From an uncultured SAR86 cluster bacterium (GTDB lineage: Bacteria > Pseudomonadota > Gammaproteobacteria > Magnimaribacterales > D2472): a stretch of 64,000 nucleotides of DNA. The stretch covers positions 334,104 to 398,103 of the forward strand of contig CACIJE010000001.1 of assembly GCA_902586925.1 (NCBI GenBank). The letters are read 5' to 3'. Under the pieces are notes generated by a model, which saw only the letters and a program-made list of their open reading frames with translations, was not told the origin of the DNA and did not search any database. Made by a program: the position numbers and the translations under genes. This document shows positions 1 through 64,000 of the stretch, piece after piece (position 1 is the first letter of the stretch; every line of letters begins with the position of its first letter).

Positions 1-1252
1 ACTCAAAATATGCTTGACCTAAGGTTAAATAAACTTGAGAAAGATCTTTAATTTTACCTTTCTCTAGCCCCTTTTTAATTGCTTCAACTGCTTTGCTAAC
101 CTTGTCTTCAGATAGATACAAATTTCCTAAAAGGACATATGATTTACCATCTTTAGACATTTCTGCAGCTTTTTCAAGAACTGGAATTGCTTTATCAATT
201 TCTTGAGCCATTCTCCAAGAGTCAGCCAAAACTTTAAGATTCTTTTCTGTATTTTTTACAACAGGTACTATTTTTTCTTCTTTAGTTTTTTCATCAGTTA
301 TTGTAACCATTTTATTTTGGCCTGAAACAAGAACTTCAGCAGCCCAGTATGGATTTTTATTTAGTAAGAGAAGTTGCGCCAAAGCTAGGTATTCACCTTC
401 TTTATTTAAGAAATCCTTTTGATAAGCTGTCTTTAAAGTAATCATATAGTCTTTCTCTCTTCCCAATTGACCATAAGCTCCACCGAGTTGTATAAAGTAT
501 ATTTTTTTAGGGTAAAGATTCACAAGAATTTCATATATTGGTACACGCTTAAGGAGCGATTCTTTTTCTCCTATTTCAGTACTTAATTCGCTATAACATC
601 CAGCAAGAAGAGAATACCAATTCTCCCTGGGCTTATATCCCTCCTCTTCTGCCATTGAAATTGCCGTTTCAAGTGAAGACATTGATTTTCTATAATCTTT
701 TAATGCAAAATAAGCTGTACCAAGAACTGAGTATGACTGAGCGGTCACCTTTTCTACTTCGTTCATCCATTGAAGAATCAGATCTACGCCTTTTTGATAA
801 TTTTCTTGAGCTAAATTTAATTGAGCTAGCGAAAATAGTGCTCCATTCCTAAGACCGATTGTAACTTCAGGTTCATTCATTACATTTGTGTAAGCTTGCA
901 TTGCTTGAGTATAATTTGCTTCAGTCATATAAACATACGCCCAGGCGTTCCACATTACAGACCTATCATAACTTTTCAAATTATCTCTATCAGTTCGAAG
1001 TTCGGTTAAAACGCTCTTAACAGTTTCCATATTTGGTGCTGGTTCACCCTTTTCATCAACCTCTTCTAAAGCTTCATAGACTTTTGCCATTTTTTTTGCA
1101 GTTGATCCTTGAAGAGCTCGTGCTTTTTTATATTTAATTTGTTTTTTTGTATCTGTTTGAGATTGAGCTTGAATTTCTAATGGAGTGAAAGCAAATAAAA
1201 ATGCCAATATTGAAAAGACATAAATAGGAAATTTTTTATTCATTTTTATCAT
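1..1252 (-). CDS. TPR-repeat protein of the TonB2 operon (C-terminus cut by window edge)
   Basis: The reading frame opens with MIKMNKK at 1252 (a second in-frame ATG lies at 1243) and runs open off the left edge, so only about 417 N-terminal residues are seen. A signal peptide of about 25 residues (hydrophobic YVFSILAFLFAF, then Gln-Ala-Gln) precedes helical repeats with TPR spacing such as AYFALKDYRKSMSSLETAI and VYLTLGQAYF. It begins one base after the tonB stop, so it is probably the last gene of the exb/ton operon. Secreted TPR proteins are a usual partner of TonB2-type systems in marine gammaproteobacteria; a scaffolding role in the periplasm is inference. Confidence 0.8.
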   Translation of the reverse strand, partial: MIKMNKKFPIYVFSILAFLFAFTPLEIQAQSQTDTKKQIKYKKARALQGSTAKKMAKVYEALEEVDEKGEPAPNMETVKSVLTELRTDRDNLKSYDRSVMWNAWAYVYMTEANYTQAMQAYTNVMNEPEVTIGLRNGALFSLAQLNLAQENYQKGVDLILQWMNEVEKVTAQSYSVLGTAYFALKDYRKSMSSLETAISMAEEEGYKPRENWYSLLAGCYSELSTEIGEKESLLKRVPIYEILVNLYPKKIYFIQLGGAYGQLGREKDYMITLKTAYQKDFLNKEGEYLALAQLLLLNKNPYWAAEVLVSGQNKMVTITDEKTKEEKIVPVVKNTEKNLKVLADSWRMAQEIDKAIPVLEKAAEMSKDGKSYVLLGNLYLSEDKVSKAVEAIKKGLEKGKIKDLSQVYLTLGQAYFE

Positions 1253-1253
1253 T

Positions 1254-1955
1254 TTATTCTTCATCAAGTACATATGTAAATCTATGAAGCACTCCGCTTA
1301 CAGGGACAGCTTTTCCATCAACTATTTTTGGCTTATATTTTAACTTCAAAGCAGCTCTTGATGAGGCACTATTAAACATTGTGCAAGTTCTAAATTCAGT
1401 AGCAGGATCACTCGGATTTGAATTAGCACAATATCCTTCAATGGTTTTTGCATCCTCTACACTACCTGTTTCAGTGATTGTAAACTCAACCAAGGCATAT
1501 CCCATCGTTCCTCTCTCTTGTGCCCTTCTTGGGTATATTGGGATCACCTTAAATAGAGGGATATATTCTCCGTCTCTAAAAAAAGAACCGCCAGCTTTAA
1601 AATTAGCTTTTGGTTTTGCTACAGATACATCCAACCCAGTTAACGGTTGCAGATCTAATTCTGGTTGTGCTATATCCTCTGGTTGCTCTTCAGGTTTTTC
1701 AGGTTTATCCACCTCAGACATAAATGTGTCTATTTCCCTTTCTGGCATCACAACATCAGCTAATTTAACAGAAGTATCTTCTTTAAGCCCACTATCCCCA
1801 AGAGAGATTAAAATTACCATAAGAAAAAATAGAGCTAATGTAATTAAAGATGAAAATCCAATGCCAGCCACATACTTATTAGCATTAAAAGCCTTTACAT
1901 ATACTCCATGAATGGGTTTCATGACAGAGTTTATTAATGTAAAAACTTGGTTCAT
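1254..1955 (-). CDS. tonB: TonB family energy transducer
   Basis: 233 residues. One N-terminal membrane segment lies at about residues 28-53. It is followed by a Pro/Glu-rich periplasmic linker (EVDKPEKPEEQPED) and a C-terminal TonB domain from about residue 135, with the family pattern IYPRRAQERGTMGYALVEF and a closing FTYVL strand. TonB spans the periplasm and passes ExbBD-derived force to outer-membrane TonB-dependent receptors. It sits 3 bases after exbD and one base before the TPR gene. The domain contains two Cys (GYCANS and RTCTMF), plausibly a disulfide. The short linker fits TonB2-type rather than E. coli TonB1. Confidence 0.9.
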   Translation of the reverse strand: MNQVFTLINSVMKPIHGVYVKAFNANKYVAGIGFSSLITLALFFLMVILISLGDSGLKEDTSVKLADVVMPEREIDTFMSEVDKPEKPEEQPEDIAQPELDLQPLTGLDVSVAKPKANFKAGGSFFRDGEYIPLFKVIPIYPRRAQERGTMGYALVEFTITETGSVEDAKTIEGYCANSNPSDPATEFRTCTMFNSASSRAALKLKYKPKIVDGKAVPVSGVLHRFTYVLDEE

Positions 1956-1958
1956 AAT

Positions 1959-2369
1959 TTATTTTGGTTCAGATGCAAGAGATATTGCATTTACTCCTGC
2001 TTCTCTTGCCCCATCCATTACTTTTATAATGGTATCTGCAACAGCTTTTTCATCAGCCTGAATAACAACAGATCCTTGTGGATTATCAGCTAATAACTTT
2101 ACGACATTTGCTTTAACCTGTCTTACATCTATTCTTCTTCCATCCATCCAAACTTCACCTGTGGGGCCAACTGCAATTAAGATCGCAGCATTTTCTTGTG
2201 TTTCTGCCGTATCAGAATCAGGTCTATTGATCTCAAGGCCAGGTTCTTTTATGAAATTTGCAGTCACTATAAAAAAAATGAGCATAATAAATACAACATC
2301 CAACATAGGAGTTAAATTTATTTCGCTTTCATCGTCTTTCACAGCAGTACTTATTGCATTTCTTCTCAT
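1959..2369 (-). CDS. exbD: ExbD/TolR family biopolymer transport protein
   Basis: 136 residues: a single N-terminal membrane helix with the family motif INLTPMLDVVFIMLIFF, then a periplasmic TolR/ExbD domain. Asp24 in the helix corresponds to the proton-path aspartate of ExbD. The gene lies 10 bases after exbB and has a good ribosome site (GGAG, 8 bases before ATG). With ExbB it forms the inner-membrane proton-driven motor that energises TonB. The TonB2-type context (long TtpC-like partner, DUF3450) separates it from TolR of the Tol-Pal system. Confidence 0.92.
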   Translation of the reverse strand: MRRNAISTAVKDDESEINLTPMLDVVFIMLIFFIVTANFIKEPGLEINRPDSDTAETQENAAILIAVGPTGEVWMDGRRIDVRQVKANVVKLLADNPQGSVVIQADEKAVADTIIKVMDGAREAGVNAISLASEPK

Positions 2370-2379
2370 TAAAATACTC

Positions 2380-2910
2380 CTATAATTCTCTTTTAATTAG
2401 TTCTCTTAAATCGTTTGTATGTCTATCTGATGCGCTACTGAGATATATTGTTGCAAAGACTCCGGACAAAGCAACAACCATTCCAGCCATTGTAGGAAGA
2501 GTAGCCTTTGAAACACCACCTGCCATTGCTCTTGCATCGCCTCCTCCGTTGAAAGCCATTACCTGAAACACTTCTATCATTCCAGTTACCGTTCCTAGCA
2601 AACCAAATAAAGGAGCTAAAACAACACATGTTTGAATAATAGATAGATTTTTGTTTATCTCAACTTTAGCTTGGGATAGCATTTTTTCTCTTATTTGCAA
2701 AGCATGCCAAGATGTTTTGTCCGCTCGGTTATTCCAACTTGCAGATAAATCTTGAGCATAAAATTCATGGCCATATGAAAAGTACCAAATTCTCTCAAAG
2801 ATCATTGCCCACATGAAAAAGACTAAAATGGCAATCAACCATAAAACACTTCCACCTGCTTCCATAAAGTCTCTTATGGACGAAAATGCTTCAGTGATAG
2901 CAAAAAACAT
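2380..2910 (-). CDS. exbB: ExbB/TolQ-type motor protein (short form)
   Basis: 176 residues with the MotA/TolQ/ExbB channel domain: an N-terminal helix (VLWLIAILVFFMWAMIF), a cytoplasmic stretch, and two helices containing LAPLFGLLGTVTGMIEVF and ATLPTMAGMVVALSGVF. It is shorter than E. coli ExbB (about 244), as is usual for ExbB2. It starts 7 bases after the TtpC-like gene and is followed by exbD. Role: proton channel stator that powers TonB. Confidence 0.9.
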   Translation of the reverse strand: MFFAITEAFSSIRDFMEAGGSVLWLIAILVFFMWAMIFERIWYFSYGHEFYAQDLSASWNNRADKTSWHALQIREKMLSQAKVEINKNLSIIQTCVVLAPLFGLLGTVTGMIEVFQVMAFNGGGDARAMAGGVSKATLPTMAGMVVALSGVFATIYLSSASDRHTNDLRELIKREL

Positions 2911-2917
2911 GATTTAG

Positions 2918-4309
2918 TTATCTATTTCCTTCAGCTCTCTCAGCTAAAATACCAGTGCTTTGTTCCTCAAGAACACTAATTATTCCTTTAGCAGATGAGG
3001 CAGTAAATGAATGTAAAAGTGTTGTTGGTATTGCAACCAATAGGCCTAAAACAGTTGTTACAAGCGCCTGTGAAATACCACCTGCCATTAATTTTGGATC
3101 TCCAGTTCCATAAAGAGTAATCATTTGGAAGGTAACAATCATACCTGTAACAGTACCCAGAAGACCTGCTAATGGTGCCACAACCGATATAATTCTTACT
3201 GCACCAATTCCTCTTTCGATACTTGGTCTTTCTGCCATAATTGCTTCAGCAAGCTTTAGCTCTAAAGTGTCTATATCCTTCCTGAAATTATCTTCGCCTA
3301 CTTTTAGAACTCTTCCAAGAGGATTTCTCACATCTAGTGTTTTTGAGCCAGCTTGAGCTCTAACAGACCTTCCTAAAACATATAAACTATAAAGTTTCCA
3401 AAATGCTATACCAATACCAATTAAACCTACGAATATAATCGCATAACCAACCTCTCTACCTTGTGCGGCTCTTTCAGCTAATGAGGGGGTTTGAATAAGA
3501 TTTGCTAAAAGACTTCCTCCTGTTGGACCAGTTGGATCAACTCCAAACCTAACTTGTTCTCCAACATCAGCAGATCCAACTCTTTTAGCAGTTTTTGTAA
3601 ACCTGCTGGCTGGTTGTCTGGGCAAGAAGGCGTATTGTCCGGTAGATGATATGTATTCAAGATATTTTCCATCACAAACTGCATTAAACAAGCCAACTCT
3701 TGTTACGTTGCATGTTGAAGAATCGCCATCAACATCTACTACAGTAGTATCAAAAGAAACGACTTGTCCACTCGCAACCATTTCTCTTTGAAGTTCATAC
3801 CAAAGACCTTCAATTTCTCTAATGGTTGGTAGCTCAGTAGTTTCAGACATTTTTGATGTTAAATTATTTAAAAAACTTACTCTTTCCATTCCATACTGAG
3901 GGCCTGTTAAAGAGCCTGAGAATTGTACAGCTGCTTCACCAGCAGAACTTTGAAGATGTCCAAATAATTCAACTAATGATCCAAGCTCTTTTTGATATGC
4001 TTCTTCTTTAACTCTGAGAATCTCCTCATTTTTTTTGTATTCAGCCTCAAGTTGATCTGCAATTCTTTCTTGTCTTGCTAATTCTCTTTTTTCTGCAGCT
4101 AAAATCTCAGCTTGTTTGCTTTTTTCTGCCATAAATTTAGCTTCTCTTTTAGAGTTCTCGTCCTGTTCTTTTGTCTTACCCTCTTTAACAAGCATAAGAA
4201 GAGCCTCAACTGTTGAAATTTCAGTTGCTTCTTCTTCAGAATCTTGAGCTATGACGAAAGAATTAAAGGCTAATGCAAATACAAATAAGCATGATAAATA
4301 CTTTTTCAT
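2918..4309 (-). CDS. ttpC: Long MotA/TolQ/ExbB protein, TtpC-like component of the TonB2 system
   Basis: 463 residues. It has a signal peptide (KKYLSCLFVFALAFNSFVIA), then a charged Lys/Glu-rich coiled coil at about 45-120. A periplasmic region with two Cys follows. The C-terminal half has three membrane segments and the ExbB signature LAGLLGTVTGMIVTF and ALVTTVLGLLVAIP. This fusion of a periplasmic coiled coil to an ExbB domain is the architecture of TtpC, required for TonB2 function in Vibrio. The ATG overlaps the DUF3450 stop (TAATG) with GGAG upstream. The family is clear; the symbol is by architecture and context. Confidence 0.82.
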   Translation of the reverse strand: MKKYLSCLFVFALAFNSFVIAQDSEEEATEISTVEALLMLVKEGKTKEQDENSKREAKFMAEKSKQAEILAAEKRELARQERIADQLEAEYKKNEEILRVKEEAYQKELGSLVELFGHLQSSAGEAAVQFSGSLTGPQYGMERVSFLNNLTSKMSETTELPTIREIEGLWYELQREMVASGQVVSFDTTVVDVDGDSSTCNVTRVGLFNAVCDGKYLEYISSTGQYAFLPRQPASRFTKTAKRVGSADVGEQVRFGVDPTGPTGGSLLANLIQTPSLAERAAQGREVGYAIIFVGLIGIGIAFWKLYSLYVLGRSVRAQAGSKTLDVRNPLGRVLKVGEDNFRKDIDTLELKLAEAIMAERPSIERGIGAVRIISVVAPLAGLLGTVTGMIVTFQMITLYGTGDPKLMAGGISQALVTTVLGLLVAIPTTLLHSFTASSAKGIISVLEEQSTGILAERAEGNR

Positions 4310-5076
4310 TATGCTTCTCCTTTAACAACTGGCATTAGTAACATATCTGTTGGTGCTAATTTTTTAGCTATCCTAATACCATCACGAATAGGTTTTCTAT
4401 AACTTCCAGGTAAGTCTTCCCATGAACCAGTTTCGTTATCCCATCTTCCACTTGTTCTTTCATCTTTTGTTTGGTAAAACATACCAATTCTTCCAATAAC
4501 AAGAATATTTACAACAGTCCCATCTGCTAGTTTGTCTTCATAAGTATCAATTTTTCTACCGTATTCAGCCTCGATGTTGTATGCCTCAAGAACTTGCCGA
4601 ACTTGCTCTGATGCAGTTACTTTTGGTTTAGCCAATGAAGACCTAACAAGATCAATTCTTGCTCTTCTCTCTTCTTCTCTAAAGGGAGTATCTAATTTTA
4701 CGAAAGTTTCTAGGGTATCCAACATTTTTTCAGCTAATGGTGGTATTTGTCTTTGCATTACAACGACTTGAACTAATTGCTCATCTAGTTTATCCATCAA
4801 ATCAAGCTGAGCTTGTATTTGAATTCTTTTTTGTGCATTGTAGAGTTTGAGACCTTCAACTTGCTTATTTATAACTTTAAACTCATTTACAATTTTATCT
4901 GTTTGTCTTTCTGTCTGATCAATCATATCCTGTGAATTGGCAGAAAGGGTTTGATTTTCTCTTCCAATCTCAAGAATGCTTTCCATATTTACTTCGATGT
5001 TCTCTTCATTAGAAAAAATGAAGATACTTGAAAGTAAAAGAGATAGTAAAGATGTATTCTTTATGTATTTTAACAT
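4309..5076 (-). CDS. DUF3450 periplasmic coiled-coil protein, first gene of the TonB2 operon
   Basis: 255 residues. A signal peptide (LLSLLLSSIFIFS) is followed by a long coiled coil at about residues 35-115 (DQTERQTDKIVNEFKVINKQ) and a C-terminal globular part with IGRIGMFYQTKDE. DUF3450 proteins are regularly encoded directly before ttpC-exbB-exbD-tonB in marine gammaproteobacteria. Their function is not established; a periplasmic gate or adaptor for the complex is inference. ATG has GGAG 8 bases upstream and a good sigma-70-like promoter just in front. Confidence 0.85.
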   Translation of the reverse strand: MLKYIKNTSLLSLLLSSIFIFSNEENIEVNMESILEIGRENQTLSANSQDMIDQTERQTDKIVNEFKVINKQVEGLKLYNAQKRIQIQAQLDLMDKLDEQLVQVVVMQRQIPPLAEKMLDTLETFVKLDTPFREEERRARIDLVRSSLAKPKVTASEQVRQVLEAYNIEAEYGRKIDTYEDKLADGTVVNILVIGRIGMFYQTKDERTSGRWDNETGSWEDLPGSYRKPIRDGIRIAKKLAPTDMLLMPVVKGEA

Positions 5077-5090
5077 TATGTGCTCCCTAG

Positions 5091-5119
5091 AGTATAAATA
5101 TGTTAACAGTCCTAACCAA
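5091..5119 (-). promoter_or_regulatory. Predicted sigma-70 promoter of the TonB2 operon
   Basis: On the minus strand, TTGGTT (5114-5119) and TATACT (5091-5096) are separated by exactly 17 bases and sit just upstream of the GGAG and ATG of the DUF3450 gene. The resulting leader would be short. No iron-box-like palindrome is obvious here. Confidence 0.5.
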
Positions 5120-5221
5120 ATAAATAAAATATTACTTTATAATTTTTTAGATTAAATTTTCTTTAAAAACAATAAAACAAGAGAAGATTTTTATTTTTAT
5201 AAATCAAGAATCATATTGGAG

Positions 5222-6067
5222 TTATAACTTTAAAAATAACATTGGTGTATTTTTTTTATAGTTAATGTAATCTTGGTCATTGCCCCATTTTTTATCATTC
5301 ATATCTTCAAGCATCCTTACGCCACTTACATAAACAAGTAAAACGTATGTAAAGAGTGGAGAAATTAATGTGATTAGTTGAAGTCCTTCAAGAGATGATA
5401 AAGATATGAGAGCAATTGCAAACCATAATAATACTTCACCGAAATAATTAGGATGTCTCGATTTTGACCATAAGCCTGACCTAATAAATTTATTTTTGTT
5501 AGCCTCATTAGATCTAAAGACAGTTTTTTGGTTATCAGCCATTATTTCAATGCCAAATCCAATTATAAATAAGATTATTCCAGCATAAGTAATGGGATTC
5601 ATTACAATTCCCTCAGAGCTTGATATGGCAACAAGAGCACACATTGAACAAAGCGTTACCCACAAGCCAGATACAGTAAATGCCATGAAAAATTGTGAAG
5701 CAGATGGTTTAATTGATCTAAACCTCTTATCCTCTCCAGCCTTGTGTATTCTCATGAATAAAAAAAGTCCCAATCTTATTGTCCATACAGAAATTAATAA
5801 AGCTAAGATCAGATTACCAAAATTTAGTGAAATGGATTGAAATGACGATAGAAAAGCAAACCAAACAACACTTAAATATGTAATACTGCCTGTTAAATCA
5901 TAAAACTTTTCAGTTTGAAAAATGTATGCAGGAATATATGCGATCCAATGAATTATATAAGCTAACAAGACAGCATTTTTGACAATTTCACTTCCAGTTA
6001 GATATGCAATTCCGTAACTAATTAAAAATGAAAATATTGAAATGGCTATATTAATTGATTGTTTCAT
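5222..6067 (-). CDS. DUF1295 / steroid 5-alpha-reductase-like membrane protein
   Basis: 281 residues, seven or so membrane segments. The C-terminal half carries the DUF1295 signature: SGLWSKSRHPNYFGEVLLWF, then VRMLEDMNDKKWGNDQDYINYKKNT near the end. These match the NADPH-binding end shared by DUF1295, ergosterol reductases and isoprenylcysteine methyltransferases. Bacterial members have unknown substrates. The gene is divergent from efp and in the same direction as the downstream TonB2 operon, but 145 bases and a separate promoter lie between them, so it is probably its own unit. Confidence 0.8.
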   Translation of the reverse strand: MKQSINIAISIFSFLISYGIAYLTGSEIVKNAVLLAYIIHWIAYIPAYIFQTEKFYDLTGSITYLSVVWFAFLSSFQSISLNFGNLILALLISVWTIRLGLFLFMRIHKAGEDKRFRSIKPSASQFFMAFTVSGLWVTLCSMCALVAISSSEGIVMNPITYAGIILFIIGFGIEIMADNQKTVFRSNEANKNKFIRSGLWSKSRHPNYFGEVLLWFAIALISLSSLEGLQLITLISPLFTYVLLVYVSGVRMLEDMNDKKWGNDQDYINYKKNTPMLFLKL

Positions 6068-6239
6068 ACTGCTTTTTGTATAACTTTTTTGTTTTAATTT
6101 TGTGCATTTTTAAATTTTGATTTTTATTTGTTTTTTTACTACTTTCAGTTCAAAAAGTTACAATGTTAATGAATATTATGCTTTAAAATTTTTTAATAAA
6201 CATTTCTCGACATTAAAATAACATAAAAATTAGATTTAT
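6068..6239. promoter_or_regulatory. Divergent intergenic region between DUF1295 gene and efp
   Basis: 172 bases, very AT-rich, no ORF. It must hold promoters for both directions. A TATTAT at 6174-6179 with TTCAAA at 6149-6154 (19-base gap) is a weak candidate for the efp side. No strong hairpin or clear operator is visible. Confidence 0.3.
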
Positions 6240-6806
6240 ATGAAAATTTCAACAAATCAATTCAAAAATGGAACGAAATTAATGATTGATAATGCTCCAT
6301 GCTCCATTGTTGAACATGAGTTTCATAAACCTGGCAAAGGTCAGGCTGTCATGCGAGTTAAATATAAGAATTTATTAACTGGAAATACCAATGATAAAAC
6401 TTTCAAATCGGGAGAATCTGTTGAATCTGCTGATGTGAATCATAAAGAGATGGAATTTCTATATCACGATAATGATTTGTGGCATTTTATGGACAAAAAT
6501 TCTTATGAACAAATTGAAGTGAACTCTTCTCAAATGGGAGACGCTAAAAAATGGCTTATTGGTCAGGAAACATGCGAAGTAGTTTTATGGAATAATGAGC
6601 CAATACTTATAAATCCTCCAATAATTGTTGAACTAAAAATTATAAAAGCAGAGCTAGGAGTTAGGGGTGATACTGTTTCTGGAGCGACTAAGATAGCAAG
6701 ACTTGAAACAGATGTTGCTATACATGTTCCTCTATTTCTTAATGAAGGTGAAATTATTAAGGTTGATACAAGAGATATGTCATATGTTGGGAGAGCAAAA
6801 TCTTGA
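6240..6806 (+). CDS. efp: Translation elongation factor P
   Basis: 188 residues, the normal EF-P length, with KOW-like, OB and C-terminal OB domains. The tip loop KPGKGQA carries Lys33, equivalent to the lysine that EpmA beta-lysylates in gammaproteobacteria. The C-terminal signature RGDTVSGATKIARLET is intact. EF-P rescues ribosomes stalled at polyproline. No epmA or epmB is present in the window. The TGA stop overlaps the TTG start of argS, so the two are translationally coupled. Confidence 0.97.
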   Translation: MKISTNQFKNGTKLMIDNAPCSIVEHEFHKPGKGQAVMRVKYKNLLTGNTNDKTFKSGESVESADVNHKEMEFLYHDNDLWHFMDKNSYEQIEVNSSQMGDAKKWLIGQETCEVVLWNNEPILINPPIIVELKIIKAELGVRGDTVSGATKIARLETDVAIHVPLFLNEGEIIKVDTRDMSYVGRAKS

Positions 6807-8536
6807 TCGATATTATTAACAGAGAAATTAAAAAATTTTTATCTTCAATTGAAAGAGATGAAGAAGAAATCAACTTAGTAATTAATAAATCTTCTACCTC
6901 AATATTAGATGATCTTAATAAAGGTCATTTAACAACAAATATTTGTATGGTTGCTGCAAGTCTATTCAAACTAAATCCAAAAGATTTAGCTAATAGCCTA
7001 AAGAATCAGCTTGATAATCTAAATTTATTTGAAAATATAGATGTTGCTGGTCCAGGTTTTATTAACATTTCTGTTTCGAGAAAAGATTTTGTATCAATAA
7101 TTAAGTTAATTAATGATAAAAAAAATTCTTTTGGTGCCTCAAATATTGGAAATAAAAAGAAAATACAAATTGAGTTTGTTTCAGCAAATCCAACCGGCCC
7201 TCTTCATGTTGGCCATGGAAGAGGCGCAGCTTATGGTGATGCAATTGGAAGAATCCTTGAATCAACTGGTTCGATTGTAGAAAAAGAGTACTATGTAAAT
7301 GATGCTGGAAGGCAAATTGACATACTAACAGCAAGCGTAATTTTAAAATTAATTAAAAATGATATTGGTGAATATTTTCCTCAAAATGCATATAAAGGAA
7401 AGTATGTAGAAGAAATTTCAAAAAAATTAGATCAAAAAATAGACATTGACGAGTTTAAAAAACTAAATAACAGTTTTTCTGATGATCCTGAAGAAGAAAT
7501 AGATGAAGTTATTAATAACTTACAAGAATTAAATAGTGATAGTTGGAATACAATTAAAAGTTTTTCGTTAAGAAAGATAGTCAGTTCCATAGAAGATGAT
7601 CTTAAGTTATTCAATGTTAATTTCGATAAATGGTTTTATGAGTCATCTTTGGGTGTAATAGAAAATACTTCATCTGACATTGCATCTGCGGTTAATAAAT
7701 TAAAAAAAAATGGTCATGCTTATGAAAAAGATAAAGCAATTTGGCTCAACACAGAAATTAGTGGTGACGATAAACATCGTGTTTTAATTCGAGATAATGG
7801 GAAAGCAACATATTTTGCCTCTGATGTTGCTTATCATAAAAATAAAGTTGATAGAGGGTTTGACCAATTAATAAATATCTGGGGCGCTGATCATCATGGC
7901 TATATTAAAAGAATTGAAGCATCTCTTGAATGTCTTGGTACAAGCAAAAATAAACTTATAGTTAAACTTGTTCAATTTGCAAATATCTTGAAAGGCGGAA
8001 AAAAAGTAAAAATGTCAACAAGGTCAGGTGAATTTTATACTCTAAAAAACCTGATTGATGATATTGGATCTGATGCAGCAAGATTTTATTATCTTTCTAA
8101 GCAAGCAGATCAACATTTAGATTTTGATCTAGACTTGGCCAAATCTGATAGTAAGGAAAACATTTTTTATTACATACAGTATGCTCATGCAAGAATCATT
8201 TCGCTTGAAGATAAAGCAAATCAAAATTCCTCAAACTTTAAAAAAGCGATTACAAGCATTGAAAGTGGAGATTACTTGAAATGTGACAAACTTATTCATG
8301 AGATTACAAAGTATCCTCATATCATAAATAAGGCAGCCTTAAGTCTTCAGCCACACATTATTATTTATTATTTAAGAGATTTATCACAACTCTTCCATAG
8401 TTTTTATAACGATAATCACGTTTTATCTGAAAAAAAAGAAAATGTAGATTCAATTCTTATTTGTCTTTCGGCTGTAAAACAGGTTATATCTAATGGACTT
8501 AATGTCCTTGGAATATCTCCTATGCAAAAAATGTGA
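6803..8536 (+). CDS. argS: Arginyl-tRNA synthetase
   Basis: 577 residues, class I synthetase. The HIGH motif is present as HVGH in ANPTGPLHVGHGRGA (about residue 130) and the KMSKS-like motif as KMSTR (about residue 404). An N-terminal Arg-tRNA additional domain and a C-terminal DALR anticodon-binding domain are present. The start is TTG, overlapping the efp stop by 4 bases (TTGA); no better ATG is near. Charges tRNA-Arg in the cytoplasm. It is followed by the SPOR gene, an order also seen in Pseudomonas. Confidence 0.97.
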   Translation: MIDIINREIKKFLSSIERDEEEINLVINKSSTSILDDLNKGHLTTNICMVAASLFKLNPKDLANSLKNQLDNLNLFENIDVAGPGFINISVSRKDFVSIIKLINDKKNSFGASNIGNKKKIQIEFVSANPTGPLHVGHGRGAAYGDAIGRILESTGSIVEKEYYVNDAGRQIDILTASVILKLIKNDIGEYFPQNAYKGKYVEEISKKLDQKIDIDEFKKLNNSFSDDPEEEIDEVINNLQELNSDSWNTIKSFSLRKIVSSIEDDLKLFNVNFDKWFYESSLGVIENTSSDIASAVNKLKKNGHAYEKDKAIWLNTEISGDDKHRVLIRDNGKATYFASDVAYHKNKVDRGFDQLINIWGADHHGYIKRIEASLECLGTSKNKLIVKLVQFANILKGGKKVKMSTRSGEFYTLKNLIDDIGSDAARFYYLSKQADQHLDFDLDLAKSDSKENIFYYIQYAHARIISLEDKANQNSSNFKKAITSIESGDYLKCDKLIHEITKYPHIINKAALSLQPHIIIYYLRDLSQLFHSFYNDNHVLSEKKENVDSILICLSAVKQVISNGLNVLGISPMQKM

Positions 8537-8540
8537 AGGT

Positions 8541-9074
8541 ATGAAAGATTTTGCAAATTTAAAGAATAATAAATCTAAGAAGGTTAAAAAAAAGGCTGTT
8601 TTTACATCAAAAAAATCAAACTTAAAGACAATCTCAACAAAAAGCTTAACCTTACTGGTATTAATGAGTTTAGGTCTATTGATTATACCGTCACTCCTGT
8701 TTAATACAGATGTGATATCTATTAAATCAGAAAAAACTATAAATTCAGTAAATATAAATTTTCCAACTTCATTGATTGAAGATTCTGTTCTTATTGAGCT
8801 TAATCGTGAGGACCTTATGCTTGAATGTGAATATTTTGTTCAAATCGGCGCATATGGTAATAAAAAATATGCCACTGAGGCACTAAATATATTAAGTGAT
8901 GAAATAATCAACATATCTATTAATGAGGTATACAGCACTCTTCAACCTGGAAAACTATTAAATAGTGTAATATCTGGGCCGTATATGAATCGATCTGCAG
9001 CGAATAATGCAAAAGAAAAAATTAGTAAAAGAGGTTTTAAACCCCGCTTAAGAACTTTATGCAAAGAGAAATAA
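8541..9074 (+). CDS. SPOR-domain cell division protein, FtsN-like
   Basis: About 177 residues from the ATG at 8541, which follows the argS stop by 4 bases; an upstream TTG-type start would overlap argS by 44 bases and is less likely. Order: basic cytoplasmic N-terminus (SKKVKKKAVFTSKKS), one membrane helix (LTLLVLMSLGLLIIPSLLF), a short linker, then a SPOR domain (YFVQIGAYGNKKYATEAL to RGFKPRL). SPOR domains bind denuded septal peptidoglycan. Position after argS is typical of FtsN-like proteins. It is smaller than E. coli FtsN, with little linker. Confidence 0.78.
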   Translation: MKDFANLKNNKSKKVKKKAVFTSKKSNLKTISTKSLTLLVLMSLGLLIIPSLLFNTDVISIKSEKTINSVNINFPTSLIEDSVLIELNREDLMLECEYFVQIGAYGNKKYATEALNILSDEIINISINEVYSTLQPGKLLNSVISGPYMNRSAANNAKEKISKRGFKPRLRTLCKEK

Positions 9075-9745
9075 TTAATAATATAAACATCATAAATGAC
9101 AAAATTAAAGAGTCATGTTTATTGGTTAAAAGAAATCTAGACGAAATTACTCTCATTGCTGTGTCAAAAAAGAAAAGTCATGAACTGATAAAAATTGCTC
9201 TAGATAATGGCATTGAAAACTTTGGTGAAAACTATGCTCAGGAGCTTAGAGAAAAATCTTCTTTAATAAACTCAAAAAAAATAATCTGGCACTTCATTGG
9301 GCCTATTCAATCAAATAAATTAAAGATTATCGCTAATCATGCAGACTGGGTTCATAGCCTTGAAAGAGAAAAGATAATTAAAAAACTAGACATTGAGTGT
9401 AAAAAAATAAATAAAACAATCAATGCTTGCTTACAAGTAAATATTTCTAATGAAAAGTCCAAAAGTGGTTGTAATCCAAATGATCTCATTGATTTAGCAA
9501 ATTTAGTTGAATCTATGGAAAATATAAATTTAAAAGGCATAATGGCCCTCCCGGACATAACACTTGATAAAGAAGAAAGAGATCAAAGTATGAAAAAAGT
9601 AATAGATTTAAGTTCAAAGCTGAAATCTGTCTATCCCAGAGCAGACCGTATCTCTTTGGGCACAACTTCAGACTATCAAGATGCAATTATTCATGGTTCC
9701 AATATTTTACGCATTGGTGAATCAATTTTTGGAAAAAGAACATGA
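9059..9745 (+). CDS. yggS: PLP homeostasis protein YggS/PipY family
   Basis: 228 residues, single-domain alanine-racemase-like barrel. The PLP lysine lies in LIAVSKKKS and the family signature is ENFGENYAQEL; the phosphate-binding end LRIGESIFGKR is present. It controls the vitamin B6 pool and amino-acid balance without a known catalytic reaction. Its ATG lies 16 bases inside the SPOR gene and its stop overlaps proC (ATGA), so it sits in a coupled run. Confidence 0.94.
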   Translation: MQREIINNINIINDKIKESCLLVKRNLDEITLIAVSKKKSHELIKIALDNGIENFGENYAQELREKSSLINSKKIIWHFIGPIQSNKLKIIANHADWVHSLEREKIIKKLDIECKKINKTINACLQVNISNEKSKSGCNPNDLIDLANLVESMENINLKGIMALPDITLDKEERDQSMKKVIDLSSKLKSVYPRADRISLGTTSDYQDAIIHGSNILRIGESIFGKRT

Positions 9746-10530
9746 AAAATATTGCCTTTTTTGGAGGGGGTAACATCTCTCAAGCAGTTATTGAAGGACT
9801 GCTGATTTCAGGTTTTAAAAAAAATAATATTTTTTATATTGAAAGAAATCCTATTAATCAAAGAAAATTAAAAAAATTAAAAATTAATAACTTAAAAAAA
9901 AATAATACCAAAATCGATTTATTCATTATTGCAGTCAAGCCAAAAGATGCAATTGATACATATTACAACATATTAAATGAATATGAAGATCCAAGGATAA
10001 TTAGTTTTGTTGCTGGAATAAAATCATCAAAGTACAAAAAAATAAATAAAGAAATTGAATTCTTAAGGGCAATGCCTAATACATCATCAAAATTTGGTTA
10101 TGGTGTTACTGGAATATTTAACTCATCATTTAGTAAGGTCAATTTGAAGAAAATTATATGTTTGTTAAATAGACTTGGTGTTGTCATTGAGTTTGAAAAA
10201 GAGTCTGAAATAGATACATTTACCGGTATTGTTGGAAGTGGCCCTGCTTATTTTTATCAAATACTTAAGTCTTTTGAAAAAAAACTCTTAAAATTATGCA
10301 ATCAAGATCAAAAGTTAGTTAAAAATATTATGGCGACTTTAATAAAAGGCATTGGTTCTTCAATTGAAAATGGAGGGGATTTAGACAATCTCATCAAAAC
10401 TGTAGCATCAAAAAAGGGCACCACAGAGGCAGGCCTCAAATCATTTAAATCTAATAAGTTTAATAATATTCTTGAAGAAGGGCTGAATGCAGCTATAAAA
10501 AGGTCAAGGGAAATATCAAATGAATTCTAA
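9742..10530 (+). CDS. proC: Pyrroline-5-carboxylate reductase
   Basis: 262 residues. N-terminal Rossmann fold with FFGGGNISQAVIEGLL, then the P5CR signature VGSGPAYFYQILKSFE and TVASKKGTTEAGLKSF. Last step of proline synthesis (NAD(P)H-dependent reduction of P5C). Neighbouring yggS and yggT are the classic partners. Overlaps yggS by 4 bases and yggT by 11. Confidence 0.95.
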   Translation: MKNIAFFGGGNISQAVIEGLLISGFKKNNIFYIERNPINQRKLKKLKINNLKKNNTKIDLFIIAVKPKDAIDTYYNILNEYEDPRIISFVAGIKSSKYKKINKEIEFLRAMPNTSSKFGYGVTGIFNSSFSKVNLKKIICLLNRLGVVIEFEKESEIDTFTGIVGSGPAYFYQILKSFEKKLLKLCNQDQKLVKNIMATLIKGIGSSIENGGDLDNLIKTVASKKGTTEAGLKSFKSNKFNNILEEGLNAAIKRSREISNEF

Positions 10531-11044
10531 TTTAGATATATTAGGCCTAGTATTTAATCTAATAAACTATGTATTCGTATTTCTTTTTTTATTCAATTTA
10601 TTAAAAGTTAATTATTACAATCAGATTGTATCCATTTTTGTAAAAATATATAGTCCTATTTCAAAAGTATTTTCGCCATTGCCAAATCAAGCTGTTAATA
10701 TTTTGTTTTTAGCGATCCTATTCAAATTCTTATCAATTTATATATATTTTGGAAGTCAATATGATATTACTGTTCTAGCAGGGGTTGCGATCATACAAAC
10801 CATTATGGTTACTTTAAGAATTATTTTTTTTGCTGTGATTGGTGGCGTTATCTTAAGTTGGATTTCTCCCTCTAATTCAAATGCTTTTCTTGAACTTGTC
10901 GAAGAGGTTTCATATAAATCACTGGCTCCTTTACGAAAATATATCCCCTCTGCTGGCGGGTTAGATTTTTCTCCTTTATTTGTATTAATTTTAATAAATT
11001 TACTTGAATCTTTCTTATCAGATATTCTTAGGTCAATTGTATGA
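10520..11044 (+). CDS. yggT: YggT family membrane protein
   Basis: 174 residues with two YGGT repeats: one near the N-terminus (FLFNLLKVNYYNQIVSIFVK, IYSPISKVFSPLP) and one near the C-terminus (LSWISPSN, SYKSLAPLRKYIPSAGGLD). Four membrane segments. The family is linked to cell-envelope and division traits but its biochemical role is unsettled. It overlaps both neighbours in the proC-yggT-metX run. Confidence 0.9.
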   Translation: MNSNLDILGLVFNLINYVFVFLFLFNLLKVNYYNQIVSIFVKIYSPISKVFSPLPNQAVNILFLAILFKFLSIYIYFGSQYDITVLAGVAIIQTIMVTLRIIFFAVIGGVILSWISPSNSNAFLELVEEVSYKSLAPLRKYIPSAGGLDFSPLFVLILINLLESFLSDILRSIV

Positions 11045-12126
11045 ATCTAAAAACAGAGTTACTAAATTTCAAAGAAGGAATAACACTTGAATCTGGAGAA
11101 AGGCTTGATTCATTTGACCTACAGATCGAGACATATGGTGAAATCAATAAAGAAGGTTCTAATGCAATTTTAATATGTCATGCTTTTTCAGGAAATCACC
11201 ATGCTGCTGGACAAAGTAATGATTTTGGAATTGGTTGGTGGGACCAAATCATTGGTCCAAACAAAGCAATAGATACAGAAAAATATTTTGTTGTTTGTTG
11301 TAATAATCTTGGAGGATGTGCAGGTTCCACAGGCCCGACTTCAATCAATCCAACGACACAAAAAGTCTATGGAAAAACTTTTCCAATAGTAAGTGTTGAT
11401 GATTGGGTTAATTCACAAAAAATGTTGATGGATAGATTAAATATTGATTTTTGGCATTTGGTCGCTGGAGGAAGTCTTGGAGGAATGCAAGCTCTGCAAT
11501 GGTCGATTTCGTACCCTGAAAAGGTCAGAAAAGCAGGTATATTTGCAGCAGCAGCTAAATCAAGTACACAAAATATTGCGATGAATGAAGTTGCAAGAGA
11601 ATCTATAAGAAAAGATAAAAATTTTTATGGTGGTGATTATCATGAACATAACGCATTACCAAAAAATGGTATTAAAACTGCGAGAATGTTAGGTCATATT
11701 ACTTATCTTTCTGAAGAACTCATGGATATGAGATTTGGAAGAAAGTTTCAAGATGAAGCATCAAAAGTTGATGAATCAGTTAATTTTGAAGTTGAGAACT
11801 ATTTACAATATAAAGGAGAAAAGTTTTCTGAATTTTTTGATGCAAATTCTTATATTTTGATGACTAAAGCAATGGATGATTATGATGCAGGAAAAGACAA
11901 ATCACTTGAAGAAAAACTAAGAGACATAAAAACAGAGTTTTTAATCATTGGATTTTATAGCGATTGGCTCTATCCACCAGAAAGAGGAAAGGAAATACAA
12001 ATTGCTGCGATGAAAAATAACATAAAGTCATCTTTTGTTGTTCTAGATGGCGAACATGGTCACGATAGCTTTCTGTTTGATTCAGAACCTTATTCAAAAT
12101 TAATAAAAAATTTTATAGAATCATAA
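11041..12126 (+). CDS. metX: Homoserine O-acyltransferase MetX
   Basis: 361 residues, alpha/beta-hydrolase fold. The nucleophile is Ser145 in AGGSLGGMQALQW; Asp is in FYSDWLYPP and His in GEHGHDSF; the CHAFSGNHH oxyanion segment is present. It acylates homoserine in methionine synthesis. When metX is paired with metW, as here, proteobacterial enzymes often use succinyl-CoA; which acyl donor this one uses cannot be read from the sequence with confidence. ATG overlaps the yggT stop by 4 bases, and metW begins on its last base. Confidence 0.95.
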   Translation: MNLKTELLNFKEGITLESGERLDSFDLQIETYGEINKEGSNAILICHAFSGNHHAAGQSNDFGIGWWDQIIGPNKAIDTEKYFVVCCNNLGGCAGSTGPTSINPTTQKVYGKTFPIVSVDDWVNSQKMLMDRLNIDFWHLVAGGSLGGMQALQWSISYPEKVRKAGIFAAAAKSSTQNIAMNEVARESIRKDKNFYGGDYHEHNALPKNGIKTARMLGHITYLSEELMDMRFGRKFQDEASKVDESVNFEVENYLQYKGEKFSEFFDANSYILMTKAMDDYDAGKDKSLEEKLRDIKTEFLIIGFYSDWLYPPERGKEIQIAAMKNNIKSSFVVLDGEHGHDSFLFDSEPYSKLIKNFIES

Positions 12127-12716
12127 TGGCAATTCAACTTTCAGAAATCATTAAAAAATGGGTACCAGAAAATTCAAAAGTCATTGATTTTGGTTGCGGA
12201 AACGGATCTTTATTAGATGAATTAATTATAGATAAGAATATTCTTGGTTATGGTGTTGAAATAAATGACTTAAAAATTGCAGAATGTATTCAAAAAGGCG
12301 TTCCAGTAATTAAGCAAGATATCGATAAAGGTATAAATGAATTCATTTCTTCCAATTTTGATTTATCAATCATGGCGAGATCAATTCAATGTTTAAAAAA
12401 TCCTGACCTTGCATTAAATGAGATGCTTCAAATTTCAAAAAGATGTGTAGTTACAGTTCCTAATCTAGGATATTGGAGATGTAGAATTAATCTAGCTTCA
12501 GGTAAAATGCCTGTAACACCAGAGCTTCCGTCAAGCTGGTATGAGACAGAAAATATTCATTTGTGTACTATCAAAGATTTTGAAAAGCTTTGTTTAGATA
12601 AGAATATTAAAGTAAAAGACAAAATATTTATTAATAGACGAGGAACTCAAAGCAGCCTATCTTTAATAAGTCCAAATTTGTTTGCTGTTGAGGGAGTATA
12701 TTTGCTTGAAAAGTAG
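12126..12716 (+). CDS. metW: Methionine biosynthesis protein MetW
   Basis: 196 residues, SAM-methyltransferase-like fold with motif I VIDFGCGNGSLL and the MetW hallmark LASGKMPVTPELPSSWYETE followed by NIHLCTIKDFEKLC. MetW supports homoserine acylation by MetX in several proteobacteria. It overlaps metX by one base and rdgB by about 11. Confidence 0.93.
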   Translation: MAIQLSEIIKKWVPENSKVIDFGCGNGSLLDELIIDKNILGYGVEINDLKIAECIQKGVPVIKQDIDKGINEFISSNFDLSIMARSIQCLKNPDLALNEMLQISKRCVVTVPNLGYWRCRINLASGKMPVTPELPSSWYETENIHLCTIKDFEKLCLDKNIKVKDKIFINRRGTQSSLSLISPNLFAVEGVYLLEK

Positions 12717-13314
12717 CAAAGAAATTCTTATTGCTTCATCTAACAAAGGCAAAATAAAAGAATTCAAAAAATTGCTCAGTAATTTTCAATTATATTCGAT
12801 GTCAGATTTAAATATTGACGATCCTATTGAAGACGGTATTTCCTTTGTTGAAAATGCAATCATTAAAGCAAAGCATGGCGCAGAGCAATCATCAAAATAC
12901 ACTATTGCAGATGATTCTGGAATTGTTATACCCGACTTAAATTATGAGCCTGGCATTTATTCAGCAAGATATGCAGGGTTAGGTGCTACTGATAAAGAAA
13001 ATAGACTTAAAGTTATAAATAAACTTAAGGAAAAAAATGTTGAGAGTCTTAAAGCATACTATGTATGTGTAATTGTTGGATTAAATGGTCCATCAGACCC
13101 TTTTCCTATTGTTACTCAGGGCGAAGTTCATGGGAAAGTTTCTATAATTAGTTCTGGAGATGGCGGGTTTGGATATGACAAAATTTTTTATCCAAATAAT
13201 TATTCTTATTCAATGGCCACCATGGATGAAGAAATAAAAAATAAAGTTAGTCATAGAGCGATTGCAACTAAAAAATTTATTGAAAATTTTTCAAACTATG
13301 AGATTTTTTCATAA
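12706..13314 (+). CDS. rdgB: Non-canonical purine NTP pyrophosphatase (RdgB/HAM1)
   Basis: About 202 residues from TTG at 12706, which has a GGAG-type site (GAGGGAG) about 10 bases upstream and gives the usual start KSSKEILIASSNKGKIKEF; an earlier TTG at 12682 would add 8 atypical residues. Motifs: SSNKGK, DDSGI, PGIYSARYAG, GDGGFGYDKIF and a C-terminal SHRAIA. It removes ITP/XTP/dITP from the nucleotide pool. Last gene of the coupled plus-strand run; its 3' end overlaps trmB by 19 bases, tail to tail. Confidence 0.94.
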   Translation: MKSSKEILIASSNKGKIKEFKKLLSNFQLYSMSDLNIDDPIEDGISFVENAIIKAKHGAEQSSKYTIADDSGIVIPDLNYEPGIYSARYAGLGATDKENRLKVINKLKEKNVESLKAYYVCVIVGLNGPSDPFPIVTQGEVHGKVSIISSGDGGFGYDKIFYPNNYSYSMATMDEEIKNKVSHRAIATKKFIENFSNYEIFS

Positions 13315-13943
13315 TTAAATTTAAAAATTTTCCTGCCCTCTTCTTGACCTCTTCTTTCGAATTTAGATTGTGTAACTACACTTGTATATTTATCGTCCAG
13401 TTTTATAAATAAATTGTTTTCATTAATTGAGCTTAAAATACTTTCAGCATAATTTTCCCAATCAGTAGAAATATATAATTGAGCATTCTTTTTCATAAAT
13501 TTATTTAGCATTTTCAAAAAATTACTATCAATAAGTCTTCTTTTGTGATGTCTGTCTTTGGGCCACGGATCTGGGCAGATAATATAAATAAAATCAAATA
13601 CTTCTGAAGATTCTTGATCAAGTAGCTGCCTTATATCATTTGGAAAGATTCTTACATTTAATATTTTTTGTTCTCTTAGATTTGATATTAATGTGCCAAT
13701 ACCTGACATATAGACTTCTGATCCAACATAAAGGAATTCTGAATTAGTTAATGCCTGAGAAATTAAATTTTCAGCATTACCAAATCCTATCTCTAAAATA
13801 CATTTTTTATATTTAGCAGAATCAGCAACAATATCTTCAATATTACTTACCGAGTAATTTCGCAAGTGATTTAGACTTGTAAGTTGTTTTTTTGTTATTC
13901 TTCCTTTTCTTTTAACAAATGAAGGAAGAAACTTTAGACGCAT
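13296..13943 (-). CDS. trmB: tRNA (guanine-N7-)-methyltransferase
   Basis: 215 residues. SAM motif ILEIGFGNAENL, then the TrmB hallmark CPDPWPKDRHHKRRLID and the C-terminal SKFERRGQEEGRKIF. Methylates G46 of tRNA. It lies 15 bases after rpoH in the same direction and overlaps rdgB convergently. Confidence 0.95.
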   Translation of the reverse strand: MRLKFLPSFVKRKGRITKKQLTSLNHLRNYSVSNIEDIVADSAKYKKCILEIGFGNAENLISQALTNSEFLYVGSEVYMSGIGTLISNLREQKILNVRIFPNDIRQLLDQESSEVFDFIYIICPDPWPKDRHHKRRLIDSNFLKMLNKFMKKNAQLYISTDWENYAESILSSINENNLFIKLDDKYTSVVTQSKFERRGQEEGRKIFKFNYEKIS

Positions 13944-13958
13944 TTTTTAATGCTAGGT

Positions 13959-14819
13959 TTATGCAAAATCTACCATTAAAGTCTTTAGTTTTTTTAGAGC
14001 AGCATTTTCAATTTGTCGAATTCTTTCAGCAGAGACTTTATATTCGTCAGCTAAATCATGAAGTGTTGCTTTGTTATCTGCTAAATATCTACGACTAAGA
14101 ATATCTTTACTTCTATCATCAAGTGTCTTTAATGCTGATAACAAGTCTTCTTTATTTAACTCTTCTGCTTGTTCAGATGCAACTATCACCTCAGGATCAT
14201 ATCTTTTATCTTCAAGGTACTGAGAAGGAGACATAATTTCATCATCATCACCGCTTGGAACCGGAGAATCGAATGAAGAATCATTCGAAGACAGCCTATT
14301 CTCCATATGCAGAACATCTTTTACTTCAACATTTAAGTCAGATGCTATTTTTTCAGCTTCATCTTTTGTAAGCCAATCCAGTGACTTTTTTTTACTTCTG
14401 AGATTAAAAAATAATTTTCTTTGAGCTTTCGTGGTGGCAATCTTAACTAGTCTCCAATTTTTAAGAATATATTCATGGATTTCCGCTTTAATCCAATGAA
14501 CTGCAAAAGAAACTACCTTTACACCTCTGTGAGGATCATATTTATCGACAGCCTTCATAAGGCCAACATTTCCTTCTTGAATTATATCCCCTAGGGGTAA
14601 ACCATAACCCTGATATGACCTTGCAATATGAACAACAAATCGTAAGTGGTGGATAACTAGTTGTCTTGCAGCCTCAAGGTCATCTTCTTCATATAACTTA
14701 AGAGCAAGCTCTTGCTCCTCTTCTTTTGAAAGAATAGGTATTGAATGAACAGACGAAAGATATGATTCTATATCTTTGCCTGGACTGTTAAGCTGTGATG
14801 GTTGTAACTGTGTGCCCAT
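13959..14819 (-). CDS. rpoH: RNA polymerase sigma-32 (heat shock) factor
   Basis: 286 residues. Region 1.2/2 (IPILSKEEEQELA, GDIIQEGNVGLMKAV), the sigma-32-specific RpoH box QRKLFFNLR, and region 4.2 LADEYKVSAERIRQIENAAL. The RpoH box separates it from sigma-70. It directs heat-shock transcription. An ATTGAT-TAT-ATCAAT inverted repeat containing a TATAAT lies just upstream. I did not detect a clear RNA thermometer in the leader. Confidence 0.95.
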   Translation of the reverse strand: MGTQLQPSQLNSPGKDIESYLSSVHSIPILSKEEEQELALKLYEEDDLEAARQLVIHHLRFVVHIARSYQGYGLPLGDIIQEGNVGLMKAVDKYDPHRGVKVVSFAVHWIKAEIHEYILKNWRLVKIATTKAQRKLFFNLRSKKKSLDWLTKDEAEKIASDLNVEVKDVLHMENRLSSNDSSFDSPVPSGDDDEIMSPSQYLEDKRYDPEVIVASEQAEELNKEDLLSALKTLDDRSKDILSRRYLADNKATLHDLADEYKVSAERIRQIENAALKKLKTLMVDFA

Positions 14820-14838
14820 AAAATAAATTTCTAATATA

Positions 14839-14853
14839 ATTGATTATATCAAT
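14839..14853 (-). promoter_or_regulatory. Inverted repeat with a -10 element upstream of rpoH
   Basis: ATTGAT-TAT-ATCAAT within the 54-base gap between cysQ and rpoH. On the minus strand it includes TATAAT (14843-14848), about 24 bases from the rpoH ATG. The matching -35 is poor (TATCTT at 17 bases), so activation by a bound protein is possible but unproven. Confidence 0.35.
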
Positions 14854-14873
14854 TTATTATTAATAAAGATAAA

Positions 14874-15686
14874 TTATACCAATATTTTTAAAAAATCTCC
14901 TAAAACCCTTAAATAATCACTTTTTACTGAGCTATTTCTAAAAGCAATGAAATAGGGATTTAGTATAGATTCCTTTTTTGCATATCCTAATTCTTTATTA
15001 TCCTTTACACTGATAACACTTCCTCCCTTGCTCTTAAGCACTGCATGTGCAGCTGCAATATCCCACTCAGAAGTAGGACCAAATCTTGGATATATATCAG
15101 CCTCATTATCTGCCAAACTGCATAATTTTAACGAACTTCCCTTCTCAACAATTTCATAATCAATATTTTTTGATGCCAAGAATCTAAGGAAGTCTTTATC
15201 TTTATCACTTTTATGACTTTTGCTCATTACAATTCTTAATTTTTTAACAGAGTCATTTTCAGATTCAATACTATTAAATATAGAACCGCGCCAAATTTTG
15301 CCAGTTGCGGGAGCGGCAACAATGCCAAATATTGCCTCTTTTCTGTGTATCATTGCTATGTTTACTGTAAATTCACCAGTTTTATTAATAAATTCCTTTG
15401 TTCCATCCAAAGGATCAACAAGCCAATAAGTCTCATTCAAACTTTTTAATAGGTTCTCACTAAAAGTTTCTTCAGAGATAATAGGAATATCTTTTGATAT
15501 TTTTTTTAATGAATTTAATATTATTTCATTTGCTCTTGTATCGGCGAATGTTAATGGTGATCCATCTAGTTTTTCTTTTTGACCAAAATCTTTAGAACAA
15601 TAAATTTCCATTATTTCGTCTGAAGCAATTTGTACGCATTCATTTAGGGAATCAAGATGATCGTCAAAAAATGTCTTGGATATCAT
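14874..15686 (-). CDS. cysQ: 3'(2'),5'-bisphosphate nucleotidase CysQ
   Basis: 270 residues, inositol-monophosphatase fold. Metal-binding motifs are ISEE, DPLDGTKEFI and WDIAAAHAVLKSKGG. CysQ hydrolyses PAP from sulfate assimilation, clearing a toxic by-product. It precedes rpoH on the same strand with a 54-base gap and follows the acid phosphatase with a 20-base gap. Confidence 0.9.
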   Translation of the reverse strand: MISKTFFDDHLDSLNECVQIASDEIMEIYCSKDFGQKEKLDGSPLTFADTRANEIILNSLKKISKDIPIISEETFSENLLKSLNETYWLVDPLDGTKEFINKTGEFTVNIAMIHRKEAIFGIVAAPATGKIWRGSIFNSIESENDSVKKLRIVMSKSHKSDKDKDFLRFLASKNIDYEIVEKGSSLKLCSLADNEADIYPRFGPTSEWDIAAAHAVLKSKGGSVISVKDNKELGYAKKESILNPYFIAFRNSSVKSDYLRVLGDFLKILV

Positions 15687-15706
15687 TTATATTAAGTATT
15701 GTAAAT

Positions 15707-16543
15707 TTATTCAAGCGCTTTTAGCCTTTGATTGACTCTATCGCTCTCTTTAGGATAACAACTCCAACAGTGATCATAAATAGCTTCTTCCCACTCTCCA
15801 TACATTGGATTAATGAGCATGTACCATTTTTCTCCCCACATATTTGCATATTTATTAATTAAGATTTTTCTTTCATTTATACTTTTTGCAGTCTCAGTTA
15901 ATGAAATGAAATCATCTAACTGATCACCAAAAACTTGAATTACTCTAAAGTCATTTCTAATTAAATCTCTTCGACTTGTCTTATCAGATGTCCAACCCTT
16001 TTCATTCTTCATCAAAAGCACATCTATATCCTCGTCAAGAGGCAATCCTAATGCTTTGATATTGTTTCTTGTGTATTCTTCTAAGTCATGGGTTCTATTG
16101 GTGACATAAAAGATTTTAATTCCTTTAGCATTGGCGTAACTAAGAAATTCTTTCACACCCGGTAAAGCACCTGCAGACTCCTCTGAGACCCAATCTTTCC
16201 AGCCAATTGGATAATTTGTTCCATTTTTAATGCTTCTCACCTGATGTTCTGAATTATCGAGAACAGTTTCATCAATGTCTAAAATAATTGCTGGTGGTAA
16301 ACTCTGATAATCCCTAACTTGATTTACAAGGGCAGTCCAAGATTTATCAGCTAATGCGTTATCAATATTATTTTTTGCTGATGCATAAATTTGATAAGTA
16401 TTGGCCTTATACTCAGCGGATGTTCTCTTATATAGAACGGCAAGAAGCGACTGTTTTTGATAAGAATTATCAATTTCACTTGCAATTGGAGTATGTGTGA
16501 AGAAAATTATGCAGTATAAAAAAATGTGTCTTAGTGATTTCAT
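15707..16543 (-). CDS. Exported HAD-family (class IIIB) acid phosphatase
   Basis: 278 residues. N-terminal signal peptide (HIFLYCIIFFTHTPIAS). The HAD nucleophile motif is ILDIDETVLDNS (the first Asp attacks phosphate), a Thr lies in YVTNRT, and QVFGDQLDDF is the C-terminal acidic motif. Resembles the 5'-nucleotidase lipoprotein e(P4)/acid phosphatase class B-like family, although I see no lipobox, so it is probably soluble in the periplasm. Likely releases phosphate from nucleotides. Shares a short divergent promoter region with the next gene. Confidence 0.87.
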   Translation of the reverse strand: MKSLRHIFLYCIIFFTHTPIASEIDNSYQKQSLLAVLYKRTSAEYKANTYQIYASAKNNIDNALADKSWTALVNQVRDYQSLPPAIILDIDETVLDNSEHQVRSIKNGTNYPIGWKDWVSEESAGALPGVKEFLSYANAKGIKIFYVTNRTHDLEEYTRNNIKALGLPLDEDIDVLLMKNEKGWTSDKTSRRDLIRNDFRVIQVFGDQLDDFISLTETAKSINERKILINKYANMWGEKWYMLINPMYGEWEEAIYDHCWSCYPKESDRVNQRLKALE

Positions 16544-16551
16544 TGTTTAGG

Positions 16552-16565
16552 AGCATTATAATGCT
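16552..16565. promoter_or_regulatory. Perfect 14-bp palindrome with bidirectional -10 elements
   Basis: AGCATTATAATGCT reads the same on both strands and contains TATAAT in both directions (16557-16562 plus; 16555-16560 minus). It lies in the 52-base gap between the divergent acid phosphatase and the small coupled ORF, so it could serve both promoters or bind a dimeric regulator. Confidence 0.4.
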
Positions 16566-16595
16566 TAGATTATAATTAGGTTACAAAAATTTGTT

Positions 16596-16757
16596 ATGGA
16601 TAATAAAATATTAGAAAACTTAGAAAAATTAAAAAAAATGCTTGTTCTTCTAAGCGAAGAAAGAAAAGTTGTTTTATCTCATCATAAAACATTTGAGCAT
16701 GTTGAAAAAATGAGATCAATCGTAAATGAATCAATAGATATGGCAAATAAATCATGA
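16596..16757 (+). CDS. Small 53-residue helical protein coupled to the isomerase gene
   Basis: ATG at 16596 to TGA at 16757 encodes 53 residues (begins MDNKILENLEKLKKMLVLLS, ends DMANKS). The TGA overlaps the next ATG (ATGA). Composition is charged with a Leu heptad in the first 20 residues, so a short coiled coil or dimer is likely; no membrane segment. The overlap and same-strand position argue that it is real. I do not recognise the family. Confidence 0.6.
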   Translation: MDNKILENLEKLKKMLVLLSEERKVVLSHHKTFEHVEKMRSIVNESIDMANKS

Positions 16758-17617
16758 GTAAAAATAAATATAAGTGTTTTAATCTTAATGTTTCAGAAAA
16801 CATAGCAAATTTAATATTTTCGAGACCTGACGAGTTAAACACAATGTCTAGAGACTTTTGGGTTGAGCTTGGTGATGTATTAGATGAAATTAATAGGAAT
16901 TCAGATATAAGGGTTGTTGTAATGTCCTCAACAGGTAAGCACTTTTGTGCAGGAATGGACCTTAATGCATTTTCTAATGGTGTTGATAATATTCCAGATG
17001 ATAAAAAACCAGATAGTGCTAGAGTTGGCGAAGCAGTTTATAGAGTTGCCAAAGAACTTCAAGGATATATAAGCACTTTAGAAAAAATTAGAGTTCCTGT
17101 GATCGCGGCTATCCAAGGAGGTTGTATTGGGGGTGCAGTCGATCTTGTTACTGCATGTGATATCAGACTAGCATCTAATGATGCGTTTTTTTGTATTCAA
17201 GAAGTTAATATTGGAATGGCGGCTGATGTTGGAACATTACAAAGACTTCCAAGAATTATTCCTGATTCAAAAATGCGTGAATTAGCATATACAGGAAGAA
17301 GAATGTATGCAGATGAGGCTAAAGAAACTGGACTTGTAAGTAATACATACGACTGTCAAGATAAAATGCTTGAAGCAGCTAATAGTCTTGCAAAAGAAAT
17401 TGCTTCAAAATCTCCTGTTGCTATATACGGTTTAAAAGCGGTTATGAATTATTCAAGAGATCATAGTGTTAAAGATGGCCTTGAATATAATGCTCTATGG
17501 AGTGGTGCAATGCTCAGTCAAAAGGATATGACTGAAGCTATGACAGCCAACATGGAAAAAAGAGAAGCGTCTTTTAATGATTTGGTTGACGTGAAAAAAT
17601 TTAATGAATCAGATTAA
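16754..17617 (+). CDS. Crotonase-family protein, delta(3,5)-delta(2,4)-dienoyl-CoA isomerase-like
   Basis: 287 residues. Crotonase oxyanion segments GKHFCAGMDL and QGGCIGGAVDL. The run CIQEVNIGMAADVGTLQRLP matches the dienoyl-CoA isomerase (ECH1) subgroup, with the acidic residues Glu (in QEVNIG) and Asp (in AADVGT) where ECH1 has its catalytic pair. Expected role: degrading unsaturated fatty acids with odd-numbered double bonds. It starts inside the stop of the 53-residue ORF and its 3' end overlaps yaaA by 4 bases, convergently. Confidence 0.85.
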   Translation: MSKNKYKCFNLNVSENIANLIFSRPDELNTMSRDFWVELGDVLDEINRNSDIRVVVMSSTGKHFCAGMDLNAFSNGVDNIPDDKKPDSARVGEAVYRVAKELQGYISTLEKIRVPVIAAIQGGCIGGAVDLVTACDIRLASNDAFFCIQEVNIGMAADVGTLQRLPRIIPDSKMRELAYTGRRMYADEAKETGLVSNTYDCQDKMLEAANSLAKEIASKSPVAIYGLKAVMNYSRDHSVKDGLEYNALWSGAMLSQKDMTEAMTANMEKREASFNDLVDVKKFNESD

Positions 17618-18384
17618 GGTTTTCTTAAAAATACAGGTATTGTTGAAGTAGACTCTGATCTGGAATACTTGTAGCCATCAACATTAAATCCAACGAGTTC
17701 CTCAAAGTCAGTAACTTTGTTTTGTATAATCCATTTTGCCATTAAACCTCTAGCTTTTTTTGCATAAAAACTGATGATTTTATATTTTCCATTTTTGTAA
17801 TCTTTAAACGTTGGAGATACAACATTTACTTCTTCAGGAAGCTTACCGAGAACAGTAAAATATTCTTTAGATGCAAGATTAATTAGAAGATCAGATTTTT
17901 GATTGTTCAATTCTTCTAAAACATTCTTTTGAACTTTATTGCCCCAAAATTCATAAAGATTTTTACCTTCAGAGGTTTCTAATTTAGTACCCATTTCAAG
18001 TCTGTAAGGTTTCATTAAGTCAAGTGGTCTTAATATTCCATATAAACCAGATAAAATTCTTATATGCTTTTGTGCAAACTTCATTTCTGATTTACTTAAG
18101 TCTTCAGCTTGAAGTCCTTGATAAACATCGCCTTTGAAAACTAGCATCGATGGCTTTGAGCTAGATGACAATTTCTTAGATGCGGACCATGTTTGATACC
18201 TATCATAATTGAGGCTAGCAAGCTTATCACTCAACCCCATGAGAGATGCAATATCTTTAGGCTCCTTCTTTTTTAACTGAGTTATTAATTTTGATGACTG
18301 ATTTAAAAATGAAGGTACAGAATAATCGTGAGGAGACTCAAACTCATAATCAAGTGTTTTTGCTGGAGAAAGTACTATAATCAT
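17614..18384 (-). CDS. yaaA: YaaA family peroxide-stress DNA-binding protein (DUF328)
   Basis: 256 residues, full length. Begins MIIVLSPAKTLDYE, then HIRILSGLYGILRPLDLMKPYRLEMG in two segments, NLASKEYF, and the C-terminal FVNxDGYKYS-type end (GFNVDGYKYS). E. coli YaaA limits iron-driven oxidative damage. It is divergent from dctQ with a 36-base gap. Confidence 0.93.
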   Translation of the reverse strand: MIIVLSPAKTLDYEFESPHDYSVPSFLNQSSKLITQLKKKEPKDIASLMGLSDKLASLNYDRYQTWSASKKLSSSSKPSMLVFKGDVYQGLQAEDLSKSEMKFAQKHIRILSGLYGILRPLDLMKPYRLEMGTKLETSEGKNLYEFWGNKVQKNVLEELNNQKSDLLINLASKEYFTVLGKLPEEVNVVSPTFKDYKNGKYKIISFYAKKARGLMAKWIIQNKVTDFEELVGFNVDGYKYSRSESTSTIPVFLRKP

Positions 18385-18420
18385 GGCTGTATTTTAACCA
18401 ATAGTTAGAGACATACAATA

Positions 18421-18891
18421 ATGTATTTAGAAAAAACCATAAATTCTTTAGGAAAATTCATATCATTAATGATACCTGTTATGACAATATTAATGATAGT
18501 TATAATAGTCGCTCGATATTTCTTTGGTATTGGTCTTACTGGAGCTCAGGAATTGGTTATGTATATTCATGCATTAATTTTCCTAGGATGTGCTGGTTAC
18601 GTTCATTTCAAAGATGAGCATGTAAGAGTAGATATTTTTTATAGAGACTCCTCCAACTCTTACAAAAAAAATATAAACTTTTTTTTAAGTTTGTTTTTCC
18701 TTATTCCAGTATGTTTTGTAGTAGGTTTTTATTCGTATGAGTTAGTTGAAATGTCATGGAAAATAAAAGAAACCTCAACAGAAGCTGGTGGTTTAAATTT
18801 CGTATATCTTCAAAAATCTCTAGTTATTCTTTTTCCTGCCACCCTATTAGCAACTTTTTTGTATCAATTACTAAATAGAAAATGGAAATAA
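18421..18891 (+). CDS. dctQ: TRAP transporter small permease (DctQ type)
   Basis: 156 residues with four membrane helices, including the DctQ features VARYFFGIGLTGAQELVMYI and HVRVDIFY. Forms the membrane part of a tripartite ATP-independent periplasmic transporter with DctM. Overlaps dctM by 10 bases. There is no dctP beside it; the only solute-binding gene of this type in the window is at 25947-27032. Confidence 0.92.
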   Translation: MYLEKTINSLGKFISLMIPVMTILMIVIIVARYFFGIGLTGAQELVMYIHALIFLGCAGYVHFKDEHVRVDIFYRDSSNSYKKNINFFLSLFFLIPVCFVVGFYSYELVEMSWKIKETSTEAGGLNFVYLQKSLVILFPATLLATFLYQLLNRKWK

Positions 18892-20225
18892 TTCCTCTAA
18901 TCCTTTTACTATTAACTTGTTCTGCTTTACTAATAGGTTATCCAGTGGCGCTTACATTAGCAGGAGTCTCAATCTTATTTGCTTTAATTTGTGTTCCTTT
19001 TGAAATTTTTGATCCAACAATTTTTAAAAGTATCCCTATAAGAATCTTTGGGATAATGAATAACGTGACTCTTCTTGCGGTTCCACTATTTATTTTTATG
19101 GGAACTATTCTTGAAAGATCAGGGGTAGCAGCAAAAATGCTTGAAAACATGGCAACCGCATTTAAAAATATCAAAGGAGGCTTATCTATTTCAATAATTA
19201 TTGTTGGTGCATTGCTTGCGGCAAGTACAGGAATTGTTGGAGCTACGGTTGTAACCATGGGTCTTATGTCACTACCAATAATGATAAATCAAGGATATGA
19301 AAAAAGTTTTTCAGCTGGGTTAGTGGCTTCGACAGGAACTTTAGGTCAGATTATCCCCCCATCAATTGCTCTCGTTTTATTGGGGGATGTCATGTCTAAT
19401 GCTTATCAAAGAGCTCAAAATGACATGGGTATATTTTCCCAACAAACTGTTACTGTTGGTGATCTTTTTGTCGGTGCAATTATTCCAGGAGTATTGATAT
19501 GTATTGGATATCTAATTTATACAATATATAAAAATAGAAATAATAAGAATCTTAAAATTTACAATAATGATGCTCAAATAAATCAAATTGAAGTTATAAA
19601 AACTCTAGCTTTGCCAGTAACTTTAATCTTTCTCGTACTTGGATCAATTTTTGCAGGGATTGCAACACCAACAGAGGCTTCAGCAATAGGTGCTTTTGGT
19701 GCCCTAATCATTGCTTATATTAATGGAAAAATAAACTTTGATTTTTTAAAGGAAACCTCTGAAAAAACTGCAATTGTTTCTACAATGATTTTCACAATTC
19801 TCATTGGAGCATCTATTTTTTCATTAATATTTAGGGGTGTTGGTGGAGATGACTTGATTGATTTAATCTTCAATTCTCTTCCTGGAGGAACCTATGCTGC
19901 ATTAATATTTGTTCTTGTAATTATATTTTTGTTAGGTTTCATATTAGATTTTATTGAGATTTGTTACGTAATTATTCCTTTAGTTGCTCCGCCACTTCTA
20001 ATGATGGGTTTTGAACCTGTTTGGCTAGCAATATTATTTGCAATAAATTTACAAACATCATTTTTAACACCGCCTTTTGGATTTTCTTTATTTTATTTAA
20101 GAGGAGTTGCAGATGAATCTATACAGACTTCAGAAATCTATAGGGGTGTTATTCCTTTTATAATGATTCAACTAATTGTTCTGTGGCTTGTTTTAAGTAT
20201 GCCATTTCTGATATTAAATTATTAA
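18882..20225 (+). CDS. dctM: TRAP transporter large permease (DctM type)
   Basis: 447 residues, about twelve membrane segments. Family signatures: VPLFIFMGTILERSGVA, GIVGATVVTMGLMSLP, STGTLGQIIPPSIALV and AGIATPTEASAIGAFGAL. It is the sodium-coupled transport subunit. The subtype with an inserted QRAQNDMGIF stretch resembles permeases paired with TakP/mannitol-type binding proteins. It ends 5 bases before the convergent helicase gene. Confidence 0.93.
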   Translation: MEIIPLILLLLTCSALLIGYPVALTLAGVSILFALICVPFEIFDPTIFKSIPIRIFGIMNNVTLLAVPLFIFMGTILERSGVAAKMLENMATAFKNIKGGLSISIIIVGALLAASTGIVGATVVTMGLMSLPIMINQGYEKSFSAGLVASTGTLGQIIPPSIALVLLGDVMSNAYQRAQNDMGIFSQQTVTVGDLFVGAIIPGVLICIGYLIYTIYKNRNNKNLKIYNNDAQINQIEVIKTLALPVTLIFLVLGSIFAGIATPTEASAIGAFGALIIAYINGKINFDFLKETSEKTAIVSTMIFTILIGASIFSLIFRGVGGDDLIDLIFNSLPGGTYAALIFVLVIIFLLGFILDFIEICYVIIPLVAPPLLMMGFEPVWLAILFAINLQTSFLTPPFGFSLFYLRGVADESIQTSEIYRGVIPFIMIQLIVLWLVLSMPFLILNY

Positions 20226-20229
20226 TCAG

Positions 20230-23172
20230 TTATTCATTTAATAATTCAAGTTGCGCATGCTTTACTAAAAACCATTTTGGGCCCTGCCTTGGAAAAGCAA
20301 CTTTTACATGCAAATTATTTTGGTTTGTAATGCCTGACATTGCTGTATTAAATTCTATTATTGTTCCTTTGTCGCCATCTACAGTCATTACGCTTTTTCC
20401 TACCTTATCTTGATCATCTTCAGTAAGATAATTCTTATTGTTGCTATATTGCTTTATTCTTTTTTGCTCATCATAGGATTTTGATTTAATCTCTTTATTT
20501 TTTATTGTTTTGTTTTGTTCAAGCTCTCTTATAGATTTATTTTTATTTAAATCTTTTTTTAAGGCCATTCTTTTTGCTCTATCTGAGTCAGATGAGACAT
20601 GAAACTTAAAATAATCATCTTCAAAATTACAATTATGAGATGTGCAAACTATTGAAGCACTTGGTCCATGATTAGAAATATCTAGAATAGTCTTTTTGCC
20701 GTCTTCTAGACATTTTGGGCATAAAGCATCATCCAAATTATCACAATATATTTCTGTATTCTTGTAGGCCGGATTATAAAGAACACATGAAAAGAAAACA
20801 TTATATCTTTCGTTTGATCCTCTATAGGGGTTAGTCGTTCTTATCCTCATTCCACCATCTCTACCATTTTTTAAACACTCTGAACATGGCATTATCACAT
20901 TATCTCTGTACACATGTTCTTTATGCTTGATATTGTTGTTCTTACATATCTCAATTATTTCAGCAACAAAATTAGAGGGTTCTAAGGTTTTATGAACAAA
21001 ATAAGTAGTATTTTTAGTTCGTGTCATTGCAACATACATAACCCTTCTTTCTTCGGAGTATAAAAACCTATCATCATCTGGCAAAAAAATTGATATTAAT
21101 GGATCTTCGCCCCACCACATTGGGAAGCCTCTTGAACCAGAATCATTACCTAATATAATTACATAGTCTTTTTCCAAGCCTTTAGTGCTATGAATAGTGT
21201 TCCATTTAAACTCTAAATCAGGTCTAGCTTTTTCAAGTGTTTTAAAATCTATCAGAAACTTGCCGGTTGTTAGTGATCGAATTGTGTGATTGTTTCTAAC
21301 AAGAATGTAGACAGTTTTTTTATTATTTTTATCCTTTGGTATATTTTCAATAATCTTAAGCAAGTACTTGGTGGAATATTTCTCTACTGAAAAAAAACGA
21401 ATTGGTTCAATGTGCTTTGGCTTTTTTGCCACAATATTTTTTTTAACTTGATTTTCATTTTTTTGAATAAAAATTGATGATAATTTTGCAATGTGACTAG
21501 GAAATCTATGGGTTTTTTCAATTAAATGCTTAGAAAAAATATTTGCATCAATCGCATCTAAATGAATATCTTCGTTTGTATCTTCAGTTTTTGCTAACTG
21601 TTTTGCAGATAAAGGAAATTTAAATTTAAATTTTGTTACGGCCTCAATATCTGAACCAGTGAATCTATATATTGACTGCCAATCATCTCCAACCCCAAAA
21701 AGCTTTGATCCCTGATTAAAGGATAAAATAGAGTTTAAAAATCTTTCTCTACTAACAGACAAGTCTTGAAATTCATCCACCAAAATATACTTGAACTTTT
21801 TTAAATTATTAAGCTCATGACTCTCTAACATTTTTGTAGATTTTAGAATCATATCTTCAAAATCATGCTCATTATCATCTTGTAAACTTTTTTCATAAGC
21901 ATTAATAAATGGAATAATTATTTTCCTAAATCTTTTTGCTCTAAATTGATCTTCTAAATTGTCTAGTTTTTTTTCTATTTGAGACGCCGATAGCTGATTT
22001 GCTTTTGCTAATGCTATTGATGATACGATTAACTTCCTAACATTATCTTGATAAAGTTTTTGAACATTTCTATCAATTAAGTCATTTGATATTGGATTCA
22101 GATGGATATTATCTTCTTCAAGCTTTTTTTTGATTTTATTAATAAGTGTATTATTTTGATATTCATAACTATATGTAAAAAGATGGTTTGTTTTTCTCTG
22201 CTTATGTATCTTCTTTTTTTCTAAATATTCATTGATATATTTTTGACCAAATGGTGACTTGCCCTCTGCATTAATAGCAAAGTGCTCAATATATAAATTA
22301 TTTTCAGGAATAAAAAAATCAGGCCGATAATCATAATCCACACCAGGAAATATTTTTTCATAAACAACATTTATGCCCATAGCGATAAGCCAATTAATTA
22401 TTGTCTTTTCTTCTTGAGATTTTACAAATGTTCTACCGTCTAATGCTGGTATTCTTAAAGGCCTTAGATTATCTCTGTCTTTGAATGCATCCCTTTTGTA
22501 GGGATAATCTTGCATAGCTTTATTATATTCAAGCTCATTGTCTGCAAGAGATATAATTGAATGAAACGGACACAAGGATTCAAACTCTCTTAATCTTTTT
22601 CTAATTAACGGATCGTCTTTTTCACATTTCTTTAAAAGATTTTCTATTTGGAGTGTTGCCGATATGTTTTCTGCATCTCTACTCGCGCTATTCGATAAAG
22701 TAGTTTGGCTTTTGGATTCTTTTAAAAGACTATTACCATAAGAGTGGAATGTTTCAACGCATGGGTCTGAATACCCTAACTCATTCAAGTCATTGGTAAT
22801 CTCATCTTTTACGGCTCTATTAAATGCTAAAACTAGTATTTCATTATTTTTTGCAAGTTTGGACTCGATTAAATAACCATATTTTGCTTTTAATATAGAT
22901 GTTTTTCCAGATCCAGCAGAAGCTATAACAATATTTCTGTATGAATCGTCAATAACTGCAAGTCTTTGTTCTTTTGTCAGTTTGTATGACAATAAATTAT
23001 CAAAAAAATCTTTGTATTCTTCTAACAATTTTTTCTTTTTTATTTCAGATGATGAAATTTTTTTTTCTTTTACATTGATTTTTGGTTGAACAACAGGAGT
23101 ATTCTTACCATCTGATGATGAAGAGAATATATACAATATATATGAAACAAAGATAAAAAAGAGTATCTCCAT
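20230..23172 (-). CDS. Membrane-anchored SF1 (UvrD/HelD-like) helicase with inserted nuclease-like domain
   Basis: 980 residues. A membrane helix occupies residues 1-18. Helicase motifs: Walker A ASAGSGKT (84-91), Walker B LVDEFQDLS (about 464), motif III GVGDDWQSIYRFTG, motif V TIHSTKGLEKDYVII, motif VI VMYVAMTRTKN. Between motifs Ia and II, at about 250-350, lies a PD-(D/E)xK-like insertion (EEKTIINWL, YRPDF, LYIEHFAI). The C-terminus has two Cys pairs of zinc-ribbon type (CSEC, CPKC), a charged linker, and a Tudor-like end (KVAFPRQGPKWFLVKHAQLELL) resembling the UvrD tail. Probably acts on DNA near the membrane; repair or defence cannot be told apart. Third gene of a three-gene minus-strand unit. 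Confidence 0.82.
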   Translation of the reverse strand: MEILFFIFVSYILYIFSSSSDGKNTPVVQPKINVKEKKISSSEIKKKKLLEEYKDFFDNLLSYKLTKEQRLAVIDDSYRNIVIASAGSGKTSILKAKYGYLIESKLAKNNEILVLAFNRAVKDEITNDLNELGYSDPCVETFHSYGNSLLKESKSQTTLSNSASRDAENISATLQIENLLKKCEKDDPLIRKRLREFESLCPFHSIISLADNELEYNKAMQDYPYKRDAFKDRDNLRPLRIPALDGRTFVKSQEEKTIINWLIAMGINVVYEKIFPGVDYDYRPDFFIPENNLYIEHFAINAEGKSPFGQKYINEYLEKKKIHKQRKTNHLFTYSYEYQNNTLINKIKKKLEEDNIHLNPISNDLIDRNVQKLYQDNVRKLIVSSIALAKANQLSASQIEKKLDNLEDQFRAKRFRKIIIPFINAYEKSLQDDNEHDFEDMILKSTKMLESHELNNLKKFKYILVDEFQDLSVSRERFLNSILSFNQGSKLFGVGDDWQSIYRFTGSDIEAVTKFKFKFPLSAKQLAKTEDTNEDIHLDAIDANIFSKHLIEKTHRFPSHIAKLSSIFIQKNENQVKKNIVAKKPKHIEPIRFFSVEKYSTKYLLKIIENIPKDKNNKKTVYILVRNNHTIRSLTTGKFLIDFKTLEKARPDLEFKWNTIHSTKGLEKDYVIILGNDSGSRGFPMWWGEDPLISIFLPDDDRFLYSEERRVMYVAMTRTKNTTYFVHKTLEPSNFVAEIIEICKNNNIKHKEHVYRDNVIMPCSECLKNGRDGGMRIRTTNPYRGSNERYNVFFSCVLYNPAYKNTEIYCDNLDDALCPKCLEDGKKTILDISNHGPSASIVCTSHNCNFEDDYFKFHVSSDSDRAKRMALKKDLNKNKSIRELEQNKTIKNKEIKSKSYDEQKRIKQYSNNKNYLTEDDQDKVGKSVMTVDGDKGTIIEFNTAMSGITNQNNLHVKVAFPRQGPKWFLVKHAQLELLNE

Positions 23173-23180
23173 TAAGAAAT

Positions 23181-23543
23181 TTAGTATTTATCTTTGTTAA
23201 TTTTTCTTAGAGAAGGATATTTGCTTACATCTGAAATCTTCTTATATTCTTCCGGCATGTTGTGGAATGATTTTTTTATTTCTACAACATCTTTGGACTT
23301 TTTAAATGAGGAAAACCATTTGAATGATAAAAGGGTCCAAATTATTAATGCAACTGTTATAAAAGTAAAAATACACAAAGGTATAAATAATTTTTCTGGA
23401 TTCGTAGCTAACAACAGAGCTTCGTATTTGCTATACAAAAGGTTTAGTATAAAAATTATTGATATGGATAAAGAGAGTCTAAAGAAGATCTTAGCATTAG
23501 CGGAAATAAATGCTGCTATACCTATTTTTGTTAGCCAGCCCAT
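23181..23543 (-). CDS. Small membrane protein upstream of the helicase (unknown)
   Basis: About 120 residues from ATG at 23543, chosen because GGAG lies 10 bases upstream and it begins 2 bases after the preceding stop; a longer frame to 23612 would overlap that gene. Two clear membrane helices (IFFRLSLSISIIFILNLLY and LFIPLCIFTFITVALIIWTL) and a charged C-terminal tail. The helicase starts 8 bases after its stop. I do not recognise the family. Confidence 0.6.
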   Translation of the reverse strand: MGWLTKIGIAAFISANAKIFFRLSLSISIIFILNLLYSKYEALLLATNPEKLFIPLCIFTFITVALIIWTLLSFKWFSSFKKSKDVVEIKKSFHNMPEEYKKISDVSKYPSLRKINKDKY

Positions 23544-23545
23544 GC

Positions 23546-23791
23546 TTATGGTACTCCAAAGAATGCTATTGCAATCATAGAGGCTATGCCTCCTTTCATA
23601 TATTTTTCCCAAACCTCTCTTTCTTCTTCAGCAACAAGATGCTCCCATTCTTCAACCGATAACTCATTAATCTTTCTACCAGCTAAAATTAAACTAGTTT
23701 CGGCATTAGCAACTGCTCTATTTCTTACCCTCTGTCGTACTTTTAATTCTTGTTTTTTTACAAAGTCTTCAACAGTCTCTACAACTTTCAT
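23546..23791 (-). CDS. Small charged protein with C-terminal hydrophobic tail (unknown)
   Basis: 81 residues. Highly charged helical N-terminal part (VEDFVKKQELKVRQRVRNRA, then EEWEHLVAEEEREVWEKY) and a short hydrophobic end (IASMIAIAFFGVP) that could insert in the membrane. First gene of the unit leading to the helicase. Function unknown; it could bring the membrane and helicase proteins together, but that is a guess. Confidence 0.6.
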   Translation of the reverse strand: MKVVETVEDFVKKQELKVRQRVRNRAVANAETSLILAGRKINELSVEEWEHLVAEEEREVWEKYMKGGIASMIAIAFFGVP

Positions 23792-23846
23792 ATGAAAATT
23801 TTCTCATACTGAGTTTTTTTATCAAATATGTCTGTTAATAGGTGGT

Positions 23847-24809
23847 TTACAAGCCAGCGTTATTTTTTTCTAATGCTCTCTCAGCTCTATAGCTTGATCT
23901 AACCATTGGGCCTGAAACAACCTCAAGAAAACCTTTGTTAAGGCCTATTTGTCTATATTTCTCAAATTCTTCTGGTGTAACCCATCTTTCAATTGGATGA
24001 TGGTTTATAGTTGGTCTCAAATATTGGCCAATTGTAACGATATCAACTTTGTTTTTTGCTAAATCATTCAACGTCTGCTCAATTTCCAAATCTGTCTCAC
24101 CTAATCCAAGAATAATACTTGTTTTAGTAAGAACTTTTGGATTAATTCGCTTTGATTCAGCAAGGACATCAAGTGTTTGTTGATAACCTGCTCTTATATC
24201 TCTAACTTGATGTGTAAGTCTTTCTACTGTTTCAATATTTTGAGCAAACACCTCCAATCCACAATTAACTAAAGTTTCAATAGATGATGAGAGCCCTTTA
24301 AAATCTGGAGTAAGTGCCTCGACAGCTGTGCTAGGATTTAAATCTTTAATTAACTTTACAGTACTAGCAAAATGTTGAGCACCACCATCTGGCAGATCAT
24401 CTCTATTCACTGAAGTCAAAACTACATACTTGAGCTTCATAACTTGGACAGCTTTGGCAATATTTAAAGGCTCGTCTTTATCAAGCCATCCATTTGGATT
24501 ACCTGTATCAACTGAACAAAACTTGCATGCTCTTGTGCATACAGAACCCATAAGCATGAATGTTGCCGTGCCTGCTGACCAACATTCACTAATGTTTGGA
24601 CAATGAGCCTCTTCACAAACTGTATTGAGTTGTTTGCTTTGAACCTGTTCTTTTACCTTATGAAAATTTGGACTAAATTCAGCTTTTACCTTCAACCAAC
24701 TTGGTTTTTTTGGACTGGGAATATGTGCGAACTTATTAAATTTTTGGCCATTTCTAACAGCCTTTATTCCATCCCTATTTGTGATTTTTGATGTAGCTAT
24801 AATTTCCAC
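23847..24809 (-). CDS. lipA: Lipoyl synthase
   Basis: 320 residues, radical SAM. Auxiliary cluster motif [12 protein letters not shown] (C-x4-C-x5-C) and radical-SAM motif CTRACKFC (C-x3-C-x2-C), plus the family run [16 protein letters not shown] and the C-terminal [11 protein letters not shown] with the conserved RSSY Ser ligand. Inserts two sulfurs into octanoyl groups on lipoyl domains. It follows lipB and the TPR gene on the same strand. Confidence 0.97.
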
Positions 24810-24837
24810 AATATTTTAAGTAATGTGAAGTTTATTT

Positions 24838-25290
24838 TTATTGCCAAGATTTAGAATCAATGCCATCAATATATTGTTTTAGCATCTCCAGCTCTTCACA
24901 TGAACTAGGACAAAGGTATTCAAGTTTTGACAAATTTTTCATTGCTTCATCGATCTGATTAAGCTCGACGAACATCTCACCTTGATACTCAAGTGCGATT
25001 TTATTATTAGGCTCTAACATCAAAGCTTTTTCATAGAACTCTTCAGCTTTAGAAAAATTTTTTAGTTTTCTGTTTGTAAACGCTAATAACGTCCAACCAT
25101 CAGCATCATCTTTTTCAGCTTTTGTATATTTTTTTAATGTAGTGAGGGCTGCTTTATACTTTTCTTTTTTTAACTGTTTCGTCGCTTTTTCATAAAGATC
25201 AGATGGATTTTCCTTATCATATTTTGAAGCGCTAAGCTCATAAGAAAAGGACATCATCAAAGTAAAAAATATAACTACTAGTTTTTTCAT
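24838..25290 (-). CDS. Exported TPR protein between lipB and lipA
   Basis: 150 residues. Signal peptide (LVVIFFTLMMSFSYELSA) and three TPR-like helical pairs (ADGWTLLAFTNRKLKNFSKA, EEFYEKALMLEPNNKIALE, GEMFVELNQIDEAMKNL). A periplasmic location is predicted. A late Cys pair (LCPSSCEEL) could form a disulfide. No link to lipoylation is evident beyond position. Confidence 0.75.
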   Translation of the reverse strand: MKKLVVIFFTLMMSFSYELSASKYDKENPSDLYEKATKQLKKEKYKAALTTLKKYTKAEKDDADGWTLLAFTNRKLKNFSKAEEFYEKALMLEPNNKIALEYQGEMFVELNQIDEAMKNLSKLEYLCPSSCEELEMLKQYIDGIDSKSWQ

Positions 25291-25344
25291 AACATTAATA
25301 TATGTCTATAGTATTGATAAAACAAGGCTCATTTTTTAAAGAAT

Positions 25345-25947
25345 TTAAAATATTTTTCTTAATAAATCTATTGCTTTTTTTTCTAGCTCAATTTTAGTGA
25401 TGCTCTTATTTAGATTTTTTATTTGTGTTACTTCTAATCCTTTATAGCCACATGGATTAATTTGCTCGAATGGAGTTAAATCCATATCAAAATTTATACT
25501 AATGCCATGATATGACTTGCCTCTTGAAAATCTAAGCCCAATAGATGCTATCTTCTTTTTATCTATATATACACCTGGAGCATTTTCAATAAAACTAGAC
25601 TCTATTGCCATATCTGCTAAAAGCTCCTTAACAAAATCCTGAATTATTGTCACAAATTTTCTTGGAGATAATTCTAGTTTAGCTATATCTAACAAGAAAT
25701 AAATTACTAACTGGCCAGGTCCATGGTATGTAACCTCGCCTCCTCTATCGGATTGAACAATGGGAATTTCTTTAGAGTCTAAAATATTGTTCTTATTCGC
25801 AGCAGTTCCAAGAGTAAATACTGGTGGATGTTCGAGAAGCCATATTTCATTCGTAAAATCTTTTTCTTTTACATGAGATTTCATGAGATCTAATGTCTCA
25901 AAATAATTTACTCTTCCAAGAGATTTAAAAGTTAGGTCTTCAAGCAC
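25345..25947 (-). CDS. lipB: Octanoyl-[acyl-carrier-protein]:protein octanoyltransferase
   Basis: 200 residues. Motifs DRGGEVTYHGPGQLVIY, KIASIGLRFSRGKSYHGISI (catalytic Lys in KIASIG) and the catalytic Cys in INPCGYKGLEVTQ. Transfers octanoate from ACP to lipoyl domains, the step before LipA. Its start shares a base with the end of the TRAP binding-protein gene. Confidence 0.95.
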   Translation of the reverse strand: MLEDLTFKSLGRVNYFETLDLMKSHVKEKDFTNEIWLLEHPPVFTLGTAANKNNILDSKEIPIVQSDRGGEVTYHGPGQLVIYFLLDIAKLELSPRKFVTIIQDFVKELLADMAIESSFIENAPGVYIDKKKIASIGLRFSRGKSYHGISINFDMDLTPFEQINPCGYKGLEVTQIKNLNKSITKIELEKKAIDLLRKIF

Positions 25948-27032
25948 TACTTATTTCTTGCTTCAACAAAAGCATCTTCAGATACTTGATGATAAGCAGA
26001 TACCTCTGCTTTAAAGTTTTTATATGATTGATAAACTTTTTTAACGATCTCATCTTTTTCAGCATTTTCTTCAAGGATTTGATTTGCAATATCCTTAAAT
26101 TCAGCAATAACATCATCCGGTAACTTTCTCAACTCAACTCCATGAACATCTACTAACTCTCGTAAGGCTTTATTATTTCTGGCAGTGTATTCGTCCAACA
26201 AATCCTGATTAACTGCTTTTGCTGCAGTATCGATAATAACTTTTAGATGATTAGGTAATGCATCCCATTCATCTTTATTAATTAAAAGTTCTAGCATTGA
26301 TCCTGGTTCATGCCATCCAGGATAATAATAATACTTAGCAACTTTTTGAAATCCAAACGTTAAATCGTTGTAGGGTCCAACCCATTCGGTTGCATCAATC
26401 ACTCCTGTCTGCAATGCAGTAAATAACTCTCCACCAGGAAGTGTTACTGGAATTCCGCCAGCTCTTTTTAGAACTTCACCACCTATTCCGGGGATCCTCA
26501 TTTTTAAACCTTTAATATCATCTAAAGAATTGATTTCTTTGTTAAACCAACCAAACATCTGTGTTCCAGTATTGCCTGCTGGTATTGGATAAATATTAAA
26601 TGGTTCATAAACTTCTCTCCATAATTCCAATCCACCTGCCCTGTTGGTCCATGCATTAATTTCATCTGCTGTTAACCCAAATGGAACACCTGTAAAAAAT
26701 TGTGCTGCGGGTGCTTTACCTTTCCAAAAATAGCCACCACTATGGCCCATTTGGTGGGAGCCACTTGATACAGCATCGAATACTCCAAATGCAGGAACTT
26801 GCTCTCCAGCACCAAAAACAGTAATTTTCATCTGTCCATTACTCATTTCTTCAACTAATCTGGCTATTCTTTCTGGTGCCATTCCAAGTCCAGGATAATT
26901 TTTTGGCCATGCTGTAACTAAGCGCCAATCATATGTTTTGTACTCATTCACTTCATTCTTTAGAGTGTTATCAGTTTCTTGAGAGCAGCTTATAACACCT
27001 AAAAGGACCAGTGGTAATAACAATTTCTTCAT
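25947..27032 (-). CDS. dctP: TRAP transporter solute-binding lipoprotein, TakP-like
   Basis: 361 residues. A type II signal with VISC lipobox (residues 13-16) suggests a lipid-anchored protein. DctP-family landmarks: GHSGGYFWKGKAPAAQFF, GMRIPGIGGE-type segment with the ligand-binding Arg (KGLKMRIPGIGG), DATEWVGPYND and YYPGWHEPGS. The last two match the alpha-keto-acid binder TakP of Rhodobacter (Trp and Glu of the ligand site). A 2-oxoacid or similar carboxylate is the likely substrate. Matching permeases are probably dctQM at 18.4-20.2 kb. Overlaps uvrD by one base. Confidence 0.87.
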   Translation of the reverse strand: MKKLLLPLVLLGVISCSQETDNTLKNEVNEYKTYDWRLVTAWPKNYPGLGMAPERIARLVEEMSNGQMKITVFGAGEQVPAFGVFDAVSSGSHQMGHSGGYFWKGKAPAAQFFTGVPFGLTADEINAWTNRAGGLELWREVYEPFNIYPIPAGNTGTQMFGWFNKEINSLDDIKGLKMRIPGIGGEVLKRAGGIPVTLPGGELFTALQTGVIDATEWVGPYNDLTFGFQKVAKYYYYPGWHEPGSMLELLINKDEWDALPNHLKVIIDTAAKAVNQDLLDEYTARNNKALRELVDVHGVELRKLPDDVIAEFKDIANQILEENAEKDEIVKKVYQSYKNFKAEVSAYHQVSEDAFVEARNK

Positions 27033-29206
27033 TATATTTTTTCAAGATTTGCATATGCCATAACGAGCCATTTTGTTCCAGAATCGTCAAAATTTACCTG
27101 TACCCTTGCAGAGTCACCAGATCCTTCATAATTTAATACAATTCCTTCACCAAATTTTTTATGTCTCACTTTTTGGCCTAATGCAATACCGATTTCCTCC
27201 TCAAACTCCATCTTTGTTTCGTTAAAGTCTCTTCTATTATAAGGAATATTGGTTTGTGCTCTAGGTCTTATTTCATCTATCAACTCTTTAGGAATTTCTT
27301 TTAGAAAACGGGATGGTGGATTAAAAGTATCATTACCATGAAGTCTTCTAGATTCTGCATGAGTAATGTATAGCTTTTCCATTGCTCTTGTGACAGCAAC
27401 ATAACAAAGTCTTCTTTCTTCTTCTAATTGAGATGCACTTTCCATAGATCTGCCATGGGGGAAAAGACTTTCTTCAAGGCCAGTCAAAAGAACTAACTTA
27501 AACTCAAGTCCTTTTGCCGAATGCATTGTCATTAATTGAGCTGCGTCATCATACTCTGCTGCTTGTCTATCTCCAGAATCGAGAGATATAACATCAAGAT
27601 AACTTTCAGCAATTTCAATATTGGTTTTTTCCTCCTTGATACTTTGCTCAAAATTTTTAGTAGCGGTTATAAGCTCCTCAAGATTTTCTGTCCTTGTTTT
27701 TCCTTTTTCACCTGCTTCTTTTGCATGATAGGCATAAAGACCAGACTCTTTAATAATTAGCTCCATTAATTCCGATAGATTATTTTCTTCGATAAAATTT
27801 TTACACCCTGCAACAAATTCAAGATAATCTCTTAATCCTGATCCGCCTCTTCCAGATATAGATCCTTCATCAATTAATTTTGATGATGCTTTTATATACG
27901 AAATGTTATATTTTTTTGCAGTATTTCGAATTTTCCCTAATGTTTTTTCGCCCACCCCTCTTGTAGGGTTTGAAATTGATCTTTCAAAAGATGGATTATC
28001 ATTGTTATTAAAAATTATCCTGAGGTAGGCAATTGCATTTTTTATTTCAAGCCTCTCATAAAAACGAAGCCCGCCATAGATTCTATATGGAATACTAATT
28101 CTTAATAGTGCTTCTTCTATTGCTCTCGATTGTGCATTAGATCGATATAAAACTGCTGTTTCTTCATATGTGCCTCCTTTATTCATCCAATCTTTTAGAA
28201 CATCAGCCACAAATCTTGCCTCATCCTGCTCGTTATAGGCCTGATATAAAATTATATGTTCTCCATCATTTTTATCTGTCCACAAATTTTTACCAAGTCT
28301 TTCCTTATTGTTATCAATGAGGGCATTTGCGGCATTTAAAATTACATTTGTTGACCTATAGTTTTGCTCAAGTCTGACTATTTCAGTATTTTTATAGTCT
28401 TCGGTGAAAGAATTAACATGTTCTACCTTTGCACCCCTCCATCCATATATTGACTGATCATCATCTCCAACAGCAGTTATATTGGCCTTATTTGAAGCAA
28501 TTTCTTTTAACCATTTATATTGAATAGTATTTGTATCTTGAAACTCATCTATTAATATTGATTGAAATCTTGATTGAAAAAAAGTTTTTACAGATGGTGA
28601 ATTAACCAATATCTCATAAGATTTTAATAATAACTCTCCAAAATCTACTAAATTATCTTTGTTGCATACCTCCTCATACTCTTTATAAATTTTATTCACT
28701 GTTTCAGCATAGAAATCACCATTCTCATTAACATCTTTACTACGGATGCCGTCATCCTTCCAAGAATTAATCTGCCACTGGCTTTGCCTTGCTGGCCAAG
28801 TAGCTTCATCAAAATTCAACTCCTTTGAAATTCTTTTTACTATTCTTAATTGATCATCAGAATCTAAAATAGTAAAACCACTTGAAAGGCCAGCTTCCTT
28901 ATTAAATCTTTTTAGCAGTTTATGGGATAAACCATGAAATGTTCCTACCCAAGAATCAAGAATTGGAGATTGAAGGAGTTCTTCGATTCTAGATCTCATT
29001 TCATTTGCAGCTTTATTTGTAAATGTTACTGCCATTATTGAGGAAGGATTTTTACCTAAAGCCTCAACCTCCCAAGCAACTTTGTGAACAAGAACCCTTG
29101 TTTTTCCAGACCCTGCACCAGCTAAGACAAGCAAATGTTGTTTCTCAGAGGTAACAGCATTTCTCTGATCTTCATTTAAGTTGTCTAAAATATGAGATAC
29201 GTCCAT
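27032..29206 (-). CDS. uvrD: DNA helicase II (UvrD)
   Basis: 724 residues, full length. SF1A motifs: Walker A LAGAGSGKTRVL, Walker B LIDEFQDTN, GDDDQSIYGWRGA, motif V MHSAKGLEFKLV and motif VI CYVAVTRAMEKL. The C-terminal Tudor-like domain (GQKVRHKKFGEGIVLNYEG) is present. Acts in nucleotide excision and mismatch repair. The small PNP-like gap to dctP is a one-base overlap, an unusual operon partner. Confidence 0.95.
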   Translation of the reverse strand: MDVSHILDNLNEDQRNAVTSEKQHLLVLAGAGSGKTRVLVHKVAWEVEALGKNPSSIMAVTFTNKAANEMRSRIEELLQSPILDSWVGTFHGLSHKLLKRFNKEAGLSSGFTILDSDDQLRIVKRISKELNFDEATWPARQSQWQINSWKDDGIRSKDVNENGDFYAETVNKIYKEYEEVCNKDNLVDFGELLLKSYEILVNSPSVKTFFQSRFQSILIDEFQDTNTIQYKWLKEIASNKANITAVGDDDQSIYGWRGAKVEHVNSFTEDYKNTEIVRLEQNYRSTNVILNAANALIDNNKERLGKNLWTDKNDGEHIILYQAYNEQDEARFVADVLKDWMNKGGTYEETAVLYRSNAQSRAIEEALLRISIPYRIYGGLRFYERLEIKNAIAYLRIIFNNNDNPSFERSISNPTRGVGEKTLGKIRNTAKKYNISYIKASSKLIDEGSISGRGGSGLRDYLEFVAGCKNFIEENNLSELMELIIKESGLYAYHAKEAGEKGKTRTENLEELITATKNFEQSIKEEKTNIEIAESYLDVISLDSGDRQAAEYDDAAQLMTMHSAKGLEFKLVLLTGLEESLFPHGRSMESASQLEEERRLCYVAVTRAMEKLYITHAESRRLHGNDTFNPPSRFLKEIPKELIDEIRPRAQTNIPYNRRDFNETKMEFEEEIGIALGQKVRHKKFGEGIVLNYEGSGDSARVQVNFDDSGTKWLVMAYANLEKI

Positions 29207-29230
29207 TTAGGGATTCATTTTTATGTTTAA

Positions 29231-29245
29231 GTTAGATATTCTAAC
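29231..29245. promoter_or_regulatory. Perfect inverted repeat, candidate RpiR/HexR-type operator
   Basis: GTTAGA-TAT-TCTAAC, with 6-base perfect arms, sits 3 bases before the ATG of the RpiR-family gene and 24 bases from the divergent uvrD start. Its position suits autoregulation by the adjacent regulator. It does not match the published HexR consensus (TGTAAT-type arms) exactly. Confidence 0.45.
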
Positions 29246-29248
29246 CTT

Positions 29249-30094
29249 ATGTCGACAAAATTATTGAGGCAAATTAAAAATTCGTTATCAGACCTAAGAA
29301 AGTCTGAAAAAATTGTTGGTGAATACATTCTTAAAGATCCTAAATCAATCATTATGATGAAGACTGCGGAAGCATCAACTGCCATGGGTATTAGTGAACC
29401 AACGCTAATAAGATTTTGTAAAGCAATAGGATTCTCTGGATTTCAAGAGTTAAAAATTAATCTCTCTCAACAACTCGCTGCAGATGATTATTTTGTAATG
29501 TATGAAATTGATGAAGATGACTCAATTCATGAGTTATGTGAAAAAGTTTTTGACACCACTATAAGTGAAATACTAAATGTAAGGTCTCAGATTGACCAAA
29601 ATGTTCTTGAAAATGCAATAGATATATTAGTTAATGCCGACAGAGTAGAGTTTTATGCTTTTGGAGGCTCGGCACCAGTTGCAATGGATGGTCAACACAA
29701 ATTTTTCAGACTAAAAATTCCTTCTTCGTATATATCAGATCCGCATCTTCAATTTATGTCTGCCAATTCTCTTGAAAAAAATGATGTAGTTGTGGTTATT
29801 TCTCAGTCTGGAACGACAGCAGCATTAATAGATAGTGTAAAAATTGTTAGAAAAAATGGTGTGAAGGTTATTGGAATAGTTCCAGGCGATACACCTTTAG
29901 CTGATATATGTGATTTTCCACTAACTATAAACATCGGTGTAAATAACAGAATTTCAAAGCCTTTAACATCAAGAATTGCTTATACTGCTGTGATAGACGT
30001 TTTGACAATGGGTGTTGCTCAGCTAAAGCCAGAAGCACAAGAGCACCTTTACAATATTGCTGATAGTCAAAGATCTTTAAAGGTTGATAATTAA
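29249..30094 (+). CDS. RpiR-family transcriptional regulator (HexR-like)
   Basis: 281 residues. N-terminal HTH_6 domain (about 1-77; STAMGISEPTLIRFCKAIGF is the recognition region) and a C-terminal SIS sugar-phosphate domain (about 120-255; ISQSGTTAALIDSVKIVRKN). In gammaproteobacteria close relatives (HexR) sense KDPG and control central carbon genes. A perfect palindrome lies right before the ATG. It is followed 12 bases later by a MazG-like gene. Confidence 0.88.
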   Translation: MSTKLLRQIKNSLSDLRKSEKIVGEYILKDPKSIIMMKTAEASTAMGISEPTLIRFCKAIGFSGFQELKINLSQQLAADDYFVMYEIDEDDSIHELCEKVFDTTISEILNVRSQIDQNVLENAIDILVNADRVEFYAFGGSAPVAMDGQHKFFRLKIPSSYISDPHLQFMSANSLEKNDVVVVISQSGTTAALIDSVKIVRKNGVKVIGIVPGDTPLADICDFPLTINIGVNNRISKPLTSRIAYTAVIDVLTMGVAQLKPEAQEHLYNIADSQRSLKVDN

Positions 30095-30106
30095 AATGGA
30101 GAAAAT

Positions 30107-30523
30107 ATGAGTGAAGAGATAAAAAAATTTTTTAATACCTATACAGACTTTGTCACAAAAGTAACAAGTGATCCAAGCCTAGATTTAGATTCTTTAAAAG
30201 AAAGTTTTAATGAAATAGAAAAAGAGTCAGCTATTAAAACACCCAGACTTCTTACTGCAGCTTTAGGTTTGGGAAGTGAAACTGGAGAATTTGTCGAAAT
30301 TGTTAAAAAAATGTTTCTGCAAGGCAAGCCACCATCAGACGATAATATATTTCACATGAAAAGAGAGCTTGGAGACATAATGTGGTATTGGGTAACAGCT
30401 TGTGCTGCGTTAAATTTAGATCCTTATGAGGTTATCAGTGAAAATCAAGAAAAACTTGCTGCAAGGTATGGGGAAAAATTTGAAATCAGGAGAAGTGAGG
30501 TAAGAAAAGAAGGTGACCTTTAG
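30107..30523 (+). CDS. MazG-like nucleotide pyrophosphohydrolase
   Basis: 138 residues, one all-alpha NTP-PPase module. Metal-binding motif G-SETGEFVEIVKK followed by KRELGDIMWYWVTACAALNL gives the expected E-x-x-E ... E-x-x-D pattern. It hydrolyses (d)NTPs or modified nucleotides to monophosphates. The single-domain form also appears in phages. Its ATG has a GGAGAA site. It ends 9 bases before the convergent endonuclease gene. Confidence 0.85.
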   Translation: MSEEIKKFFNTYTDFVTKVTSDPSLDLDSLKESFNEIEKESAIKTPRLLTAALGLGSETGEFVEIVKKMFLQGKPPSDDNIFHMKRELGDIMWYWVTACAALNLDPYEVISENQEKLAARYGEKFEIRRSEVRKEGDL

Positions 30524-30531
30524 ACAATTAT

Positions 30532-31407
30532 TTAAAAATTAAGGTTTATTCTTTTACTTACTCTTTTAAAAACTTGTATATAGTCATCAGTTTTAGTCCA
30601 ATCAGGTTCAAAAATACCATAAAATTTGTAGACAGTTTGTCCAAGTAAGTTTTTGTAATGGGCAAACACGATTCTTTTATCATTCGTAGTTGGAGTAGTA
30701 TTTTTCATTTTTTTTCCATTCAAAATTAACTCTTGCGTGATTTTTGAGCCATCGTTTGAAATTAGGTTTCTCCATTGCTTATTTGGATAGAGTTTAGGAA
30801 ACCAAACTGCCATCTTATCTTTTTTAGTTTTCCACCATGCCCTTTGATAATGTCCACCTTTGTAACCAAAAAGTCTAAGACAGTCTCTATGATTCAAAAA
30901 AACAACGTTATTATTTACATCAATAAGGCCTCTATTTATATGGACATTTGGATTGTACTTATCCTCAAAATTCCAAACTATCTTCTCATTAGTTTTTAAT
31001 TCAAGGTTTATCTTTCTCTTTTTTAGAAAAAGAATAAATTTATCAACTTCATCAATTACTTCATTAAGATCTCTTCCTTTTGTTGGATCATTTTTGTCGA
31101 ATACTCTTATTCTTTTTTCAATCCAATCTGTTGCTTCTAGTATTTCTTTTTGTCTAATTTTGTCTTTATCGATGTGATGTTTTGATGCGTGCTGACCCTC
31201 ATCAATTTCATAATAAAGTTTTAATGCCGGGAAACATATGTCCGCTAGATAACTCTTATTTGAATTCTTTGGATTAATGTATTGTTGGCAAACATATTCT
31301 ATATTTGGGTCATTTAAGTTATGCAATATTCTTGTAATTACAAAAAGTTCCCATTTTTTATGCGTAATTTTTGAAAAATTTCTCAGAAGGTATTCATCTT
31401 TGGTCAT
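30532..31407 (-). CDS. PvuRts1I/AbaSI-like modification-dependent restriction endonuclease
   Basis: 291 residues from ATG at 31407; a TTG at 31413 would add two residues. N-terminal part: LLRNFSKITHKKWELFVI, YVCQQYINP, then the nuclease core YLADICFPALKLYYEIDEGQ (Asp and Glu-x-Asp). C-terminal SRA-like part: LRLFGYKGGHYQRAWWK, AVWFPKLYPNKQW, RIVFAHYKNLLGQTVYKFYG. Length and this order match PvuRts1I (293 residues), whose family cuts 5-hydroxymethyl- or glucosyl-hydroxymethyl-cytosine DNA as in T-even phages. No DNA methyltransferase is nearby, as expected for a modification-dependent enzyme. Recognition is from memory of the family. Confidence 0.72.
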   Translation of the reverse strand: MTKDEYLLRNFSKITHKKWELFVITRILHNLNDPNIEYVCQQYINPKNSNKSYLADICFPALKLYYEIDEGQHASKHHIDKDKIRQKEILEATDWIEKRIRVFDKNDPTKGRDLNEVIDEVDKFILFLKKRKINLELKTNEKIVWNFEDKYNPNVHINRGLIDVNNNVVFLNHRDCLRLFGYKGGHYQRAWWKTKKDKMAVWFPKLYPNKQWRNLISNDGSKITQELILNGKKMKNTTPTTNDKRIVFAHYKNLLGQTVYKFYGIFEPDWTKTDDYIQVFKRVSKRINLNF

Positions 31408-31413
31408 AATCAA

Positions 31414-32409
31414 TTATTCTGTTTTTATACCTTTTGATTTCATCCTTTGCACAAATGGTTTCATTTGATCAGATGCCCATTGACTACTAATACATATTTC
31501 AACATCTTTTAAACATAGAACCATATCTTTATCCTTTTTATAATCTTTACCTTTGTCACATACAAAAAATCTCTTATGTCCAGTTCTGTCAAATAGCTCT
31601 TGAGCTTCGTCATAAAGTTTCCAGGTTTCGTATGTGCCACTTTTTTTGATGCCGGCATTTCTAAACTCCTTACCTCCATCTCTTGGGAATGTCTTCTCAA
31701 AGTCTTCGGATCTAATATCAGGATTTTCGTTCACAAAATTATTTAAAACTTCCCAAATATATCTATTTTTAGGATGCTCTTTACCATTGAAGCTTATTTT
31801 TGAGTAATCTTTAGTTTTTGCTTTTACCGTTGACTCAATTGTTTCAACAGTATCATTTATAAGTTCATTATTGATTTCTTCATTTCCAATCTCTAAATCG
31901 TCTCTGCATTTGGCTGCAAAAGTTGCCAAAAGCTTATAAACTTCTTTCTTGTCAGAATCATCAATGTTGACTTCATCCTCATCACTTTTCTGATAAATTG
32001 TTGTAAGCATATTATTGACATCTTTAAATGCGCTTATTGTTTCATTTCTTCCTAGCATACTTAATCTGATTAAAGGAAATGGTAGTCTGTTCATTTCCTC
32101 TTTCGTAATTTTTCCATCCATCATCATCTCTTTTGTTAAATCAAGGATGGTTTGATACAACTTAACTTTCTCATCGAAAACTCTTTCACTTTTTTTTGAT
32201 TCTTGCTCTATCTCGGTTTGTTTGTTAAGTAAGTACATTGTCAAAATAATTACAAAAATCGCACCAAAAGATGAGCTAATAACAGATTTAGCAACCCCAT
32301 CAGGAACATTGGCAATTAATGGTTCAAATCCTATATAAACTGCAATAGCGATTACAGCAATTGAGATTAAAGTTGTTATTCCTTTTTTTCTTGTATCTTT
32401 GAGTGACAT
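31414..32409 (-). CDS. Two-TM membrane protein with cytoplasmic tail, accessory island (unknown)
   Basis: 331 residues. Two membrane helices (ITTLISIAVIAIAVYIGF and SVISSSFGAIFVIILTMYLL), a coiled-coil stretch (about 63-90), a helical middle, and a C-terminal part. That part reads RYIWEVLNNFVNENPDIRSE, then RFFVCDKG and VEICISSQWASDQMKPFVQR. The ending resembles a small winged-helix-like module often found at the tail of restriction and DNA-binding proteins; this assignment is weak. It precedes the PvuRts1I-like gene by 6 bases, so the two are probably co-transcribed. Confidence 0.6.
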   Translation of the reverse strand: MSLKDTRKKGITTLISIAVIAIAVYIGFEPLIANVPDGVAKSVISSSFGAIFVIILTMYLLNKQTEIEQESKKSERVFDEKVKLYQTILDLTKEMMMDGKITKEEMNRLPFPLIRLSMLGRNETISAFKDVNNMLTTIYQKSDEDEVNIDDSDKKEVYKLLATFAAKCRDDLEIGNEEINNELINDTVETIESTVKAKTKDYSKISFNGKEHPKNRYIWEVLNNFVNENPDIRSEDFEKTFPRDGGKEFRNAGIKKSGTYETWKLYDEAQELFDRTGHKRFFVCDKGKDYKKDKDMVLCLKDVEICISSQWASDQMKPFVQRMKSKGIKTE

Positions 32410-32492
32410 ATTAGATATTTACATTTTTTTGTTATCTTATAATAATAAACTATGAAATTAAAAATTATAAATAATAAAGCATTCTTTATACT

Positions 32493-33596
32493 GTGAAGAA
32501 GATCGTCTCAGACTTTTTAAATTCTCCATTGTCATTGAGTGGTTTTACTCAAAAATTTTCATACCTTTATCTTCTGTTAAGCGTAGTTCTGATTTTCATG
32601 ACTCCAATTCTTTTATATCTTGAGCTTGTATCTATTAATTTTTACAACAATTATAAAAATTTATTTATAGCTTTTGATTCATTCATAATTATTTTTTTTA
32701 CAGTTGATCTTTTGCTTAGGATATTCTCTGCAGAAAAAAAATCTGAATATATATTAAGCTTCAATGGCGCAATTGATATCTTATCTGTAATTCCAGAATG
32801 GATTGCAATAATATTTGGATTTGGTGGCAATTCAGCTTGGCTGAGAGTACTAAGATTGTTTAGAGTCGGAAAATTAGTTACTGCAACAAAGGGCACTGGG
32901 TTTTTGTCTGGCTTTACAGGCGTAGTTGCAGTCATAAGTGTGGGGATAATTTCAACTAAAGTCTTAATTTTAATAATTGAGTCCTATGGGTGGTTACCAA
33001 AGTTTGAAAATATAAGTCTAATTTTGGGCTTAGTGAGTTTTTCATTGGCAATGTTGTTAGGTACAAAGCTTTCAGTAGTAAATGGTAGGCTAAATGAACT
33101 TGAAGATGCTGTCACAAGAATAGTAGCTGGTATAAAAGTATTTTGGTATACAAATAAAAACTCAAGAGAACATTTACAAGTATGGATAAAATCTTTTTAC
33201 GTACTTTTAAAAAATCCTAGTGATGAAGTTGTATCAAGCATGAGAAAAGAGACGAATATTTTATATGAAAATATAGGTCATAATGGGATAAATCCAAATC
33301 TTGTAAATTTCTCTAGGGATGTTGCATTTGTTACAAATACCTCTCAAAGTGAAGTAAATCCATTTTATGAAAAGTTCTTGAAAGAGGTAACAATAGTTTT
33401 CACAATTGTTGTTGTTGGAGCTGTTCCAGGTATTACTGGACTCGTTGCATCATTAATACTCTCATATATATTTTTTGGTATGTTTTATCTTATAGAAGAC
33501 ATGGATAATCCACTTGATTATAGCGATGAATCTCTGATTACAGTAAATCTTAGTCCATTAGAAGAATTAATAGAGAATTTGGAGATTGATCTATAA
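32493..33596 (+). CDS. Voltage-sensor domain fused to a bestrophin-like domain
   Basis: 367 residues, GTG start (VKKIVSDFLN). Residues about 20-130 form an S1-S4 voltage sensor: FDSFIIIFFTVDLLLRIFS, NGAIDILSVIPEW and an S4 with Arg118, Arg121, Arg124 and Lys127 every third residue (WLRVLRLFRVGK). No pore-loop selectivity filter follows. Instead residues about 175-345 resemble bestrophin-type channels: SFSLAMLLGTKLSVVNGRLN and a late SYIFFGMFYLIEDMDNPLDY. A gated anion channel or membrane effector is plausible. Divergent from the 331-residue gene. Confidence 0.62.
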   Translation: MKKIVSDFLNSPLSLSGFTQKFSYLYLLLSVVLIFMTPILLYLELVSINFYNNYKNLFIAFDSFIIIFFTVDLLLRIFSAEKKSEYILSFNGAIDILSVIPEWIAIIFGFGGNSAWLRVLRLFRVGKLVTATKGTGFLSGFTGVVAVISVGIISTKVLILIIESYGWLPKFENISLILGLVSFSLAMLLGTKLSVVNGRLNELEDAVTRIVAGIKVFWYTNKNSREHLQVWIKSFYVLLKNPSDEVVSSMRKETNILYENIGHNGINPNLVNFSRDVAFVTNTSQSEVNPFYEKFLKEVTIVFTIVVVGAVPGITGLVASLILSYIFFGMFYLIEDMDNPLDYSDESLITVNLSPLEELIENLEIDL

Positions 33597-33658
33597 AAAG
33601 TTTATTTGAAAAGCATTTAAAAAAAAATTATATTTAAAAGACAGTTCAGGGAGAAGAT

Positions 33659-33976
33659 ATGAGTATTAAATATGATGGAAAAATTATAAAAAGTGGCTAT
33701 TCAGTTGTTGCTAATACGAAAGATGGTTGCAACTTAAGAAAGGGAAGCTCAAGCGGCGGTCCCGTAATTGGAAATATAAAAGATGGAAAAAATATTAGAG
33801 ACGGTCAGTCATCTGGTGGAAAAATTTTATGTAATATTAGAGATGGTAAAAACATAAGAGACGGTCAATCATCTGGTGGAAAGGTGCTCATTAAAATTTC
33901 TGATGCTGCAAAGAAAATTGGCTCCTCTTCAGTTGGTCCATCAACTGCTTTAGTGTGGTGGTTTATAGCTAAGTAA
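33659..33976 (+). CDS. Beta-flower-like tandem-repeat protein
   Basis: 105 residues with three 20-residue repeats at 22-41, 42-61 and 62-81, plus a degenerate one on each side. Repeat form: DGKNIRDGQSSGGKILCNIR. It ends in an aromatic hydrophobic strand (TALVWWFIAK). Pattern and ending resemble small four/five-fold beta-flower proteins. No signal peptide. A strong ribosome site (GGGAGAAG) precedes the ATG. Function unknown; a small binding propeller is inference. Confidence 0.6.
   Translation: MSIKYDGKIIKSGYSVVANTKDGCNLRKGSSSGGPVIGNIKDGKNIRDGQSSGGKILCNIRDGKNIRDGQSSGGKVLIKISDAAKKIGSSSVGPSTALVWWFIAK
33722..33901 (+). repeat. Three tandem 60-bp coding repeats
   Basis: Units at 33722-33781, 33782-33841 and 33842-33901. 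Units 2 and 3 are nearly identical in DNA (for example GACGGTCAGTCATCTGGTGG versus GACGGTCAATCATCTGGTGG), while unit 1 has diverged, which suggests a recent duplication of one unit. Confidence 0.8.
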
Positions 33977-33998
33977 AAGAAATCTAGGAGAAAATATT

Positions 33999-34310
33999 AT
34001 GTTGAGATGGGCTATTAGAGCAGTTGCTGCTAACAGTTATAGAAAAAAAGCGATATCTGAGTCCGGAAGAGCTAGTAGTAAAGCAAACGATGCTAAAAGA
34101 AAATTTAACTACGCAAAAAGAGAGAAAGACGTTAGTAAGAAGTTGGATTACATCTCTGATGGATTAGACAACTTAGCAGATGCGATAAATCATAGCTCTA
34201 ATGCTATTGAGCCTCTCGCAGAAGTTTCATTCGTGGCATCGCTGCTTGTCGAAAGTATTCAAAATAATCTTGATAAGCAAACTGAAGACATAGTAAAAAA
34301 ATTAAAATAA
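33999..34310 (+). CDS. Small helical protein, accessory island (unknown)
   Basis: 103 residues, helical and charged. The centre (AKREKDVSKKLDYISDGLDN) looks like a coiled coil. A weakly hydrophobic C-terminal stretch (EVSFVASLLVESI) does not look like a full membrane span. It lies 22 bases after the beta-flower-like gene with a TAGGAG ribosome site, so the two are probably co-expressed. Family not recognised. Confidence 0.55.
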   Translation: MLRWAIRAVAANSYRKKAISESGRASSKANDAKRKFNYAKREKDVSKKLDYISDGLDNLADAINHSSNAIEPLAEVSFVASLLVESIQNNLDKQTEDIVKKLK

Positions 34311-34348
34311 AATGATGATCCAAACACGTTTTTAGTCAGGATTATAGA

Positions 34349-35158
34349 TTGAAGTTTCCTGCAAATATTCACAAATCATTAGGCAATTATATATATGCTT
34401 TATATGATCCAACCGATAATTCAGAATTACCCTTTTATGTTGGTAGAGGAATTAAAGATAGAGTCTTCTCACATCTAAAAGAATCTCATAATGATCAAGT
34501 TGAAGAAATAATAAAAAATATAAGAAGTTTAAATATGCAGCCCGTTGTCAAAATACTTATCCATGGTCTAAGCTCTCAAGAAGCAAAAGCTGCAGAAACT
34601 GCGGCTATTGCAATGTTGGGAAAAGATAATTTAGCCAATAAAGTTAAAGGAAATGGATCCAATTTCACTAATGTAAGCCCACAAGAATTAATCGATCATT
34701 ACAATGCTAAGGAAGTTACTATTAAGCATAAAGTTATAATCATAATTAGAAATCCGTGGAATCCTGATCAACCTGAACGAATACACTATGACAGAACAAG
34801 ATCAGCTTGGAGATTAGGCAAAAAGAAAGATCAAGCAGATTATGCCTTCTTAGTTCATCAGGGAGTTGTAAAAAGAGTATATTCAATTGCAGAATGGTTT
34901 CCCGACGGAACAACATTTCATACAAGAAATAATCCAGATCCAAGAAACATAGATTACATAAAAGATTATAAAATTAGAGGAAGATATGAATTTGTTGGTC
35001 GCCTACTGGCTAAGTCACATTCGGTAAGCAAACTTTATCTTGGAAAATCCATAAGAAAATACATTAGGGCCGTAATGTCGCCATGTCACTACAGCTATAA
35101 TAATGAAGGAGAGATATACAAATTCAACAAAAAAAATGAAATTTTAAATTTTCCTTGA
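34349..35158 (+). CDS. GIY-YIG nuclease (LEM3-like) with PUA-like C-terminal domain
   Basis: 269 residues, TTG start with AGG 8 bases upstream; no in-frame ATG lies further upstream. The GIY-YIG domain (about 12-105) has YIYALYD for GIY, FYVGRG for YIG, Arg38 (KDRVFSH) and a Glu83 (AKAAETAAIAMLG) in the catalytic positions. The second half has a pattern typical of PUA/EVE-like modified-base pockets: TRSAWRLGKKKDQADYAFLV, VVKRVYSIAEWF and RYEFVGRLL. A single-protein nuclease recognising modified DNA is the working idea. Confidence 0.68.
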   Translation: MKFPANIHKSLGNYIYALYDPTDNSELPFYVGRGIKDRVFSHLKESHNDQVEEIIKNIRSLNMQPVVKILIHGLSSQEAKAAETAAIAMLGKDNLANKVKGNGSNFTNVSPQELIDHYNAKEVTIKHKVIIIIRNPWNPDQPERIHYDRTRSAWRLGKKKDQADYAFLVHQGVVKRVYSIAEWFPDGTTFHTRNNPDPRNIDYIKDYKIRGRYEFVGRLLAKSHSVSKLYLGKSIRKYIRAVMSPCHYSYNNEGEIYKFNKKNEILNFP

Positions 35159-35175
35159 TTGATAATTAAATACAT

Positions 35176-35538
35176 ATGTTAACAATTTTATCCTGTTTAT
35201 ATTTAATATATGGGTTCATTCTTTTTTATACCTATACTAAGGGCTATAGCCTTTTGAGATATCTTTTAAAAAGAAAAAATATTAATACTCAGTTATCAAT
35301 TGAATTCTTGTTCATAATTTTTACTTCTCTAATAGTTTTTACATCTCAGCCAACTAATTGGATAGTTGGTTTGATTATGTTATTCCATGTTGGAGGTGTT
35401 GTATGGATAATTTCAAATCCAGATAGTTACTATTCTATGGCTGAAGATCCAAGCATAGATATAGATTCATTGGAGTTTGCAACTTCCATAATTGTGATTG
35501 GGATAGGTATTTTTGTTTATTTCTCAAAGTTAATTTAG
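35176..35538 (+). CDS. Small membrane protein at island edge (unknown)
   Basis: 120 residues with four predicted membrane segments (MLTILSCLYLIYGFILFYTY, LSIEFLFIIFTSLIVF, NWIVGLIMLFHVGGVVWII, FATSIIVIGIGIFVYF). Starts 17 bases after the GIY-YIG gene and overlaps the 3' end of the dehydrogenase by 4 bases, tail to tail. Family not recognised. Confidence 0.6.
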   Translation: MLTILSCLYLIYGFILFYTYTKGYSLLRYLLKRKNINTQLSIEFLFIIFTSLIVFTSQPTNWIVGLIMLFHVGGVVWIISNPDSYYSMAEDPSIDIDSLEFATSIIVIGIGIFVYFSKLI

Positions 35539-36407
35539 ATTAAATCTTTTAGTCTTTTGTAAAGGCTTGATGTATCCCACCTTCCACCGCCTGCTTTTTG
35601 AATTTCTTTGTAAAAGCCATTTATTAACTTAGTGACCTCCAGATTTATATTCAGTTTATTGGCTTTGTTAATAATGATATCTAAATCTTTTCTCATTAAA
35701 TCCACTGCAAAACCATGATCATAAAAATCTTTTGTCATAGTTTCCCATCTATTATCCATTTGCCATGATTGAGCTGCGCCTTTTGAAATTACTTCGACAA
35801 CTTTGTTAGCATCTAATCCAACTTTTTCAGAGAAATTCATTCCCTCAGAGAGTCCTTGAATTAAACCTGCAATACATATTTGATTTACCATCTTAGTCAA
35901 TTGTCCAGATCCACTTTCTCCCATATATTTTATAAACTTGCTATAGGTGTATAAGATATCTTCAATTTCATTAAACTTTCCTTTATCTCCTCCGACCATT
36001 ATTGATAATTTTCCAGATTCTGCACCTGATTGTCCTCCAGATACAGGAGCATCTATAAAATTAATATTTTTAGAATTTAATAGTTTGTTAAGTTCTGTGC
36101 AAAAGTCAGCTGAAGTTGTTGTATGGTCAACTATTATCGAACCCTCTTTAAGATTATCTAGAGCACCATTTTTTTTACAAATGATTTCTCGAACATCAAG
36201 ATCGTTTCCAACACAAAGAATGAGAATATCAGATTTTTCTGAGACTTCTTTTATTGAACTACAGAAATTTCCAGAAAATTCTGAAGCCCAGTTTTCTGCC
36301 TTTTCTGATGACCTATTGAAAACCGATACTTTATATTTTTTCGATAAGTGGCCTGCCATTGGGTATCCCATTACACCCAGGCCAACAAAGCCAATGGCCT
36401 TACTCAT
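35535..36407 (-). CDS. 3-hydroxyisobutyrate dehydrogenase-family NAD(P)-dependent oxidoreductase
   Basis: 290 residues. N-terminal Rossmann motif GFVGLGVMGYPMAGHL, substrate motif DAPVSGGQSGAESGKLSIMVGG (split across the active-site loop) and the catalytic Lys in GQLTKMVNQI. Acts on beta-hydroxyacids (3-hydroxyisobutyrate, tartronate semialdehyde or a relative); the exact substrate is not readable. Its ATG overlaps the stop of the 55-residue gene. Confidence 0.88.
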   Translation of the reverse strand: MSKAIGFVGLGVMGYPMAGHLSKKYKVSVFNRSSEKAENWASEFSGNFCSSIKEVSEKSDILILCVGNDLDVREIICKKNGALDNLKEGSIIVDHTTTSADFCTELNKLLNSKNINFIDAPVSGGQSGAESGKLSIMVGGDKGKFNEIEDILYTYSKFIKYMGESGSGQLTKMVNQICIAGLIQGLSEGMNFSEKVGLDANKVVEVISKGAAQSWQMDNRWETMTKDFYDHGFAVDLMRKDLDIIINKANKLNINLEVTKLINGFYKEIQKAGGGRWDTSSLYKRLKDLI

Positions 36408-36571
36408 ACTATAAAATCTTCTCTGTCTTTTTTTGCAGTCCTCTTCGTTCCGTCTTTGGATTTATATTCAGGAGTAATTCCTTTTGTGCCTTCAAAATTT
36501 TTTAATAGCAGCATATAGATAGCTGACATCACAATCCATAAAATAGGAACTAGTATAATGGTCTCAATCAT
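36404..36571 (-). CDS. Small 55-residue single-TM protein coupled to the dehydrogenase
   Basis: ATG at 36571, TGA at 36404-36406. One membrane helix (IILVPILWIVMSAIYMLLL), then a basic tail containing TPEYKSKDGTKRTAKKDRED. Its TGA overlaps the dehydrogenase ATG. Position, overlap and clear topology support a real gene. No family recognised. Confidence 0.65.
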   Translation of the reverse strand: MIETIILVPILWIVMSAIYMLLLKNFEGTKGITPEYKSKDGTKRTAKKDREDFIV

Positions 36572-36577
36572 TTTTAT

Positions 36578-37552
36578 TCAACTCGTAATTTTTGTTTTAA
36601 ATTCTTCATAGGCTTGCTCATATTCAACCTTTATTCTTCCAACAAGCTCAGCTACAGAGGGTGAATCTTTTATGCCCCCAATACCTTGTCCTGAGCCCCA
36701 AATATCTTTCCATGCTTTAGAATCTGTATTGCCACCAGAACCAAAGTTCATTGCAGATTTATCAGCTTCAGGAAGATTATCTGGATCTAGACCAGCATTT
36801 TTAATAGATGGTTTTAAATAATTGCCCAAAACGCCTGTAAACAATGATGAGTAAACTATGTCACTAGCAGCACTCTCTTCAAGCATTTTTTTGTACTCTT
36901 GATCAGCATTTGCTTCTTCAGTGGCGATAAATCTTGTTCCTAAATATGCAAAGTCTGCACCTAGAGCAATTGCAGAGGCTACTGAATGTCCATCCCCGAT
37001 TGAACCTGACAAAATTACTGTTCCATCAAACCATTCTTTTACTTCTCTTACCAATGCAAATGGTGAAAGTGCCCCAGCATGACCTCCTGCTCCAGCACAT
37101 ACTAAAATTAATCCATCAACACCTTGCTCCGCAGCTTTTTGTGCATGTCTTACATTAATAACATCATGAAAAACAAGTCCTCCATAGCTGTGAGCTGCTT
37201 CAACAACCTCTGATGGTGGTCTTAAAGAAGTAATGATTATTGGAACCTCGTGTTTTACACATGTTTCCATATCTTGCATTAATCTATCATTTGAAGCATG
37301 ACATATTTGATTTACTGCAAAAGGTGCAACCTTTGCATCAGGATTCTGTTCTTGATATTCTGCTAATTCTTTCTTAATTCTAACAATCCATTCATCAAGA
37401 ACATGTTGTGGTCTTGCATTTAGCGCTGGGAATGATCCAACAATTCCAGCCTTACACTGTGCAATTACAAGATCAGGTCCAGATACTAAAAATAATGGCG
37501 CTCCAATAACTGGAATTGTTAACTTATCTTTCATATTATTTGGTATAGCCAT
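36578..37552 (-). CDS. Nitronate monooxygenase family (2-nitropropane dioxygenase-like)
   Basis: 324 residues, FMN TIM barrel. Landmarks: IGAPLFLVSGPDLVIAQCK, PFAVNQICHASNDRL, CAGAGGHAGALSPFALV and LSGSIGDGHSVASAIALGAD, then GTRFIATEEA. Family members oxidise nitronates; many bacterial ones have other substrates. It starts 13 bases after the amidohydrolase-gene side and is followed by the 55-residue gene. Confidence 0.9.
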   Translation of the reverse strand: MAIPNNMKDKLTIPVIGAPLFLVSGPDLVIAQCKAGIVGSFPALNARPQHVLDEWIVRIKKELAEYQEQNPDAKVAPFAVNQICHASNDRLMQDMETCVKHEVPIIITSLRPPSEVVEAAHSYGGLVFHDVINVRHAQKAAEQGVDGLILVCAGAGGHAGALSPFALVREVKEWFDGTVILSGSIGDGHSVASAIALGADFAYLGTRFIATEEANADQEYKKMLEESAASDIVYSSLFTGVLGNYLKPSIKNAGLDPDNLPEADKSAMNFGSGGNTDSKAWKDIWGSGQGIGGIKDSPSVAELVGRIKVEYEQAYEEFKTKITS

Positions 37553-37565
37553 GCTATCTCCTTAA

Positions 37566-38834
37566 TTAATAATCTATTGTCATGTAAACAAGGGATTTTA
37601 AACCCTCGTCTAACGCATCGTCATTAACTGTAAAATATGGTGAATGATTTCCAGGTTGTTCTAGTACTCCTGGATCATTAACCCCTAAAAATATATACAG
37701 CCCAGGTATTTCTTGAGAAAAATATGAGAAATCTTCTGCGCCAGTTCTCCTAGTAATCTCAGCGAAGTTACCATTAGTAGCTTCGATCAAAGATTGCTTC
37801 ATTCTTTCACCTAATGGAATGTTGTTGTAAGTTACTGGATAGAAACCACCAACATCAAATTCAACTTCCACTTTTGCACCGGTAGCAGTTTCTACACCTT
37901 CAGCAATTTTTAAAATATCATTATAAATCTCTTTTCTAAGATCAGGATCGAATGTTCTTATTGTTCCCATCATCATTGCTTCTTCAGGAATAATATTATT
38001 TCTTGTACCAGCCTCAATCATACCAACTGAAACAACTGCAGGATTGCCAACGATATTTACACGCCTGCTTACAATGGTGTTTATTTGATTAATAAATTGG
38101 CTTGATGCCATTATTGGATCAATTCCTTCCCAGGGTCTCGAGCCATGAGATTGTACTCCTTTAATAGTGACTCGCCATGCAGAAGCTGCAGCCATAGCTG
38201 GACCGGGAGCAAAACCAACATATCCATGAGGTGCGTTTGAAACATGGAGACCAAAAATTACTTCTGGATCATATCTATCGAAAATACCCTCCTCAAGCAT
38301 CATTTTTGCTCCTCCGTTCTCTCCCTCAGGAGGTCCTTCCTCGGCTGGTTGAAATATAAACATAATTTTACCTTTGACTTGATCTCTATTCTTTGCAAAA
38401 AATTCTGCCACTCCCATCAGGATCGCAACATGTGCATCATGTCCACAAGCATGCATAACACCAACTTCATTACCCATATATGTTGTCGTAACTTTTGAAG
38501 CATAAGAAAGTCCAGTTTTTTCAACAACTGGTAAAGCATCCATATCTGCTCTTATTGCAATCGTTGGCCCCGGGAGATCACCAGTTAAAAGTCCTACAAC
38601 GCCTGTATAAGCAATACCAGTCTCAACACTGATACCTAAAGAAGTTAAATGATCAGTCACCTTTTTTGCAGTCCTGAACTCTCTATTTCCTAGTTCAGGA
38701 TGTTCATGAATATCATGTCTCCACTCAACAACCTTATCCATAATACTATCTATTTCAATATTCAGTTGTTCTTTTAGATCAGATTGGGCATTCGCAGATA
38801 AAAGTAGTAAAGAAATTACTAATGTGTTTTTCAT
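37566..38834 (-). CDS. Exported M20-family amidohydrolase (hippurate hydrolase-like)
   Basis: 422 residues. Short signal peptide (TLVISLLLLSANAQS). Metal and active-site motifs: RHDIHEHPELGNREFRTA, ADMDALPV, HACGHDAHVAILMG, QPAEEGPPEG and TGAEDFSYFSQEIPG. Removes acyl groups from amino acids or related amides, probably in the periplasm. Lies 2 bases after the BI-1-like gene. Confidence 0.9.
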   Translation of the reverse strand: MKNTLVISLLLLSANAQSDLKEQLNIEIDSIMDKVVEWRHDIHEHPELGNREFRTAKKVTDHLTSLGISVETGIAYTGVVGLLTGDLPGPTIAIRADMDALPVVEKTGLSYASKVTTTYMGNEVGVMHACGHDAHVAILMGVAEFFAKNRDQVKGKIMFIFQPAEEGPPEGENGGAKMMLEEGIFDRYDPEVIFGLHVSNAPHGYVGFAPGPAMAAASAWRVTIKGVQSHGSRPWEGIDPIMASSQFINQINTIVSRRVNIVGNPAVVSVGMIEAGTRNNIIPEEAMMMGTIRTFDPDLRKEIYNDILKIAEGVETATGAKVEVEFDVGGFYPVTYNNIPLGERMKQSLIEATNGNFAEITRRTGAEDFSYFSQEIPGLYIFLGVNDPGVLEQPGNHSPYFTVNDDALDEGLKSLVYMTIDY

Positions 38835-38836
38835 AG

Positions 38837-39706
38837 TTATTCGCCCATGTATTCTAAAATTTCCAATAATAAATTAATAATATCTAAATATAAAATAAAT
38901 GCTATATCAAGAGCATTTGACCAGCTATTGTTTACAGCAGACATTGACTGTTTTTCAAGATAATCAAAGTCATACAATAAAAATAAAGAAAATAATACTG
39001 CGCCAAATATCGCAGATATTCTTACTTTTGGTCTACTTATTTCCATAAAAAAACGTGCAAAATTAAATATTATCAATCCAAAAAGACTAATTAAAAGAAT
39101 ATATCCAAATGAGGAGTTCTCAGAAAAAGAATAAAAATCTCCATATCCTATAAAGCCTGTCATCAAAGTCACAGCCAAAACAATCTTCAAAGCTGTGAAG
39201 CCATCATTTTCATCCATCTCAAGCATAATAAATGCTAATAGTGGCCCAAAGCTGATACTAGTTGCGGTAAAAAGAGTAGCCTTTATTAAGATACTTAAAT
39301 CAAAAAAAGAAGTTGCTGCCGATGTTCCAAATAGACAAATAAACCAAAATATACCTATTGGCCACAAATAATCTGTTCCTATAAACTCATGCTTGTATCC
39401 TTTTTTTAACCACTCGATTACTTCATCTTGATTGTTTGCAATTTCAGTCTTAATTTCGTCATCTTTTTTTCCAGAGTGATAAAGCATATTTTTTGGAAAA
39501 GTTTCTTTAGGTTTTCTATAGGGAATGAGGTCCAACTTTCGTTTCATATTAACTGCACCTCTAAAATACAACCCCATAAATGAGGTATTAGTTTCATATG
39601 CTATCCTCGCCCTTTTGAGACAGTAAAAACATACAGCAACGATTATGCCAAGTTGGCCAGACAAAATAATAAGCGTTTTAAACAGTAATGAAGTTTCAAT
39701 TAACAT
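38837..39706 (-). CDS. Divergent Bax inhibitor-1 / YccA-like membrane protein
   Basis: 289 residues, about seven membrane helices, mainly after residue 120. An N-terminal hydrophilic stretch (about 40-110) is unusual for the family. The C-terminal end FLLYDFDYLEKQ followed by ALDIAFILYLDIINLLLEIL matches the BI-1/YccA tail with its paired Asp residues. YccA-type proteins modulate FtsH; that role here is inference. Confidence 0.65.
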   Translation of the reverse strand: MLIETSLLFKTLIILSGQLGIIVAVCFYCLKRARIAYETNTSFMGLYFRGAVNMKRKLDLIPYRKPKETFPKNMLYHSGKKDDEIKTEIANNQDEVIEWLKKGYKHEFIGTDYLWPIGIFWFICLFGTSAATSFFDLSILIKATLFTATSISFGPLLAFIMLEMDENDGFTALKIVLAVTLMTGFIGYGDFYSFSENSSFGYILLISLFGLIIFNFARFFMEISRPKVRISAIFGAVLFSLFLLYDFDYLEKQSMSAVNNSWSNALDIAFILYLDIINLLLEILEYMGE

Positions 39707-39763
39707 CTTTAAACTTTATCACGAACTTTGGTATGCATATTATTTGAAATATATAAAAATTAT

Positions 39764-40270
39764 TTATAGTTTCATAAAATATGCAACCGAATGATTTCTA
39801 AAGGTACGTTGGCCGATTTCTTCGAAGCCAAAATTTTTATGAAAATTTATTGAAACTTCGTTTAGGGGAAGAATGTTAACCTCGCAACACATCGGAACTT
39901 TATTCAAATTAGCAATTAATTCTATTTCTGAATATATTTTTTTTCCAATACCAGTTCGCCTGTAAGAACCTTCTACTGCAATTCGATCAATATATAAAAA
40001 CTTTGAAAACTTTTTAGTAAAAAAATTATAATTTTTTGAGGTATATTTTGATCCCTCTCTGAGACAAATAATAAAGCCGACTATGATTGTTTGAGAAGAT
40101 ACGTAAAGACAGCACGAACTCATTTTTATTAGAGACTTTAATTCTTCCTCTGAGCTTAGACTACCTACTTCTGGTGTGTTCTTTTGATTTAATTTATATA
40201 TGCTTTTAATAAAATTATTTGAGGGATTATCTGGGAATGAAGAGACAATTAAGTCAGTCTCAAGTGTCAT
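39764..40270 (-). CDS. GNAT-family N-acetyltransferase
   Basis: 168 residues. Acetyl-CoA loop in IAVEGSYRRTGIGKKIYSEI and the C-terminal NFHKNFGFEEIGQ typical of GNAT. Its substrate is unknown. Overlaps the upstream crotonase gene by 4 bases. Confidence 0.85.
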   Translation of the reverse strand: MTLETDLIVSSFPDNPSNNFIKSIYKLNQKNTPEVGSLSSEEELKSLIKMSSCCLYVSSQTIIVGFIICLREGSKYTSKNYNFFTKKFSKFLYIDRIAVEGSYRRTGIGKKIYSEIELIANLNKVPMCCEVNILPLNEVSINFHKNFGFEEIGQRTFRNHSVAYFMKL

Positions 40271-40959
40271 TTAATTTTTTCTAATTCTTTTATAGAGTCG
40301 TTAATTTTTTTATGAACTTCGCCTATGAATAATTCTTTAGTCAATGAATAGCTTGGATGACCCATAGTGGCTAAGTCCTTAGCTTTTTCCATAGCAGCAC
40401 TTAAAAGATCTTCTGGTTCTACAATTTCATCAATAAGGCCTGCATCTTTACCATCAGAAAGTGAGTACATTTCCGCGCCAAGTACAGCTCTATATTTGTG
40501 AGATTGTGCGACTCTAAACTTAATTAATTCAAGTATTGGTGGTGGAATTACCATATTCGTTCTCATTTCATTTGCACCCAACATAAAGTCGCCTTTGATT
40601 CCAATTCTATAGTCACAACAACATAGAAGAAAAGTCCCAAGTGCAATTCCATGTCCAGAACATGCTGCAATTACTGGTCTGGGGAAAGAAAAAATTCTAG
40701 ATAAAAGTTTAAATCCGGTAAGGGTCATTTCTTGAATGAGTTTAATATCTCCACCTTGTATTGTTTTTAAATCAAATCCAGCAGAGAACATTCCTTCCTT
40801 GCCTGTGATTATTAAACAACCACTTTCTAAAGGCACCTCATCCAAGCACATATTAATATCCTCAGACATCTTTGTTGAAAATACGTTTGCTTTACCATCA
40901 TCTAAGATAATAGTTGATATGTCTCCATCTTTCTTAAGTGTTGCTAATTTTTCTGACAT
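40267..40959 (-). CDS. Crotonase/enoyl-CoA hydratase family protein
   Basis: 230 residues, short for the family. Oxyanion-hole segments GMFSAGFDLKT and CSGHGIALGTFLLCCCDYR. The usual catalytic Glu pair of enoyl-CoA hydratase is not obvious; NEMRTNMVIPPP stands at that place. It may be an isomerase or lack hydratase activity. Overlaps the GNAT gene by 4 bases and is divergent from the DUF885 peptidase. Confidence 0.82.
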   Translation of the reverse strand: MSEKLATLKKDGDISTIILDDGKANVFSTKMSEDINMCLDEVPLESGCLIITGKEGMFSAGFDLKTIQGGDIKLIQEMTLTGFKLLSRIFSFPRPVIAACSGHGIALGTFLLCCCDYRIGIKGDFMLGANEMRTNMVIPPPILELIKFRVAQSHKYRAVLGAEMYSLSDGKDAGLIDEIVEPEDLLSAAMEKAKDLATMGHPSYSLTKELFIGEVHKKINDSIKELEKIK

Positions 40960-40991
40960 AATATATTTGATATTTTTTATAGGATTCTAAC

Positions 40992-42818
40992 ATGATAAAA
41001 AAAATTCTTAAGATCACAAGAAATTTAATGATATTGATTATCGGTATTACTTCTTTATATCTAATTAATCTTTTTTACATGAAACCATTTTCTATCGATC
41101 ATTTTCTTGGAAAAGAACTAGCTATGGAATTGGTAGACTCTCCTGAAGCACTAACTTATATAGGCATTTTCGACCGATTTAATTGGATTACTAAACATAA
41201 TTCTAAATTATCTATTCCTAAAGACGGTGATTTAGAAAATGAAATAAATAAAACAAAGGGAATTATTAGGAACTTATATAAATATGAAGATGATGATCTT
41301 TCAGATACTCAAAAAAGCACAAAAAAAATAGCAATATTCGACTATGAAAATAACTTAAAAGAATTGCAGGATTTTCCTTATCATGATTATCCACTTAATC
41401 AGATTGGAGGTATTCACTTGAATACGATTGAATTTATGAGCGACATGCATCCAGTAAGAAGTAAAAATGAAGCAAATGACTTTATAAAAAGAGTTAATTT
41501 AATAAAAGAAGTTTATGAGGGCATTGCAACAGAACTTGAAAAACAATCAGAAGCAGGTATTTTCCCTCCTGAATTTGTTTATGTTCGTGTTATAGAGCAA
41601 CTTAATGAATTTATTAACTACAGTTACGATGAACATCCTCTTTATAATCAATTTAATAAAAAAGTTCTTTTACTAAATCTTAGTGAAGAAGAAGAAGAGT
41701 TTTTCAAAAATGCCATCAAAAACGCAATTGATAAAAGCGTAACACCGGGTTTTAAAATTTTAAGAGCTTTTATGCTTAAAACACAAAAAAATGCTAATAA
41801 AAATCATGGTGTCTGGTCTCAACCAAATGGCGATGAATTCTATAAATTAAGAATAAGAACTTTTACAACTACTGACTATAGTCCTGAAGAGATTCATCAG
41901 ATGGGACTTAATGAGGTTGAAAGGATTTCAAATAGAATGAAAGAGATATTAACTTCACTTGGTTACGACGAAAAGAAAAGTGTTGGTGAGTTGATGAATG
42001 AACTCAATGAAGATCCAGATTTTTTATATGCTGATACTCCAGACCGAAAACAAATTGTTGTTAATGATTATACTGAAATGGTAAACGAAGCAATCGAGGT
42101 TATGACAGATTATTTTCATACTATGCCAAAAGCAGGAGTTGTGGTTAAAGCTGTCCCTGAATATTCTGAGCAATCTGCTGCAGGTGGATATTATCAAGCG
42201 CCTGCGCTTGATGGAAGTAGACCAGGTGTTTTTTATGCTAATTTATATGATATAAAACAGACTCCAACTTACAGCATGAGAACACTTGCATACCACGAGG
42301 CAACACCAGGCCATCATCATCAAATTGCACATTCTTTAGAAAATGATGAGTTAACAATGTATAGAAGATTTGGCTACAGAACTTCTGCCTTTTCTGAAGG
42401 CTGGGCTCTCTATTCAGAGCAACTTGCGCTAGAAGTAGGTCTTGCAGAAAACCCCTATGATGAACTAGGAATTTTACAAAGTGAGCTTTTCAGAGCGAAC
42501 AGGCTTGTGGTTGATACAGGCATGCATTACAAAAAATGGACAAGAGAAAAAGCTATGGACTATATGAAATCCATAACTGGTATGTCTGATACTGAGGTCA
42601 AGGTTGAAATTGAAAGATATATAGTTTGGCCAGGACAGGCTCTAAGTTACAAAGTAGGCATGATTAAAATTCTTGAATTAAGAGAAAAAGCAAAAAACAT
42701 GCTTGGAGATAAATTTAATATAAAAGACTTTCATTCAGCTGTTCTAGATCACGGAAATCCACCTCTATTTATTGTTGAAGAAATGGTAGATAAGATGATT
42801 AAAGATTCTTTAAATTAG
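40992..42818 (+). CDS. DUF885 family metallopeptidase-like protein
   Basis: 608 residues. An N-terminal membrane anchor (MILIIGITSLYLINLFYM) puts the rest in the periplasm. DUF885 hallmarks: YHEATPGHHHQIAHSLE and SAFSEGWALYSEQLALEVG, giving a zinc HExxxH-like site with a distal Glu. The C-terminal YIVWPGQALSYKVGMIKI is also typical. A dipeptidase or carboxypeptidase-like role is assumed for the family. Tail overlaps the acyltransferase by 4 bases. Confidence 0.88.
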   Translation: MIKKILKITRNLMILIIGITSLYLINLFYMKPFSIDHFLGKELAMELVDSPEALTYIGIFDRFNWITKHNSKLSIPKDGDLENEINKTKGIIRNLYKYEDDDLSDTQKSTKKIAIFDYENNLKELQDFPYHDYPLNQIGGIHLNTIEFMSDMHPVRSKNEANDFIKRVNLIKEVYEGIATELEKQSEAGIFPPEFVYVRVIEQLNEFINYSYDEHPLYNQFNKKVLLLNLSEEEEEFFKNAIKNAIDKSVTPGFKILRAFMLKTQKNANKNHGVWSQPNGDEFYKLRIRTFTTTDYSPEEIHQMGLNEVERISNRMKEILTSLGYDEKKSVGELMNELNEDPDFLYADTPDRKQIVVNDYTEMVNEAIEVMTDYFHTMPKAGVVVKAVPEYSEQSAAGGYYQAPALDGSRPGVFYANLYDIKQTPTYSMRTLAYHEATPGHHHQIAHSLENDELTMYRRFGYRTSAFSEGWALYSEQLALEVGLAENPYDELGILQSELFRANRLVVDTGMHYKKWTREKAMDYMKSITGMSDTEVKVEIERYIVWPGQALSYKVGMIKILELREKAKNMLGDKFNIKDFHSAVLDHGNPPLFIVEEMVDKMIKDSLN

Positions 42819-43417
42819 TATTTTTCTGGGTGTTTTGCTTTAAATACACTATAGTATTTCTTTAATATTTTAATATCTTCATCATTATTTCCAGATGGTG
42901 TAAAAGCTTTACCCAATAAAATTTCCTTTTTAGCAAAATCTAAAGAAGCTGGAATAATCTTTGTATTTAGTTCTTTGGCGATTCTCAAAAAACCTGTTTT
43001 CCATTCTTTGACTTTTGAGCGTGTTCCCTCTGGTGACATTGCTATTAAGGAGCCGTCAATTTTTTTTATTTGATCAATTGCATCTTGAATAATTCCTCCT
43101 GGTTTTGATCTATCTACAGGTATTCCTCCCATATATCTTAAAAATGCTCCCAAACCATATCTAAATGCTGTGTGTTTTCCTATAAAAGTTATTTTGGCAT
43201 CAAGACCAGCAACAGTTGCAACCCCGAATACCCCGTCCCAATTTGATGTATGAGGTGCAACAATTACTACCAACTTTTGATTGCTGAAGTCCTCAGAGAT
43301 ACTACCTTTCACTTTCCAACCAAACACGGATAGAACTAACTTACCGAGAAACTGAAGTGCTCTAGGTCTGTAAGCTCTAAAAGCTTTGGGTATTTGTTTA
43401 TTAGAAACACTTCTCAT
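42815..43417 (-). CDS. Lysophospholipid acyltransferase family protein
   Basis: 200 residues, PlsC/LPLAT fold. Catalytic HxxxxD is in APHTSNWDGVFG; GKHTAFR and the EGTR motif MSPEGTRSKVKEW are present. Short, without an N-terminal membrane helix. Transfers an acyl group to a lysolipid or similar acceptor. Starts 4 bases after the TIGR02206 gene. Confidence 0.87.
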   Translation of the reverse strand: MRSVSNKQIPKAFRAYRPRALQFLGKLVLSVFGWKVKGSISEDFSNQKLVVIVAPHTSNWDGVFGVATVAGLDAKITFIGKHTAFRYGLGAFLRYMGGIPVDRSKPGGIIQDAIDQIKKIDGSLIAMSPEGTRSKVKEWKTGFLRIAKELNTKIIPASLDFAKKEILLGKAFTPSGNNDEDIKILKKYYSVFKAKHPEKY

Positions 43418-43421
43418 AAGT

Positions 43422-44117
43422 TTACGAATTCTTCAGATATTTATCATTTATAAAATATGGAAGATATATCGAATAGCAAACGATAACTGCAAGAATATAT
43501 ATATCAATCATATGAAAAGGAGCTTCTCTCATAAATTGAGTGACATTCAGTCCAGGTGGTTTCTCAAGAACATACCAATAATTTGCAGGTGTTCCTATTA
43601 ATAAATTTATTGGGTACATAAAAAGTAATAGTATTGATAGAAAAATTAAAACTCTATGCACATCTTTTAGAAAAGGTCTTTGATTGTCCACAATCATTGC
43701 ATAAGTTACTCCTAAAAGTATCATTGAATGTCCAATCATATGCCTTACATAGTCAATGTTTGGAAATGCATAAGGAACGTCAGGTGTTAGTATCGCCATT
43801 CCTGCTCCAGAAATTCCTGCAAAAAAAGCAAATAAAAAAAGCTCTCTTCTTCTTGTAATAAAATATAAAATTACGGCAGCTGAAGAAAAATCACACAAGT
43901 GCAAAGGTAAACCCAATCTCCAATTGTTTAAACCATAGCCCTCTCTAAAGAAATCCATTCCATGGTTGACAAGCATAAGTAAGCTTATAAAAACAAATAG
44001 TATATTTTTTGAAAAGTCACTTTTATTAATAAAGAATCTAGGAAGAAAAATTATGACAAATATACAAGTTAATGTGAATAAAATGTGCGAAGTTCCAAGT
44101 ATGTTAAAGCTAGCCAT
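43422..44117 (-). CDS. TIGR02206 / YwaF-like membrane protein
   Basis: 231 residues, six membrane helices. Family motifs LGLPLHLCDFSSAAVILYF, GISGAGMAILTPDV and YVRHMIGHSMILLG, and the C-terminal LEKPPGLNVTQFMREAPFH. Function unknown. Confidence 0.85.
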   Translation of the reverse strand: MASFNILGTSHILFTLTCIFVIIFLPRFFINKSDFSKNILFVFISLLMLVNHGMDFFREGYGLNNWRLGLPLHLCDFSSAAVILYFITRRRELFLFAFFAGISGAGMAILTPDVPYAFPNIDYVRHMIGHSMILLGVTYAMIVDNQRPFLKDVHRVLIFLSILLLFMYPINLLIGTPANYWYVLEKPPGLNVTQFMREAPFHMIDIYILAVIVCYSIYLPYFINDKYLKNS

Positions 44118-44134
44118 TACTAATTTTACTATAG

Positions 44135-44917
44135 TTAAGCTTTGAGGTATTCCAAAAGAATATCAATTTTTTTTTTGCCGCCAAAATATTCTGCTTCATC
44201 ATCATCAAATGATTCAAGGCTTTTTAACAATCCATTCTTTGCCTCAGGAAAATTATGTATTTGATCCAACGGCTCAAAAAAAACATTTATTGTAAAAAGA
44301 GAATAATCTTCATGATACCTACAAATTGTTTCTTTTTCTGTTCTTATGAACCAGCAAGATGGATCTGTTTTAAGAGTTTCTTCCTCTTCTATGTGAAATC
44401 TTTTTGTATTACCGTGGACTAGCCAATTCTGTCTTGCAAAAGGTTTCTTTAGTGGAGCTTGTCTTATAAAAGTTGAAATGCGATCTCCGATCTTTTCATT
44501 CAATGATGTTACCGGCCCATGAATATCTTTTAATGACTTTCCTATCTTTGTTTTTACATCCCAGTAACTTGGAGAACAAATGCTAGCAGCAAGAAGTCTT
44601 TGTTCATCTTTTGATTGCATTAAACATAAATCATCTTGGATATTGATCCCTAGCTCTGCAATCAGATCTGGGTATTTTGTAGATTTTATGCCAAAAATAG
44701 CAGCTAACTTTTTTTGAGCATCAAGCGAATCTTCAGTGGTGGCAATTACTTGGTTATATTTTGACTCTAATAAATTTCTCTTATATTGAAGTAGCTCTTC
44801 ATCTATTTTTCTATTCAACCATTGATCAAATTCAATTGGCTGCAGCCCTAATCGATATTTTTTTTCACCATCTCCCCATGGAGGATTCTGCCAAAAGAAA
44901 GATTCGGCATTAAGCAT
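44135..44917 (-). CDS. DUF3445 family (heme-dependent oxidative N-demethylase-like)
   Basis: 260 residues. Early GLQPIEFDQWLNRKIDEEL, middle SICSPSYWDVKTKIGKSL, ARQNWLVHGNTKRFH, and a late CRYHEDYSLFTINVFFEPLD, in the order usual for DUF3445. The founding enzymes use heme to demethylate amines; the substrate here is unknown. Adjoins the fatty acid hydroxylase gene with no gap. Confidence 0.8.
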   Translation of the reverse strand: MLNAESFFWQNPPWGDGEKKYRLGLQPIEFDQWLNRKIDEELLQYKRNLLESKYNQVIATTEDSLDAQKKLAAIFGIKSTKYPDLIAELGINIQDDLCLMQSKDEQRLLAASICSPSYWDVKTKIGKSLKDIHGPVTSLNEKIGDRISTFIRQAPLKKPFARQNWLVHGNTKRFHIEEEETLKTDPSCWFIRTEKETICRYHEDYSLFTINVFFEPLDQIHNFPEAKNGLLKSLESFDDDEAEYFGGKKKIDILLEYLKA

Positions 44918-45739
44918 TTAAATTTTTTCAGTTTCCACTTTCCTAGAAGATCTAAAGATTGGCCAAAATAATTGAGTAAGTGCCGACACTTCTGATAAAT
45001 TTTCAACCCCAACTTCTTTTGGATATTTTCTAGTTATCTTTGCAGTACCAAATATGATATCCCAAAGAAATAATAAGTTACCGTAGTTGCCCTTGTAGTG
45101 AGTGTTCTCATCACTTAGATGCTTCCCATGATGCATCCAATGAGTTGAAGGCGTTGATATAGTCCTTTCAAGCACCCACATAACTGGGCTCATCCATTTA
45201 ATTTCATAGAGTTTTTTATCCCATCGTAAGTCTGTATGTGCTCCATAAATTACAGCTTGCTTGATCACAATATAAACGGCGTAAACCCACCCTGATCCTA
45301 AGTAGAAAAGAGCACCTGCGAACCAGAGCCCTGGCATTAGTAAGTAATACAAAAGAGCATTTCTATATACAACTCTAATTGATAAATACTCAGAATCGTG
45401 ATGTGCCCTATGGAGGTTATATAAGACTGGCACATTGTGGCAAATTCTGTGCCACCAGTATTGAGTTAAATCATCAAATATTAAAAGCAATCCAAATATT
45501 GCAAAGAAACTCCAATCAGAAATTAGTCCCTTGGTAGACGGGAAAAATGTTTCAGTCAATCCATAACCAAAGCCAAAAACTAATGGTAAAGCAAGAAAAT
45601 TTAATTGAAAAAAACCAAATAATTCAACTACTCCATCTTTAGCACGTTGATTATGTTTACTAAAAAAATTTGTAAATATAATTTCTAAAACTACAAGTCC
45701 AAAGAATAGCCCCAAAATAACTATTTGATATGTTTCCAT
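44918..45739 (-). CDS. Sterol desaturase / fatty acid hydroxylase family protein
   Basis: 273 residues, membrane di-iron enzyme. His motifs: WWHRICHN (HxxxH), LHRAHHDSEY (HxxHH) and HWMHHGKH with a later His. Four or more membrane helices. Hydroxylates or desaturates a lipid. It lies between the DUF3445 and Mpo1-like genes, all tightly spaced. A second, different member is at 49814-50653. Confidence 0.9.
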   Translation of the reverse strand: METYQIVILGLFFGLVVLEIIFTNFFSKHNQRAKDGVVELFGFFQLNFLALPLVFGFGYGLTETFFPSTKGLISDWSFFAIFGLLLIFDDLTQYWWHRICHNVPVLYNLHRAHHDSEYLSIRVVYRNALLYYLLMPGLWFAGALFYLGSGWVYAVYIVIKQAVIYGAHTDLRWDKKLYEIKWMSPVMWVLERTISTPSTHWMHHGKHLSDENTHYKGNYGNLLFLWDIIFGTAKITRKYPKEVGVENLSEVSALTQLFWPIFRSSRKVETEKI

Positions 45740-45745
45740 TATGTT

Positions 45746-46051
45746 TTAAAAAATTTTATGTTTGCCTTGAAGTATTTCTAAGTACATCTTGTAATCTCCT
45801 ATAAAACTATAAAAAGGATACTTAAAAGTAGCAGGTTTATTTTTTTCAATAAAAAAATGACCTATCCATGCAAATCCATATCCTGACAAAAGAGCATACA
45901 AAATAAACAAAAAATTAAATGTTAGAAAAAATTTAATTAATAAAATAATGCTTATGGTTGTCCCGATAAAGTGCATCAACTTTGTATGTTTATTATCATG
46001 CTCCGAAATATAATATGGATAAAAGTCTTTAAAGTTTTTATATTCTTTCAT
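45746..46051 (-). CDS. DUF962 / Mpo1-like 2-hydroxy fatty acid dioxygenase family
   Basis: 101 residues, two or three membrane helices. Conserved NKHTKLMHFIGT and WIGHFFIEKNKPATF keep the His residues of the family. Yeast Mpo1 is an iron(II) dioxygenase for alpha-oxidation of 2-hydroxy fatty acids. Six bases upstream of the hydroxylase gene, so the pair may act in sequence on lipids. The call on activity is by family only. Confidence 0.8.
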   Translation of the reverse strand: MKEYKNFKDFYPYYISEHDNKHTKLMHFIGTTISIILLIKFFLTFNFLFILYALLSGYGFAWIGHFFIEKNKPATFKYPFYSFIGDYKMYLEILQGKHKIF

Positions 46052-46666
46052 CTATTTTCTTGGTGCTGATTGAGGCTGAATATCATAGTATCCAGAAACT
46101 GGAATCATAAGATGAACATATGGAGTTCCTTTAAACATTACGTATGGAGAACCTGTAGTAAAATCGGTTGATGTATTGTCTAACGATTTTGGATCTTTTG
46201 GCATTAACATTAGATGAGCTCCTGATTCAATCCAGTCTTCTGGATCAGTACCAGCCTTATCTCCCTCAGAGTATGCTCTAAAGTTATCTGCACCTGTATC
46301 TCCATGAATCATCCAAGCCCAACCATCTGTAGCTAATTTTGGATCTGATTGATTCATATAAGCATCGGCCCAAGCCATAGCATTTGAATCCATACAAGCA
46401 GGTGTAGCCATTCTTGGATCCATGGATTCGCCCATCATGTTTGCTGTAAAAGCTAAACAAGTCCAACCATTTGTTCCCTCACGAATGATAGTTCCGTCAG
46501 ACCCCATTACAGTAGCAAAATCACCTATAAAGTCAGGAGCTGCACCAGTATATGCATCAATTTGCCATTTGGCCGAACTTGTTTTTGTTTCACTATGATC
46601 ATTATGAGCAACCAAAGTTGCAACTGAAAAGATTAAAAGCGAAGAAATAATAATTTTTGAATTCAT
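46052..46666 (-). CDS. Secreted protein of unknown function
   Basis: 204 residues. Signal peptide (IIISSLLIFSVATLVAHNDH), then a soluble acidic domain with GTIIREGTNGWTCLAF, PRMATPACMDSNAMAWADAY, SGAHLMLMPKD and PYVHLMIPVSGYYDI. Two Cys may pair. Related proteins occur in marine bacteria as far as I recall, without a known role. Next to the lipid-oxidation cluster and in the same direction, separated by one base from the Mpo1-like gene. Confidence 0.65.
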   Translation of the reverse strand: MNSKIIISSLLIFSVATLVAHNDHSETKTSSAKWQIDAYTGAAPDFIGDFATVMGSDGTIIREGTNGWTCLAFTANMMGESMDPRMATPACMDSNAMAWADAYMNQSDPKLATDGWAWMIHGDTGADNFRAYSEGDKAGTDPEDWIESGAHLMLMPKDPKSLDNTSTDFTTGSPYVMFKGTPYVHLMIPVSGYYDIQPQSAPRK

Positions 46667-46727
46667 TTTTACCTCTCTATAAAAAATATATTAATCAATT
46701 CTATTTAAGAATTAAGATTAGTTCAAA

Positions 46728-47936
46728 TCAATTTATGTCTTTACTAATGATATAGCTTGCAATACTTCTGAACATTGCGATATGTACAGCTTTTGAATAT
46801 TCTCTTTCAGACCTAAATCTATAATTTGAGGATGTTTTTGCTATAACAACTTTAGAAATAGGATCGATATATATAAATTGGTTAAATATTCCATGAGCTG
46901 TATAGTCAGTTAATGGATCGCCTGGAACCCACCACTGGTATCCGTAACCCCACTCATTAGAAGATAATTCTCCTGCATTTGGCATTAAATGAGGCGCGTC
47001 TGGAGTATGAGATTGGTTCACCCATGCTCGTGGAATAATTTGTTCACCCTCCCAACTACCTTCATTTAAATATAACTGACCAAACTTAGCAAAATCTCTC
47101 AAAGAAGCATTCAAACCACCGAGTGCCATATCAGTCCCAGTTCGATCGACTATGTAATAGGCTTCGTTTTCAGTTCCAATTTTGCTCCAAATTCTTTTGT
47201 AAAGATAATCTCTTAATGGCATATCAGTTACGGATTCAATTATCATTCCTAGCACTTGAGTATCAAGACTGACATAGTGGTTATAAGTTCCTTGTTCTCT
47301 GCCATTTTTAAGGCTCTTTGCAAATTTTCGAAATGGGGTTCCTATGGCTGTTGCCCTACCAAATTTATTTATATCTGAGTTTTGATCTTCATAATCTTCA
47401 TTAAATTCAATGCCAGATGACATTTGAAGTAAATTTTTGATTTTGACATTTTCATAACCTGTATCAGCAAAATCATCTAAATATTTTGATACCTCGTCGT
47501 CGATGCTCTCTATCAATCCTTCTTCGACTGCGATTCCAAAAAGTGCAGATAAAATAGATTTTGATACAGAAAAAGCTATATGTTTGCTGTCTTTGGAATT
47601 TCCATTCCAATAATTTTCATATAACATTTCTCCATCATGGAGAACAATTAAGCCGTCTGTATGAAAATGATCCAATCCATCTTGCAAGTTAAATGCTTCA
47701 CCTTCAAATTCATAGGACTCAGGTAGGTCAAAGTCTTTTTTATTAAAAATATAGGGTGATTCGGATGCTGGTATTGGTATAGATGTTTCAAAAAGCTTAT
47801 CAATGTTGATAAAGTTTTTTGCAATTGATTTTTCATTATATAAAGTTGCTAACTTATAAAGTCTGACAATATTAGGACTATATATTATTAGGCCTGTAAA
47901 AAAGATTACTAGGATTGCAATAAAAAGTTTTGTCAT
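46728..47936 (-). CDS. Serine hydrolase, beta-lactamase (class C)/esterase family
   Basis: 402 residues. N-terminal membrane anchor (LFIAILVIFFTGLIIYS). Catalytic SxxK is SVSK at about residues 123-126, with a Tyr motif in TYNHYVSLDTQVLG and the late YTAHGIFNQFI in place of the KTG triad. Predicted penicillin-binding-like esterase or peptidase facing the periplasm, not a resistance enzyme by itself. Confidence 0.87.
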   Translation of the reverse strand: MTKLFIAILVIFFTGLIIYSPNIVRLYKLATLYNEKSIAKNFINIDKLFETSIPIPASESPYIFNKKDFDLPESYEFEGEAFNLQDGLDHFHTDGLIVLHDGEMLYENYWNGNSKDSKHIAFSVSKSILSALFGIAVEEGLIESIDDEVSKYLDDFADTGYENVKIKNLLQMSSGIEFNEDYEDQNSDINKFGRATAIGTPFRKFAKSLKNGREQGTYNHYVSLDTQVLGMIIESVTDMPLRDYLYKRIWSKIGTENEAYYIVDRTGTDMALGGLNASLRDFAKFGQLYLNEGSWEGEQIIPRAWVNQSHTPDAPHLMPNAGELSSNEWGYGYQWWVPGDPLTDYTAHGIFNQFIYIDPISKVVIAKTSSNYRFRSEREYSKAVHIAMFRSIASYIISKDIN

Positions 47937-47950
47937 TATTTTTTTCTAAT

Positions 47951-48310
47951 TTATATCCACTGGTCATTAGGTGCAGTCATTTCATCAACAATATCACCAG
48001 TATTTAGAACTCCCCGTGGCTCAACTAACATTATACTTGCTTCTTTTTTTGCATAAGGTCTATGTTTAGTCCCTTTTGGAACAACAATCATTTCTCCCTC
48101 ATTTAGCTCAACAGTCTCATTTTCAAATTCAATAAAAATTTTACCCTTCAAAATAATAAATACCTCATCAGTATCATCATGTTTGTGCCAAACAAAATCA
48201 TTTTGAATTTTTACTAACTTAAATTGATAGTTATTTAATTCAGCAATTACTTTAGGAGACCATTGATCTGAAAATTTTTGTAATTTGTCTTTAAAATTTA
48301 TTTTCTTCAT
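47951..48310 (-). CDS. Cupin-domain protein
   Basis: 119 residues, one cupin barrel. Metal motif VWHKHDDTDEVFIILKG and second motif GEMIVVPKGTKHRPYAKKE. Metal-binding His/Glu are intact. Small-molecule enzyme or sensor, unknown. Overlaps the DUF2147 gene by one base. Confidence 0.85.
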   Translation of the reverse strand: MKKINFKDKLQKFSDQWSPKVIAELNNYQFKLVKIQNDFVWHKHDDTDEVFIILKGKIFIEFENETVELNEGEMIVVPKGTKHRPYAKKEASIMLVEPRGVLNTGDIVDEMTAPNDQWI

Positions 48311-48819
48311 TAAATAATTTCTTTCAAAGTTGCTGTCCTTGTTCCATCATCATTAAACATTACGTTTACGGGCTTCCATTCTTCATGACCACACATTCTT
48401 AAAAGGCAACCCTCAACCTTTAAATTACCATTTTGTAAAAGATAAATATTACCTTTGAATGTTCTTCCTCTTCCAGGATCATAAATTTTTCCACCAGATA
48501 ATTTTATAGAGCCCTCCTTATAGGCAAAATCGCTAATTAAATTAATACCAACAAGACTTCTTTTACGCAAAGATTTATCTTTATTGTTGATGTCAAGAAT
48601 CGATTCTTGAGCAGTTCCATCACCAACAAAAATTACTTCAATAATTGCACATAGGCTTTGATCGCATTCTTTCACTTGAACTATTGATTGAGATGTAAGC
48701 CAATATCCAATCATTGACATAGACTTCTTATTGTCAGATGACAAAGAGAGACTAAAAAATAAAAATACAAAAAGACATGAGAATCTTTTTAAGCTTATTT
48801 TCATTATTTTATATCTCAT
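48310..48819 (-). CDS. DUF2147 family exported protein
   Basis: Up to 169 residues; an ATG at 48804 (MKISLKRF) gives a cleaner signal peptide and avoids overlap with the preceding gene, so it may be the true start. Domain landmarks: YWLTSQSIVQVKEC, GGKIYDPGRGRTFKGNIYL and EGCLLRMCGHEEW. Lipocalin-like secreted family of unknown function. Confidence 0.8.
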   Translation of the reverse strand: MRYKIMKISLKRFSCLFVFLFFSLSLSSDNKKSMSMIGYWLTSQSIVQVKECDQSLCAIIEVIFVGDGTAQESILDINNKDKSLRKRSLVGINLISDFAYKEGSIKLSGGKIYDPGRGRTFKGNIYLLQNGNLKVEGCLLRMCGHEEWKPVNVMFNDDGTRTATLKEII

Positions 48820-49369
48820 TAAATATATTAGTTATTTTTTTCTCAAGTATATTTTTTGATATACATGTCCTATAAGGATTATCATCATAAACTGGATTTC
48901 CAACAAGTAACTCCTTGGGTTTATTAGTTTTAAACTTCCATCTTGTACCAGTTTCTTTAGAGTAAAAGACATATTTGATAGGCTTATTTGTTATTTTAAA
49001 ATTATTACTTTCTTCTATAACTTCAAAAGTGATTATCGCCTCAAGGTATGATCCAAATATTCTATCAATATAATTGACATATATTTCATCATTCATTTTT
49101 CCGCAATCAATCAATTCATCAATAACTTCTCCATCGAAACTAACTTTATTTTCAATTAAAAAGTCAGCTTCAATACCTAAAAGACCTGATAAGTCTTTAT
49201 TTATTTTTGAAGCTTTGTCTTTTAGTAAAAAATTTTCTGCATATATGAATTTAGAATATTTTTGTAATGCAGGGCTTTGGTAGATATTCTTTTTTTCTTC
49301 TACCTCACATCCATAAAAAAATAGCAGTGCAAATGTAATGGTTAATAAACTATTAAGGAAGGATCTCAA
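48809..49369 (-). CDS. Predicted lipoprotein of unknown function
   Basis: 186 residues. Type II signal with lipobox Cys21 (LLFFYGCEVEE). The soluble part has no recognised motif, with two later Cys (DCGKMN and RTCISK). It overlaps the DUF4399 gene by 17 bases and DUF2147 by about 10, so it is part of the same unit. Confidence 0.65.
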   Translation of the reverse strand: MRSFLNSLLTITFALLFFYGCEVEEKKNIYQSPALQKYSKFIYAENFLLKDKASKINKDLSGLLGIEADFLIENKVSFDGEVIDELIDCGKMNDEIYVNYIDRIFGSYLEAIITFEVIEESNNFKITNKPIKYVFYSKETGTRWKFKTNKPKELLVGNPVYDDNPYRTCISKNILEKKITNIFNEI

Positions 49370-49817
49370 TGTTAATTATTTTTGAAACAATTGGTGAGTA
49401 ACCTTCATCAGAATTGATTTGATTAATTGGTTTATGTTCATAGTTACCTATTACAAGTTGCAGTGAATAGCTACCAGGAGGCAAAGATAGTTCTGCCTCT
49501 GTTTGCCCACCGCCAAAGTGTAAAATATTTGTTGCGTAAGGTATGGGTTCATTTTCAAAATTTAATACCTCATAAGCATTATTAATTATTAAATGATGGT
49601 GTCCGCTCACCACACAATTATCTATGTTATCAACTACAACTCCAGCTGGACTGATTAAAATATTATTTGAGCCAAACTTTACAGTAAATTTCTGACTATT
49701 TGATTTGAATCCGTCATTTGGAGTAATAAAAAATAGTTCTATTTCACTACAACTGCTTCTGTTTTCAATAGAAAAAATTAATGGTGACAAAAAAAAGATT
49801 AATAGAATTTTCTTCAT
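49353..49817 (-). CDS. DUF4399 exported protein
   Basis: 154 residues. Signal peptide (KILLIFFLSPLIFSIENR). Landmarks of DUF4399: FITPNDGFKSNSQKFTVKFG, VSGHHHLIIN, LHFGGGQTEAELSLPPGSYS and LQLVIGNYEHKP. Beta-sandwich secreted domain of unknown function; the HHH suggests metal binding. Overlaps the hydroxylase gene by 4 bases. Confidence 0.87.
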   Translation of the reverse strand: MKKILLIFFLSPLIFSIENRSSCSEIELFFITPNDGFKSNSQKFTVKFGSNNILISPAGVVVDNIDNCVVSGHHHLIINNAYEVLNFENEPIPYATNILHFGGGQTEAELSLPPGSYSLQLVIGNYEHKPINQINSDEGYSPIVSKIINIEILP

Positions 49818-50653
49818 GGTATGTTTTTTGTTTTTGGTGGGCCAAATAAAAAATATAGTGCTTGATTTAAGCTCGATGCATTTTTAATGTTCTTATATAT
49901 TTGATTCCAACCCATAAAAGTAATTTTTGTGGGATTAAATGTGTTTACGTTTCTTACTAATCCATATTTTACAGGTTCTTTTTCAGGTTCAAAAGTACCA
50001 AACATTCGGTCCCAGATAATCAAAAGATTCCCATAGTTTTTATCAATGTACTGTGGGTTAGAACCATGATGGACTCTATGGTGAGATGGGGTATTAAAAA
50101 TTAATTCTAATGAGCCAAGTTTTCCAATAATTTGAGTATGCCCTACTATTCCCCAAAGTGTACTTATAACTCCAGCAACCGCGATAATAGTAGGATCAAA
50201 TCCAATGAGAGGCATTATCATAAAAAATGGTAATTTTGACACAGGTCCGAACCAAGCCTGTCTAAAAGATACCGCAAAATTCATTTCTTCGCTTGAGTGG
50301 TGGCTCATATGAATTGCCCATAAAAAATTTACTCTGTGAGAGATACGATGATAAATATAGAAAACAAGGTCTATAACAATAAAGGTCAACATCCATAATG
50401 CCCATGTTGGCAATAGTTCTGGAAGATTAAATAATTTAAATTGAAATAAGTAAAAGTGAAATGCTAAGGTAATTCCTTTCAACGCAAAAACCATCATTAT
50501 ATTTCCAGTTAACAAGCCGACAGTGCATAAAGTATCGTCTTTTTTATATAGGTTTTTGTTGTTTGTAGCAGAAAATATGACTTCAAATAAGATCATAGCA
50601 AAAACTATTGGTGCTCCAATTGCGTATACTTCTGTAACAGTTAAGCTTGTCAT
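49814..50653 (-). CDS. Sterol desaturase / fatty acid hydroxylase family protein (second copy)
   Basis: 279 residues, membrane di-iron enzyme with HRISHR (HxxxH), HMSHHSSEEMNF (HxxHH) and the C-terminal TPSHHRVHHGSN. Weakly similar to the first copy, so a paralogous family rather than a recent duplicate. Likely acts on a membrane lipid. Confidence 0.9.
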   Translation of the reverse strand: MTSLTVTEVYAIGAPIVFAMILFEVIFSATNNKNLYKKDDTLCTVGLLTGNIMMVFALKGITLAFHFYLFQFKLFNLPELLPTWALWMLTFIVIDLVFYIYHRISHRVNFLWAIHMSHHSSEEMNFAVSFRQAWFGPVSKLPFFMIMPLIGFDPTIIAVAGVISTLWGIVGHTQIIGKLGSLELIFNTPSHHRVHHGSNPQYIDKNYGNLLIIWDRMFGTFEPEKEPVKYGLVRNVNTFNPTKITFMGWNQIYKNIKNASSLNQALYFLFGPPKTKNIP

Positions 50654-50671
50654 TGGTTCAATAAATAATAT

Positions 50672-51034
50672 TTATGTATCTTTTTCTGCATCTAGTAACA
50701 CACAAATTGGTAACTTAAATGCATTCTTGCGAATATTCCAATTGTTCAAAATATTTTCAATAGGTAATTTACCATATAGATGAGGGAATTTACCCATTCT
50801 TTTACTGGAATTTGGATTTTCATAAATTATTTCATTTATTAAATTTTTTTGGTCTACCTTTAACAAAACTATTTCATGTACATTATCAAAATATAATTGA
50901 AGCGTTAGAGGCAGTTGATTGGCAAATGAAAGATGAATGAATCCATCTTTTTCATCTAAATCTGTTGATATGTAACCTGATTTTTGAGATTTATTCCAGT
51001 CTTCTGTAGTGAGTACTTTAAATACATTTCTCAT
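50672..51034 (-). CDS. DUF952 family protein
   Basis: 120 residues. Family landmarks VFKVLTTEDWNKSQKSG, DEKDGFIHLSFANQLPLTLQ and FPHLYGKLPIENI. Cytoplasmic, unknown function (a fold related to glutathione-transferase-associated or ADP-ribose proteins has been suggested). Divergent from the MAPEG gene. Confidence 0.87.
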   Translation of the reverse strand: MRNVFKVLTTEDWNKSQKSGYISTDLDEKDGFIHLSFANQLPLTLQLYFDNVHEIVLLKVDQKNLINEIIYENPNSSKRMGKFPHLYGKLPIENILNNWNIRKNAFKLPICVLLDAEKDT

Positions 51035-51099
51035 AGCGTGTCCTTAACAATATATTATGTCTATAATTAATAGATCGAATCAAATTTATTGGGGTGAAA

Positions 51100-51519
51100 A
51101 TGTTCGAAATTTATCAATCATCTTTTATTGGCATGTGGGTTATTTTAACAACCATCATGATACAAGCCATGGTTGCAATAAGATTCCATAGAGGGCAAAG
51201 GGGCGGCTACAAGCCTGGGATAATAAAGCCAGAGTTAAATCAATCTTCAATAGTTTTTAGGTCTTATAGAACCTTTCAAAACTCACTTGAAAATATTGTG
51301 CCAATTTTAGGAATGACATTTCTAGCAATCTTTGCAGGATACAGTTCATTTAAACTTGCAATCATTATATGGATTTATGCAATTGCAAGAATTGGGCACA
51401 TGATTTTATATTACAAAATATCTACAGAAAGAAATCCAAGTCCAAGAAGTCTCCCTTGGGCAATAGGATTTCTAGCTGGAATATATTTTATGGTTGATCT
51501 TGGGATTTTTCTTATTTGA
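51100..51519 (+). CDS. MAPEG family membrane protein
   Basis: 139 residues from ATG at 51100, with GGGG 5 bases upstream; a GTG at 51094 is less likely. Four membrane helices; RSYRTFQNSLENIVPILGM and YAIARIGHMILYYK are MAPEG landmarks (glutathione/eicosanoid-type). Substrate unknown. Tail overlaps the GFA gene by 8 bases. Confidence 0.85.
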   Translation: MFEIYQSSFIGMWVILTTIMIQAMVAIRFHRGQRGGYKPGIIKPELNQSSIVFRSYRTFQNSLENIVPILGMTFLAIFAGYSSFKLAIIIWIYAIARIGHMILYYKISTERNPSPRSLPWAIGFLAGIYFMVDLGIFLI

Positions 51520-51973
51520 GAGACTTAATTATTGTTTTTAACCCTGACAGTAAGCTTGGATTTCCTTCAAAACATTTAATAGATTTGTCAGGTTTGCTCC
51601 AGTCACTTGCAGATTTTGTGAAAAAATTTGAGTCTACTTTTATCCAGCTAGAATCATCCAGAACTCCTGCCTTAATATAAAATATTCTTGAAAATTCTTT
51701 TGCATAACTCAATATGCCTGAACCACAATTAGGACAAAACCCCCTTCTTACATGAGAACCCGAAGAACCTTTGCTTTCATAGAACTTTAATTTGCCTTTA
51801 AGATCTACATATTTTTTTGCAATAAATAAAATCGTTGCCTTGCCTGATCCTGTTGCTCTTTGACAGTCTTTACAATGACAATGATGGGTCGAAATAATTT
51901 TACTTTTATCAAAAGTAAAAGATATGTCGCCACACTGGCAGCGGCCAGACGATATATTATTTTCATTATTCAT
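51512..51973 (-). CDS. GFA/CENP-V family zinc protein
   Basis: 153 residues. Cys motifs GRCQCGDISF, HHCHCKDCQRATGSG and CPNCGSGIL give the two-zinc GFA site. The family includes S-(hydroxymethyl)glutathione synthase, though the glutathione role is doubtful for most members. A second member is at 54060-54425. Confidence 0.88.
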   Translation of the reverse strand: MNNENNISSGRCQCGDISFTFDKSKIISTHHCHCKDCQRATGSGKATILFIAKKYVDLKGKLKFYESKGSSGSHVRRGFCPNCGSGILSYAKEFSRIFYIKAGVLDDSSWIKVDSNFFTKSASDWSKPDKSIKCFEGNPSLLSGLKTIIKSLK

Positions 51974-51984
51974 CTTTGTATACT

Positions 51985-52896
51985 CTACTTAATAAAAAAA
52001 CTAATTAACAGATATGAAAACAATAGCGCAAATATCCACATACAAAATGCTGTTAAAAAAGTATTTATATTAATCATCTTTGTAGATTCATAGTTTATCT
52101 TCGTTCCAACACAGAAAAGAGCAGCAAGTAGAAATATTTCACTGAGGTAGTCTAAAAAAAATAATAAGTTCTGACCTAAATCAATAAAAGTTCCAGAAAG
52201 TACGGCTAATATAAATAATAATATAAATACTGGGAATTTTATTTGTGAATCATTTTTGTAAAAAAATCCAATAGCTATTATTAATGGTATCAACCATAAC
52301 GTTCTCCCTAACTTTAATGTCGCTGCCGACTCTACAGCACTTCCGCCAAAAGCAACAGCTGCACCAATTACAGAGCTTGTGTCATGAATAGCCATTGAAA
52401 TCCATGCGCCAAAAATTTCACTGCTCATACCAATACTTTTGCCAAAAAGTGGGAAAAATATCATTGAAATTGCGTTGAAAATAAAAATGATTGCAAGGCA
52501 AATTAATAAATCTTTTGGCTTCGCTTTTATTAACGGAGAAACTACTGCCATTGCAGTTGCACCGCATATCGCAGTGCCTGAAGCAAGCAAAAGCCCAACA
52601 TTTTTTTCAATCTTGAAAAGATTTACAAAAATTATTCCTACTAAAAAAGTACAAATTACAAAAATAGATATATAAATAAAATATTTTGAAGTTAATTCAA
52701 TTGCATCAGAGGCGGAAATTGAAACTCCAATCAAAATTATGCTTAATTGTAAAAAATTATTTCCAAGACTTGCACTTATTAGATTATTTGGAAACTTAAA
52801 AACTATTATCAGCAGTGAACCCAACAACAAAGCTAATACTGGAGACCCGATTAAAATTGCTAAAAGTGCCATTAACCCACCTATAAATAATTTCAT
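51985..52896 (-). CDS. YeiH/PSE family membrane transporter (putative sulfate exporter)
   Basis: 303 residues, about ten membrane helices. Family landmarks: ASGTAICGATAMAVVSPLIK, AWISMAIHDTSSVIGAAVAFG and TLKLGRTLWLIPLI. Predicted anion exporter. Shares one base with the glyoxalase-like gene start side. Confidence 0.88.
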   Translation of the reverse strand: MKLFIGGLMALLAILIGSPVLALLLGSLLIIVFKFPNNLISASLGNNFLQLSIILIGVSISASDAIELTSKYFIYISIFVICTFLVGIIFVNLFKIEKNVGLLLASGTAICGATAMAVVSPLIKAKPKDLLICLAIIFIFNAISMIFFPLFGKSIGMSSEIFGAWISMAIHDTSSVIGAAVAFGGSAVESAATLKLGRTLWLIPLIIAIGFFYKNDSQIKFPVFILLFILAVLSGTFIDLGQNLLFFLDYLSEIFLLAALFCVGTKINYESTKMININTFLTAFCMWIFALLFSYLLISFFIK

Positions 52897-53735
52897 CAGA
52901 TGTGTTCAATTAATAAGGTTGGTACGTTATGGGTGTGAGATTTAATTGTTGCAACAAGTGTATTTTCTTTTAAACCTTTTTTTATTGAGGATACTTTAAC
53001 TCCTTCAGTTGAAAGACGTTTGTGAGCATCTTCTATTGACTCTACCTCCCAAGCCAATCCCCAAAGACTGTCTTTAGTATCTTTATCATCTTTTCTTTCT
53101 ATTACTTCGATGGTTGTTTTATTCAATCTAAAAAAAAGCATTCTGCTTTTCCAGTGCTCAATAACTTTATCCAACGCCAATCGGATATTAAACACTTCCT
53201 TGTAGATATTAATAAATCCATCAGCATCATTTGTATTGATAACAACATGATCTAGTTTATTAATCGATGCTTCATGATATTTTTCTTGATTTGGTAATGT
53301 TCCATCAGTGTGCTCAATGATAAAAGAAAAGAGACCACGAGTAAGTTCATCAGGTAAAAAAAGATTTTTCCATTTCCTTGTTTTTTTATTTGTGTCATCA
53401 ATCCCCTCTCCATTAGTAATATCAGAAACAAAATAACCAAGCTTTTTTAATTTGGAGTATGAATTTTCAATATCATCAGTACCAAAACCAACTCCAATTA
53501 GACCTTCTCCATTCTCTTTAATTGAATTAGTTACTAATTCCGCGCCCAAACCTGAACCATTTGCTGCCAAAAGTTCGAAATAGGTATTCTTAAAATTAAA
53601 AATTATATTTTCCGTTCCTAAATCGTTATGAACTCCTCTCCACGCAGGCTTAATGCCAAATATTTTTTTATAATTTTGTTCAGCATGATTTAAATCTTCG
53701 ACAGCTATTATTATGTGATCAAGAGTCGATAACAT
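52896..53735 (-). CDS. Two-domain VOC (glyoxalase/bleomycin-resistance-like) protein
   Basis: 279 residues. Two VOC modules begin LDHIIIAVEDLNHAEQNYKK and LDHVVINTNDADGFINIYKE. Paired beta-alpha-beta-beta-beta units bind a divalent metal. No specific dioxygenase motif stands out. Substrate unknown. Confidence 0.82.
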   Translation of the reverse strand: MLSTLDHIIIAVEDLNHAEQNYKKIFGIKPAWRGVHNDLGTENIIFNFKNTYFELLAANGSGLGAELVTNSIKENGEGLIGVGFGTDDIENSYSKLKKLGYFVSDITNGEGIDDTNKKTRKWKNLFLPDELTRGLFSFIIEHTDGTLPNQEKYHEASINKLDHVVINTNDADGFINIYKEVFNIRLALDKVIEHWKSRMLFFRLNKTTIEVIERKDDKDTKDSLWGLAWEVESIEDAHKRLSTEGVKVSSIKKGLKENTLVATIKSHTHNVPTLLIEHI

Positions 53736-53742
53736 TTCAGAC

Positions 53743-54063
53743 TTAGGTTTTGTAAATATTCACAAGTGTTACACCAATAACAATTATGAATAGTCCAAGA
53801 ATTGTTTGCCAGTTTAAAGATTGTTTATAAAAAATATAACTCAAAATCGCTATTGAAAAAATACCTATACCACTCCACGAAGCATAAACTACAGAAAGAG
53901 GTAGCTTTTGAGAAACTATTGCTAACATATAAAAAGAAAGTCCATATGAAATTAATAAGACTGTAGTTGGAAAAATCTTTGTGAAGTTTTGTGAGACTGG
54001 TAACAACATGGTTCCACAAACTTCGAATAAAATTGCAGCAAACAAAATTAAATACACATTCAT
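53743..54063 (-). CDS. Small multidrug resistance (SMR) family transporter
   Basis: 106 residues, four helices. Glu14 in the first helix matches the essential Glu14 of EmrE; LPLSVVYASWSGIGIF matches the AYAxWSGxG run. Proton antiporter for cations or guanidinium-like compounds. Overlaps the downstream-side GFA gene by 4 bases. Confidence 0.88.
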   Translation of the reverse strand: MNVYLILFAAILFEVCGTMLLPVSQNFTKIFPTTVLLISYGLSFYMLAIVSQKLPLSVVYASWSGIGIFSIAILSYIFYKQSLNWQTILGLFIIVIGVTLVNIYKT

Positions 54064-54425
54064 ATTTTTTTTATGCTTTCTTCAAAATTTATTCCATCAA
54101 AGCTAATCACCTGCCTCACCTTTGGTGGATCATCTACACATTTAAAGTTAATGCTAAACATTTCAGGATGCGATCTAGGTTGATAAAAAGACTTAACACC
54201 ACAAACTTTACAGAAGTAGTGCTTTGCTGATCCTGTCCCAAAATTATATTCTGACAATAATTCATGTCCTGAAATTATTTCAAAAAGTTCATGTTTGACA
54301 AAAAGATGTTGATAATTAAGTAAGTCGCAGATTGAGCAGTTACAATTCCAAATATCTACCAATTCATCAGAAAAGAATTTGTACTTAACTCCTCCACAAT
54401 GGCAACTTCCAGTGAACTCTTTCAT
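54060..54425 (-). CDS. GFA/CENP-V family zinc protein (short)
   Basis: 121 residues. Cys pairs SCHCGGVKYKF, WNCNCSICDLL and KVCGVKSFYQPRSHPEMF. Smaller and clearly different from the copy at 51512. Overlaps the SMR gene by 4 bases. Confidence 0.86.
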   Translation of the reverse strand: MKEFTGSCHCGGVKYKFFSDELVDIWNCNCSICDLLNYQHLFVKHELFEIISGHELLSEYNFGTGSAKHYFCKVCGVKSFYQPRSHPEMFSINFKCVDDPPKVRQVISFDGINFEESIKKI

Positions 54426-54432
54426 ATGTTAG

Positions 54433-54603
54433 CTATAATAAGTAACCAGTAGCAACATACATCCAGAAAGCCATCATAGCAACAGTTAAAAAAAGATATA
54501 TCTGTGCTTGTTTTACTTTATTGCTTTGATATAAAAAAATACAAAATAAAGATCCTATAAATCCAATTGTCAGCGCAATAAATAAATGAGCCTGGTATGT
54601 CAT
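54433..54603 (-). CDS. Small two-TM protein (unknown)
   Basis: 56 residues from the ATG at 54603 (MTYQAHLF), preferred over one at 54642 that lies inside the preceding gene. Two membrane helices (FIALTIGFIGSLFCIFLY and IYLFLTVAMMAFWMYVATGY) joined by a basic loop. No family recognised. Confidence 0.6.
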   Translation of the reverse strand: MTYQAHLFIALTIGFIGSLFCIFLYQSNKVKQAQIYLFLTVAMMAFWMYVATGYLL

Positions 54604-54607
54604 TTCT

Positions 54608-55054
54608 TTAGAACCATCTCCTTGTATTTTTTTTATATTCAATAAATGAATCTGTAAATAATTTATTCATAATGTTTTCTTCAGGGATAATCTGAAACTT
54701 TGTAATAAACATAACAAATAAAATAATAAAGATAATTCCTCCTACAGGATTAAATTGAAGGGCAATGGCTATAAGAATAAATACCATACCTAAATACATA
54801 GGATTTCTAGAATACTTAAAAATGCCAGTAACAACTAGTGCTGATGCTTTTTCGATTGCAATAGGATTTACAGTTGTTTGTTGTTTTTTAAAAGAAGATA
54901 CTGCTGAAATCAAAATTGATAGTCCAATAATAAGCGATAATAAGCTCAATATATTTAATAGTCCGTTGGTAAATGTAGGAAATACTGATTTTGTAAAATA
55001 AATAAGCAGTCCAAATGTGAGTGTGACTATTGGAGGTGGAATTTTATTATTCAT
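54608..55054 (-). CDS. Isoprenylcysteine carboxyl methyltransferase-like (ICMT/PEMT) protein
   Basis: 148 residues, four helices. KASALVVTGIFKYSRNPMYLGM is the ICMT/PEMT hallmark, with IPEENIMNKLFTDSFIEYKK at the end for SAM binding. Methylates an unknown lipid or small acceptor at the membrane. Start overlaps the methyltransferase gene by 4 bases. Confidence 0.87.
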   Translation of the reverse strand: MNNKIPPPIVTLTFGLLIYFTKSVFPTFTNGLLNILSLLSLIIGLSILISAVSSFKKQQTTVNPIAIEKASALVVTGIFKYSRNPMYLGMVFILIAIALQFNPVGGIIFIILFVMFITKFQIIPEENIMNKLFTDSFIEYKKNTRRWF

Positions 55055-55827
55055 GTCTTCTTAAATAGAAGTGTCATCCTGTCACTTTCTCCTATGTTCA
55101 AGTATTTTTGTTTGTCTTGCTCTTTCAGCCTGAGAGAAGGAGGTAATGTCCATACTCCTTTTGGATGATCTTTAGAATCCTTTGAATTAGCATTAATTTC
55201 AGATTTTGAAACTAACGTGAATCCATGTTTTTCTGCGATTTCTATTGCATGTTCCTCGGTTACATATCCACTTTTTTTCATTTCATTCATTGTTGTTCCT
55301 GGATCGGCTCTATGCTCAACGACTCCAAAAACACCTCCAGGTTTTAATGCGTTGTAGGTATTTGAAAATATTTGATCTATCTGAGGACCTAACCAATTAT
55401 GAAGATTTCTAAAAGTTAAAACAGCATCTATTGAATTTGGTGCTGCTAATTCTGAGCTAAGATCAACAATTTTTACATTTTTGTAAATGGTATTTGAAGC
55501 CATCTTTTTTTCAAAATTTGCTCTTCCTCTTTTAAAGTAAGAAATTTGGGAATCTTTATCAAAATGTGCTGCGATCAGTTGACCAGGATCATGTAAATAT
55601 TGTGCAAGTATTTCTGTATACCATCCTGAACCAGGTGAGAGTTCTACTACTTTCATATCATGTTTAATGCCAAAAAATGACAATGTTTCATAGGGATTTC
55701 GATAAGAATCTCTTTGTATATTCTTTTCATCCCTAATTCCATCATCAATGACTTTCTTTAAATCATGGGAAAATGAATTCTGACTGAATATCGAGATAGA
55801 TAATAAAAATGTAAATAAAATTTTCAT
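55051..55827 (-). CDS. Exported class I SAM-methyltransferase-like protein
   Basis: 258 residues. Signal peptide (KILFTFLLSISIFSQNSFS), then KVVELSPGSGWYTEILAQYL as motif I and AVLTFRNLHNWLGPQ. COG4798-type predicted periplasmic methyltransferase; SAM outside the cytoplasm is problematic, so the role may be non-catalytic. A 10-base perfect inverted repeat covers its start region. Confidence 0.82.
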   Translation of the reverse strand: MKILFTFLLSISIFSQNSFSHDLKKVIDDGIRDEKNIQRDSYRNPYETLSFFGIKHDMKVVELSPGSGWYTEILAQYLHDPGQLIAAHFDKDSQISYFKRGRANFEKKMASNTIYKNVKIVDLSSELAAPNSIDAVLTFRNLHNWLGPQIDQIFSNTYNALKPGGVFGVVEHRADPGTTMNEMKKSGYVTEEHAIEIAEKHGFTLVSKSEINANSKDSKDHPKGVWTLPPSLRLKEQDKQKYLNIGESDRMTLLFKKT

Positions 55828-55853
55828 ATTATTACTTTAAATTAGTAATAATA
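55827..55853. repeat. Perfect 10-bp inverted repeat (7-bp spacer) at the methyltransferase start
   Basis: TATTATTACT (55827-55836), spacer TTAAATT, AGTAATAATA (55844-55853). It abuts the ATG of the minus-strand methyltransferase and lies in the 117-base divergent region before the SPFH gene. Could be an operator or a hairpin in the 5' leader that hides the ribosome site. Confidence 0.6.
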
Positions 55854-55944
55854 AATGTTCTACAATTATTTTTAATGTTTATAAAACTCATTTGATTTGG
55901 GAAACTGAAAATCAGGTGTTATTATTTTTAGAGGAGAAAAAAAT

Positions 55945-56874
55945 ATGGGCATTGCAGTCAGTGATATCGTCTTAGTTGTCTTAGTAATTTTAATTATCTA
56001 TGTAGTTTTTCTATCTATCAAAATTGTGCCTCAATCAAAAGTATTTGTTATTGAGAGATTTGGTAAATTTACAAGAATCTTAGAATCTGGGCTATCTTTA
56101 ATTGTTCCTTTTGTTGATAGGGTTGCTTTTCGAGTAGATATCCTAGAAAGACAATTGCCTCCATTTAAAATGTCAGTTATCACAGAAGATAATGTTGAAG
56201 TTGAGTTAGTAGCTACAGTTTTTTTTAGAGTGTTAGATGCTGCAAAGTCTGTATACAGAATTAGAAATATTGACCTTGCAATTGAAAATACTGCTATATC
56301 GGTAGTTCGTTCAGCTGCAGGAAAACTTGAGCTAGATGATCTACAATCAAGCCGAGAAGCAATGAACCAAGAAATTGCTGCAAGACTTTCAAAAGCTGCT
56401 GAAGTATGGGGTGTTGAGGTAACAAGAACAGAAATTCTTGATGTTCTGGTAGACGAAAAAACAAAAGAGTCACAAAGACAGCAGTTAAATGCTGAGAGAG
56501 AAAGAAGAGCAGCTATCGCGAGAGCGGAAGGCGACAAAAGAAGTGTTGAACTGAAGGCAGATGCTGAACTTTATGAAGCAAAAAAACAGGCAGAAGCAGT
56601 AAAAGTTGAGGCTGATGCTGAGGCCTATGCCGTAAAAATTAAAGCAGAGGCGGACGCAAAACAAACTGAATTGATAGCTGAAGCTATTAATAATAATGGT
56701 CAATCAGCAATAAATTATGAAATTATGAAAAGGCAGGTTGAAGGACTTTCAGATATTGCTTCATCTAATCAAACTAAGACACTTTTTATACCATCTGATA
56801 TAACTAAAGCACTTGGCACCCTTGAATTGTTTCTTGACGGAATAGTAAATAAAGAAGTTAAAAATGATAATTGA
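55945..56874 (+). CDS. SPFH/band-7 (paraslipin QmcA-like) membrane protein
   Basis: 309 residues. N-terminal membrane helix (VLVVLVILIIYVVFLSI), then SPFH domain (PQSKVFVIERFGKF, VDILERQLPPF, AAGKLELDDLQSSREAMN) and a long Ala/Glu/Lys coiled coil. Forms membrane microdomain scaffolds with proteases. GAGGAG ribosome site. Next gene is NfeD-like, the usual partner, overlapping by 11 bases. Confidence 0.93.
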   Translation: MGIAVSDIVLVVLVILIIYVVFLSIKIVPQSKVFVIERFGKFTRILESGLSLIVPFVDRVAFRVDILERQLPPFKMSVITEDNVEVELVATVFFRVLDAAKSVYRIRNIDLAIENTAISVVRSAAGKLELDDLQSSREAMNQEIAARLSKAAEVWGVEVTRTEILDVLVDEKTKESQRQQLNAERERRAAIARAEGDKRSVELKADAELYEAKKQAEAVKVEADAEAYAVKIKAEADAKQTELIAEAINNNGQSAINYEIMKRQVEGLSDIASSNQTKTLFIPSDITKALGTLELFLDGIVNKEVKNDN

Positions 56875-57154
56875 AACTCTTTTGTACTCAGGAAATGTTT
56901 GGTTGATCATTGGCTTAATCCTTGCAATTCTAGAGCTTACGAATGGTACATTGATAGTTTTCTTGCCAACTGGGTTAAGCGGACTACTTACGGGCTTAGT
57001 TTTAAAATTACAAGAAAACGAAACGCTAAGTATTCTTTTGAGGGATTGGGCTATAACACTAACTTTTTGGGCAATTATCTCATTGCTCCTGTCATTAGCT
57101 TTAAATTTTCTTGTTAAAAAAAGAATGACGTCGAAAGATATTAATAATTATTAA
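56864..57154 (+). CDS. NfeD-like short membrane protein (YbbK-type)
   Basis: 96 residues, three helices (NVWLIIGLILAILELTNGTL, LSGLLTGLVL, WAIISLLLSLALNFLV). The usual C-terminal OB domain of NfeD is missing, so it is a short form. Partner of the SPFH protein. The tail ends 15 bases from the convergent hydrolase. Confidence 0.8.
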   Translation: MIIETLLYSGNVWLIIGLILAILELTNGTLIVFLPTGLSGLLTGLVLKLQENETLSILLRDWAITLTFWAIISLLLSLALNFLVKKRMTSKDINNY

Positions 57155-57169
57155 TCAATTTAATACTTC

Positions 57170-58003
57170 TTAATCTTTTATATTTTTGCTGATAAATGCA
57201 GTTATTTTATTTCTTATAAGATTGTCTTCATCATCAGAAAAATAATAATGTCCTCCTCCTTCAATAGTTAAAAGATGATGTTTTTTATTTAACTTCTTTT
57301 CAAGGAGCTGAGCTTGTTGATAAGGAACCCATCTATCATTGGTGCCATGTATTGTTAAAACTTCAGGTCCGTTTTTAGTAGTAATCATGTTCATCGGAGA
57401 TAGATTTATTGATGCTTCACTAATACTGACATCTTCTGGTATCCATCTTCTTACATAATTAGAAGCTTTAAAAAATTTAGTTTTGTCTAAAAATTTATAA
57501 GTGTTCTCAATTTCTGTAATTCCAAATAAATTTATAACTGCTTTTGGACTTTGTTTTGGGTTACATTTTTTATCTTTATAATTTTCAGAATATCCAACCA
57601 TTAATGCAAGATGGCCTCCTGCACTTGCACCTGCCACTATAATGTCATCCATTGATAGTTCTCGTAATTCAATCTCGCGGATTATTCTATCGTAAGCACA
57701 AATAACATCATTAACTGCATAAGGTGCGCTAGCTTCTCCTATTCTGTATCCAATCATAAAAACATTAAAATCTTCATGTTCAACAAAATGATTATGAAAT
57801 CTTCTTATCCATCTTTCTGATCTTTTGTCACCATATAACCATCCACCACCATGAATCCATATCAAAACCTTATCTGTAGAGCCTTTATAAAAATCAATTG
57901 CTTGCTTTGTATTATCACCGTATGAAATTTCGACACTATCTAAAATTTCATCGGAGGCTATGAATAAAGGTATAAGTAGTAAAAATCTTGAAAGATAATT
58001 CAT
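57170..58003 (-). CDS. Exported alpha/beta hydrolase
   Basis: 277 residues from ATG at 58003, which gives a signal peptide (YLSRFLLLIPLFIAS) and a 7-base gap from the VTT gene; longer frames would run into that gene. HGGGWLYGDKRSE is the oxyanion segment, VAGASAGGHLALMVG the nucleophile elbow, and HGTNDRWVP with EGGGHYY gives Asp and His. Esterase/lipase of the HSL or BD-FAE type, probably in the periplasm. Confidence 0.86.
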   Translation of the reverse strand: MNYLSRFLLLIPLFIASDEILDSVEISYGDNTKQAIDFYKGSTDKVLIWIHGGGWLYGDKRSERWIRRFHNHFVEHEDFNVFMIGYRIGEASAPYAVNDVICAYDRIIREIELRELSMDDIIVAGASAGGHLALMVGYSENYKDKKCNPKQSPKAVINLFGITEIENTYKFLDKTKFFKASNYVRRWIPEDVSISEASINLSPMNMITTKNGPEVLTIHGTNDRWVPYQQAQLLEKKLNKKHHLLTIEGGGHYYFSDDEDNLIRNKITAFISKNIKD

Positions 58004-58010
58004 GAAATGG

Positions 58011-58652
58011 TTAGTCTTTGTAAAATTTAATATATAAAAAATACAATGTTGCTGGAAGAATAGCAATTCCAAAGAATGCAAGATACGAAGAGTCATTCTC
58101 AATTGCTGCTGCGCCTATACCAGAAAAAATTATAGCAACTCCAATATTTGTTATGCCAACTACTAAAAAGAAGGCTTTAAAAGATATTTTTGAAAGTCCT
58201 GCTGTGATTGCTGTTAACTCAGCAAAACCAGGAATAGGTCTAGATATTATTAAACCTATAATATTAAAATCTTTTAAGGTTGTTTGAGCTTTAGTGAATT
58301 CTCTATCGCCAACTATTTTTTTTACGATAGGTTCTCCAGCGAAACGTCCTATAAAATAAGCAACAGTTGCTCCTAAGTTAAGCCCAACCCAAACAACAAA
58401 TGTAGCAATGGCCCAGCCTAAAGACATTCCAGCAAAAGTATTTGTAAGACCGTTTGGAACAGGCAATATAACGTCGGCAGTTAAAGCTAAGATTACTATT
58501 AAAGATACTAACAATTTGTCAGATCCTGCCCAATCAAGTGCAATATCTCCATAGCTATCAAGTGAAGTTTCTAATAAAGTTAATGGTAAGACTAAAGTAG
58601 TAAAAATTATTACACTAAAAAAAATAAATTTAATCCAAAGTGGTATTTTCAT
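58011..58652 (-). CDS. VTT/DedA-like (SNARE-associated) membrane protein
   Basis: 213 residues, about six helices. GLNLGATVAYFIGRFAGEPI and SRPIPGFAELTAITAGLSKI are the VTT/TVP38 pattern. Family members include lipid scramblases and carriers. Lies between DoxX and hydrolase genes, same strand. Confidence 0.83.
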   Translation of the reverse strand: MKIPLWIKFIFFSVIIFTTLVLPLTLLETSLDSYGDIALDWAGSDKLLVSLIVILALTADVILPVPNGLTNTFAGMSLGWAIATFVVWVGLNLGATVAYFIGRFAGEPIVKKIVGDREFTKAQTTLKDFNIIGLIISRPIPGFAELTAITAGLSKISFKAFFLVVGITNIGVAIIFSGIGAAAIENDSSYLAFFGIAILPATLYFLYIKFYKD

Positions 58653-58667
58653 TTAAATATCATTTAT

Positions 58668-59051
58668 TTAATCAATATGAATAGCTGCTAAAAGTAAAAG
58701 GCCAGCAAAAATACCTAAATTTTTAAAAAAGTTTTGCATCTCATGAGCTGAATCTACCCCCTCATAAGCATTCCAAAAATCATGCAAATTTAAATTTATT
58801 AGTATGGTCATTAGAGCAAATCCAAGTGCAAAGATAACAACCTGTTTATTTATTAACAAACTTATGCCTCCAACCACCTGTAAAACTCCAACAATTGCCA
58901 AAAGAATAGGAGCCATAAAAATATTATGAGTGTCCATAAGATTTACTTGATCATCCCAAGCGATAAATTTTCCTACTCCAGGTAATAGGAAATATAACGC
59001 AAGAAAAATTCGACCTATATGAATTAAAGTGTTTTTTATACTTTTTTCCAT
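58668..59051 (-). CDS. DoxX family membrane protein
   Basis: 127 residues, four helices; HIGRIFLALYFLLPGVGKF and LLAIVGVLQVVGGISLLI fit DoxX. Small redox or stress-linked membrane family. Overlaps the lipocalin-like gene end by 16 bases. Confidence 0.83.
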   Translation of the reverse strand: MEKSIKNTLIHIGRIFLALYFLLPGVGKFIAWDDQVNLMDTHNIFMAPILLAIVGVLQVVGGISLLINKQVVIFALGFALMTILINLNLHDFWNAYEGVDSAHEMQNFFKNLGIFAGLLLLAAIHID

Positions 59052-59518
59052 ATTAATAAATCTTTAAAGTTATTAAATTCTGCAGATAATGTAAGCAAAG
59101 TATTTTTTGATGAGAAAGAATGTTTTCTTATTAAAGTTGTGCCAACCCACTGAGGCAGAAGGCTAAGTTTTATATTGTGATAAACATTAGAATCATCTGC
59201 GTTGAATGTACCTGCATATGAGACATAGCCATTCGAGGCTAAAAAAAAGCTCTTAATTGTCTCTAATAAATCTCCATCAATTGAAATTTCAGTTTCATTT
59301 TGAAGAAGGTGACTTATTTTTGAAATTTTTACTCTGTCATTAGATACGTTTATACGATCTTTTTGCATTAAATTTGCTGACATCCAACCATCAGGGTGAT
59401 ACATCAAATAGCCGCTTACTTTACCTGAAAAAGGATAGGTTTTTTTTCCATCTGGTTTTTCAACAGACCATTCATTTAGTTCCCATATTCCTAAAAAATT
59501 TTTTTCCATTTCAGACAT
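59036..59518 (-). CDS. Lipocalin-like domain protein
   Basis: About 160 residues from ATG at 59518; an in-frame TTG at 59527 would add three. LGIWELNEWSVEKPDGKKTY, SGYLMYHPDGWMSANLM and FLASNGYVSYAGTF match the lipocalin-like domain of small bacterial proteins (Lipocalin_5 type). No signal peptide. Ligand unknown. Confidence 0.8.
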   Translation of the reverse strand: MSEMEKNFLGIWELNEWSVEKPDGKKTYPFSGKVSGYLMYHPDGWMSANLMQKDRINVSNDRVKISKISHLLQNETEISIDGDLLETIKSFFLASNGYVSYAGTFNADDSNVYHNIKLSLLPQWVGTTLIRKHSFSSKNTLLTLSAEFNNFKDLLIWKKV

Positions 59519-59531
59519 TGTTAACAAAAAA

Positions 59532-59801
59532 TTATATCTTTAAAGTCTCATCAAGAATAAACATCTCAACACCACCTGTTATTTTGTCCTCAGACATTGC
59601 TTCCACAGTTGCTGGATCATTAAAAACTTTTACAAATTCATCAGCATCATTTGTTTCAAAAACAGCAATTACAGTTTTATCATTTGCTGCTCCCATATGT
59701 GCAAGAGAAACTCCTTGACTCTTGAAAAGATCAATATGAGTCTTAAATTTCTCTCTCCAATAATCGACACTCTCTACCTCTGCTCTTACTGCTATTAACA
59801 T
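59532..59801 (-). CDS. Small ferredoxin-like barrel protein (Dabb/ABM-like)
   Basis: 89 residues. Pattern LIAVRAEVESVDYWREKF ... VIAVFETNDADEFVKVFND fits the dimeric alpha-beta barrel fold. No catalytic motif recognised. ATG has GGAGA 9 bases upstream. Confidence 0.68.
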   Translation of the reverse strand: MLIAVRAEVESVDYWREKFKTHIDLFKSQGVSLAHMGAANDKTVIAVFETNDADEFVKVFNDPATVEAMSEDKITGGVEMFILDETLKI

Positions 59802-59805
59802 TTTT

Positions 59806-60492
59806 TTATCTCCTTAATAATATAATGATCCAACGACCAAGGTTTAAAATATCGGCCAACGCAGCCGACACATAAGTAAGGGCTGCTGCCCTAAGAATAC
59901 TATTAACAGCTTTCTCATTTGACTGCGACACGTAATTCCCTTCCCTCAATACAGGAAGCGCTTTAGAAAAACTTGCATCAAATTCAATCGGCAGAGTCAC
60001 CGCATGAATCATCATTCGAGCAACAAAACCAGATAGGCCTAGTAAAAGTAGTAAAGAAAATGGCATTGGATGCCTAGTAATAATACCAATCACTGGTGAC
60101 AAAGAAATAATGATAGCACTCAAACGTGCCACCTTATCAACAACAGGTACCATCTTTGTTCTTATTGCCAGACGTTTATCACCCTGCTGATCTTGAATAG
60201 CATGTCCAACTTCATGAGCCGCAATAGAGATTGCTGTTAACGATTTAGATTCATAATGATCTCGTGAAAGCCTTACTTTTTTTTCAATTGGATCATAATG
60301 ATCTCCAAGCTCAGTTACTTCAACCTTTACATCTTTTAAAGAAAATCGCTCAATTAAATGCTCTGCGAGCTCTCCACCAGTACCTGGCATTTCAGGTTTC
60401 TCCGATGAATACCTCCTCATAACCAACTTAACCCACAAAGATGGTCCAAACACCACTGCTAGAATAATAAGCGCGCCCACCGCAAAAAACAT
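59806..60492 (-). CDS. Membrane zinc metallopeptidase (YugP/COG2738-like)
   Basis: 228 residues. Zinc motif AISIAAHEVGHAIQDQ (HExxH) with a membrane helix at each end (GALIILAVVFGPSLWV; later three). DHYESKSLTAI precedes the motif as usual. Predicted membrane protease. Confidence 0.9.
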   Translation of the reverse strand: MFFAVGALIILAVVFGPSLWVKLVMRRYSSEKPEMPGTGGELAEHLIERFSLKDVKVEVTELGDHYDPIEKKVRLSRDHYESKSLTAISIAAHEVGHAIQDQQGDKRLAIRTKMVPVVDKVARLSAIIISLSPVIGIITRHPMPFSLLLLLGLSGFVARMMIHAVTLPIEFDASFSKALPVLREGNYVSQSNEKAVNSILRAAALTYVSAALADILNLGRWIIILLRR

Positions 60493-60558
60493 ATTTTATC
60501 CTCCTAAAAATATTCTCTGTTGTTCAAATCTAATTTAATTTAATTTTTTAAATATCAG

Positions 60559-61632
60559 TTATCTATTCCTTGAGACTTTTATTAAGGCTGCTCCTAAATT
60601 GGCAACATAAAATGGTTGTGATTCATCACCAACTATCAGTCCAGTAAGCAGACCTGGCATCTTTCCAGTCAATTCAGGTGTAAGTAACTGTGAAAAGCCA
60701 TTCCCAGTCTCCATAAGTCTGATGCCTTCTTCCATATTCATAAGACCAACTTTCGTTTGCGCATCAAATACTACATAAGATTCACCATTTTCTGGATCAA
60801 TTGAGTAAATTTGGTTTGATAAAGGAGATGCAACCCATAACTTACCTTCACTATTAAGCTCCATATTATCTGGGGTGGGCATAACTACTAAGGTGGTTTG
60901 ATTTGAGAGAAATCCAGTAGATATGTCTAAATCAAAAGACAAAACCCTATTTTTCATCATTTCAGAGAGGTAAAGCTTATTCCTCTTCTCATCTATGTAA
61001 AATCCATTAGCAAAATATAAGTTTTTAAGTATTAGTTCTGGCTTGGAAAGAGTTCCATCTTTAGAAACAGGGAGTCTATACAAAGCACCATCCGGGATGG
61101 CTTTGTCTAGTGCTCCAAATAATCTCTCTTCATTTTGATTTTGAGTTGATTGAGTGAACCAAAGAGAACCTGTTGAATCCTCTCTTGCGGTATTTGCTCC
61201 ATATTTATGAGAATAAATTATTTCACTAGAATTAGTTTGTATTGATGTCTTATAAATCTTTCCATTAAAAACATCAGCTGTAATAATATATTGCTTATCT
61301 GGCGTGAGATGAACTCCATTGGGTCCAGATTCAACAACCGGTGGATTATGTTCATAAGCCAAAGCTTCAAAATTTCCAAAAGGAGAGACCTTTCCAGAAA
61401 GATCAATCTTGGCAAGACCATATCTTTGATCAGCAACAACTAAAGTTCCATCATTAAGCATCACACCATCTTCTGGTCTCGAAAGTTTGCTGCCCTCCGG
61501 ATATTCCTCTCCATCTGATATATTCCAAGAGACTTTTTTAGATGAATTATTATCAACAGAGCAGGAGATAATTGAAAAAAGAAAGAAGAATAAAGTAACT
61601 TTTTTGAAGTTTAATAAAGGTTGTAAAGTCAT
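60559..61632 (-). CDS. SMP-30/gluconolactonase-like lipoprotein
   Basis: 357 residues, beta-propeller. Type II signal with lipobox Cys (FLFSIISCSVDN). Landmarks: LSRPEDGVMLNDGTLVVADQ, ESGPNGVHLTPDKQYIITAD, ANGFYIDEKRNKLYLSEM and PTPDNMELNSEGKLWVAS. Possible lactonase or carbohydrate-binding protein. ATG has a strong GGAG. A degenerate glmS-tail-like repeat lies 31 bases upstream. Confidence 0.85.
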   Translation of the reverse strand: MTLQPLLNFKKVTLFFFLFSIISCSVDNNSSKKVSWNISDGEEYPEGSKLSRPEDGVMLNDGTLVVADQRYGLAKIDLSGKVSPFGNFEALAYEHNPPVVESGPNGVHLTPDKQYIITADVFNGKIYKTSIQTNSSEIIYSHKYGANTAREDSTGSLWFTQSTQNQNEERLFGALDKAIPDGALYRLPVSKDGTLSKPELILKNLYFANGFYIDEKRNKLYLSEMMKNRVLSFDLDISTGFLSNQTTLVVMPTPDNMELNSEGKLWVASPLSNQIYSIDPENGESYVVFDAQTKVGLMNMEEGIRLMETGNGFSQLLTPELTGKMPGLLTGLIVGDESQPFYVANLGAALIKVSRNR

Positions 61633-61663
61633 AGTATCTCCTTAAAAATAATATTCTGTTTTG

Positions 61664-61682
61664 TTAATCTCCACCATACAGA
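61664..61682 (-). repeat. Degenerate glmS-tail-like repeat (copy G)
   Basis: On the minus strand TCTGTATGGTGGAGATTAA, alignable with TCTGTTACGGTGGAGTAA of copy E with one gap. It lies 31 bases before the SMP-30 ATG, as the better copies do. The decay makes this assignment weak. Confidence 0.35.
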
Positions 61683-61706
61683 GTGTCTTAGCAAGATTAA
61701 TTATTA

Positions 61707-62099
61707 TTAATCTAATCCTTTAAAAAAACCACCCGCATTTCCTCTTAAATCTGCATTCCAGTCCGCTAACTTACACTTCATGTCAGGTTTAATGTCACCC
61801 AAAACAATAAAGTTCTTAATTTCAAAATATTCTGGAAACTCTTTAACAAGATGACTTTCAGAGTGATTTTCTAATCTCAATTTGGCAGCATCGCTATCCT
61901 CAAACATTTCTATTAATGTTGCTGACTTCTCATCTTTGGATAGAAACCATTCAAATCTTATGGTTTTAGGTTCTGAGCAATTAAAAACGTAGGGAGAAGA
62001 ATTTTCCCTCATAAATTCTTTCGTTTCATTTGCGCCTTTAATGAGTCCTAATTCAAAAATATAAGTTATTATCTTGTTTTGTTTATTTAGCTCGCTCAT
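61707..62099 (-). CDS. Dimeric alpha-beta barrel (antibiotic-monooxygenase-like) protein
   Basis: About 130 residues from ATG at 62099 (MSELNKQNKII), with GAAAGA before it; a TTG at 62117 would add six. Pattern TIRFEWFLSKDEKSATLIEM and DAAKLRLENHSESHLVKEFP matches the ABM/quinol monooxygenase-like fold. Function unknown. Preceded by glmS-tail copy A. Confidence 0.68.
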   Translation of the reverse strand: MSELNKQNKIITYIFELGLIKGANETKEFMRENSSPYVFNCSEPKTIRFEWFLSKDEKSATLIEMFEDSDAAKLRLENHSESHLVKEFPEYFEIKNFIVLGDIKPDMKCKLADWNADLRGNAGGFFKGLD

Positions 62100-62126
62100 T
62101 CTTTCATTTCTAATCAATACTCGAAA

Positions 62127-62144
62127 TTATTCCACCGTCACTGA
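62127..62144 (-). repeat. glmS-tail repeat, copy A
   Basis: Minus strand TCAGTGACGGTGGAATAA, read Ser-Val-Thr-Val-Glu-stop, identical to a GlmS C-terminus. It sits 27 bases before the next minus-strand start. Confidence 0.75.
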
Positions 62145-62168
62145 TTAAGTTTAAATAATAATTTAATT

Positions 62169-62366
62169 TCATTTTACAAAAGGGTCATCTTCATCTTTCA
62201 ACTTTCCTGTGCCTTTCAGATAAAAGTAATATGTTAGTACACCGAACATTAAAACAAGGAAAAGGTCTCCATTTAATTTGATAAATTGATACAGAGAAAG
62301 AAGTGTAAATAATAAACTTAGTATCCAAAAATGTCTGCCATATTTTGCTAAAAAATTTTTAATCAC
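62169..62366 (-). CDS. Small two-TM cassette protein (65 residues)
   Basis: GTG start at 62366, 9 bases after glmS-tail copy B. Two helices (HFWILSLLFTLLSLYQFI; DLFLVLMFGVLTYYFYL) and a charged tail (KGTGKLKDEDDPFVK). No family recognised. Confidence 0.6.
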   Translation of the reverse strand: MIKNFLAKYGRHFWILSLLFTLLSLYQFIKLNGDLFLVLMFGVLTYYFYLKGTGKLKDEDDPFVK

Positions 62367-62375
62367 TTTTTAAAA

Positions 62376-62393
62376 CTACTCCACCGTCACTGA
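62376..62393 (-). repeat. glmS-tail repeat, copy B
   Basis: Minus strand TCAGTGACGGTGGAGTAG preceded in frame by AAG, giving Lys-Ser-Val-Thr-Val-Glu-stop, the longest match to the GlmS end (LAKSVTVE). Between two small genes. Confidence 0.78.
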
Positions 62394-62419
62394 CTTGAAT
62401 AAAACAGTGATTTGATTTT

Positions 62420-62626
62420 TTATTCATTATTTTTTAAAAGTTGATGTCTGTATATATAAAGACCAAACCAGACTGAAAATATAAAGATCTCAAGGGTTAC
62501 CATCAAATTATAATTTTCAACAAAAAGAGGGACAATGATCATTGCCGGTATGCCAAAGAATATGCTTGATGTTGACCAAACAAATCTTTCACTTTTTTTA
62601 AGATAGTTCTGTAACATTTCTTTCAT
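62420..62626 (-). CDS. Small two-TM cassette protein (68 residues)
   Basis: Basic N-terminus (NYLKKSERFVW), helices STSSIFFGIPAMIIVPLF and MVTLEIFIFSVWFGLYIY, basic tail (RHQLLKNNE). ATG 19 bases after glmS-tail copy C. Topology like the neighbouring small cassettes. Confidence 0.62.
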   Translation of the reverse strand: MKEMLQNYLKKSERFVWSTSSIFFGIPAMIIVPLFVENYNLMVTLEIFIFSVWFGLYIYRHQLLKNNE

Positions 62627-62645
62627 CTTAAATCATTGTTTCCTT

Positions 62646-62663
62646 CTACTCCACCGCTACTAA
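62646..62663 (-). repeat. glmS-tail repeat, copy C (degraded)
   Basis: Minus strand TTAGTAGCGGTGGAGTAG (Leu-Val-Ala-Val-Glu-stop). The GTGGAGTAG half is intact; the left half carries changes. Confidence 0.6.
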
Positions 62664-62669
62664 GTGTTT

Positions 62670-63209
62670 TTAATTAGCCACTAATTTTCTCATTTGTTTA
62701 ACAAATAGTTTTTTACCTAAGGAAATGTTTTCAATCCAGTCCTCATTCGCACCAGCATCTGCATTGTCAGAGATATATTTAAAACATTTAAACTTGACAT
62801 CTTCGATATAACAAATTTTCGCGATGGCGTATGCCTCCATGTCAACCAGGTCAGTTTTTAATTTTGGAGTTTGTGTAACAAAGGAGTCTCCTGTACCACA
62901 ACTATATCCACCGCTTCCAAAATTTATTTCTCCAATATCATCAAACGGAGTTTGACCAATATTAAAACCTATCGGCGTAGAATCCATATCTCTTTGAAAA
63001 AATCGAGTTACTTCTACTAAACCTTTCAATTCTTTATTTAAACTACCAGCAGTTCCATAATTAATTATTAAAGATGGATTATAATCATTTATGATTTTCA
63101 ATGTTTTAATTGCAGCATTTATCTTACCAACACCTGTATAATGAATCTGGAAATCTGGTAAGTCTTTTTCATCAAGTTCCTCTTTTACGGCAACAAGAAC
63201 AAGGTTCAT
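62670..63209 (-). CDS. Nucleosidase of the MTA/SAH nucleosidase-purine phosphorylase fold
   Basis: 179 residues, shorter than Pfs (about 232). HYTGVGKINAAIKTLKII, LIINYGTAGSLNKELKG, TDLVDMEAYAIAKICYIE and ISDNADAGANEDW (catalytic Asp) are the family landmarks; Glu in KEELDEK stands near the second catalytic position. Hydrolyses a purine or methylthio-nucleoside. Lies between glmS-tail copies C and D, the largest cassette visible. Confidence 0.82.
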   Translation of the reverse strand: MNLVLVAVKEELDEKDLPDFQIHYTGVGKINAAIKTLKIINDYNPSLIINYGTAGSLNKELKGLVEVTRFFQRDMDSTPIGFNIGQTPFDDIGEINFGSGGYSCGTGDSFVTQTPKLKTDLVDMEAYAIAKICYIEDVKFKCFKYISDNADAGANEDWIENISLGKKLFVKQMRKLVAN

Positions 63210-63257
63210 ATTATTTTACCTTCTAAAATTCTTGTATGATAAATTAACACTCTTCGG

Positions 63258-63275
63258 CTACTCCACGGTGGTTGA
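63258..63275 (-). repeat. glmS-tail repeat, copy D
   Basis: Minus strand TCAACCACCGTGGAGTAG (Ser-Thr-Thr-Val-Glu-stop). It has one amino-acid change relative to the GlmS end. 48 bases before the nucleosidase ATG. Confidence 0.65.
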
Positions 63276-63299
63276 GTGGTTTTGTATGTAATAGTTTTT

Positions 63300-63473
63300 C
63301 TAGTTTTCACTTTTTTTGGAAATATGAGAGTAAGTTAAAATCCACACAAGTGTGTAAAGGGGAAGAACATAATCTAATCTTACCTCTCCAAGAAATATAT
63401 CCATGGGTATTAACAATAAAACTAAAAGAATTTGAATTATTAGAAGAGTTTTAATTGAAAGATTGAGTTTCAT
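63300..63473 (-). CDS. Small two-TM cassette protein (57 residues)
   Basis: ATG at 63473, stop at 63300. Helices TLLIIQILLVLLLIPMDIF and LDYVLPLYTLVWILTYSH, polar tail SKKSEN. An AAAGGAA site precedes the ATG. Lies between glmS-tail copies D and E. A plus-strand frame in the same place is not convincing. Confidence 0.65.
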   Translation of the reverse strand: MKLNLSIKTLLIIQILLVLLLIPMDIFLGEVRLDYVLPLYTLVWILTYSHISKKSEN

Positions 63474-63502
63474 ATTTATTCCTTTAACTGTTACTTACAA
63501 AC

Positions 63503-63520
63503 TTACTCCACCGTAACAGA
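63503..63520 (-). repeat. glmS-tail repeat, copy E
   Basis: Minus strand TCTGTTACGGTGGAGTAA (Ser-Val-Thr-Val-Glu-stop), with synonymous differences from copies A and B. 29 bases before the next ATG. Confidence 0.75.
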
Positions 63521-63539
63521 GTATCAGTAGCAACATTAA

Positions 63540-63764
63540 TCATTTAAGTTTGCTTAAAAGTTTTTTCCTTAAGAAAAAATAATATGTTCCCCATATTACT
63601 AAAAACACCCATGGTAGTGTTTGTTTTGTTGTTTGGTCTTGAAAAAAAAGTGGAACTATAAAAACTAAAAATAAAAAAAAGAAGGTAGTTAAGTTTACTG
63701 TCCAAGGGAATGACCGAGACACCAAATAATCATTTTTAACAAACTTTTTTATTGCTTCTATCAT
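63540..63764 (-). CDS. Small two-TM cassette protein (74 residues)
   Basis: ATG 3 bases after glmS-tail copy F. N-terminal basic amphipathic part (IEAIKKFVKNDYLVSRS), helices FFFLFLVFIVPLFF and LPWVFLVIWGTYYFFL, strongly basic tail (RKKLLSKLK). No family recognised. Confidence 0.65.
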   Translation of the reverse strand: MIEAIKKFVKNDYLVSRSFPWTVNLTTFFFLFLVFIVPLFFQDQTTKQTLPWVFLVIWGTYYFFLRKKLLSKLK

Positions 63765-63865
63765 TGTTTATTCGACGGTAACGGAGTAAGTTTAATCGGT
63801 CTTTTATTCTCCGCTATTTCTGCGGTGTTTGAAAAGTCTGAAATTTGCTCACTAAGATTGCTCAT
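63761..63865 (-). CDS. Possible 34-residue ORF running through repeat copy F
   Basis: ATG at 63865 to TGA at 63761-63763; begins MSNLSEQISDF and ends LTPLPSNKQ. The TGA overlaps the 74-residue gene's ATG. It could be a real leader ORF or chance; the repeat's own SVTVE reading is in another frame. Confidence 0.28.
   Translation of the reverse strand: MSNLSEQISDFSNTAEIAENKRPIKLTPLPSNKQ
63768..63785 (-). repeat. glmS-tail repeat, copy F
   Basis: Minus strand TCCGTTACCGTCGAATAA (Ser-Val-Thr-Val-Glu-stop). Relative to copy B five third-codon positions differ (the last in the stop codon) plus nothing non-synonymous, as expected for orthologous gene ends rather than simple DNA duplication. Confidence 0.72.
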
Positions 63866-64000
63866 TATTATCTCTATTCTACCCAATAATTAGGTGAAAG
63901 TTACACGTTTTTGTCGTATAATTAATAGTGTAAATCAAGAAATAAATTCCTTATTTCAAGTTCAAATACATACGCCAATATACCTAATTTCGGGTATGTT
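63866..64000. other. Right-edge sequence without a supported gene
   Basis: 135 AT-rich bases at the window end. No open frame, tRNA or glmS coding sequence is visible on either strand. If the cassette model is right, more units and then glmS should follow to the right. Confidence 0.4.

What the first reader, a model, noticed from the sequence alone, without database searches (positions are those of the whole stretch)
20230..23791. Membrane-tethered helicase-nuclease fusion with two small co-transcribed partners
The 980-residue protein combines an N-terminal helix, SF1 helicase motifs, a PD-(D/E)xK-like insertion (RPDF ... YIEHF) between motifs Ia and II, zinc-ribbon Cys pairs and a UvrD-like Tudor end. 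Two unrecognised genes (81 and about 120 residues, the second with two TM helices) precede it within 8 bases. The trio sits between a TRAP permease and lipA as an accessory block, suggestive of a membrane-linked DNA degradation system.
Basis: partly seen in the sequence, partly recalled or inferred. Interest (0 to 1): 0.6.

Follow-up and report, generated by a model that had tools for sequence, protein, structure and literature searches.

The report
Membrane-anchored helicase with built-in nuclease
A rare accessory gene in this small bacterial genome makes a DNA-unwinding motor with a DNA-cutting domain built into it and, in this branch of the family, a predicted membrane anchor, which suggests an enzyme that cuts DNA at the cell membrane, perhaps incoming foreign DNA; the two small neighbouring genes look like unrelated passengers.

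Summary
The 980-residue protein is real and its helicase motifs are intact. It is a relative of DNA helicase IV (281 bits; cut-off 543) with an insert at residues ~245-358. The insert models as a Vsr-like PD-(D/E)XK endonuclease (core pLDDT ~97; best match I-Bth0305I, Z 11.3), and E255/D285/E296/K319 are all kept in 41 of 42 family members compared. The membrane anchor is a prediction from hydropathy, but it recurs: 11 of 43 insert-bearing proteins have an N-terminal hydrophobic helix, including all three found in the window's order. The trio is not a system. Each small gene is matched in 10 of 203 genomes of the order (adjacent in eight), the helicase in 3 of 203; only the window genome has both. 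They share a variable gap between lipA and the TRAP permease gene. No partner recurs beside other copies. Best reading: a stand-alone, accessory, inner-membrane-tethered helicase-nuclease that degrades DNA at the membrane, most likely foreign DNA, comparable in layout to SNIPE but built from different domains. Activity and role are inferred; clustering with defence genes was not shown. New variant of a known kind.

The parts
20230..23172 (-). helicase-nuclease gene, 980 aa (P0001)
   Evidence: open frame; Pfam UvrD-helicase E 3.6e-41; NCBIfam helicase IV E 2.1e-83 but below cut-off; Foldseek best match UvrD 2is6 E 6.2e-19 for the full model
23122..23166 (-). predicted N-terminal membrane anchor, residues 3-17; no positive charge before it, lysines after it (N-out/C-in expected)
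   Evidence: hydropathy scan; helix 2-19 at pLDDT ~54-59
22693..23007 (-). helicase motor, first part (residues 56-160)
22099..22440 (-). Vsr-like PD-(D/E)XK nuclease insert (residues 245-358; E255, D285, E296, K319, H323)
   Evidence: model m2cfcbdde71fa, fold comparison, conservation
21763..21777 (-). DEFQD, motif II (residues 466-470)
   Evidence: invariant (F468 only)
20629..20886 (-). two four-Cys clusters, zinc-ribbon-like (residues 763-848)
   Evidence: Cys positions; PF01396 matches 9 of 11 aligned members but not this protein
20245..20421 (-). UvrD-Tudor-like tail (residues 918-976), weak
   Evidence: phmmer to 7egs_B E 0.066 and 6yi2_A E 0.078
23181..23543 (-). 120-aa gene with two hydrophobic segments; independent of the helicase
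   Evidence: matches in 10 of 203 order genomes at E<=0.001, three of them weak; no Pfam hit above cut-off (homologue none)
23546..23791 (-). 81-aa gene; travels with the 120-aa gene, not with the helicase
   Evidence: 10 of 203 order genomes; alignment A7

Best explanation
The 980-aa protein is a stand-alone, inner-membrane-tethered helicase-nuclease. A short N-terminal helix holds it at the cytoplasmic face of the membrane, where other branches carry a helicase IV N-terminal domain. An SF1 UvrD/helicase-IV-type motor runs along DNA, and a Vsr-like PD-(D/E)XK endonuclease inserted between the TFHS block and motif II cuts the DNA as it is unwound. Zinc ribbons, and perhaps a Tudor-like tail, add DNA or partner contacts. 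Tethering should spare the nucleoid and favour DNA that enters or is exposed at the membrane, so the most likely job is removal of incoming foreign DNA (phage or plasmid). The two small genes upstream are an unrelated module that shares the same variable chromosomal site. Shown here: the architecture, conservation of the catalytic set, recurrence of the N-terminal helix, sporadic distribution, independence from the small genes. Inferred: membrane location, nuclease activity, substrate and role.
For: Helicase core. Nuclease: AlphaFold2 model of residues 200-372 with 30 relatives, mean pLDDT 86.3 and ~97 in the core; second-look matches I-Bth0305I Z 11.3, Vsr 8.8, TnsA 8.1, Bax1 8.0 and, below them, mostly further PD-(D/E)XK enzymes. 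E/D/E/K all present in 41 of 42. Anchor: hydropathy 2.4 or more within the first 40 residues in 11 of 43 insert-bearing proteins, including all three copies of the order; the tree needs 3 changes of that label against a shuffled mean of 10.0; the three order copies form a clade (SH-aLRT 99) and all keep the helix. Accessory: 2 of 107 family genomes at E<=1e-50, 3 of 203 order genomes at E<=1e-80, 6 of 369 class genomes at E<=1e-40, own genome included each time; also on plasmids (229 records with some match, many of them only general UvrD matches; strongest in Vibrio, Methylotuvimicrobium and Acinetobacter). Precedent for the logic: SNIPE, an N-out single-TM, otherwise cytoplasmic nuclease; without its TM it localises to and cuts host DNA (PMC13190303: abstract, section 9 and passages).
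Against: The anchor of the window protein is short (about 14-15 hydrophobic residues) and rests on hydropathy alone; the 2.4 threshold was set after seeing the values (next lower 1.89). 32 of 43 proteins have no such helix, so tethering is not essential to the family. Foldseek alone gave no significant nuclease match (best E 0.017). Neighbour genes of 29 relatives show no recurring partner, and defence-model hits are few: at most 2 of 142 proteins per PADLOC family, as in the control (2 of 149). 101 against 29 families were matched, but 23 of the 25 shown for the test set are overlapping GajB models with 2 members each. Two members have a degenerate nuclease site (L027; L209, by eye). No defence gene was recognised by eye next to the window copy.
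Confidence: 0.5

Rival explanations
1. An accessory DNA-repair or recombination helicase-nuclease that cuts branched or damaged DNA, like Vsr or the XPB-Bax1 pair; the N-terminal helix only concentrates it at membrane-attached chromosome or plasmid DNA.
For: Among the closest folds are Vsr and Bax1, the nuclease partner of the XPB helicase; the motor is nearest helicase IV, PcrA, UvrD and Rep; the tail weakly resembles the UvrD Tudor domain; no convincing enrichment of defence genes nearby.
Against: Patchy distribution (3 of 203 order genomes; 6 of 369 class genomes), presence on plasmids and, in the window, in a variable chromosomal slot are unusual for a repair function.
Confidence: 0.3
2. 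One reading: a three-gene membrane-linked DNA degradation system made of the helicase and the two small proteins.
For: Same strand, spacings of 2 and 8 bases, so probably one transcript in this genome.
Against: The 81-aa gene is in 9 other genomes of the order without the helicase; the other two order genomes with the helicase have neither small gene, and neither is beside the copies in 47 other loci. About 0.15 shared genomes are expected by chance and one is seen, which is not informative.
Confidence: 0.04
3. The insert is a structural, catalytically silent DNA-binding domain in a soluble helicase, and the N-terminal hydrophobic stretch is not an anchor.
For: Degenerate sites in L027 and L209; the anchor in this protein is short and modelled at low confidence.
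Against: 41 of 42 keep E, D, E and K together while the insert as a whole is only 22-33% identical to the window copy; hydrophobic N-terminal helices recur in 11 of 43.
Confidence: 0.1

Closest known systems
DNA helicase IV (E. coli HelD; NCBIfam NF008276, Pfam PF12462 N-terminal domain)
   Same: best-scoring NCBIfam family for the window protein and for the six other insert-bearing members scanned
   Different: the helicase IV of L143 is 684 aa, has no nuclease insert and scores 1168 bits; the window protein scores 281 and the six others 290-534 against a cut-off of 543; no PF12462 in the window protein
Vsr / I-Bth0305I-type PD-(D/E)XK endonucleases
   Same: core fold of the insert
   Different: those are separate enzymes or a homing-endonuclease domain; here the domain sits inside a helicase and the motif reads E...PDF...E-H-F...K. 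In Vsr the (D/E)XK half-motif is replaced by FXH (PMC1189080, passages)
SNIPE (membrane-bound anti-phage nuclease, PMC13190303)
   Same: predicted single N-terminal helix, cytoplasmic DNA-handling and cutting part, sporadic distribution; a works-like comparison only
   Different: SNIPE is DUF4041 plus GIY-YIG; neither domain is found here, and the word helicase does not occur in the main text of that paper
AddA, RecB, AdnAB and Gabija GajB (UvrD-type helicases tied to nucleases)
   Same: related motors; a GajB PADLOC model matches at E 8.2e-41; AddAB, AdnAB and RecBCD are among the fold matches
   Different: far below NCBIfam cut-offs for AddA and RecB; no GajA-like gene recognised by eye among the listed ORFs; in AddA and RecB the nuclease is C-terminal (recalled)
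NERD+UvrD candidate defence protein (PADLOC C3a187)
   Same: nuclease-like domain plus UvrD helicase; one lies near the V. parahaemolyticus copy
   Different: NERD is N-terminal there and is not matched in the window protein

Membership tests
DNA helicase IV (HelD) equivalog | whole-protein score at or above 543 bits (NF008276) | tested here: not met
   281 bits; control L143 1167.9 bits
DNA helicase IV (HelD) equivalog | Helicase_IV_N domain (PF12462) | tested here: not met
   no hit in P0001 at E<=10; 5 of 11 aligned members have it at E<=0.01
SF1 UvrD/Rep-type helicases | helicase motifs and UvrD-helicase domain | tested here: met
   PF00580 142.1 bits against cut-off 23; invariant motif residues; UvrD fold
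PD-(D/E)XK superfamily | restriction-endonuclease-like core fold | tested here: met
   confident model and second-look matches up to Z 11.3; Foldseek alone was not significant (best E 0.017)
PD-(D/E)XK superfamily | conserved catalytic acidic residues and lysine | tested here: met
   E255/D285/E296/K319 all kept in 41 of 42; the lysine is not at the E-x-K position, and that K319 takes that role is inferred
PD-(D/E)XK superfamily | nuclease activity | not testable with these tools
   needs purified protein
SNIPE | DUF4041 and GIY-YIG domains | tested here: not met
   no such Pfam hit at E<=10
SNIPE | N-out single transmembrane helix, cytoplasmic body | tested here: inconclusive
   hydropathy and charge pattern fit; no dedicated predictor or experiment
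Gabija (GajAB) | GajA OLD-type nuclease encoded next to GajB | tested here: inconclusive
   none recognised by eye among the ORFs listed at 16754-27032; the neighbours were not scanned with GajA models
AddA / RecB | curated whole-protein score | tested here: not met
   AddA 53.1 against 707.65 and RecB 49.4 against 696.05 bits

The most novel reading that the evidence does not exclude
A branch of helicase-IV-like proteins carries a membrane helix at its N-terminus and a Vsr-like nuclease inside the motor, making single-gene, membrane-posted machines that grip, unwind and shred foreign DNA as it crosses the inner membrane: a powered counterpart of SNIPE.
Probability: 0.3. Interest if true: 0.75.

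Novelty: new variant of a known kind. Interest (0 to 1): 0.5.

Why it matters
If the anchor and the nuclease are active, this would be a second, unrelated design for telling foreign from own DNA by where it is in the cell rather than by its sequence, this time with a motor. It also points to a domain that annotation misses: in the Pfam scans here no nuclease model matched the insert, and the plasmid copies are mostly annotated just as UvrD-helicase domain-containing proteins. A single gene makes it easy to test.

Tried and rejected
Trio as a system: rejected on distribution. Defence-gene enrichment: looked for with PADLOC and Pfam on 142 neighbour proteins of 29 loci (trimmed from 177 to three per side; loci of near-copies left out beforehand) against 149 neighbours from 30 loci of other SF1 helicases of the same viral collection; no recurring partner, so not claimed. 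The control is imperfect: phage genes rather than random sites of the same replicons, and the output gives members per family, not the number of proteins with any hit. PH-like nature of the helicase IV N-terminal domain (an idea from SNIPE homologues with such domains): no support in Pfam or PDB sequence searches of 12 N-termini; not modelled. IMG/VR scan with the single sequence found nothing; the alignment scan kept 80 loci, of which 35 complete or partial insert-family copies (L108-L142) and L147 were used and the rest are other UvrD-type or true helicase IV. The genome-contig scan gave only 8 Oscillospiraceae loci, whose best alignments lie mainly outside the insert. Tudor tail: weak. In some searches the other matches are mitoribosomal proteins and, many influenza PA endonucleases at low probability; I did not follow these.

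Rows dropped before counts: the 42 leave out the recalled HelD and L143; L122, L129, L137, L138 and L142 (incomplete), L143-L146 (684-688 aa; only L143 was aligned, without insert) and L148 were not in the alignment. Eight closely related rows (L108-L112, L115, L130, L136) were not collapsed. The 43 are these 42 plus the G491 protein. L128 was left out of the structure alignment.

Literature: seven answered searches (listings and starts of abstracts) and passages of five papers showed no description of this architecture; subscription journals are mostly not held.
Full report
What is there. On the - strand of 20230-23791 lie three genes in the order 81 aa, 120 aa, 980 aa, with gaps of 2 and 8 bases. 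The genome is held without a name (1.18 Mb in 9 contigs, 94.6% complete; window G+C 32%). It looks to me like an AT-rich marine gammaproteobacterium of the SAR86 kind, which is a guess and not a result.

The helicase. Pfam and NCBIfam place the 980-aa protein among UvrD-type SF1 helicases, closest to DNA helicase IV but at 281 bits, far under that family's cut-off of 543. A 684-aa helicase IV from the viral collection (L143) scores 1168; six other insert-bearing members score 290-534. The motor motif blocks are present, and residues such as A86, G87, G89, K90, D466, E467, Q469, D470, R556, R626, H661, R710 and R718 are invariant in both alignments of relatives (11 rows; 26 rows). The full model (mean pLDDT 69.4) finds UvrD, PcrA, Rep and AddAB as best folds.

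The nuclease. Residues ~245-358 have no counterpart in L143. Residues 200-372 were modelled with 30 relatives: mean pLDDT 86.3, about 97 over the core. Foldseek by itself gave no match at E<=0.001 (best I-Bth0305I, E 0.017). The second-look alignment gave I-Bth0305I Z 11.3 over 95 residues, Vsr 8.8 and 8.7, TnsA 8.1, Bax1 8.0 and below them mostly further PD-(D/E)XK enzymes, with three mitoribosomal entries among the top eleven rows (the tool warns that Z under 8 can be a common arrangement). E255, D285, E296 and K319 occur together in 41 of 42 family members, the window protein included; H323 is kept in 39 of 42, Y271 and Y312 in 42 of 42. The exception is L027; a further copy found later, L209, looks degenerate by eye.

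Where the domain occurs. Searched as a profile in 398 genomes of the phylum, the insert matched in 35 at E<=1e-6. The 17 matches with E<=1e-20 (16 genomes, the window's included) all sit in open frames of 881-1019 aa, of helicase size; I read only some of these proteins. Of the 21 weaker matches, 18 lie in open frames of 262-353 aa; the three that I read have no helicase. One lies in a different UvrD-type helicase (L210).

The anchor. In 28 of the 38 proteins where the scan located the Walker A motif it lies 200 or more residues from the start; in the window protein it lies at 83. In 5 of 11 aligned members the N-terminal part is recognised as the helicase IV N-terminal domain. The window protein begins instead with a hydrophobic helix. 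A scan of 43 insert-bearing proteins found such a helix (15-residue hydropathy 2.4 or more within the first 40 residues) in 11, including the other two copies in the order, G035 and G491. Start codons were taken mechanically. The tree of the motor, a quick one, needs 3 changes of that label (shuffled mean 10.0; 0 of 500 shuffles as low). The three copies of the order form a clade with support 99, and 11 of the 16 rows of the surrounding clade carry the helix (support 87). In the window protein, and in the others whose N-terminus I read, positive charges follow the helix, so the body should lie in the cytoplasm; this is the usual positive-inside reasoning, not a test.

The small genes. The 81-aa and the 120-aa gene are each matched in 10 of 203 genomes of the order at E<=0.001, three of the latter weakly (1e-5 to 6e-4), and at adjacent positions in eight. 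In six, all of the window's family, they lie between lipA and the permease gene. The helicase is matched in 3 of 203 at E<=1e-80. Only the window genome has both. Neither small gene is found in 47 loci that hold other copies of the helicase family (flanks are limited, and the G035 copy has only 581 bases of contig upstream). Of 45 lipA loci examined (40 chosen from the 85 genomes with a lipA match, five added because they carry the pair), 43 show the junction with the permease gene. The gap varies from 0 to 4275 bases with different contents, and none of the 43 holds the helicase. The site is therefore a variable slot, and the trio most likely an accident of insertion.

Context of other copies. 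By extent of match the family is on plasmids of Vibrio, Acinetobacter, Methylotuvimicrobium and rhizobia; I read the Vibrio, Acinetobacter and Methylotuvimicrobium copies. Some neighbours are suggestive: a NERD+UvrD protein, DUF262 and DUF3320 genes in V. parahaemolyticus; an abortive-infection family gene in Vibrio THAF190c; ThiF and multiubiquitin genes in A. baumannii; a WYL regulator, an RmuC protein and a PIF1-like helicase in G491. But no family recurs beyond 2 of 142 neighbours in PADLOC or 4 of 142 (recombinase domains) in Pfam, and the maximum per family was the same in a rough control (2 of 149). I do not claim enrichment of defence genes.

How it may work. The best-supported sequence is tether, grip, unwind, cut. 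SNIPE shows that tethering a nuclease to the inner membrane can direct it at incoming phage DNA, and that freeing it lets it cut the host chromosome (PMC13190303, passages). Here the enzyme is different, so this is an analogy of layout. The main rival is an accessory repair function.

Verdict. The insert-bearing helicase is an annotated but, as far as I could find, uncharacterised kind of protein, and I found no description of its membrane-anchored branch in the papers I could search (listings).

Noticed in passing
window 23181-23791; G556 C1:952467-953050; G511 C7:22004-22567: The 81-aa and 120-aa genes form their own two-gene module (each matched in 10 of 203 order genomes, adjacent in eight), without a Pfam family, with hydrophobic segments; function unknown.
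   Followed up: partly
junction lipA - TRAP permease, window 20226-23846 and loci L033-L037, L068-L107: Variable chromosomal slot: gap of 0 to 4275 bases in 43 junctions, with differing genes (DUF805-like, GDSL-like and others by eye).
   Followed up: partly
L005:588-1118, L036:5402-5920: A ~176-180-aa gene with a DnaJ-like Cys motif at its end lies after the small pair in G058 and G067, in the place the helicase takes in the window.
   Followed up: partly
L191:2616-5921 (G491): Another order copy of the helicase lies beside a WYL/WCX regulator, an RmuC protein with an N-terminal hydrophobic stretch (by eye) and a PIF1-like helicase.
   Followed up: partly
L027:6855-9773 and L209:418-3060: Copies of the family with a degenerate nuclease site, so the insert may have lost catalysis in some lineages.
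   Followed up: no
L213:1492-2475, L214:1495-2385, L218:1000-1866, L210:245-1582: The same nuclease domain occurs, more distantly, in ~290-330-aa proteins without a helicase and inside another UvrD-type helicase.
   Followed up: partly
L008:17-1096 (also in the lipA gaps of L034 and L103-L106): A ~300-360-aa protein, probably secreted, recurs in the lipA slot of several genomes; not identified.
   Followed up: no
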